Position numbers and translations under genes: made by a program. A stretch of DNA of 31,044 bases. Origin: a virus. The stretch is taken from positions 1-31,044 of IMG/VR virus record IMGVR_UViG_3300032092_000153; one strand, given 5' to 3'. This document shows positions 1-31,044 of this stretch, piece by piece. The first letter of the stretch is position 1. Each line of letters opens with the position of its first letter. The notes below the pieces were generated by a model. It was not told the DNA's origin. It searched no databases and saw nothing but the letters and a program-made list of their open reading frames with translations.

Positions 1-77
1 AGGATGACGAGCCGCTGGTCGATGCAATATCCACTGTGCTGGTGATGATGAACGGCAGAGAGGACGCGGCGCAATGA
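1..77 (+). CDS. C-terminal end of an unidentified phage gene (partial)
   Basis: The frame beginning at base 3 is open from the window edge to a TGA at 75-77, giving 24 residues that end in ...NGREDAAQ. The stop overlaps the next ATG as ATGA, the same junction used throughout this operon, which supports it being a real gene end. The visible piece is acidic at its start and too short for any family call. Confidence 0.6.
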   Translation, partial: DDEPLVDAISTVLVMMNGREDAAQ

Positions 78-301
78 CCCCCGTGCATTGGGTGAGTACC
101 TACGACCACGAGTCGAAAGAGCACATCGACTACGCCTATACATCTGAGGTCAAGGCTGTCATCGAGAAGTTGCCCGCAGGATGGGTGCTGTGCATTGATG
201 GCAAATGGGTGGCGCGTACCGCCCAAGGACTACGTGCGGACTTTGATTCAAAAGACGAAGCACTATCATTTTTAACCCTGCTCGTAAGCGCAGGAAATTG
301 A
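74..301 (+). CDS. Hypothetical phage protein, 75 aa
   Basis: A small soluble protein without recognised domain. It starts at an ATG that overlaps the preceding stop by 4 nt (ATGA) and ends 10 nt before the next gene, so it fits the polycistronic early operon. The sequence alternates aromatic and charged residues (HWVSTYDHES, GWVLCIDGKW), and there is no signal peptide or membrane segment. Function is unknown. Confidence 0.65.
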   Translation: MTPVHWVSTYDHESKEHIDYAYTSEVKAVIEKLPAGWVLCIDGKWVARTAQGLRADFDSKDEALSFLTLLVSAGN

Positions 302-311
302 GGAGAACACC

Positions 312-581
312 ATGAGTACTAGCGGTACTTTATTTTGGCGGTTTGCAATGGGCACAAACGGCATCGAACCATGCTGGGAGGTGTACCAGCGCCGAGAATT
401 GAGACTGGCACCAATACTTGTGGCGTATGCCAAACGCGCTAAAGATGGCGGCTGGTTCGTGCGTATCGGCAACGTGAACCGCGACCCGTCATCCGAAAAG
501 ATATACATTGATGAGAATGTGTTTCCGCCATCGTTTATGACGAGCATGCTTCACATGACGCACACACCTCCAGGAGATTGA
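312..581 (+). CDS. Hypothetical phage protein, 89 aa
   Basis: The start has a good ribosome binding site (AGGAG about 7 nt upstream of the ATG). The protein has a Trp/Tyr-rich first half (FWRFAMGTNG, CWEVYQRREL) and a second half reading GGWFVRIGNV, suggestive of a small beta-rich fold. No known motif is seen. It ends 1 nt before the next start codon, so it is cotranscribed with the MGYRSDV-type gene. A long frame on the opposite strand here is only a shadow. Confidence 0.65.
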   Translation: MSTSGTLFWRFAMGTNGIEPCWEVYQRRELRLAPILVAYAKRAKDGGWFVRIGNVNRDPSSEKIYIDENVFPPSFMTSMLHMTHTPPGD

Positions 582-582
582 C

Positions 583-972
583 ATGGGATACAGATCAGAT
601 GTAGTGGCAATTGTCTATGCGATACACGAACCATTCGCTGGGCAAACGGTGTTTGCCATTGACAAAAAAAGATACCCCCTACTCAAAACTTTGATGAACA
701 CGACATTCAAAGACATCACAGAGATGTGGGGTAGGCATTTCAAATGGTATGACAAAGATGGGGTGCTCGCATTCAACGTTGAGTCCATCAAGTGGTACGA
801 CAACGACCGAGACATAAAGGCGTTTGAGAAGTTTCTAAAAGAAATTGAGCGCTGTGGGTTTGAGTATGAGTTTACTCGTGTCGGAGAGAACCGCGATGAC
901 ATAGAGACACACGAGTCCTCCAGAGCCCTTGGGTTGGTTCAAGTGGAAACAAAAATTCGGATTGATATATGA
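583..972 (+). CDS. Conserved phage protein of the MGYRSDV N-terminus type, 129 aa
   Basis: The N-terminus MGYRSDVVAIVYA is a signature I recognise from a widespread group of small phage proteins of unknown function. The centre contains alternating charged and aromatic residues (HFKWYDKDG, ESIKWYDNDRDI) and ends with a likely helix-strand unit (KFLKEIERCGFEYEFTRVGE). AGGAG precedes the ATG at about 7 nt. It probably folds into a small alpha/beta domain. No catalytic residues are apparent and the role is unknown; membership of the family is from memory of the signature only. Confidence 0.75.
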   Translation: MGYRSDVVAIVYAIHEPFAGQTVFAIDKKRYPLLKTLMNTTFKDITEMWGRHFKWYDKDGVLAFNVESIKWYDNDRDIKAFEKFLKEIERCGFEYEFTRVGENRDDIETHESSRALGLVQVETKIRIDI

Positions 973-982
973 AAGGCACATC

Positions 983-1609
983 ATGGAATTAACTGCACAA
1001 CAACTGAAAGAGCGCGACCCCAAGCGGTTCGAGCGAGAGTTATACAGGTGGCAAGAGCATTGCCTATGGGATGAATGGTATGACACCGTAGAGCAAAACT
1101 TCACCGATGAGATGGCGGCACGCGGCATACAGGTAGACAAGATATCGTTCAGCGGTTTCTATTCGCAGGGTAGCTACGCCAGCTTTGACGGCAAGGTCGT
1201 TGTCCACAAGTGGATGGCGGCTGAAACCTATGACGCTGGGCAGACCTATGCCGAGGCATTCCCTGCGCTGTACTTGGCCGCTGAACAAGATAGGTCGGCG
1301 TTGTTTGTGAGTACGAGTTACAGGGGCAATACGCACTTCAATTTCGAGGTGAATTTTATTGACACCCAACCGGCTGGGATATTCCAACATCTTGACGAGG
1401 ACGCATGGCGTGAGTTGGTTGTACAGCAAGATGACGCATCGAACCTGGAATCTAATATTAGATGGTTTATTGAATCAAAGAACAACGAGTTGTTCAAGCA
1501 ACTGCAAGACGAGTACGAGCACTTGACGAGTGAGGAATCATTCCTTGAGTCATGCGAAGCAAACGAAGTAACTTTTAACCTGGAGAACGACGATGAAGTT
1601 TGTAATTAA
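983..1609 (+). CDS. Conserved phage protein with FSGFYSQG motif, 208 aa
   Basis: I chose the ATG at 983, ten bases after the previous stop and with a GAAAGG element upstream, rather than the in-frame ATG at 929 that would overlap the preceding gene by 44 nt. Residues 54-70 (FSGFYSQGSYASFDG) match a motif found in many phage proteins of unknown function, usually written GFxSQGDGAxFxG; here Asp and the second Gly are replaced by Ser and Tyr. The C-terminal part is acidic with a helical stretch (EYEHLTSEESFLES). The gene contains one copy of a 12-bp palindrome (1451-1462) inside its coding sequence and overlaps the next gene by 17 nt. Confidence 0.75.
   Translation: MELTAQQLKERDPKRFERELYRWQEHCLWDEWYDTVEQNFTDEMAARGIQVDKISFSGFYSQGSYASFDGKVVVHKWMAAETYDAGQTYAEAFPALYLAAEQDRSALFVSTSYRGNTHFNFEVNFIDTQPAGIFQHLDEDAWRELVVQQDDASNLESNIRWFIESKNNELFKQLQDEYEHLTSEESFLESCEANEVTFNLENDDEVCN
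1451..1462. repeat. 12-bp perfect palindrome, copy 1
   Basis: The sequence TCTAATATTAGA is a perfect inverted repeat with no loop, lying inside the coding sequence of the FSGFYSQG-motif gene. An identical copy lies at 3270-3281. Both copies are followed by [T/C]GG and preceded by A, so the shared context extends to about 16 bp. It could be a protein-binding site or a modification site; its role is unknown. Confidence 0.6.
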
Positions 1610-1853
1610 GTTTGAAGACCATCAGGTCATCTTGAACGAGGCGCAGTTGACTGTGTTTATGAAGGCACTCTCGGGGGCCGAGGTGCTGGTTGACCACAGG
1701 GTAGACAAAGGCAACGGAACCCACGGATATGACATGAGTTACATCCACAACATCGGCACCTTGTCCGCTACTGCCATCCGCGCAACTGTGTTGGACGAGA
1801 CCACCTACGGCGCAATTAAATTTATCACTGCACAAGGAGCTAAAAATGACTGA
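1593..1853 (+). CDS. Hypothetical phage protein, 86 aa
   Basis: Starts at an ATG with a GGAGAACGACG leader and overlaps the preceding gene by 17 nt. The first third is strand-rich (MKFVIKFEDHQVIL), followed by a helix (EAQLTVFMKALSGAEV), a polar loop with DKGNGTHGYD, and a final strand/helix. This looks like a small alpha/beta domain. No family recognised. It ends overlapping the DUF3150-like gene by 8 nt, so translation of the two is probably coupled. Confidence 0.65.
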   Translation: MKFVIKFEDHQVILNEAQLTVFMKALSGAEVLVDHRVDKGNGTHGYDMSYIHNIGTLSATAIRATVLDETTYGAIKFITAQGAKND

Positions 1854-2772
1854 TAACGTAATGGCTGGCGTAGCACGCGCCGCAATGTTGGTTGACCTGC
1901 AAATCTCGATCTACTCGGGCAAGAAGCAGGACAAGCGCACACAAGACGAGGTGACCACCTCCAAGGGGTCGGGGTCTAAACGCGCCGCCTCTGTGTACAA
2001 GAACCTGTTTGCCGAGTGCAAAGAGTTGGACGAGATCACCAAGTTCCAAGCACGGGCCCGCACTGAGCACTACCGCTTGACCCAACCTTGGAATGACTAT
2101 GGTGCGCGGCTGTTGCCCACCGCACTGTTGCAGGACTACAGCAAGACGATCGACCGCTATCGTGTGGAGTTTGATCGCTTGGTGGATGTGTTCCTCAACA
2201 AGTACGACCTGCTGGTTGCCGCCGCCGCGTTCCAGTTGGGCTCACTGTTCAATCGCTCAGAGTACCCAAGCCGTGCGCAGGTTGCCCGCAAGTTCCGCAT
2301 GGAGGTGTCATACACACCACTGCCTACCTCTGGTGACTTTCGCTTAGATGTTGAGAGCGAGGTGCAGCGTGACCTCATACGGCAGTACGAGAAGCGCTTA
2401 GAGGTGCAGTTGCAAGCCGCCGCCCAAGATTCATGGAGCCGACTGCACGATGCGTTGCACCGCCTGAGTGACCGCTTGGTGGTTGAGGAGGACGGCAAGA
2501 AGCGCAAGTTCCACGACACCATGGTGACTGGTGCGGTTGAGTTGTGCGAGTTGTTGACCCAGATGAACATAACCAAAGACCCTGCGCTGGAGAAAGCTAG
2601 GCGTAAGTTAGAGGAGGTATTGTCCGGGGTAACGCCTCAAGAGTTGCGTGAAGAAGATGGCACCCGCATCTTGGTCAAGCAGAAGGTCGATGAAATCCTG
2701 GGCGCATTTGATTGGGGAGTAGACGATGGCAAAAACGATGACGATTCGAGTCACGGGTTGGGGGATGCTTGA
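1846..2772 (+). CDS. DUF3150-like phage protein, 308 aa
   Basis: The N-terminal LVDLQISIYSGKKQDK (residues 15-30) followed by PWNDYGARLLP (81-91) matches my memory of the DUF3150 group of phage proteins; the assignment is from pattern and not a search. The rest is almost entirely helical and highly charged, with likely coiled-coil stretches at about 95-125 and 180-230. No catalytic motif is visible. An AAGGAG box precedes the ATG. DUF3150 genes in other phages often lie close to MoxR/CobS-type AAA+ ATPase and VWA (CobT-like) genes; none is visible here, though upstream sequence is missing. Function is unknown. Confidence 0.7.
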   Translation: MTDNVMAGVARAAMLVDLQISIYSGKKQDKRTQDEVTTSKGSGSKRAASVYKNLFAECKELDEITKFQARARTEHYRLTQPWNDYGARLLPTALLQDYSKTIDRYRVEFDRLVDVFLNKYDLLVAAAAFQLGSLFNRSEYPSRAQVARKFRMEVSYTPLPTSGDFRLDVESEVQRDLIRQYEKRLEVQLQAAAQDSWSRLHDALHRLSDRLVVEEDGKKRKFHDTMVTGAVELCELLTQMNITKDPALEKARRKLEEVLSGVTPQELREEDGTRILVKQKVDEILGAFDWGVDDGKNDDDSSHGLGDA

Positions 2773-3079
2773 TGCACAAAGGCAACTCGACAACTGGATG
2801 TACAGCAGACCCAAAAGAAAGGACACGATGAAAGATGAAGAACGAGAGTACAGATACGAAGAACGCGATGGGGGGTTTCTCCTCAAGTGTTGGCATGACG
2901 GTCGGGAGACTACGACCAGAGGCCACTATCACGAGCGCCCAGCGTGGCTTGAGCCAATCCTCGCTGTGGCAAAGATCAACGGGTCGGCGAAGCGGGTTAA
3001 GGAACCTCCGCCAGATTTTATTTGCTGGTTTCGCACCACTGCATCCGGCGCACTCACCGAGTTTATTGAACTGGAATGA
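2726..3079 (+). CDS. Hypothetical phage protein, 117 aa
   Basis: The ATG at 2726 has a strong GGGGAG box at proper spacing but overlaps the upstream gene by 47 nt. A second in-frame ATG at 2828, with AGGA upstream, would give an 83-aa product starting MKDEEREYRYEE, and I cannot rule it out. The central part (YRYEERDGGFLLKCWHDG) looks like antiparallel strands. No family recognised. A second frame open through this gene only becomes a real gene after 3081. Confidence 0.6.
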   Translation: MAKTMTIRVTGWGMLDAQRQLDNWMYSRPKRKDTMKDEEREYRYEERDGGFLLKCWHDGRETTTRGHYHERPAWLEPILAVAKINGSAKRVKEPPPDFICWFRTTASGALTEFIELE

Positions 3080-3080
3080 C

Positions 3081-3263
3081 ATGACATACGACAACCTGAC
3101 CGACCAAGAACTTTTACGCCATGTTGACGGCATGACGGGGCTTACCAAAGTCCTTGCTGAACGTCTTGAGATGCGCTTGAGAGACATCGAGGAACTTGAG
3201 CATGCGCTTGGCAAGCGACTGCCCAAGGACGACAACAACCCCGCGCAGATGCGCTTGTTCTAA
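3081..3263 (+). CDS. Small helical hypothetical protein, 60 aa
   Basis: The ATG lies one base after the stop of the upstream gene. The frame stays open upstream of it, but that part is a shadow of the preceding gene. The protein is charged and helical (DQELLRHVDG, LAERLEMRLRDIEELEHALG), likely a helical hairpin or short coiled coil, and ends in RLF. The ribosome binding site is weak, suggesting coupling to the gene above. Function unknown. Confidence 0.6.
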   Translation: MTYDNLTDQELLRHVDGMTGLTKVLAERLEMRLRDIEELEHALGKRLPKDDNNPAQMRLF

Positions 3264-3269
3264 CCCCCA

Positions 3270-3281
3270 TCTAATATTAGA
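3270..3281. repeat. 12-bp perfect palindrome, copy 2, upstream of winged-helix gene
   Basis: A second exact copy of TCTAATATTAGA sits in the 29-nt gap between two genes, directly before the GGAG ribosome binding site of the winged-helix gene that starts at 3293. This is one of the few real intergenic gaps in the early operon. The position suits an operator or regulatory site, but no promoter elements can be assigned around it. Confidence 0.6.
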
Positions 3282-3292
3282 CGGAGCACAAC

Positions 3293-3799
3293 ATGCCTGA
3301 TATGCAAACAGCACTCGCAAACGTTTTAAATAGTTGGAATCAACCAGAGATCAAACCCGTGAACACAACTCAACCAGACAAACGCACCCACCTCATTAAA
3401 TTTGTGCCGACCAACAACGTTACGCGCACCACTTTTAACTACATCAAGCTGAACCCAGGGATTACTGGCGGAGAGGTAAGCCGCGCTCTCGTGGCGCAGG
3501 GGTTTAAACAGGGTTCCACCTCGTCTGTGATGACACAGTTGCTGGCGCATGGGCAGATACGCCGGGATGCCGAGCGAAAGCTATATGCGCTAGTGGACGA
3601 ATATGTCCCGATCAAGAATTCCGCAAAACGCAAAGCGGCCAAATCTGCAAAAGTCAAGGCGGTCAAGGCGGTCAAGGCACCCAAGCCAGCGGCACCTGAG
3701 ATCAAGCCCGCAACAGATGTGGGCGTGATGCTGTCCACCATGTCCATCACCCAGGCTCGGGCTTTGTACGATGAACTCAAAAAGATCTTTGGTGGTTGA
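3293..3799 (+). CDS. Putative winged-helix DNA-binding phage protein, 168 aa
   Basis: Residues 44-105 read as a winged helix: helix (TRTTFNYIKLNPG), GGEVSRALVAQGF, then a recognition-helix-like STSSVMTQLLAHG followed by a wing QIRRDAERKLYAL. It is followed by a basic Lys/Ala/Val-rich linker (107-132) containing a three-fold KAV repeat, then a short C-terminal helix with QARALYDELKKIFGG. This arrangement recurs in phage proteins of unknown function. The likely role is DNA binding, either regulatory or nucleoid-like. Its start is preceded by GGAG and the 12-bp palindrome, so autoregulation is possible but untested. Confidence 0.7.
   Translation: MPDMQTALANVLNSWNQPEIKPVNTTQPDKRTHLIKFVPTNNVTRTTFNYIKLNPGITGGEVSRALVAQGFKQGSTSSVMTQLLAHGQIRRDAERKLYALVDEYVPIKNSAKRKAAKSAKVKAVKAVKAPKPAAPEIKPATDVGVMLSTMSITQARALYDELKKIFGG
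3653..3679 (+). repeat. Three 9-bp tandem repeats encoding the KAV linker
   Basis: GTCAAGGCG is repeated almost perfectly three times (the last copy ends in A). It encodes the basic K-A-V linker between the winged helix and the C-terminal helix of the 3293-3799 protein. Repeat number could vary between relatives by slippage, changing linker length and charge. Confidence 0.8.
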
Positions 3800-3800
3800 C

Positions 3801-4004
3801 ATGAAAGCCATATTGGAATTCACATACCCGGAAGATCAGGACAAGTTGCGGCATGCCCTCAACGGCACCAAAGCCATACACGCATTGACTGACATTCAAA
3901 TGACGGTGCGTAGCTACTTCAAGCATGATGCCGACCCATTGATGGTGCTGGCGCTGGTCAGGGACTTAACCAACACAGCGCTCAACGAGTGCGGGGAGGA
4001 ATGA
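3801..4004 (+). CDS. Conserved small phage protein (EFTYPED type), 67 aa
   Basis: I chose ATG 3801, one base after the previous stop, with GGTGG upstream; the in-frame ATG at 3771 lies within the preceding gene. The sequence pattern MKAILEFTYPEDQDKL ... LTDIQMTVRSYFKH is typical of a small phage protein family that I recognise by pattern but whose function is unknown. It is predicted to be an N-terminal strand followed by helices. Its stop overlaps the next start (TGATG). Confidence 0.7.
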   Translation: MKAILEFTYPEDQDKLRHALNGTKAIHALTDIQMTVRSYFKHDADPLMVLALVRDLTNTALNECGEE

Positions 4005-4126
4005 TGGAGACTATCGTTGTAACGATTCTGTTGGGCGGCATAGGGTTCATTGTCTGCGGCTTTGTGCTGATTGGGCTGATGCACCTGTGGTTCTGGATGG
4101 ACGAGAACGAAAGGGGGGACAGATGA
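4004..4126 (+). CDS. Small single-pass membrane protein, 40 aa
   Basis: An ATG at 4004 (alternative at 4001, one codon longer) lies behind a strong GGGGAGGA box and overlaps the previous stop. The product is METIVVTILLGGIGF followed by more hydrophobic residues up to about residue 31, then an acidic/basic tail (WMDENERGDR). That gives one transmembrane helix with a charged C-terminus. It ends in an ATGA overlap with the next gene. Function is unknown; small membrane proteins in this position may act on the host envelope, which is an inference. Confidence 0.65.
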   Translation: METIVVTILLGGIGFIVCGFVLIGLMHLWFWMDENERGDR

Positions 4127-4356
4127 AGCCATACGGATATGTCCGCAAGGAGGGGGGAGGGGTATTTATCTATGGGGAACATCAGTTTCAAAACCCAGAT
4201 GATTACGACCTTGTGCCTATTTACACCAAGGATGCGTTTCTGCAACTCATCAAAGAGATACGCCCCGCGATCAAGCCGCTTGAGGGGATGGGCAAAGGCA
4301 AGACCACGCATGAATGGTTTGACATTTTGGTAGCCGCCATTGAGGAGGCGGCATGA
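4123..4356 (+). CDS. Conserved small phage protein, 77 aa
   Basis: Starts at the ATG at 4123 in an ATGA junction with the membrane protein, behind GGGGGAC; the longer frame from 4087 would run through the upstream gene. It begins MKPYGYVRKEGGGVFIYGE and continues to YDLVPIYTKDAF, a pattern found in small phage proteins of unknown function with a PxYT strand. The C-terminal half is helical. Ends with another ATGA junction. Confidence 0.65.
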   Translation: MKPYGYVRKEGGGVFIYGEHQFQNPDDYDLVPIYTKDAFLQLIKEIRPAIKPLEGMGKGKTTHEWFDILVAAIEEAA

Positions 4357-4586
4357 CCCCGCGAAGCTTTGATATTGACACCTGCAAAGAAGTTGTGGGG
4401 GATGCGCGTATGCGAACCATCGAAGCCAAGGCACGACAAGATGCTGACAACGGCGTTATGGATGCACCAGCAATAGTAAAGGGGACGTACTGGGATGGGG
4501 TGTATTCAGTTATGGAGGCCGTTGTGTACATAACAGCGCACGATAAACGATTGGCCCGGATTCAACGGATGAAGGAGAGAGCATGA
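4353..4586 (+). CDS. Hypothetical phage protein, 77 aa
   Basis: GGAGG precedes the ATG, which overlaps the previous stop by 4 nt. The protein is mostly helical and charged (CKEVVGDARMRTIEAKARQD) with a hydrophobic second half (WDGVYSVMEAVVYITAHDKRL) and a basic C-terminus. No family recognised. The next gene starts within its stop codon. Confidence 0.6.
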   Translation: MTPRSFDIDTCKEVVGDARMRTIEAKARQDADNGVMDAPAIVKGTYWDGVYSVMEAVVYITAHDKRLARIQRMKERA

Positions 4587-4795
4587 AAGTACATCACCTC
4601 AAAGATTGGGACGTCACAGCCATGCTCACTCATGCAAGAGAGCGCATTGAGCCGAAGGAGGCGTGTGTCGTGTTGTTCTACGAAGACGGCGAACTCAAAA
4701 CGCTTTCATCAAACGTGACCAACCAACACGCCGTGTGGATGTATGAACTCGCAAAGCTGATGACGGTACACCAATGCGTATCGCACGAAATTTAG
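4583..4795 (+). CDS. Hypothetical phage protein, 70 aa
   Basis: ATGA junction upstream and a GGAGAG box. The pattern MLTHARERIEP followed by CVVLFYEDGELKTLSSNV and a C-terminal helix (AVWMYELAKLMTVHQ) suggests a compact helix-strand-strand-helix domain. No known family. Its TAG is followed by the AGGAGAG box of the next gene. Confidence 0.6.
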   Translation: MKVHHLKDWDVTAMLTHARERIEPKEACVVLFYEDGELKTLSSNVTNQHAVWMYELAKLMTVHQCVSHEI

Positions 4796-4803
4796 GAGAG
4801 AAC

Positions 4804-5022
4804 ATGAAAGACGCAGAGGACGAAGCATTTGAGCAGTTGGCCTTGAAGCAGGGCCAATGGGAACACACCAGCGGCTGGCGCAAGCGGCAGATCGAACAGG
4901 ATTTTGCCAACATTGATGACGCAAACAACCGCAAGCGCAATGACATTTTGGAAGAGATAGCTACGGAGTTGGAGGCAGAGGCCAAAAACTTTGCTCAGTA
5001 CATTCGGGGGATGAAGCGATGA
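4804..5022 (+). CDS. Small helical hypothetical protein, 72 aa
   Basis: The ATG at 4804 has AGGAGAG at ideal spacing and lies just after the previous stop, so I prefer it to the upstream in-frame ATG at 4774. The protein is highly charged and helical throughout (DAEDEAFEQLALKQ, RNDILEEIATELEAEAKNF), likely coiled coil. Function unknown. Confidence 0.65.
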   Translation: MKDAEDEAFEQLALKQGQWEHTSGWRKRQIEQDFANIDDANNRKRNDILEEIATELEAEAKNFAQYIRGMKR

Positions 5023-5150
5023 CTGAAACACAAATGCTGGTGGTGGTTGGCACAATTTGGATAGCCCCACACCTCGATGAACGGTTTGGAATGATTGTCG
5101 GCACAATTATTTTAATTGTTGCCGCTTGCAAAGGATTGGGGTGGACATGA
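5019..5150 (+). CDS. Small membrane protein, 43 aa
   Basis: ATG at 5019 overlaps the previous stop (ATGA) and the gene ends in an ATGA with the next one. The product has two hydrophobic stretches: residues 6-16 (MLVVVGTIWIA) and 24-38 (GMIVGTIILIVAACK), split by a charged turn (PHLDERF). It may be one or two membrane passes. No family recognised. It is the second tiny membrane protein in this operon, after the one at 4004. Confidence 0.6.
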   Translation: MTETQMLVVVGTIWIAPHLDERFGMIVGTIILIVAACKGLGWT

Positions 5151-5329
5151 AACTAATTGAACTGCATTGGAGTTTCACCAAAGGTGAAGGCTCTGTTAAA
5201 TACACAAAGACGTTTGACGAAGTGGACAAGATTGTTCAGCTTGATATGTTGCAGGACTGCATTGTTGATTTGGAAAACAAATACGCCGCCGTACTGGCGC
5301 AACCTTACGGGAGCAAAACAAATGAGTAA
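5147..5329 (+). CDS. Hypothetical phage protein, 60 aa
   Basis: Starts at ATG 5147 within an ATGA junction, behind GGGGTGG; the in-frame ATG at 5126 falls inside the upstream gene. MKLIELHWSFTKGEG then a helical, acidic middle (FDEVDKIVQLDMLQDCIVDLENKY). No known domain. Overlaps the following gene by 8 nt. Confidence 0.6.
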   Translation: MKLIELHWSFTKGEGSVKYTKTFDEVDKIVQLDMLQDCIVDLENKYAAVLAQPYGSKTNE

Positions 5330-5567
5330 ATGGGACAGCCATAGAGGCAAGGGCAATACCGCCTTCAACATGCTGGCGCAGGCTGGTGATGTTGCAAAGA
5401 TGACACGCGAACACAATACGTGGATGCACGAACGCGGGCAACTGTGTTGGGTGTGCCAGAAAGAATCCCGCCCACAACAAGGATGCGTACTCAACCTAAA
5501 GCCAGGGTTTAAAAAATATGTATGTAAACCCTGCGTTGATGCGCGTAGCGCAAAGGAGAACGCATGA
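5322..5567 (+). CDS. Zinc-ribbon-like small phage protein, 81 aa
   Basis: The ATG at 5322 follows GGGAGC and overlaps the previous gene by 8 nt; the frame is open further upstream only as a shadow. The protein has Cys pairs CWVC (42-45) and CKPC (68-71) about 22 residues apart, consistent with a zinc ribbon or treble-clef-like site; Cys55 is extra. The N-terminus is basic (MSKWDSHRGKG). It could bind nucleic acid or a host protein. The zinc site is inferred from cysteine spacing; the function is unknown. Confidence 0.7.
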   Translation: MSKWDSHRGKGNTAFNMLAQAGDVAKMTREHNTWMHERGQLCWVCQKESRPQQGCVLNLKPGFKKYVCKPCVDARSAKENA

Positions 5568-5716
5568 AAGCAAGACAAGTGTTTCAAGCATTGATGTCCT
5601 CAAAGGGATATACACATGCTGATTTGCACATGACAGGCGACAAGTACACCAACCCCGCTATGCAAAACAGGTGGAATTATTTTCTGGCGGGCTGGGAGAT
5701 GCGAGGTGTGATTTGA
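5564..5716 (+). CDS. Small hypothetical protein, 50 aa
   Basis: ATG 5564 has a strong AAAGGAG box and an ATGA overlap upstream. It encodes 50 residues beginning MKARQVFQALMSSKGY and ending in an aromatic helix (RWNYFLAGWEMRGVI), with no charge bias. The last codons overlap the TTG start of the next gene (TTGA). Confidence 0.6.
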   Translation: MKARQVFQALMSSKGYTHADLHMTGDKYTNPAMQNRWNYFLAGWEMRGVI

Positions 5717-5895
5717 AAGGTGGAGCACGACCGGGCAGTGGGCGCAAGCCCACACTGATCGATGAACGCCGAGCACTCGTACTGCATGAGCAAGGCGAGT
5801 CAATGCAAAAGATTGCCGAGCGGTTCGGTGTTAGCCTACAGGTAATCAAATACTTTTTTAAAAAGCGGAGAAAGCAAAATGGACAAACACGTTAA
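5713..5895 (+). CDS. Short HTH protein with TTG start, 60 aa
   Basis: The reading frame is open upstream, but the N-terminus (GGARPGSGRKP) is the standard beginning of phage HTH/terminase-small-type proteins, and a TTG at 5713 directly precedes it and overlaps the preceding stop as TTGA. I therefore take TTG as the start. Residues 31-50 (MQKIAERFGVSLQVIKYFFK) form a helix-turn-helix, followed by a basic tail. It is too short for a terminase small subunit and no large subunit is nearby; a DNA-binding regulator is more likely. Confidence 0.65.
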   Translation: MKGGARPGSGRKPTLIDERRALVLHEQGESMQKIAERFGVSLQVIKYFFKKRRKQNGQTR

Positions 5896-6130
5896 TGTCA
5901 CCAGAGCAGACGACATGCAAGTCAGCGGCGACCATTACAAGAACATGGCCATCCAGCCGTGGGAACTGATGGAGATGGTGTTGACACACGCAGAGTTTGT
6001 GGGCTACCTCAAGGGCAACATCATCAAGTACAGCCTGCGGGCCGGGCGCAAAGATGGTAGCGATGACTTGGGGAAAGCGCGACACTACATGATGAAGTTA
6101 AAGGAGATACAAAATGGCCGCAACACCTGA
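5879..6130 (+). CDS. DUF3310 family protein (T7 gp1.7-like), 83 aa
   Basis: The sequence has the DUF3310 signature: SGDHYKNMAIQPWEL (16-30), then GYLKGNIIKYSLRAGRKDG (42-60) and DLGKARHYMMKL (63-74). The family includes T7 gp1.7, reported to be a nucleotide kinase, so a role in nucleotide metabolism is possible; whether this short version is active cannot be told. The ATG has GGAG upstream and overlaps the HTH gene by 17 nt. It lies just before the nuclease and polymerase genes, in keeping with a nucleotide or replication role. Confidence 0.85.
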   Translation: MDKHVNVTRADDMQVSGDHYKNMAIQPWELMEMVLTHAEFVGYLKGNIIKYSLRAGRKDGSDDLGKARHYMMKLKEIQNGRNT

Positions 6131-6455
6131 GTCCAAAGTCAAGAAGAAGGTACACGCCACACTCAAGTCCTATGGTGCCTACGCGGTGAACTACATCGGT
6201 GGGCAGTATGCCAACAACGGAACCCCAGATATATTGGCCTGCCTCAGTGGGTTCTTCATCGGCATAGAGTGCAAGGCTGGACGCGGGGTGCCCACTGCCT
6301 TGCAGATCAAAAACCTGCGCGACATTGCCAAGGCCGGTGGGCTGGCGCTGGTCATCAACGAAGATAATCTGGCTTACCTGGAGGCATCTCTCAATGACAT
6401 CAAATACGCCCAATCCAATTACCACGCTTTTGCAGTCGAAGCGCAAGATGAGTGA
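6114..6455 (+). CDS. VRR-NUC domain nuclease, 113 aa
   Basis: A stand-alone VRR-NUC nuclease of the PD-(D/E)XK superfamily. The active site is visible as G-T-P-D39 (GTPDILAC), E52-C-K54 (GIECKAG) and Q64 in PTALQ; a helix with E6 (PESKVKKKV) starts the fold. Length is normal for the phage stand-alone form. Phage VRR-NUC proteins are thought to act on branched or structured DNA during replication and recombination. AAAGGAG precedes the ATG; it overlaps DUF3310 by 17 nt and lies directly ahead of the DNA polymerase. Confidence 0.88.
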   Translation: MAATPESKVKKKVHATLKSYGAYAVNYIGGQYANNGTPDILACLSGFFIGIECKAGRGVPTALQIKNLRDIAKAGGLALVINEDNLAYLEASLNDIKYAQSNYHAFAVEAQDE

Positions 6456-6531
6456 TGCCGAGCGCAAAATCATCCAACGGCGAGAGCGCGACCGCGAACG
6501 CAAACAATTAAAGAAGCCCCCCAACCCATGA
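6448..6531 (+). CDS. Very small basic peptide, 27 aa
   Basis: An ORF of 27 codons with ATG overlapping the nuclease stop and TGA overlapping the polymerase start (ATGA). It is almost wholly charged: MSDAERKIIQRRERDRERKQ followed by a Pro-rich end (LKKPPNP), likely one helix. The overlaps at both ends argue for real translation or for coupling translation into the polymerase gene. No family known. Confidence 0.5.
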   Translation: MSDAERKIIQRRERDRERKQLKKPPNP

Positions 6532-8414
6532 ACCTTATTACGTTGGACTTTGAGTCCTACTACGACCAGGAGTTCAGCCTGTCCAAGCTGACCACCGAGG
6601 AGTACATTCGCTCCCCGCAGTTTGAGACGATCGGCCTGAGCATCAAGCAAGGCGATGGGCAGGTGCGGTGGTACCCCCAGCCCCAGGTAAAGGATGCCGT
6701 GGCCCAGATCGACTGGAGCAATGCGGCAGTGCTGGCTCAGAACATGGCGTTTGATGGGGCCATCCTCAACTGGCGGTATGGGGTGAAGCCGAAGATGTGG
6801 CTGGACACCCTGAGCATGTCGAGGGCACTGTTCCCGCACGAGAAGTCACACTCCCTGGCGGCGCAAGCCGAACGCGCTGGTCTTGAGGCCAAGGGGGACG
6901 AGGTGCACCGCGCCAAGGGCAAGCGGTACGCGGACTTCTCCCCTGAGGAGTTGGTGAGTTACGGGGTGTACTGCGCCCATGACACCAACCTTGCATACCA
7001 GTTGTTCAACATCTACGCGCCGAGTTTCCCCAAGCTGGAGATCAAGCTGATTGACTTGACCCTGCGCATGTTCATTGAGCCCGTGCTGGAGTTGGACAAA
7101 GCGCGGCTGGTCAAGCATCTGGAGGATGTGAAGGAGCGCAAGCAAGATCTGCTGGACAAGGTACGCGACCAGATGCTGGCCGACATGCAGCCTGACTTTG
7201 TGCATATGATTTTCTCCGAGGGCACCGCAGGTATCAAGAAGCTGCTCATGTCCAACGAGAAGTTTGCCGAAGCCTTGCGCTTGCTTGACGTGGAGCCCCC
7301 GCTCAAAATAAGCCCGACCACGGGCCGGATGGCCTATGCGTTTGCCAAGACGGACGAGGCCATGAAAGAACTGGAGGAGCACCCGGACATGCGGGTGCAG
7401 GCACTGGTGGCGGCGCGTGTGGGCAACAAGACCACCCTGGAGGAGACCCGCACCGAGCGGTTCATATCCATGGCAAGTCGCGGGGCGTTTCCGGTACCCC
7501 TGCGGTACTACGGGGCGCACTCAGGGCGCTGGTCGGGCCAGGACAAGATCAACCTCCAGAACCTGCCAAGCCGTGGCGTGGACGCCAACGAGATCAAACG
7601 CGCCATCCTGGCACCCAAGGGGTACGTTGTGATTGACTGCGACTCCTCGCAGATCGAAGCGCGGACGCTGGCTTGGCTGGCTGGGCAGGAGGACTTGGTG
7701 ACGGCGTTTGACAACAAGGAAGACGTGTACTCCATTATGGCGGCGAAGATTTATGGCATCCCCGTAGATCAAGTTACCACCGGGGCAAAAAGCCAGCGGC
7801 AGGTGGGCAAGACCGTCATCCTGGGTGCCGGGTATGGGGTAGGCCACGCTAAGCTAAAGATGTTTCTCAAGACTGTGGCAGGGGTGGATGTGTCCGTGGA
7901 CGAGGCCCAACGCATCATTAACACGTACCGGAGCACGTACTACCGGATACCCGAGTTGTGGCGGCGGGCGGATGACGCGCTGGTTGCGATTATCAATGGA
8001 GCCACGACCCAGATTGACGTGCCGGGCCTTATCCACGCCACGCCCCAAGGGATTACCCTACCAAGCGGGTTGCACATTCAGTACCCTGGGCTGGAGCGGG
8101 TGTGGGCTGACGGCAAGCCGCAGTGGACGTACCAATCCAAGGGCATGACGACCAAGGTGTACGGCGGGTTGACCGTGGAGAACTTTTGCCAAGCTGTGGC
8201 TCGGTGCATTGTGGGCGAACAAATGTTGAAGATCAGCAGTCGGTACAAGGTGGTGTTGACGGTACACGATGCCATTGCCTGTATCGCACCTGTTGACGAG
8301 GCCAAGGAAGCCCGGAGGTTTGTCGAGGAGTGCATGTCCTGGCGTCCGACCTGGGCGCAGGGTTTACCGTTGGCCTGCGAGTCTGGCATGGGAGCAAGCT
8401 ATGGAGACTGCTAA
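6528..8414 (+). CDS. Family A DNA polymerase with 3'-5' exonuclease, 628 aa
   Basis: Replicative phage polymerase. Residues 1-165 form the proofreading exonuclease: LDFES (D7, E9), NMAFDG (D76), and YCAHD (D152). The polymerase domain has HSGRWSG..INLQNLP (331-347), motif A D372-SSQI-E377-AR, motif B R424-QVG-K428 with Y436-G, and motif C VHDA (H580, D581). Both catalytic aspartates (D372, D581) are present. Differences from E. coli Pol I: the second motif C acid is Ala582 (HDA, not HDE), and the O-helix Phe762 position is Leu432. There is no 5'-nuclease domain. It starts in an ATGA overlap and lies between two nuclease genes. Confidence 0.95.
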   Translation: MNLITLDFESYYDQEFSLSKLTTEEYIRSPQFETIGLSIKQGDGQVRWYPQPQVKDAVAQIDWSNAAVLAQNMAFDGAILNWRYGVKPKMWLDTLSMSRALFPHEKSHSLAAQAERAGLEAKGDEVHRAKGKRYADFSPEELVSYGVYCAHDTNLAYQLFNIYAPSFPKLEIKLIDLTLRMFIEPVLELDKARLVKHLEDVKERKQDLLDKVRDQMLADMQPDFVHMIFSEGTAGIKKLLMSNEKFAEALRLLDVEPPLKISPTTGRMAYAFAKTDEAMKELEEHPDMRVQALVAARVGNKTTLEETRTERFISMASRGAFPVPLRYYGAHSGRWSGQDKINLQNLPSRGVDANEIKRAILAPKGYVVIDCDSSQIEARTLAWLAGQEDLVTAFDNKEDVYSIMAAKIYGIPVDQVTTGAKSQRQVGKTVILGAGYGVGHAKLKMFLKTVAGVDVSVDEAQRIINTYRSTYYRIPELWRRADDALVAIINGATTQIDVPGLIHATPQGITLPSGLHIQYPGLERVWADGKPQWTYQSKGMTTKVYGGLTVENFCQAVARCIVGEQMLKISSRYKVVLTVHDAIACIAPVDEAKEARRFVEECMSWRPTWAQGLPLACESGMGASYGDC

Positions 8415-8706
8415 TCTGTGGTACCTTAACGGCCCTGTCGGTCGCCGTTTTATTGAGGATTCTGACACCGGGCTTGTGTATGCGGTGCCGGAGATTTTTG
8501 AGCGCGCCTCCGTGTCTGTGCCCATAACCAAAGAGACGTTTGATGCGCTGTATACCATGTGGCGGTGCGGAGCATCGTTCACACAATTAGCCGAGGAGCA
8601 CGGCATAACCTCCACCGCTCTTGGGTGGCTGCTGGTCATGCAAGTTGATGATAGATTGTGCAGATACGACGTACACTATGGGGCTCAAAATCTACAAATC
8701 GGTTAA
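8401..8706 (+). CDS. Hypothetical protein with possible HTH, 101 aa
   Basis: The ATG at 8401, with GGGAG upstream, overlaps the polymerase end by 14 nt; the frame upstream is a polymerase shadow. Residues 55-78 (RCGASFTQLAEEHGITSTALGWLL) read as a helix-turn-helix. The N-terminal half is strand-rich (YLNGPVGRRFIEDSDTGLVYAVP). A DNA-binding or polymerase-associated role is possible; no family recognised. Confidence 0.6.
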   Translation: METANLWYLNGPVGRRFIEDSDTGLVYAVPEIFERASVSVPITKETFDALYTMWRCGASFTQLAEEHGITSTALGWLLVMQVDDRLCRYDVHYGAQNLQIG

Positions 8707-8711
8707 CTCCC

Positions 8712-9368
8712 ATGGCTCTTGCACACTCCTATTCAGCAATCAAAGACTTTGAAAACTGCGCACGAAAATACCATGAAGTCCGCATACTTAAAAATTTTAA
8801 ACAGGAGAACACCGATGCCACGTTGTATGGCACAGCGGTGCACAAAGCATTTGAAGACTACATCAAAGACAAGACCCCACTACCCCCACAGTTTGAACAG
8901 TTCAAGCACTTCATCGAGCCCCTTGCTAACCTCGGCGGGGACATTCGATGCGAAGAAAAACTGGGTATCCGAGTTGACTTTAGCCCGTGTGGCTTTTTTG
9001 ACAAAGATGTATGGTTCCGGGGCATCCCTGACTACCTTGCCATCAACCGAGAGCGAGGCGTTGCCCGAGTGGCCGACTACAAGACCGGGAAGTCAAGCCG
9101 GTATGCCGACTCAGGCCAGCTTGAACTCATGTCCGCAATGATTATGGCGCACCACCCCGAGGTCAACACCGTCAAGGGGGCCTTGCTTTTTGTCGTGGCA
9201 AACGATGTAATCAAGTCTGAGTTCAAGCGCGATGCGCTGTCCGAAATCTGGTCGAAGTGGGCAGGCCGGGCCGGACGTATTGAGCAAGCACTGGAGAATG
9301 GGGTATGGAATCCCAGCACCAGCGGCTTATGCAAGTTCTGCCCTGTGAAGACTTGTGCTTATAACTAG
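8712..9368 (+). CDS. Cas4/RecB-like PD-(D/E)XK nuclease with Fe-S cysteines, 218 aa
   Basis: Start taken at ATG 8712, 5 nt after the previous stop and without a clear ribosome binding site, because the family begins SYSAIKDFENC. Active site residues: H44 in GTAVHKAFE, E81/E82, D107 in GIPDYLA, D122-Y-K124 in ADYKTG and Q136. Cys16 plus C207-x2-C210-x4-C215 match the one-plus-three cysteine pattern of Cas4/AddB-type [4Fe-4S] nucleases. Expected function is ssDNA end processing, 5'-3' or 3'-5', in phage recombination or replication. There is no CRISPR array or Cas1/Cas2, so a CRISPR adaptation role is not supported. Its position next to polymerase supports DNA replication or repair. Confidence 0.9.
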   Translation: MALAHSYSAIKDFENCARKYHEVRILKNFKQENTDATLYGTAVHKAFEDYIKDKTPLPPQFEQFKHFIEPLANLGGDIRCEEKLGIRVDFSPCGFFDKDVWFRGIPDYLAINRERGVARVADYKTGKSSRYADSGQLELMSAMIMAHHPEVNTVKGALLFVVANDVIKSEFKRDALSEIWSKWAGRAGRIEQALENGVWNPSTSGLCKFCPVKTCAYN

Positions 9369-9376
9369 GAGGCCAT

Positions 9377-9658
9377 ATGGCTAGAGACTACGCGGCGGAG
9401 TACAAAAAGTATCAGGGTACTCCCGAACAGATCAAAAATCGCAGCAATCGAAACAAGGCCCGCCGGGTCTTTGAGAAGGCCAATGGCGACCTGCCGGGCA
9501 ACGTGGATGTAGACCACAAACGCGCCTTGTCCAAGGGCGGCAACCCGGTTGCGCTGAGTAACCTAAAGGCTACACCAAAAACGGCAAATCGTAGTTTTGC
9601 CAGGACCAAGACCAACGGTCTGAAGTCTGAAACTTCTAAACGCGAAAGGAAGAAGTAA
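9377..9658 (+). CDS. HNH endonuclease, 93 aa
   Basis: Short HNH (beta-beta-alpha metal) nuclease. The motif is V-D46-H47 KRALSKGG, then N62 in SNL and N71 in TANRSF, an H-N-N variant common in phages. The tail is basic (KRERKK). A perfect AGGAGG lies 5 nt before the ATG. HNH genes near terminase help packaging, but no terminase is near this one; it could be a homing endonuclease or a recombination nuclease. It closes the first transcription unit, just ahead of the terminator. Confidence 0.85.
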   Translation: MARDYAAEYKKYQGTPEQIKNRSNRNKARRVFEKANGDLPGNVDVDHKRALSKGGNPVALSNLKATPKTANRSFARTKTNGLKSETSKRERKK

Positions 9659-9713
9659 GCTACCATTTCGGGGCCTGACGAGCAATCGTTGGGCTATCGT
9701 TCTCCTCTAGTTT

Positions 9714-9745
9714 GCCGGGTAGTTCACTCTACCCGGCTCTTTTTG
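9714..9745 (+). terminator. Rho-independent terminator ahead of the helicase gene
   Basis: A perfect 9-bp stem GCCGGGTAG / CTACCCGGC with loop TTCACT (9723-9728) is followed by TCTTTTTG. It lies 56 nt after the HNH stop and 18 nt before the helicase ATG. It should end transcription of the early operon on the + strand, or act as an attenuator for the helicase. The 104-nt gap holding it contains nothing else I can identify and no clear promoter. Confidence 0.85.
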
Positions 9746-9762
9746 TCACATCAATCAACGCT

Positions 9763-11313
9763 ATGCAAATCATCCAAGACAGGGCGCTACTGTTTAACAC
9801 GCGCAATGCCGCTCAAATAACGGCACTCATCCCCAAAAGCAAGGTCATGTCCGAGCAAGATGGGGAATCCCAGGTACTCGTCAACTGGGACTTTGACGAG
9901 GTACAACTGCTACGCAACCTGGGCATCAAAGACGCACCAAGCCCCATCCTCGGGCGGTACAAGTGGCCTGGGGTGTATGTGCCGTTCGAGCACCAACGAA
10001 CGACTGCCGACTTTCTCACCCTGCATCCAAGGTGCTTTGTGTTCAACGAGGCAGGCACAGGAAAGACCAGTGCGGCTGCATGGGCAGCGGACTATCTGAT
10101 AAGCCAGGGTAGGGTCAACCGAGTGTTGGTGGTGTGCCCGGTGTCGATCATGGAGACCGCATGGCGGGCTGACTTATTTCGCACGGTGATGCACCGCACA
10201 GTGGCGATTGCCCAGGGCTCCAAGAAGCAACGGCAGGCGATTGTGAACGGCGACTACGAGTTTGTAATCATCAACTTTGATGGCGTGAAGGTTGTTGCAG
10301 AAGAACTTAGGAACGGCGGCTTTGACTTAATTATTGTGGACGAGGCCAACGCCATCAAAAGTGTGCAGACCGACCGCTGGAAGATGCTTGCAAGCCTTGT
10401 CAAAGCAAACACGCGGCTGTGGCTGATGACGGGTACCCCTGCAGCGCAGTCCCCCGTGGATGCGTATGGTCTGGCCAAGCTGGTCAACCCCAGTTCAGTG
10501 CCACTGTTCTTTGGCTCATTCCGCGACAAGGTGATGAACAAGATCACGCAGTACAAGTGGGCCCCCAAGCACGATGCCCGCGACACAGTGCACAAGGTAT
10601 TGCAGCCAGCGATACGTTTCACCAAAGAAGAGTGCCTGGACTTACCCGACATGCTGTTCACCACCAGGGAGGTGCCGCTCACCGCACAACAGCAGAAGTA
10701 CTACGATGCCATCCGCAAGCAAATGATGATGGTTGCCGCAGGCGAAGAGATCACCGCACCCAATGCGGCGGCGTTGCTCAACAAGTTACTGCAAATCTCC
10801 CAAGGCGCGGCCTATACGGACAATAGAGACGTGGTTGAGTTCGATGTGAGCAACAGGCTCAGCGCACTGCTGGATGTGATTGACGAGACCTCCAACAAGG
10901 TAATTGTCTTCATACCGTTCCGGCACTCGCTCAACATGCTGGAGGACGAACTTGCCAAGCGGTCCATCACAACTGAGTCCATACACGGCGACATAGCGGC
11001 ATCCAAGCGCGGCGAAATAATCAAAAGGTTCCAGACCGAAGACGACCCCCGGGTGTTACTCCTGATACCCCAAGCGACAGCCCACGGGATTACCCTAACC
11101 CGCGCAGACCAAGTTGTCTGGTGGGGTCCTGTAGCATCAACAGAAATCTACATGCAAGCCAACTCCCGGGCACACCGGGCGGGCCAAACCAACAAGGTAA
11201 CCGTCACTCACCTGCAAGGGAGTCCGGTTGAGCGCAGGATGTACATCATGCTCCAGAGCAAGATTGACATGCACTTGGACCTTGTTGAGTTATACAAACA
11301 AGAAATCGCTTGA
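9763..11313 (+). CDS. SNF2-like superfamily 2 helicase, 516 aa
   Basis: ATP-dependent DNA helicase/translocase. Motif I is N95-EAGTGKT (Walker A), motif II is D193-E-A-N with N in place of the usual H, motif III is MTGTPA. The second RecA lobe has VIVFIPFRHS, then HGDIAAS and motif VI NSRAHRAGQ (467-475). Size is normal for compact phage SNF2-type enzymes. Probable role is fork restart or recombination. The ATG at 9763 has no Shine-Dalgarno and sits right after the terminator; an in-frame TTG lies inside the hairpin at 9712 but is unlikely. The gene end overlaps a strong promoter. Confidence 0.9.
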   Translation: MQIIQDRALLFNTRNAAQITALIPKSKVMSEQDGESQVLVNWDFDEVQLLRNLGIKDAPSPILGRYKWPGVYVPFEHQRTTADFLTLHPRCFVFNEAGTGKTSAAAWAADYLISQGRVNRVLVVCPVSIMETAWRADLFRTVMHRTVAIAQGSKKQRQAIVNGDYEFVIINFDGVKVVAEELRNGGFDLIIVDEANAIKSVQTDRWKMLASLVKANTRLWLMTGTPAAQSPVDAYGLAKLVNPSSVPLFFGSFRDKVMNKITQYKWAPKHDARDTVHKVLQPAIRFTKEECLDLPDMLFTTREVPLTAQQQKYYDAIRKQMMMVAAGEEITAPNAAALLNKLLQISQGAAYTDNRDVVEFDVSNRLSALLDVIDETSNKVIVFIPFRHSLNMLEDELAKRSITTESIHGDIAASKRGEIIKRFQTEDDPRVLLLIPQATAHGITLTRADQVVWWGPVASTEIYMQANSRAHRAGQTNKVTVTHLQGSPVERRMYIMLQSKIDMHLDLVELYKQEIA

Positions 11314-11337
11314 CAGCGTAATTTGACACTGTATAAT
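11310..11337 (+). promoter_or_regulatory. Near-consensus sigma70 promoter
   Basis: TTGACA (11310-11315, perfect -35) is followed by a 16-bp spacer and TATAAT (11332-11337, perfect -10). The -35 box overlaps the stop codon of the helicase gene. Transcription would start near 11344 and give a short leader ending with AAAGGAAATC before the ATG at 11370. It is the only consensus-quality promoter I see in the window and should make the downstream replication genes expressible by host RNA polymerase. Confidence 0.85.
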
Positions 11338-11369
11338 TTATTTCATCAACGCAAATCAAAGGAAATCGC

Positions 11370-11756
11370 ATGGACGCAAACCAACTGGTAAAGGTGTATA
11401 TAAAAATACGCGATGCCAAAGACATCAAACAAAAACAAATGGAAGAGGAAGTTGCCGCACTTGAAGCGCAGCTTGAACTCATAGAGGCAGAACTATTGGA
11501 AATTTGCAAGACCACCGGTCAAGACGGTGGCTCCACACAGTATGGGTCGTTTCGGCGATCTGTCAAAACCCGGTATTGGCCGTCCGATTGGGACAGCGTT
11601 TATCGGCTTATCAAAGAGCACAGTGCGCCCGAGTTGCTTGAGCGCCGCATTCACCAGGGTAACTTCAAAGAATTTTTGCAAGCCAACCCTGACAAACTGC
11701 CAACCGGCATGAATGTGGATTCAAAGTATTCGGTCACCGTTCGTCGTGCACGTTAA
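11370..11756 (+). CDS. Coiled-coil phage protein, 128 aa
   Basis: Residues 15-47 form an acidic/basic coiled coil (KDIKQKQMEEEVAALEAQLE and beyond), followed by a conserved-looking domain with YGSFRRSVKTRYWPSDW (58-74) and a C-terminus LPTGMNVDSKYSVTVRR. I recognise the pattern from phage proteins near ssDNA-binding and replication genes but know no function. It is the first gene after the sigma70 promoter, with an AAAGGAAATC leader that recurs before the next gene. Confidence 0.75.
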   Translation: MDANQLVKVYIKIRDAKDIKQKQMEEEVAALEAQLELIEAELLEICKTTGQDGGSTQYGSFRRSVKTRYWPSDWDSVYRLIKEHSAPELLERRIHQGNFKEFLQANPDKLPTGMNVDSKYSVTVRRAR

Positions 11757-11774
11757 TCAACCAAAGGAAATCAA

Positions 11775-12665
11775 ATGAGTAACATCTCTCTCTTCAAATC
11801 TGGCTCCGTCATCCCCGACTATCTGCGCAACGCCCCTGATGCGACTACCAAAGACATTGCTGGTAGCTCTGGCGGCAAACAAATCTCCATCAAAGGAGGC
11901 GTATGGCGTATGGTTGTGGGCGGCGAGGAAGTGGCCAAGAACGAAGACCGGTCTATGAACTTCGTGGTGGTTGCCAGCGGCAAGGGCATCACCCGCACCT
12001 TCTACGCAGGCAAATATGAGGAAGGCAAAGATATCAAGCCTGCCTGCTGGTCAGCGGAAGGCGTTGTGCCCAACGCCGAAGTCCCCGAGCCGCAGAGTTC
12101 TTCGTGCGCTACCTGTTCCCAAAACATTGAGGGCTCTGGCGAAGGCAAGTCTCGCGCATGCCGATTCAGCAAGCGTTTGGCTGTGACCGTGGAGAACGAT
12201 ATCAGCGGCAACGTGTACCGCCTGTCGGTGCCCGCCAAATCTTATTTCGGTAAGGCCGATGGCGAGAAGATGCCCCTGCAAGCCTATGGCAAGTTCCTGG
12301 CTGGACATGGCATCCCAATCACTGGCTTGGTGACTGAGGCCCGCTTTGACACTTCGGAGGCTGTGCCTGTGTTGAAGTTCCGCGCCGTTCGCCCGCTGAC
12401 CCAAGACGAGTGGGAAATCGCCAAGGCCCAAAGCCTGACCGATGACGCCAAGATGGCCACTGAGTTCAAGATGGTTCCGTCAAGAGCAGAGACGGGTACC
12501 CAGCCCGCTTTGCCCGAAGCGTTCCAGCAAGCACCTGTGCCCGCCGAGGCCCCCGCCGCCACGACTGAGCCTGTCAAACGCGCCAGCAAGAAAGCCGCTG
12601 ATGCGCCTCCACCTCCCCCCAAAGACGTAGCCTCTGTGCTTGCCGACTGGGGTACGGATGACTGA
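11775..12665 (+). CDS. Probable phage ssDNA-binding protein, 296 aa
   Basis: The core (residues 35-230) is strand-rich (GVWRMVVGGEEV, MNFVVVASGKGITRTFYAG), as in OB-fold proteins. Cys91, C111-x2-C114 and C129 could hold a structural zinc, comparable to the zinc in T4 gp32. Residues 240-285 are a disordered Ala/Pro/Lys linker, ending in the acidic tip DWGTDD, the feature shared by SSB, T7 gp2.5 and gp32 tails that contact polymerase and helicase. The SSB call is therefore inferred from architecture and from its position between helicase and primase-helicase, not from sequence identity. Confidence 0.55.
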   Translation: MSNISLFKSGSVIPDYLRNAPDATTKDIAGSSGGKQISIKGGVWRMVVGGEEVAKNEDRSMNFVVVASGKGITRTFYAGKYEEGKDIKPACWSAEGVVPNAEVPEPQSSSCATCSQNIEGSGEGKSRACRFSKRLAVTVENDISGNVYRLSVPAKSYFGKADGEKMPLQAYGKFLAGHGIPITGLVTEARFDTSEAVPVLKFRAVRPLTQDEWEIAKAQSLTDDAKMATEFKMVPSRAETGTQPALPEAFQQAPVPAEAPAATTEPVKRASKKAADAPPPPPKDVASVLADWGTDD

Positions 12666-12918
12666 AGTCACAAGGGGGTACACCACCCTCTTTGTCCGTA
12701 AAGTGGAGGGGGCAGATCAAACTCTGCCCGTCATCCAGTTCGCAAGGCTTTGTATCGACCGGGAATTGCCGATCGCATCCATCGCCTTGCGGCTTGGTGT
12801 CACCCGCGCAACTGTGTATAACTGGTTCACAGGTAAAGCGACCCCACGGGCCCGACACATTGAGGCAATCAGGAAACTTTCAAAACGCTACGAAGCCAAA
12901 GCGCTTCGGCGTGGTTGA
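12658..12918 (+). CDS. Cro/XRE-like HTH protein, 86 aa
   Basis: ATG 12658 overlaps the SSB-like stop by 8 nt. Residues 38-60 (PIASIALRLGVTRATVYNWFTG) form a clear helix-turn-helix of the XRE/Cro kind, followed by ARHIEAIRKLSKR typical of the next helix. The N-terminal 30 residues are a strand/helix addition. Likely a DNA-binding regulator or origin-binding accessory for the primase that follows 13 nt later. There is no paired repressor, so a lysogeny switch is not supported. Confidence 0.8.
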   Translation: MTEVTRGYTTLFVRKVEGADQTLPVIQFARLCIDRELPIASIALRLGVTRATVYNWFTGKATPRARHIEAIRKLSKRYEAKALRRG

Positions 12919-12931
12919 GCCGTGAGGACAT

Positions 12932-15820
12932 GTGAACAATTTTCTCGACTCCGTGTTGCCCGCTCAGGGCACCTACTGTGCGGTTGGGATTAAAAGCAAG
13001 CTGGTAAAGCAGTCGTTTCACGACACTGTTGCGGATATTGATGCGGTTGCGGTTGGGCTGGATGCCCGGGGCGTTGATGCCTACTACGCACTCGCAAGCT
13101 TTGCCGACCCCGCGTTGGGGCGCAAGGCAGAGAACGCAGCCTACCTACGTGCTTTTTTTCTCGACTTGGATTGCGGCACTGGCAAGCCGTACAACGACTC
13201 GGCCCAGGCTTGCAGCGAACTGGGTATCTTCGTGCGGACTACGGGTATGCCCGAGCCCACGATTGTGTTTTCTGGCGGCGGTGTCCATGTGTACTGGCCC
13301 TTGCTTGAAGACCTGGAAGCTGACAAATGGCTGGGCATGGCCAAGCGCCTCAAGACCCTGTGCCGTGAGAACAACCTACATGCCGACCCAGCGGTGACTG
13401 CGGATGCCGCCCGCATCCTGCGAGTGCCTGGGACAAACAACTATAAGGAAGCTACGCCGCGCCCGGTGCGCATCGTGAATGCTGGCCTGCCGGTTGCTGT
13501 TGAAGATATTGAGAAGTGCCTGCCCCCCGCTCCGGTTGACCTGACTGCCGCCAAGCAGTTCGGCATGGACGAGGCGACCCGCAATCTGGCCGTGGGGGAC
13601 TACCCCACCTGTGACTTCCTGAGGATTGTCCAGCGCAGCTTGTCAGGCAATGGGTGCGCCCAGATGGCCAAGGCCATCACCGAGGTGGCAACGCTTGAGG
13701 AACCCCTATGGCGGGCCGCGCTGTCGGTCGCTGTGCGGTGTGAGGACGGTCAACAGGCTATCCACAAGTTATCCAAAGGCCACCCAGGGTACAGCGCCCA
13801 CTCCACCGAGGCCAAGGCGGCGGAGACCAAGGGACCATACACCTGCGATTGGTACCGCATCAACTATTCGGCAGGGTGTGCCGGATGTACTCAGCGGATA
13901 TCCAGCCCCATATTGGTCGGCAAGCGCGTGGAGATGCCCGCCGAGACCGCCGCAGTGACGGTTGCAGTGCCCAGTGCGCCCCCTGCCTCACAGGCGTTTG
14001 TTGTGGAGACTTCGTATGGGGATGCGGACGAGGGCCAGGGCCCACGCATCACAGTGGAGATACCGCCATACCCCTACCCATTCTTCCGGGGGCCCAAGGG
14101 CGGTGTGTTCAAGCGCGTCAAAACCGAATCCGGTGAGGAGGTTGAGATTGAAGTTTACTCCCGCGACCTGTATATAACAGGGCGGTTCTTTGACTCCGAG
14201 GAGTTTGGAGATGGCCTGGGTGAAATGGTCAGCATTGACTTGCACATGCAACGCGATGGTATCCGCCGGTTCTACGCCCCGGTGGCCGACTTGTTTTCCA
14301 AAGACAAGATGCGGGACACCGTGATTAAGAATGGCGTAATGGCATATGGAAAACAACTGGACCCGATCATGGCTTACTTCTCAACAAGCATACGCAAACT
14401 GCAAGCGCAGTTCTCAGCAAACAAGACCCGCAGCCAGATGGGTTGGACTCCAGACATGCAGGGGTTCGTGGTTGGGGAGGTGGAGTACTCAGCCGCAGGC
14501 AACAAGCTGGCCCCGCCCTCAAGCGGAACCCGGCAACTGGCCCCAGCGTTCATACCGCGCGGCAACCTAGATGGGTGGAAAAAAGTTGTGGACTTCTACA
14601 ACCGCCCCGGGTTGGAGCCTCATGCACTGGCTTTGTTCTTTGGATTTGGTTCGCCGCTGCTCAAGTTCATTGGCGGCACAGCAGTCAAGGGCGCGTTGGT
14701 GCACCTCAAGTCCAACGCATCCGGCTCAGGCAAAACCACGGCGCAGTTGGTGGTCAATTCGATCTTCGGCAACCCCACTGAGTTGTTGATGACAAAGGAC
14801 GACACCTACGCTTCCAAGATGCACCGCATCGGCATGCTCAACAGCATTGCCTTCACCATGGATGAGATCACCAACACAACCGATGAGGAGTTATCGGATA
14901 CCGCATACGGGGTGACCACAGGCCGGGCCCGGCACCGCATGGAGGCATCATCAAACAAGATGCGGGTCAACAATACATCGTGGGGCAACATCACTATCAC
15001 TTCTGCCAACGCGTCCCTCATCGACAGGCTTGGCCAAAACAAAAGCACATCGGACGGCGAACTCAAGCGCACTTTGGAGATTGACGTACCTACGTTGCAG
15101 ACCGTAACCAAAGCGGAGATTGATGAGGTATTCAGCACGCTGGGTGAGCACTATGGCATAGCGGGCCCCATCTTCATCCAGTACGTTTTGAACAACATGG
15201 ATGAAGTCAAGACCATGTTATTGGAGATGCAAAAGAAGATTGACGATCGGCTGGTGCTGAACCAAACTGACCGGTTCTATTCGTGCATTCTGGCGTGTGC
15301 GTTTGTGGGTGCCATCATTGCCGACCGCTGCGGGCTCCACAGCATTGATATTTCGCGGGTGTACAAATACGCCCTGGAGGTAGTCGGCATCAACCGGGAC
15401 GCTCAGATCAGCAGCATTGGCAGTCCCTTGCTGGTTGCCCAAGAGACGCTATCTGCATTCATTAACGAGAATGTCAACAACACCCTGGTTATCAACAGCC
15501 ATGTTAAGGGAGCCGTGCCCCCCGCGCCGATCTCCAACCCCAAGGGCCCACTGCGCCAGCGGTATGAGCCAGACACCAAAGAGTTGTTCATCACCGCCCA
15601 GGAGTTTCGGTCCTTCTTTGCCAAGCGTCAGGTGGACGTGCGCGATGCCGTGCGGAATCTGACCAAGGCTGGAATCATCAAGAACAACGGCCTTGCTGCC
15701 ACCAAGCGCATCGGCGCAGGAGCGATCGGCGGGCTGTCTGGGCTTAACGTGCGGTGTTACTGTTTTGACGGTGAGGCCATAGGATTAAATGAAACCGCAT
15801 TCGCTGACCCCACAGTCTGA
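12932..15820 (+). CDS. AEP-type primase-helicase, 962 aa
   Basis: GTG start at 12932 behind GAGGAC; the overlapping ATG at 12930 reads straight into a stop. The N-terminal half is an archaeo-eukaryotic-type primase: FFLD78-L-D80 (metal site), SGGGVH119VYW, then R161ILRVPGTNN. A Cys cluster follows (YTC305, C316AGC319 before ISSPILVGK), typical of phage primases. The C-terminal half is a DUF927-like P-loop helicase: NASGSGK601TT, Walker B MD644E645, and a sensor-like TSAN. This single chain would both prime and unwind, replacing T7-type TOPRIM primase-helicase. It is coupled to the HTH gene upstream and its end overlaps the next gene by 32 nt. Confidence 0.9.
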   Translation: MNNFLDSVLPAQGTYCAVGIKSKLVKQSFHDTVADIDAVAVGLDARGVDAYYALASFADPALGRKAENAAYLRAFFLDLDCGTGKPYNDSAQACSELGIFVRTTGMPEPTIVFSGGGVHVYWPLLEDLEADKWLGMAKRLKTLCRENNLHADPAVTADAARILRVPGTNNYKEATPRPVRIVNAGLPVAVEDIEKCLPPAPVDLTAAKQFGMDEATRNLAVGDYPTCDFLRIVQRSLSGNGCAQMAKAITEVATLEEPLWRAALSVAVRCEDGQQAIHKLSKGHPGYSAHSTEAKAAETKGPYTCDWYRINYSAGCAGCTQRISSPILVGKRVEMPAETAAVTVAVPSAPPASQAFVVETSYGDADEGQGPRITVEIPPYPYPFFRGPKGGVFKRVKTESGEEVEIEVYSRDLYITGRFFDSEEFGDGLGEMVSIDLHMQRDGIRRFYAPVADLFSKDKMRDTVIKNGVMAYGKQLDPIMAYFSTSIRKLQAQFSANKTRSQMGWTPDMQGFVVGEVEYSAAGNKLAPPSSGTRQLAPAFIPRGNLDGWKKVVDFYNRPGLEPHALALFFGFGSPLLKFIGGTAVKGALVHLKSNASGSGKTTAQLVVNSIFGNPTELLMTKDDTYASKMHRIGMLNSIAFTMDEITNTTDEELSDTAYGVTTGRARHRMEASSNKMRVNNTSWGNITITSANASLIDRLGQNKSTSDGELKRTLEIDVPTLQTVTKAEIDEVFSTLGEHYGIAGPIFIQYVLNNMDEVKTMLLEMQKKIDDRLVLNQTDRFYSCILACAFVGAIIADRCGLHSIDISRVYKYALEVVGINRDAQISSIGSPLLVAQETLSAFINENVNNTLVINSHVKGAVPPAPISNPKGPLRQRYEPDTKELFITAQEFRSFFAKRQVDVRDAVRNLTKAGIIKNNGLAATKRIGAGAIGGLSGLNVRCYCFDGEAIGLNETAFADPTV

Positions 15821-16031
15821 CCCGCGTGTCATAGTCGTCCACGGCATCGAGTACTTTGTGTACTGGGACAAGCTGGATGTGGGGGCATCGTTCTTCTTGC
15901 CCACCACCGCAACCCCCAGGCAGGTAAAGCTTGCCCTGGGCCCCGCCCTGCGGGCACTTGACTATGAGGTGGAGCTACGCGCCCGTTGTGAATACGGGCG
16001 GTATGGGGTGCGGGTCTGGCGCGTTACTTAG
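15789..16031 (+). CDS. Conserved small phage protein (YGVRVWR C-terminus), 80 aa
   Basis: Starts within the primase gene (32-nt overlap) with AGGA 5 nt ahead. It has IEYFVYWDKLDVGASFFLP then a helix (RQVKLALGPALRAL) and ends EYGRYGVRVWRVT. The combination of an SFFxP strand, a central helix and a YGxRVWR end is found in many small phage proteins of unknown role, probably nucleic acid-binding. It is the last + strand gene, with its final 8 bp overlapping the end of the - strand ejection gene. Confidence 0.7.
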   Translation: MKPHSLTPQSDPRVIVVHGIEYFVYWDKLDVGASFFLPTTATPRQVKLALGPALRALDYEVELRARCEYGRYGVRVWRVT

Positions 16032-19000
16032 GGTACTGCTTGCGAATCTCAGCCTTGGCTTCGCGCAACCAGCGGGTCAAGTCCACCTCGATCTTGCGGA
16101 CTTCCTCAAGTTCCCGGGCCCGGTCTTCCTTGGACATCTCCTGGGCCCCATCAGGGCTGTTGAGGAACTTGCGGTAGGCCCGCGTTTTCTCAAGCTGCTC
16201 CAGGGTGGCATTGATGTACGGGTTGAGTGCCAGGGCTTGCTCGTGCTCAACCGCAAACTTCTCTGCCGCTGCCATGTCGGTCTTGGCCAAGTTGTTGAGG
16301 GTATTCTGCAATTTCCCAACGCGCTCACGCTCCTCGTAGAACTCAGTGATACGCCGTGTGCCCACGGGGTCAATCATGTAGTTGCTGAGCAGGGCCCACT
16401 TGTGCAGGGGGCGGTCCACCCGGGTCGGGTTGAGCAAGCTGTCGGTTGTTGCAGTAACCAGCGCCGCCGTGGAGCCAAAGTACCCGCGCAAAGCGTTGTC
16501 CAGCATGATGGGGGACACTTCTGCCCCCACAGTGTTCTTGGCAAACTCAGCCAGTTGGATGGCCAACTCGCTTGTGCCAGCAGATCGGCGTTGGCTTGCC
16601 AGCATCTGCTTTTGGTAGGTACCTTCCAGTTCGCGCCCGGTGAGGAACGAGTGGTTGGTGAATGCCTCCAACAAGGGTTTGACTGCCTGCGGCACAGGAG
16701 TTACCCGGCCAACGTACTGCTCAAATATGTACGTCATACCAGTCCGCATGGCTTCAAAGGCCTCCTGCTCCTCAGGTGTACCCTGGCGCTTGTAGTACTC
16801 CACAACACGCTCAGGTATGACCTTGAAGATCGCGCCCAGTTCGCCCGGCACAGATATCTTCTGGCCTCCGACAAACCAGTTGCTGTCGCGGGTACGCAGG
16901 TCGGCCTCGGCGTATTCTTCGTCCTCCTCGTCTTTACCCAGGGCATACATGGCGCTGAGTGCGGTGACCACTGCCGCCCGGTTCCAAAACAGTTTGCGGG
17001 CCTCGGCCCGACCCACTGAGGAACTTGAGTCTGCACCTGATGCGGCGCGGTACAGCACGTCCATACCCTGCACGTAGGCGTTAAAGAACGGGATGGTGGT
17101 GACCATGGCCCCAACGAAGTCGCTGGCCCCACGGCGGCGGAAGTTGATGAACTCACGGGCCCGGGTTTGCGCCAACAGCGTGTCCCCGCCTTCTTTAAGG
17201 GTCTGGTCGTAGATGGCCTTGCGCACCGCCAAGTCAGATGCTTGGGTGAACTCGTTGAGCCTGGACAAAAGTTCTTTGACAAACCCGCGTGGCTTGTAGC
17301 CCAACTCAGTCAGCAAAGATGCGGCAGGTTTACCTTGCACAAAGTCGTAAGCGCCTGCAATACCCATGGCCCCCAGTTCTTTTTCAATCGGGTGCTTGAT
17401 GCCGCGTATTGCCGCAAACGCCAGCTTGGGAAAGTTGGTCAGCGACATGTACAGCAGCGCCCCCGGGCTCTTGACCCCCGAGGTAACGATCGCACGCTGA
17501 ATATCGTCTGTCAACTGCTTGAGCGCAAACGGAGGCATTGCCGTCACGGTGGTACGCAATACATTGGAGAAGGCCCCCAGGTTCTGCAACCATGCCGCCT
17601 TGGGCGCGTTGAGGTCTTTGAACGCCAGCACGTCGTACTTGCTTGGCAGTTCCCAGTAGTTGAGTTCCCCATCGACGTATGCGCTGGCAGTGTTTGCCTT
17701 GCCCTGTGGGCTGCGATGCAGGAACTTGGCTTGCCCCATGCCCTCCAGGGTGCGCAACGTCTGGATGCGGGCATCGTTGTTGATCGTTTGGCCGACCATC
17801 CAACCCAGGGTGTTCATGTAGTTGTCGAACACGTTGCCAACCGGACGAGACAAGGAGCCGCGAAGCTCAGGGTCTTTGGTAAGCATTAGGGGAGAACGCC
17901 CCGTGGTGCGCTTGGACTTGCTGAACTTCTCTGCAAAATCGTCAATGCGGTCGAACGGCACATACCCAACCACGTCCTTCCATTTCTCACCTGTTTCGGG
18001 GGAAAGCCGTCCCACGGCAACCAAGTTGTCCACCATGGCAATACGCGCTTCGTCCATGAGTTTGTTCATGGCCTTGAATGCTGGGTCTGCGTTGTACTCG
18101 GCCACAAGCGCGGCCCTGGTCTGCGGGTCCATGTGGCTGGGGAAGTCTGGGTCTGCTTTGAGCAGTTGGTCCAAACGCACTGCCTCCAGGACGCGACTGG
18201 CGTACTGCGTGGCTTTCTCCTGCGAGTAGCCGTTGCGCTTGCCCCAGTCACCAATCATTTTGTAGATATCCGCAGGTGGGCGTACCCCGGATACATCGCT
18301 CACAACCCACAAACCTGTGATCGGGTCTTTCACAAAGCCGCCGCGCTGCAAGTAGGACAGCAGCATCTTGGTGTAGTCCTGTGCCTGCCGGTACAGCCCC
18401 ATGGGGTTGAGTTTGCCAAGCGAGTCGCGCACTGCGCCGTTGAACCGCTGGGAGATGCGGCTCTCAATGGTGGCAGCAATGTCTGCTGTCTGCGTGCGGA
18501 ATTTGGTACCCAGGTTTGGCTCGACACCTTGCTGTTTAAACCCGTTGATAAGGTTGGTCAGCCCAGACCGTTCCGGTCCGTCCAGCGGGCCCATGGCATC
18601 CACCAAGGCTTCGGTTCCGGGAGCCAGGGAGAACTGTTTACCTGATGCTTTGGCGGCCTCGCCCAACTCAGCACCTTTTAACCCAGTGAGGGCCCCGCCA
18701 ATGCGTAGCAGTTCGGACAGCGCCGTGTCTGCCTTGGCAGACAACCCCAAAATGTCACGGATAAGGGTGACAAACTTGTCCCACATGTTGGAGCCTTTGT
18801 ACGGCACCGTCTCCATGTAGTCCTGCATATCCCGGTTGGTCATGCCCCACGCCAACACCTCGTCAACATCGCGCATGTAGCGGGTACGCAGTAACTTCTC
18901 TGTGGCATTCAACGTTTCGCCCCGCGCGTGCTTGGCATCCACATGATTGAATATGGCCTGGGCCAAGTCGTACATATCGGACACATGTTTGCCTAAAGCG

Positions 19001-21849
19001 GTGTTAGCGGCGGAACGTAAATTACCAACTCGCAATGAACTCATTGTGGCGGCGTGCACAAGCTCATGCAAGATGACTTCTGGAGTAACGCCGTTGTATT
19101 TTCCTTCTGGGTCAGTATTCGGGTGGTTGACTTCAATTTTTATTTCGGACGCCAGAGTCTTCCCTCTGTCTTGGCGCATCGACGTGCGCCCTCTGGCCCC
19201 GTTTGAAAACGTGCCGGGGATTGGGTTACCGGCGGGACGAACCGTGAAGTTGCCAACCTTTACTCCAACCTTTTGCAATTCCTGCAAGGTGTCCGCGACG
19301 CGCTGAGCAATGATTCGTTGATCTGCATCGGGCAGATTAGCTGCTGCCCACTCAGAAACGTCGATCAGGTTTTTACCGTCAATGTCTTTGACCATAGACA
19401 ACGCAGTCCTGATGCGCTTTGGTTCTTCTTTGGGCGGTGTAGGCGCTTCTTTGCGCTCACGCAAGTCCAACTCGCCTTGCCGCTCGTCCTTCTCTGGGGC
19501 GGGCGTGGTCTCTTCTTCGGCGGTGATCTCAGTATCCCGCTCGGCTTGTTTCTTTCTGCCGTAGGCAGCTTCTTCTGCCTTGGTCATGGGGAACAGCATG
19601 CCCTGCGGGCCACGGGTGATATCAGTCTCCCCCTCCTCCATACCAAACTCAGACGCGCCGATCGGCTCTCTCAGGCGCTCGGGCAGTTCACGGGTAGGCG
19701 GCGCTGTGCGGCGGGGCTCTGCGGTTGTTTGTGGGGCTGGGCGACTTGGCTTCCCGGCTTCCTCCATGGCAATGCGAATGCGCTCAGCCTCTGCTTTGCG
19801 CGCCGCTTCCTCTGCATCTGTTTCAGTCAGTGCACCGGGCTGTGTTCCTTGAGGTTCAGTTCTCGGGCTAACAGGTTGTCCAGTAGGAGCCAGTCTGCCG
19901 CCGACAGGTGCCGCAGGTTTTCTGGGGGGTCGGGGAGCGCGAGGTGGATTTGCGGGTGATCCGGCGGTAGGCTCACCAGAAACTCCCACGCTTGGCTCAC
20001 TTGTTCCGGGCTCAACGACTGGCTGAGTTGCAGGTTTCGGGCGATTTGGGGTACGTACACGGGGGGCCTCCTCAAAAGCAGGTACATCAGTTGCAAGCAA
20101 AGTGCGCAATAAACGAGCGCGACTACCAGGACCTTGGATGAGGTCAGGTTGGCGCTTTACAAGGTCTGCAAGCTGTGACCGAGTGGTTCCCGCTACGTTT
20201 TTCATAACCCATGCTGCCGGACCGGCCTGCAATGGGATGGCCGTGAGCATGATCTCTTCGGCGGTGATAGTTGGTTCGGGCTGGCCAAACGTGGTTGGCT
20301 GTCCTTCTGGGTTGCGCCGCAACGGCAGTGTGAGTTGCTTGGGGCCTTTCTCTCGGAGGGTAGGTTCAGGGATGTCCCCCTGTGCAGGTTCTTGTGCACG
20401 GTCCGGCACCGGGGCTTCTTCTTCGGTGAACAAGTCGGTCTGCCCACGGGGCACGATGGGCGCAGTCTCTGCCAACCCAGGGAACTTCTTTCGGGCTTCT
20501 GCGTCTTCATCTCGCTGAGAACGGATTTTGTCCACCTCGTATACGCTTCGGCCTTTGAGTTGCTCGGTCAGGTCAGCGATGCGGGCCTTGACCTCCGGGG
20601 TTTTCGGCATGAGCTTTAAGCGCTCACGCTCTTTGACCAGATCAGCATACTCACGGGTGCCCTCAAGCCCCAGGTCTAACTGCTCTCCTGTGGGCTCAAC
20701 CTCCGCAGGGCGGGCGCTCTGCGGTGGGACTTCTGTTGGCTCTATGCCAGCGGCCTTGCCGCGCTCCACACCCGCAAGCTGCTCTGGGGTAAACAGTTCG
20801 CCTTGGGTGCCTGGGGGAGCGTCAGGCATGCGTGGGCCACGGTCGGCAATGGCTTGGCGTTTTGCTTCCTCGTCTAAGGCTTGCTTGGCCAGCAATTGGT
20901 CTTGAGCCTGTCCTCTGGACATTGCTCCGGTGACCCCGCCGATCGGACCACCAACGAGTGCTGCACCATAGGCATTCTCAGCGTACTCTTTGTATGCGTC
21001 ATCCCCGGTGAGCGGCAAGCCTGCCTGCCACCGTTCCAGAATGGCTTGCCCAACTTCAATGGGCATCTCTGTTGCGCCCCGCGCAACACCACGTCCTGTA
21101 GCTGCGGCCACCGAACGCTCGGCTTCCCGGACCAACTTGGCTTGCGTTTTGGCCGTCATAAGGGAGGCGTCATCGGTGATACCAAGAAGACCTTTGATAA
21201 GCCCCTTACCTAATATCAATGCTTGCCCGGCACTTTCTAACCCAGCCTGCCCAACGGCAGAAATGGCGGCTTTGCTTTGGTCGATGCTTACAGGTTCGCC
21301 GCGCTCTTGTTGCTCTGAGGCTTGGCGTTCTTGCATTGAGCCAAACATCTGGGGCAGAAGCGCCGTGGCAGCCCCAATCCCCCCGCCAACAAGCGAACCC
21401 ATGCGGCCCAGCGGCCTGCCCGCCGCAGCACCCAAACGAGCGCCGCCAGCAGCGGTTGCAAACGTACCGCCTTGTCCCGCAATTGCCTTAGGTATTTGGG
21501 AGACAACTTCTCCCGCCGCACTCAGCAGCCCTTTGTCAGCATACGCCCGCTTGACCGCTTCCAGGGAGGGGCCTTCGCCTATTTTTTCAGCTATAGCTCG
21601 ACTGCGCTCTACCCCGGCAGTGGCGGCTTCTTCGGGGGATGTAAGCGACCCAAACGCGGTACGAATTGAGGAAAGCGGCTGTTCAACGCCGCGTTGCAAC
21701 TCCCCGAAGAACGAGGATTGCTTTGGAGCCGACGGAAGGTTGGGTATTTCCGCCTGTATCAGCGCTTCCGCTTGCTCTGGGCTTAGGCCCTCAGGGATTT
21801 CAAACCGCGCTATCCGCCCATCGGGCATTTGAAATCGAGCAATTGGCAT
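16024..21849 (-). CDS. Giant virion/ejection protein with zincin and LPD38 domains, 1941 aa
   Basis: The N-terminus MPIARFQMPDGRIARFEIPEG is typical of phage internal virion proteins. Glycine-rich hydrophobic stretches at 124-170 and 205-225 could enter membranes. Residues 340-810 are a Pro/Glu-rich disordered linker with six Q-x-x-L-F/L motifs. Residues about 815-1080 contain a zincin-like peptidase: H928-E-L-V-H932 with E997 in DEVLAW as likely third ligand. The remaining 850 residues match the LPD38 polyvalent-protein type (INFRRRGASDFVG ... PFFNAYVQGMD near 1565-1600). Expected to be packaged in the virion and ejected with DNA, like T7 gp16. It is last in the - strand operon, 1 nt after the 668-aa gene. 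Confidence 0.88.
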   Translation of the reverse strand: MPIARFQMPDGRIARFEIPEGLSPEQAEALIQAEIPNLPSAPKQSSFFGELQRGVEQPLSSIRTAFGSLTSPEEAATAGVERSRAIAEKIGEGPSLEAVKRAYADKGLLSAAGEVVSQIPKAIAGQGGTFATAAGGARLGAAAGRPLGRMGSLVGGGIGAATALLPQMFGSMQERQASEQQERGEPVSIDQSKAAISAVGQAGLESAGQALILGKGLIKGLLGITDDASLMTAKTQAKLVREAERSVAAATGRGVARGATEMPIEVGQAILERWQAGLPLTGDDAYKEYAENAYGAALVGGPIGGVTGAMSRGQAQDQLLAKQALDEEAKRQAIADRGPRMPDAPPGTQGELFTPEQLAGVERGKAAGIEPTEVPPQSARPAEVEPTGEQLDLGLEGTREYADLVKERERLKLMPKTPEVKARIADLTEQLKGRSVYEVDKIRSQRDEDAEARKKFPGLAETAPIVPRGQTDLFTEEEAPVPDRAQEPAQGDIPEPTLREKGPKQLTLPLRRNPEGQPTTFGQPEPTITAEEIMLTAIPLQAGPAAWVMKNVAGTTRSQLADLVKRQPDLIQGPGSRARLLRTLLATDVPAFEEAPRVRTPNRPKPATQPVVEPGTSEPSVGVSGEPTAGSPANPPRAPRPPRKPAAPVGGRLAPTGQPVSPRTEPQGTQPGALTETDAEEAARKAEAERIRIAMEEAGKPSRPAPQTTAEPRRTAPPTRELPERLREPIGASEFGMEEGETDITRGPQGMLFPMTKAEEAAYGRKKQAERDTEITAEEETTPAPEKDERQGELDLRERKEAPTPPKEEPKRIRTALSMVKDIDGKNLIDVSEWAAANLPDADQRIIAQRVADTLQELQKVGVKVGNFTVRPAGNPIPGTFSNGARGRTSMRQDRGKTLASEIKIEVNHPNTDPEGKYNGVTPEVILHELVHAATMSSLRVGNLRSAANTALGKHVSDMYDLAQAIFNHVDAKHARGETLNATEKLLRTRYMRDVDEVLAWGMTNRDMQDYMETVPYKGSNMWDKFVTLIRDILGLSAKADTALSELLRIGGALTGLKGAELGEAAKASGKQFSLAPGTEALVDAMGPLDGPERSGLTNLINGFKQQGVEPNLGTKFRTQTADIAATIESRISQRFNGAVRDSLGKLNPMGLYRQAQDYTKMLLSYLQRGGFVKDPITGLWVVSDVSGVRPPADIYKMIGDWGKRNGYSQEKATQYASRVLEAVRLDQLLKADPDFPSHMDPQTRAALVAEYNADPAFKAMNKLMDEARIAMVDNLVAVGRLSPETGEKWKDVVGYVPFDRIDDFAEKFSKSKRTTGRSPLMLTKDPELRGSLSRPVGNVFDNYMNTLGWMVGQTINNDARIQTLRTLEGMGQAKFLHRSPQGKANTASAYVDGELNYWELPSKYDVLAFKDLNAPKAAWLQNLGAFSNVLRTTVTAMPPFALKQLTDDIQRAIVTSGVKSPGALLYMSLTNFPKLAFAAIRGIKHPIEKELGAMGIAGAYDFVQGKPAASLLTELGYKPRGFVKELLSRLNEFTQASDLAVRKAIYDQTLKEGGDTLLAQTRAREFINFRRRGASDFVGAMVTTIPFFNAYVQGMDVLYRAASGADSSSSVGRAEARKLFWNRAAVVTALSAMYALGKDEEDEEYAEADLRTRDSNWFVGGQKISVPGELGAIFKVIPERVVEYYKRQGTPEEQEAFEAMRTGMTYIFEQYVGRVTPVPQAVKPLLEAFTNHSFLTGRELEGTYQKQMLASQRRSAGTSELAIQLAEFAKNTVGAEVSPIMLDNALRGYFGSTAALVTATTDSLLNPTRVDRPLHKWALLSNYMIDPVGTRRITEFYEERERVGKLQNTLNNLAKTDMAAAEKFAVEHEQALALNPYINATLEQLEKTRAYRKFLNSPDGAQEMSKEDRARELEEVRKIEVDLTRWLREAKAEIRKQYPK

Positions 21850-21850
21850 G

Positions 21851-23857
21851 TTATTTCTCGTATCCTAAGAATTTTGCGCCGCCGGGGCTTCCTGCGCCGG
21901 GGGTCGTAGGCATTGTATATCCGCCTGCTGCGGCAAGGGCTTTACGAATGTCGTTCAGTTGAGGCTGCAACGCAGCGCGTTGTTTCTTCCCGGCGGGGGT
22001 TAGCGTGTCGTACTTGTTCATCTCAGTCAGAAGGTTGGACTCCAGCGCTTTGAGGCTATCCACTTGCAGCCGCTTATCTGCCCGGGTGTTGGCTTCCCTG
22101 CTGGTGATTGCCTGAAGCTGCGCTGCGAAGCGTTGGCCCGCTGCCGTTTGGTCCGCTGCCGCTGCCGTAGCTGCCCCAGTGGATACGCTCCCAGCCAAGG
22201 TGGCTTGGCCTTTTCGGTAATCCATCATCAGCTTGTCGCGCTCAGCCAGCTTCTGGTCGTGCTCTTTGATGCGGCCATTGGCCAGATCAAACTTGGCACC
22301 CATGGCCAGTCGGTTCATTTCTTTGAGCTTGGTATCCTGCTCATCGCGCATCTTGTTGTATGCCTCGTCGTCCGATTGGAACTTCTGACGCAACTCACGC
22401 GATGCTTTGCTGCCACGGGCCATGCCAGCACCGTAGCTGCTGCCAGTCAGCCCAGAGGAGAACTCCATGAGTTCGTCCCAAGCGCGGCTTTGTTTAGTTT
22501 TCTCACGCGCTGCATCCTCTTTGGTACGGCGGGCTTGAATCTCCGCCATGTCTTTTTGCGCAAGTTCCCAGGGAGCTTCCCCAGGCTTGACGCCTGCCTG
22601 ACGCAGCTTGGCTTCTTGTTCCTGTTGATACGCTCCAAAGTCTTTAGTCACAGCGGGAAGCGTTGGAGCCTCAGACAAATATTGCCGAGCAAACGCAACC
22701 GCCGGGTCTTTGTTGTAGGTATCCAAGGCACCGGGACCAGCAGTAGGGCCAGCAGCGGGGCCAGCAGCGGGGCCAGCGGTAGGCGGACGTCCGGGACCCC
22801 CACTGGGCCCAGCGGCAGGCGGACGTTGCTGCTGTTGCTGGAGCATCCCAGGCAATCCAGGCTGTGGCGCATCAGTACTTATTCCTGCTGCTCTTAGCGC
22901 CATTGCAGGGGGCATACCTTGCTTAATTAGCCGTGCGTATTCAGCTTGCTTTGCGCTTTCGCCAGCACTTAGGTTAGAAGGCGGGCGCTCGACGGGAACG
23001 GGAACAGCTTTTGTGCTTTCTTTTTTGGGAGAAAACAGACTGGTAATAAGCCGCTCAACCATGTTTTGGTCAGGGGTGTCTCTACCAACAGCGTCGGGCT
23101 TTTCCGCTGCTTTAAGCGTTGCCACCTCCTCTGGAGATGTGCCATATAACTCGCCTGCAATTGATGCCGCTGCTAACGGCCCCGCTGCCTTGCGCAGTAC
23201 TCCGCTTGTGGCATTAGCGCCCGTACCCACCGCATTGGCAGCAGCATTTACGCCTCTGATGCCTCTCTCCGTCATGGTGGGGGCTCGGGCAGCTTTGGGT
23301 TTTGCCGGTTCGGACGGCGCAACTTCAGGGGACACAGCCCCAGCCGCTACCCGCGTGGCGCGTTGCTCGTCGGGCGACAAGTTAGCAAACTCCCTTGTGG
23401 TCATCCCGGTCTTTTCTAAATAAGCACGCAAAATGGCGTCCGCGCTGCTACCGCCAGCGTCAAAGCTCACAATGCCACCACCAGCCATGCCAAACATATC
23501 AGAGCGCACAGGCACACCCATCAAGCCGCCCGATGCGGCCATCTGAACGTCAGGCTCCGCTTGGGGCTGCATACGGGGCTCGGGGAGCATCCCAGGCAGT
23601 CCGCCGGGAGACTGTTGTCTTTGCGCTTGGACGTTAAGCGTAGCAGCCTTCTGGCGAAGCTGGTCCATCACGCTGGGCTGAGGACCTTGGGCAGCGCCTT
23701 GCGCCAACCCGTTGGCTTGCTTGCTGGCTACCTTCTCGCTCAGCGCCGCCGCAGCCGCCCAGGGAGGAACAACGCGGGGGTTCTTACCTTTAGAGTACGC
23801 ATCCAGCATAGGCTCCGGCACATACTGCAACAATTCGTCAAGATGGTCGAGATTCAT
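21851..23857 (-). CDS. Putative internal virion protein, 668 aa
   Basis: A low-complexity, Ala/Gln/Pro-rich protein. An ordered start (NLDHLDELLQYVPEPML) is followed by a Gly-rich motif MAGGGIVSF (124-132) that recurs in neighbours, a Pro/Ala/Gly repeat region (GPAAGP) at about 355-375, and a long helical, probably coiled-coil C-terminal half (about 390-640). Position between two other large virion proteins, with 9-nt and 1-nt gaps, and similar size to ejection proteins of podoviruses support an internal virion role. No enzymatic motif is seen. Confidence 0.75.
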   Translation of the reverse strand: MNLDHLDELLQYVPEPMLDAYSKGKNPRVVPPWAAAAALSEKVASKQANGLAQGAAQGPQPSVMDQLRQKAATLNVQAQRQQSPGGLPGMLPEPRMQPQAEPDVQMAASGGLMGVPVRSDMFGMAGGGIVSFDAGGSSADAILRAYLEKTGMTTREFANLSPDEQRATRVAAGAVSPEVAPSEPAKPKAARAPTMTERGIRGVNAAANAVGTGANATSGVLRKAAGPLAAASIAGELYGTSPEEVATLKAAEKPDAVGRDTPDQNMVERLITSLFSPKKESTKAVPVPVERPPSNLSAGESAKQAEYARLIKQGMPPAMALRAAGISTDAPQPGLPGMLQQQQQRPPAAGPSGGPGRPPTAGPAAGPAAGPTAGPGALDTYNKDPAVAFARQYLSEAPTLPAVTKDFGAYQQEQEAKLRQAGVKPGEAPWELAQKDMAEIQARRTKEDAAREKTKQSRAWDELMEFSSGLTGSSYGAGMARGSKASRELRQKFQSDDEAYNKMRDEQDTKLKEMNRLAMGAKFDLANGRIKEHDQKLAERDKLMMDYRKGQATLAGSVSTGAATAAAADQTAAGQRFAAQLQAITSREANTRADKRLQVDSLKALESNLLTEMNKYDTLTPAGKKQRAALQPQLNDIRKALAAAGGYTMPTTPGAGSPGGAKFLGYEK
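22746..22781 (-). repeat. 12-bp tandem repeats encoding GPAAGP
   Basis: On the + strand GGGCCAGCAGCG occurs twice in tandem, followed by a diverged third copy. They encode the G-P-A-A repeats of the 668-aa virion protein. About 30 bp further on, AGCGG[T/C]AGGCGGACGT is also duplicated, so this segment appears to be expanding by slippage or local duplication. Confidence 0.75.
22840..22858 (-). repeat. 19-bp direct repeat, copy A (LPGML motif)
   Basis: The + strand sequence GGAGCATCCCAGGCAATCC has a near-identical partner at 23584-23602 with one mismatch (G for A). Both encode G-L-P-G-M-L in the 668-aa protein, some 250 residues apart. Confidence 0.7.
23584..23602 (-). repeat. 19-bp direct repeat, copy B (LPGML motif)
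   Basis: Partner of the element at 22840-22858, 18 of 19 bases identical. It encodes GLPGML at residues 86-91 of the 668-aa protein. Recombination between the two copies would delete an in-frame segment of 744 bp. Confidence 0.7.
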
Positions 23858-23866
23858 TGTTGGTCC

Positions 23867-25981
23867 TTAATTGGTTTTAGCAGGGGGGTTAAATATCGCA
23901 TTAAACTTTGCCATAAAGTCGGCGGTGCCTGTGCTGGACTTTATCAAGTCCAATAGCGGGTTGGTATTGGCCGTATTGACCGCCGTAGAGATCGGCAGTT
24001 TGTCCAACAACCCTATCTTGTATTGCTGCATTTGCTTGTCCCAGTCGCGTTGCTTCTCCCACTCTTTCTCGTCGGCAGTGATGCCTTGCTGCTCGATGTC
24101 ACGCTGCGTGGCACCCAGATTTGCCAAGTCTTTGAGCGTATCGCGCCCGTAGGTAGCGCTGTATTGGCGTGATGCTTCGCCCGCCTTGTCGGCGTCCATG
24201 CGGCGAGTCTGGTCCGCATTAAATTGCCCCATAGCTTTGTCGTAGGCAGTTTCATACCCTTTGCCAATCAACTGAGATTGCTTGTCCAACAGGTTGCGTC
24301 GTCCTTCGGACTCCATGATGGCTTGGCGGCCACCGCCAAAAGCGCCCGCTTGGGCCAGTCGTGCATTGTCAGACAATCGAGCAATGTCCGCTGCGCGTTG
24401 TTGTTCCGCCAGTTGAGGCGAAAGCGAAGCGGTCAAGAACGGATTCATGTATTGTTTTGCGGCATTGGCGTCAAACGTACCGCCCGTAAAAGTACCTGGG
24501 GTATACCCGGTAGTGGCCAAATTGCTGGCTCCGGCAAACGCTTGGTTTTGCAAGTCAGACGCCCCGGCAGTCAGCGGCCCCTTGTACGCTTGATACGGCT
24601 GGTCAGCCAACGTTTGCGCTTTGCCCAGAGTATCAGTCACATAGTCTCCAATGTAGGGAGACAGCGTAGAGGACGTTGACGTATCGGTAGCGGTTGTGCC
24701 CCCGGCAAGGAAGTGTTGAACGCCGCCACCGCCAGAATAGCCAACGATACCGCCGGGCATGTATTTGTCCGGGTTGATCTGCCTGCCTTGCTTTTTGGTG
24801 CCGGTCCGGTCCATGCGGATGCGGTCCATCATTTGGTACAACTTCTTTGCCCCAGCGTCGCTGTTGCCGTTACCCAGATGGGAAACCACGTCCGCAGGAA
24901 TCACAAACTCCCCATGGCTCAAAGCCGCAGGTTGGTTGTTGTCGATTTGCGCAGGCAACTTGTCGGCCATGCCATCAGTAGCGCCCCGCAGGTATTGTCC
25001 TTTTGCCATGTTCAATATGCCTCCTTGGGCCATGGTGGTCACGGGCTCGGCACCAACAATATGCCCGCCCCGATCTGCTATCGGCATTGCAAAATTTCCA
25101 TTACGCCCGGCTAACTCCTCTACGGTTTTTTCTTTTCCGTATGGCGAGTTCTGCTTGTACCACTCCAACGCCTTTTCAGGAGACTCAATCAGAGAGGCTA
25201 CCCCGGATGCGCCAGTAGTTGCAGGGGCCGTAGTCCCGGTTGTAGCCGCAGCCTTAGGATTCCAAGGTGTTGCCAACGCCGTGACCCCGGCTTTGGTGTA
25301 CGGGTTTTGAGCATTCGCTGCCGTGGTGGGGGTGTACCCACTCAAGATGCCTTTGGCTTCGTCCCTAGCCGCAGTGTTTGCAGCATCCAGTCCGGCTTGG
25401 TCTTTTGCATACCGTGAACTGGTGAAGTATTGGCGACCTGCGGCTCCTGGGCGGCGGTTGGGGTCGTCATAGGTAATGGCTGCTTTGGATAAGGCGTAGG
25501 TTGGAATCTTCCCGGCATACCCGCCAGTGGTCTTTTGCTGAGTCACGCCCGTTGCAGAAGCCAACGCCCCAGCAAGACCGCCTAATGCACTCCAGTTAAC
25601 CTTTCCATCAGCCCCGGTAAATGCGGTCTTGAGAGAATCTATGGTGCTTTTTGCAAGCCCTTTGGCTGCGGCCCAAGTACCAAATTGCGCTTGGTCGTCG
25701 ATAGTTGCCCCGGGACGGAGGGTTTCAACCCGGGCGCGATAGGTATCCCAATCTTCGTTGGTGACATCGCCGTAGTCTCCAGCAGTATCCCCGGCGTTAC
25801 CAGTTTCTGTGAGGTCCACTCCGCCAGTGTCGGTGTCGCCCGCGCCCGTGCCGATTTCCCCAAGGTCTACTCCGCCGGTAAAAGTGGTATCTCCAATCAG
25901 GTCAAAGTTGTCACTGTCGTTTAGGTATTCGCCAGTGCTGTCGTCAAACCACGCTCCTAATTCGTCTTGCACCAAAGCCAT
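23867..25981 (-). CDS. Putative internal virion protein with DGEFVIPADVVS module, 704 aa
   Basis: The first 70 residues are acidic and repetitive (GGVDLGEIGTG, GGVDLTETGNAG). The middle has MAQGGI (317-322), then a module at 336-390 with DGMADKLPAQI, HGEFVIPADVVSHLGNG and AKKLYQMMDRIR, and MPGGIVGYSGGGG (408-420). This module recurs in large structural proteins of many environmental phages. The C-terminal third is helical with AGAFGGGRQAIMESEGRRNL, another recurrent virion pattern. No enzyme site is seen. Spacing of 1 nt from the gene before and 9 nt to the next supports one late operon. Confidence 0.8.
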   Translation of the reverse strand: MALVQDELGAWFDDSTGEYLNDSDNFDLIGDTTFTGGVDLGEIGTGAGDTDTGGVDLTETGNAGDTAGDYGDVTNEDWDTYRARVETLRPGATIDDQAQFGTWAAAKGLAKSTIDSLKTAFTGADGKVNWSALGGLAGALASATGVTQQKTTGGYAGKIPTYALSKAAITYDDPNRRPGAAGRQYFTSSRYAKDQAGLDAANTAARDEAKGILSGYTPTTAANAQNPYTKAGVTALATPWNPKAAATTGTTAPATTGASGVASLIESPEKALEWYKQNSPYGKEKTVEELAGRNGNFAMPIADRGGHIVGAEPVTTMAQGGILNMAKGQYLRGATDGMADKLPAQIDNNQPAALSHGEFVIPADVVSHLGNGNSDAGAKKLYQMMDRIRMDRTGTKKQGRQINPDKYMPGGIVGYSGGGGVQHFLAGGTTATDTSTSSTLSPYIGDYVTDTLGKAQTLADQPYQAYKGPLTAGASDLQNQAFAGASNLATTGYTPGTFTGGTFDANAAKQYMNPFLTASLSPQLAEQQRAADIARLSDNARLAQAGAFGGGRQAIMESEGRRNLLDKQSQLIGKGYETAYDKAMGQFNADQTRRMDADKAGEASRQYSATYGRDTLKDLANLGATQRDIEQQGITADEKEWEKQRDWDKQMQQYKIGLLDKLPISTAVNTANTNPLLDLIKSSTGTADFMAKFNAIFNPPAKTN

Positions 25982-25982
25982 A

Positions 25983-28334
25983 TCAATTCCTTCTCAGAAT
26001 ATCTAACAGTTCATCTATTGACCCGCCTTGGGCCATTTTAGATGCGGATTTTTGTTTTGCAAACCGGTCTACATTAAACTCGCCGGTAAAGTCAAACGGC
26101 TCTGACGGGGTGTTATCCACCACCGGAGCGGGGGCTGGAGCCTGCTGCCCGCCCATGGACGCCAACAACGCAAAAAGCGCCATATTGTTTGGGGCAGCGG
26201 GCGTAGTTGTAACCGGTTTAGTGGTCGTGGGCTTTTTGGCCGGGGGTTTGATATTTGGCAATTTGCCACCCGGAAGGCCCGGAAGCTTTAAATTCCCGGT
26301 AGTTGTATCCGTTAACCCGGTCCAAGATGTGTCTGTTTTTTCCGTAGACCCAACAAGATTTCCGTCGCCGTCAAGTGTTAATGTAGACCCGTCGTCGCTT
26401 GTATAGGTGTAAGTGCCAGACGTGGGGTCGTATTTATAGGCTCCCATGCCCGTGGAGTTTTCGTTGTAGAAGTCGGTGTTAGTGTTGACGTTACCTAAAT
26501 CCTGGTTGCCGCCCCCAGTCAAATCCTTGCCAAACTCCGCAACGCGCTTAGCCTGCTCGGCCTCTTCGTAAGCCTCATATTCTTCAATGCTGTCAAATTT
26601 TGGCAGTCCCACGATCTCCCGCATCTGATTGATTTGCCCCAAGAAATCGCCAGATTTGCCTTTTTCCATTGCCTGTGCAAGCCGCTGGTCTTCAGCGGGT
26701 TTGGTTTGCGTGGCGTCTGTGCCCGTAACGGTGGTATCCGTTTCGCCCGTAGCGGTGTCTGTGCCCGTAGCGGTGTCTGTGCCCGTAGCGGTGTCCGTGC
26801 CCGTAGCGGTGTCCGTGCCCGTAGCGGTGTCCGTGCCCGTCCCGCCTGTTAGGGTGTCATCGCCGCCTTCAGCGGGGTTAGCTTGCGCTATTTTCCACGC
26901 GTTGTATTCGTCTTGTGTATACGGATTTAGGCCGATGTCTTTTCGGAGCAAATTGATAGCCTCAAACTCATTTCCCGCTTTTAGATTTTCAATTGCCGAA
27001 GATAGATTGTTCTCTTTTTTTACGGGCTCCGTGCCCGTGGTGGTGTCTGTGCCCCCAACAACTTTGGTCAGATCAGTGGTATCAAAGTCATCGTGCAGCC
27101 CGGCATTGGTAAGGTCGTCAACAACAGTTGTATCTTTGGTTGCGTCAATTTTTTCCTGGTCAAGTTTGGCCTTGTAGTCATCAGCGTTAAGCACTCCAAC
27201 TCTTTTATATTCTTTCCACGTTTCGGGGTCTGTAACCCCTTGGTTAAACGCACTGGCCAAGTCAGTGTAACTAGCCCAGCCATTTGCTCGAGCACTTATA
27301 TCGTCGGGCAGAACATCAAGTTTGTATCGGAGTGAGTTTACAGTTTCAGCAAGTTTTGACGCCGCAGCGTCTCTTGCAGCTTGTTCCTCTGGGGAGTTAA
27401 TGGGCGAACTCATTAACTTCTGAAGCTGGTCGTTATTGGTTTTGTATTCCTCTTCCGTCTTGTTTAGCAACGAGCGGTCTTCGGCAGTGCCCGTGGAATA
27501 CACTTTGTCGTTGACATAAACCTGTTGTTTTAGGTCCTGATACCCAAGGCTCTTTGCCTGTAACTCAGCCTCTTTAAAAACTTTATCAAACCCCTGGTTA
27601 AGCAGTTGTGAGGCCGCGCTTTGGTCTTTGTTAAACGCGACTTTGAATGCGTTGACTGCTGTGCTCTGCTCACCTTTGGATAACGTGTCCCACCCAGGAA
27701 TCTGGGCCATAGCCAAATTCAAACCGTCGTTGGTAATTGCGCTGGTAATAATTTTTGCGCTGTTGATGTCGGTTGTGCCGTTTTGAGCGGCAGTAACAAA
27801 CATCCCCCGCGCAGAGTTTGCTGCAACCCGTGCCGCCATAGCCGAATCAGTGGCTCCTCTGACACCCGTGCCCGCAAACGTTTCCCCCGTGGTTATATCC
27901 GTTTGCGGGCCGAGGCCCGCTACGTTACTTGCAAGCCAATCCCCGCCCGCTTGAATGGCGTAGGCTTTTACGCCTTCCGTCAACCATTCTTCCGGGCTGC
28001 TGTTTTTACTGGTTACTTTGGCTACCCCGCTTATATAGGGAATAAGCTGTGGCTGGCCTGCGGCAATAGCGACGGCAATTGCCGCCCATTTAACTGGGTC
28101 TTTCCCTATGTCGGCAACAATATTTTTGGTAACTTTGCCCGCCGGGGTATCTGGGTTAAATACGTTTAACGCCCCTAAATCTTTGACTGCTTTCCCTACC
28201 GCAGAATCAGAGTTCAGCGGGTTAGCTGCGCCAAGGCCAGGGAGCCACGTTGTCTGGCTGTTATGAAATGGGTTGTCAACGCCTGGGATAAGCGACCCAC
28301 CTTCCTGCCCCGTTAATTGCTTCCAAAAGCTCAT
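25983..28334 (-). CDS. Putative internal virion protein with GTDTAT repeats, 783 aa
   Basis: The N-terminal third has a hydrophobic helix (WAAIAVAIAAGQPQLIPYISG, around 83-104), followed by long helical regions and acidic linkers. Five copies of G-T-D-T-A-T lie near residues 500-530. After about 640 the chain is Thr/Pro-rich (KKPTTTKPVTTTPAAP) with MALFALLASMGG, and ends MAQGGSIDELLDILRRN, a Gly-rich motif shared with its neighbours. It resembles the head of the ejection-protein cluster in podoviruses; no enzyme motif is found. It starts 1 nt after the stop of the 112-aa tail protein. Confidence 0.75.
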   Translation of the reverse strand: MSFWKQLTGQEGGSLIPGVDNPFHNSQTTWLPGLGAANPLNSDSAVGKAVKDLGALNVFNPDTPAGKVTKNIVADIGKDPVKWAAIAVAIAAGQPQLIPYISGVAKVTSKNSSPEEWLTEGVKAYAIQAGGDWLASNVAGLGPQTDITTGETFAGTGVRGATDSAMAARVAANSARGMFVTAAQNGTTDINSAKIITSAITNDGLNLAMAQIPGWDTLSKGEQSTAVNAFKVAFNKDQSAASQLLNQGFDKVFKEAELQAKSLGYQDLKQQVYVNDKVYSTGTAEDRSLLNKTEEEYKTNNDQLQKLMSSPINSPEEQAARDAAASKLAETVNSLRYKLDVLPDDISARANGWASYTDLASAFNQGVTDPETWKEYKRVGVLNADDYKAKLDQEKIDATKDTTVVDDLTNAGLHDDFDTTDLTKVVGGTDTTTGTEPVKKENNLSSAIENLKAGNEFEAINLLRKDIGLNPYTQDEYNAWKIAQANPAEGGDDTLTGGTGTDTATGTDTATGTDTATGTDTATGTDTATGETDTTVTGTDATQTKPAEDQRLAQAMEKGKSGDFLGQINQMREIVGLPKFDSIEEYEAYEEAEQAKRVAEFGKDLTGGGNQDLGNVNTNTDFYNENSTGMGAYKYDPTSGTYTYTSDDGSTLTLDGDGNLVGSTEKTDTSWTGLTDTTTGNLKLPGLPGGKLPNIKPPAKKPTTTKPVTTTPAAPNNMALFALLASMGGQQAPAPAPVVDNTPSEPFDFTGEFNVDRFAKQKSASKMAQGGSIDELLDILRRN
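26745..26834 (-). repeat. Five 18-bp tandem repeats (GTDTAT)
   Basis: Five consecutive copies of GCCCGTAGCGGTGTCTGT on the + strand, the last three having C for T near the end, plus a partial sixth at 26835-26840 and a degenerate copy upstream. They encode G-T-D-T-A-T in the 783-aa virion protein. The graded substitutions show recent stepwise duplication. Confidence 0.95.
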
Positions 28335-28335
28335 A

Positions 28336-28674
28336 TCAACCCACCTTCCAATTCGTTCCGTCTGAATACACGGGGGTAGCCACTGCCCCGCCAGTCACCA
28401 CAGTTGCCCCAAATGTGGGAGCTAACGCATCGGACACAAACGACCGAGCCCCTTTGCCAAGGGTTACCGCGCTGGGCAGTGTGGCCACTGTATATACAGC
28501 ATATAGGGTGTTGCTCTCTGCAACGAGGCGTTGTGTAACACCGTCAATCTGGTTGAAATACAGACGCAGAATGTTGTTGAATTTGTCGAAGTCCTGCGCC
28601 AAGTAGTCTTGAGGCGATACAGGTAGCGCAGGCGCAACAAAAGGCACCAGTCGATTGTCGTAATTCGTAGCCAT
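28336..28674 (-). CDS. Tail-associated protein, 112 aa
   Basis: I start at 28674 (ATG overlapping the tail gene stop as TGATG) rather than 28725, which lies inside the upstream gene. The N-terminal part reads LPVSPQDYLAQDFDKFNNILRL, a helical region. The C-terminal 40 residues (GARSFVSDALAPTFGATVV, GGAVATPVYSDGTNWKVG) match a recurring module at the tips of phage tail proteins and fibres. Probably a small tail needle, fibre-tip or adaptor subunit. Cotranslated with the 707-aa protein. Confidence 0.75.
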   Translation of the reverse strand: MATNYDNRLVPFVAPALPVSPQDYLAQDFDKFNNILRLYFNQIDGVTQRLVAESNTLYAVYTVATLPSAVTLGKGARSFVSDALAPTFGATVVTGGAVATPVYSDGTNWKVG

Positions 28675-30797
28675 CAGCGCCGCCCGTCCGGTCGTATGTC
28701 GAGACGCGGAGACCCCAACTGCCATTGAACATCAAAGGCAGTAGAGCGGACCTCCATCACCATCTGACGCCCGCGTACCCGGATATTTACCTGCCCGGTA
28801 AATTGCTCAATCTGCACCGACGTGCCGGGGTTGGTCTGGATCACTGGATAGCTGTTGGAGCCCCCCAATGCTTGCGGGTCGTTGTACCCTGAACCGGCGT
28901 TTATCAAAGGTTTGAGCGTCATGGTCACAGAGGGCGCAGCCGCAGTTGAGTTACGGAAGGTAATGTCAGGCAACATACGCCAAATGAACGCCACGTTGTT
29001 GCCGTCGTCAATGTCAAACTCAGCCGACGAAATGTATGCTTCGATTGGCAAAGACGTGGCGGTGGTGTCGTCGTTTAACCCAAACTCGTGGTAGACAACG
29101 TTGTTGCTGTAGGTCGCCGCCATGGGGTAGTTGCGCAACCCAGAGTCCAGCCATGCGGTGCGGCCCAGATTGCCGTAGTACCAGACGCCTGCGCCGTTGT
29201 TTTCAGTGTAGTTGAAGATGACGTATCGATCCACCACAGTAGAGTTTTTTGAGCAATAGAACCACCAAACCTCATTAAAGCCTTCATTGGAACCAGCAAC
29301 CACTTGCGCCGCTTGGTCCAAATTGATATCGGTGTATATATACCGCAACAAATCGCAGCGCAACGTTTCCGTTCTGCCGTTGTACTTGTAGAACTTGTCT
29401 ACGCCCATCCAGTATGTGGTGCCGGAGGCCACAGCCGCAGCGTTTTGGCCAATGATGGAGATGTTGTCGGCCAAGAGTTGCGTGCCCCACCAAGGCTCAG
29501 ACTGAAACGCCTGCATGGAATACAAAGTTGAATCGGTCCACACCAAAATCTCCTGCCGAACTTGCAAGACGGTGATGATTTGGGAGCCATGTGAAAGCCG
29601 AAGAAACCCGGCCTGACTGGTTGGCGTGACTTCCCAAGAAACCACAGACTCTGCCGCACTCCAGCGAATCAGCATTGGGTCAAAGTTTTGCGGAGCTAAG
29701 CCATACTCAGTAGTCCCAAACACCATAACAAACCGGCTGGTATCCGTGACTATGGAGAAATTTTGTTTGGTTGGGGCAAACCCGTCTGCCCCAGGCAACG
29801 CCGTAATGTTGACCCCCCGAGCACCAGTGCCAACTGAGGCATCCCAGTAATACAGCGGCCCCCCGCGAGGACCAAACAAAAGGTCTTCGCCAAAGTTAGC
29901 CTGACTCCACAAACGCAAGTTTTGAAGGGATGTTGATGTGCTGTTCCCCCAAGTGCCAGAACCCCAACCGCCCGCGCCCCAACCTGTAAGCGGGTTGGCT
30001 ATGTCTGAACCAATGTTGATCTGATACGCCGCAGCCACTATTGCTCCGCCGCCAGTTGTGCTGGAAGTTGCGGCTACAGTTGGCACCGCGCCAGTAATGG
30101 GAGTTTGCGCGTTGATGAAGTAAGTTCCAGACGGTTGGCTGGCGGTAATTGTGGTGCTGGCCGTTGTCTGGGAAATGCTCACTGTGTAGTTGCCCGTACC
30201 CCCAGTGCCCGTACCAAAAGCAGCAATAACCGTCCCCGCGCTGACCCCAGTGCCGGATAACTCCATACCCACATACAGCGGGTTGGACGGTGCAGTGGTT
30301 ACGGTCAGTGTTGTGGCGGCGATGCTCCCAGTGAAAGTAGCGTCCGTGCGCACAAACAGTTGGTATTCTTTATTGAGGTCGAGGCCAGCAACCGCAGTGC
30401 CGCCGCTGAATGTAACGAAGTCTCCAGTGATGTAGCCACCAACAGCATCAGTCACTGTCACAAAATAAGTGCCGCTAAATGTACGGAACGGGTTGTTGGT
30501 CATGGGCGACACTGTGGCCCGCAGGGGGGTGATGTCGTAGTTGGCCCCGCCCTGGTTGATGTAGAACTTGAGGTTGGTGCCGATACCCAACAGGTTTTGG
30601 AACCCCAGCGTCACCCAGTTCCACAGGGACCGGCATGTGCCCAGGAAAGTTGAGGTTGCGGACGCCCAGCCTCCAATCTTCTCAGGCGTGCCTTGGCGGA
30701 AACGAACTTTGTCGCACTCATACCATCCATTCTCACTGGTATAACGAGTGTTTTCCTTGTTTATGCCGGGCTTGAGAAGTAGTTTTTTGAGTGGCAT
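28674..30797 (-). CDS. Tail structural protein, putative tail hub/stabilisation protein, 707 aa
   Basis: The N-terminus [20 protein letters not shown] ... [21 protein letters not shown] is a pattern seen in podovirus tail tube/nozzle or DNA-stabilisation proteins, comparable in role to P22 gp10 or T7 gp12; exact family is unproven. The chain is almost all beta (repeated Wxx[15 protein letters not shown]). Residues 153-220 are an inserted module ([12 protein letters not shown] ... [16 protein letters not shown]) common in phage tail proteins. The C-terminus contains [16 protein letters not shown]. Weak AGGG precedes the start; the stop overlaps the small tail gene. Confidence 0.75.
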
Positions 30798-30805
30798 TTT
30801 TAACC

Positions 30806-31044
30806 CTATGACAAAAACATGGCCCGTTCGTCAATCCGACGCTTTTGCAGCCCTTTGAGTATTTTCCCACCAGCCATGCAATACTTCAAGAGCTCTTCCG
30901 CAGCACCCGCTTTATCACCCCGAAGCAGCTTTTGACGAAGCGTTGAACGCTGGAGTGTTCCAAGACCGACATTGAAACTAAAGCTAACAAGGCTATCATA
31001 CATACCTTGTGTAAGGGGAACGGGGCAGAACTGAGCCACTCCAC
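30806..31044 (-). CDS. GH24-type lysozyme (endolysin), C-terminal part
   Basis: The frame is open through the window end, so only the last ~79 codons are seen; the GTG at 31037-31039 is an internal Val, not the start. The fragment has [38 protein letters not shown] and [14 protein letters not shown], the conserved C-terminal half of T4-type/RrrD-type muramidases. The catalytic Glu-Asp-Thr region lies outside the window. It would cleave peptidoglycan for lysis, or during entry if it is virion-bound, since it leads the structural operon. 8 nt separate it from the tail gene. Confidence 0.88.

Follow-up and report, generated by a model that had tools for sequence, protein, structure and literature searches.

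The giant protein of 1941 amino acids encoded in the viral DNA analyzed here (31,044 nucleotides, the whole of IMG/VR record IMGVR_UViG_3300032092_000153, hereafter the window) carries six short motifs which, judged from sequence, are probably real clamp-binding motifs (CBMs). They are placed on a flexible linker of an LPD38 polyvalent virion-type protein, where they would form a multivalent tether or decoy for the host sliding clamp, DnaN.

Architecture of the giant protein

The protein combines several distinct domains and a zincin-like peptidase in a single chain. Its features and those of the motif array are as follows:

16024..21849, minus strand: giant LPD38 polyvalent, probable ejection protein, 1941 aa (ORF, LPD38 Pfam match, homologs)
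19450..20862, minus strand: Pro/Glu/Ala-rich linker with the motif array, residues 330-800 (composition, AlphaFold model, diverged and gapped alignment)
Near residues 396-455, 530-585, and 757-777, minus strand: helical mini-domains within the linker (AlphaFold model)
20791..20805, minus strand: motif 1, QGELF, residues 349-353 (in relatives QGALF, QGTLF, QGEMF, QGELL)
20665..20682, minus strand: motif 2, QLDLGL, residues 390-395 (in relatives QLGLGL, QMDLGL, QQDLGL, QIGLGL)
20428..20442, minus strand: motif 3, QTDLF, residues 470-474 (in relatives QADLF, QMDLF, QGDLF, QGELF, QLDLF, QVDMF)
20320..20337, minus strand: motif 4, QLTLPL, residues 505-510 (in relatives QYKLPL, QYRLPL, QLPLNL, QTSLPF)
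19591..19605, minus strand: motif 5, QGMLF, residues 749-753, inside the longer conserved block RGPQGMLFPM (in relatives QAMLF, QAELF, QGTLF)
19462..19479, minus strand: motif 6, QGELDL, residues 791-796 (in relatives QLELDF, QAELDF, QMELDF, QGELSF)
18706..19311, minus strand: zincin-like metallopeptidase region, residues 847-1048, with HELVH at 928-932 (common to phiKMV gp37 and the N4 virion RNA polymerase family)
16330..18402, minus strand: conserved C-terminal region, residues 1150-1840
16429..16923, minus strand: LPD38, residues 1643-1807 (Pfam match)

The LPD38 domain was detected by Pfam with E = 3.4e-24 (86.4 bits vs. a cut-off of 27). Residues 847-1048, which make up about 10% of the protein, are matched with an E value of about 2e-11 by phiKMV gp37, listed as a gp16-type ejection protein (PMC8954989), and residues 913-1048 are matched by the N4 virion RNA polymerase family in a part other than the polymerase module; the zincin region of that polymerase is described in PMC5512222. 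The gene is preceded on the same strand by that of a probable virion protein and by three large ORFs, so that likeness to a known ejection protein and a virion-gene neighborhood are the ejection-protein features found. Because of LPD38, the zincin region common to phiKMV gp37 and the N4 polymerase, and the gene order, we regard the 1941-aa chain as probably an ejected polyvalent protein. A Foldseek search with the model of the N-terminal 1100 residues returned no significant match, and the AlphaFold model of the C-terminal region was left unused owing to its low confidence.

All six motifs fall in stretches modeled with pLDDT below 50, between the short helical mini-domains. Such low values are weak evidence of disorder, since pLDDT is likewise low in the conserved C-terminal region and the alignment is shallow; the reading of residues 330-800 as a linker is backed by their Pro/Glu/Ala-rich composition and the many alignment gaps.

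Enrichment of the motifs and their retention among relatives

An earlier note on this DNA had described six clamp-like motifs in the linker, and each was found once at its place, the array spanning window positions 19462-20805. The note's view that they exceed chance was borne out by shuffling: residues 330-800 contain six QxxLF/QxxLxL matches, a number reached in 0 of 20,000 shuffles (mean 0.13, maximum 3), and when the first residue of the pattern is one other than Q, the linker yields 0 or 1 match. The core Q-x-x-[L/M]-[F] or Q-x-x-[L/M]-x-[F/L] is present in all six motifs. The strict form, with L, I, V, A, or M at position 2, is found in two of them (QLDLGL and QLTLPL), and 59 of 20,000 shuffles reach two. 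No motif occurs in the three large neighboring ORFs of the structural cluster in the window, nor in its DNA polymerase, which was set aside as a candidate motif-bearing phage polymerase.

Twelve viral contigs with close or moderate homologs, and 80 loci added by a query with the C-terminal region, served as relatives, and family statistics were calculated on 46 non-redundant sequences. Residues 1150-1840 show 65-70% identity among relatives, whereas the N-terminal parts and the surroundings of the zincin differ strongly; the zincin region itself is swapped among relatives (18-45% identity to that of the window), with the motifs retained. A check proposed in the note, whether the motifs are kept as the linker diverges, also came out in their favor: in relatives of 44-66% identity, all six sites remain recognizable amid diverged and gapped linker sequence. 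Q, L/M, and F/L of the motifs are retained there, whereas variation affects positions 2-3, the spacing, and the linker. The motif Q is invariant in alignment A1 for six of six motifs vs. one of 19 other linker glutamines (Fisher p = 4e-5), and the residue found in the window is kept in 77% of cases in core columns, 35% in the remaining linker, and 36% at motif positions 2-3 (Mann-Whitney p = 7e-8; 46 sequences), both p-values being descriptive only because the sequences share ancestry.

In the 46 non-redundant relatives, 189 motifs were observed vs. 24 expected from block shuffles, a count that covers everything between residue 250 and the C-terminal region and thus takes in a few matches beyond the linker (QAGLPL, QGLMDL, and QYWMGF types); these, found in some members (QAGLPL at 275), were excluded from the array. 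The rate for patterns anchored on Q was 80 per 1000 Q vs. 0-21 for other anchor residues in the same sequences, and strict matches with an aliphatic residue at position 2 numbered 59 vs. 10.7 expected. Position 3 of the family motifs is mostly D or E and position 2 most often Gly, often also Y or Q; L/M at position 4 and F/L at the last position are imposed by the search pattern.

Turnover among relatives resembles that of a short linear motif: sites arise, disappear, and change from the five-residue to the six-residue form or back. New sites (QLDLF, QLPLF, QVDMF, and QMQLF) appear among L055, L056, L063, and L065, QMQLF being that of L056; L055 has an additional QRDLF, QLELDF is present in L049 and L103, and the hexamer at site 791 is replaced by the pentamer QGALF in two relatives. 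The array is down to 0-1 loose matches in L035, L050, L064, L088, L106, and L107, and likewise in most of the 40%-identity branch comprising L096-L102, where L096 has three. It is missing from the giant proteins of the LPD38 phages D274, Pondi, phiARM81mr, CF418P1, and HTVC034P, as well as from those of KPP25, Rollin, and RHph_TM3_14A, whose homology to the 1941-aa protein is not established. Its absence from several relatives and LPD38 phages indicates that the protein class can do without the array.

The host clamp as the candidate partner

Natural clamp motifs follow Q-phi-x-[L/M]-[F/L] or Q-phi-x-[L/M]-x-[F/L], and the five- and six-residue forms apparently bind with the same affinity (PMC11139829, a 2024 review). 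Position 3 tolerates most residues and slightly favors Asp, and Leu is best at position 2, where changes weaken clamp peptides (Ala about 40-fold; QTSMAF about 210 uM); the strongest peptide is QLDLF, and the most abundant phage-display binder is LQLELDF (PMC11139829). Turnover in the giant protein stays within this grammar, as at site 349 (QGALF, QGEMF, or QGELL), site 470 (QMDLF, QLDLF, or QVDMF), and site 505 (QYKLPL, QTSLPF, or QLPLNL). Since position 2 is occupied by G or T in four of the six motifs, strong binding at a single site is not assured; motifs other than the two strict ones should be weak individually, which multivalency could compensate, and motif 5 may have another role, given its longer conserved block.

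When 22 non-overlapping ORFs of the window were screened, the pattern turned up in a single further one, as its last five residues:

3081..3263, plus strand: small 60-aa protein ending in NPAQMRLF, inside the called 142-aa ORF 2835-3263 (homolog starts)

The start of this protein was placed at the internal Met at window position 3081, giving about 60 aa, because its homologs begin there. A clamp motif lies within the last 16 residues in 64 of 70 viral homologs (QLNLF in 34, QLKLF in 18), and QLSLF also occurs among the tails of the family; QLNLF is the motif of E. coli Pol V (PMC11139829). Of 46 distinct tails, 41 match the pattern vs. 2.3 expected from shuffling. A version of about 163 aa, whose C-terminal part is unrelated, likewise has Q-x-x-[LM]-F at its end in most members, so that the motif was kept or regained at a new C-terminus. 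Many contigs with the small protein are those carrying the motif array, and its gene belongs to the window's other gene cluster, which also contains replication genes. A tblastn search with it against named phages found nothing. The QLPLF of an AAA ATPase (L110) was not counted, as it is kept in 7 of 13 homologs and probably lies in a folded domain.

Substitutions that obey the published rules, together with a second protein of the same phages bearing a C-terminal clamp motif, support the earlier reading of the array as a set of candidate clamp motifs. No DnaN-type clamp was found in 8, then 16, related phage contigs (possibly incomplete, and with T4-type clamp families outside the search), so that a phage-encoded clamp was rejected as the target and the host clamp is the likely one. 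Genome scans revealed no close prophage, and two matches at 23-24% identity, in Paenibacillus and Berkelbacteria contigs, were uninformative for the host.

It is unlikely that the motifs bind some other partner, either a virion component or a host protein with a similar hydrophobic groove, and resemble clamp motifs by convergence. The frequent G, Y, or Q at position 2, unlike the aliphatic residue of strict CBMs, and the longer conserved context of motif 5 would fit such a partner; however, LF is swapped with LxL or LxF at single sites, QLDLF and QLELDF, the strongest known clamp peptides, arise in relatives, the same phages encode the separate protein ending in QLNLF, QLKLF, or QLSLF, and the motif is missing from the window's remaining large structural ORFs. 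Quite unlikely, too, is binding of the host clamp late in infection rather than after ejection, by which the giant protein would be docked on replicating phage DNA and taken up into heads near the site of replication or packaging. This reading shares the evidence of enrichment, conservation, and turnover with the one we favor. In addition, the gene lies in the structural cluster and is therefore probably expressed late, during active phage replication, and the small CBM protein sits apart from it, among replication genes. Against this, the three large structural neighbors lack the motif, and the same C-terminal region is retained in relatives that lack the array, so the array is dispensable for assembly in general.

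Cleavage sites (e.g., Q|G), at which either the zincin of the polyvalent protein itself or a prohead protease would split the chain, are a very improbable explanation, even though the motifs stand between folded mini-domains, the zincin-like region with HELVH follows shortly after them, and polyvalent proteins have been proposed to undergo self-processing by such domains (PMC5512222). The position following Q is unconstrained (G, L, Y, Q, A, M, and others), the constrained residues lie 3-5 positions later and alternate between LF and LxL, the motifs stay where the zincin region is exchanged, and cleavage makes little sense at the extreme C-terminus of the small protein. That the motifs are chance or structural leftovers with no binding function is hardly credible and was rejected, since the absence of motifs from some relatives is outweighed by the shuffle tests, the column conservation, and the turnover pattern.

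The multivalent tether or decoy of the host clamp is the preferred reading. From sequence, we infer that the array binds DnaN, that the protein is present in the virion and ejected from it, and that the effect would be to recruit or to inhibit; the array may bring the clamp to phage DNA, and it may compete with host polymerases. The DnaN ring, a dimer, offers one pocket on each subunit. Upon ejection, the linker would reach the host cytoplasm and engage DnaN rings through many weak or moderate motifs summed by avidity. The host clamp would thereby be held where the phage DNA enters, and/or be cleared of host polymerases and repair proteins by competition, biasing replication toward the phage before phage gene expression, and the small protein with the C-terminal CBM would continue clamp engagement later. 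This two-stage takeover, in which an injected hook of six CBMs captures DnaN at entry and is followed by a tiny clamp-binding protein, is not known to have been described previously, and we advance it tentatively, as quite possible rather than probable.

Polyvalent proteins are predicted to "jump-start" replication or disarm hosts, and most lack an assigned host target. The conserved array names a specific one, DnaN, for an uncharacterized class of giant phage proteins, and the small C-terminal CBM family offers a second, simple protein for testing; together, array and tiny protein suggest that these phages target the host replication machinery. If so, phages would take over the host replication ring by short peptides carried in the virion, and the linker would be a natural multivalent clamp ligand, relevant to antibacterial design. 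Clamp motifs and polyvalent proteins are already known, whereas the conserved array of about six motifs and the small C-terminal CBM family appear to be new: a search limited to the open literature, without subscription papers, yielded no description of an ejection or polyvalent protein with clamp-binding motifs, or of this small family.

Comparison with known systems

The array shares with the CBMs of bacterial proteins (Pol II, Pol III alpha, Pol IV, UmuC, Hda, and MutS/MutL; PMC11139829) Q at position 1, L/M at position 4, and F/L at position 5 or 6, the occurrence of pentamer and hexamer forms, and a probably disordered setting. Motif 2, QLDLGL, is near-identical to QLVLGL of E. coli Pol IV, and motif 4, QLTLPL, to QLSLPL of E. 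coli Hda. In contrast to these partners, which have one or two copies, the 1941-aa chain has six, often with G at position 2, and on a probable virion protein.

Like other LPD38 polyvalent proteins (PMC5512222; PF18857), the giant protein has LPD38 near its C-terminus, a zincin-like domain, a mosaic architecture, and a structural gene neighborhood; in contrast, the 2017 description of that group (PMC5512222) mentions neither clamp nor DnaN, and the named members checked have no array. A zincin-like region, and probably co-delivery with DNA, is shared with phiKMV gp37, T7 gp16-type ejection proteins, and the N4 virion RNA polymerase, from which the giant protein differs in having no RNA polymerase match and another C-terminal region, with the likeness confined to about 10% of its length.

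The Caulobacter SocB toxin, which binds DnaN through a clamp-binding motif and blocks replication (PMC9690074), provides a model for the decoy reading, although it is a cellular toxin with an antitoxin and the likeness is one of motif mechanism. Staphylococcus phage Twort Gp168 binds the DNA channel of the clamp rather than the motif pocket and has no CBM array, but it, too, is made by a phage and targets the host clamp (PMC11139829), as we propose for the giant protein.

Giant protein and its neighbours

Between relatives, the N-terminal segments of the giant protein (window 16024-21849, minus strand) and the stretch surrounding its zincin-like domain, at residues 816-1080, are highly divergent, with 18-25% identity to many relatives, whereas the C-terminal region retains 65-70%. 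The protein's architecture is mosaic.

In L035 and L050, array-poor loci on related viral contigs, the linker carries ELDLFGNPV or ETDLFGNPV where motif 3 (QTDLF) would sit, with E in place of Q; the site is possibly a decayed clamp motif.

Neighbouring the giant-protein gene are:
Window 21851-28334, minus strand: three ORFs (668, 704 and 783 aa), probable virion proteins

Short Met-Ala-x-Gly-Gly-type patches recur in these proteins, e.g., MAGGGIVSFDAGG, MAQGGILNMAKG, and KMAQGGSIDELLDILRRN, and the 783-aa protein (25983-28334, minus strand) has a Thr/Asp-rich stretch with a TDTATG repeat run.

Motifs in other proteins

Window 3081-3263, plus strand, inside ORF 2835-3263: small 60-aa protein with a putative C-terminal clamp-binding motif
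L110 (locus on a related viral contig) 1257-2336, minus strand: AAA ATPase (phrog_1297) of relative G001, containing DQLPLFENI

Of the small protein's 70 viral homologues, 64 keep the putative motif. There is also a version extended to 163 aa, which has a different C-terminal part and ends in the same motif. DQLPLFENI, present in 7/13 homologues of the ATPase, probably lies within a folded domain.
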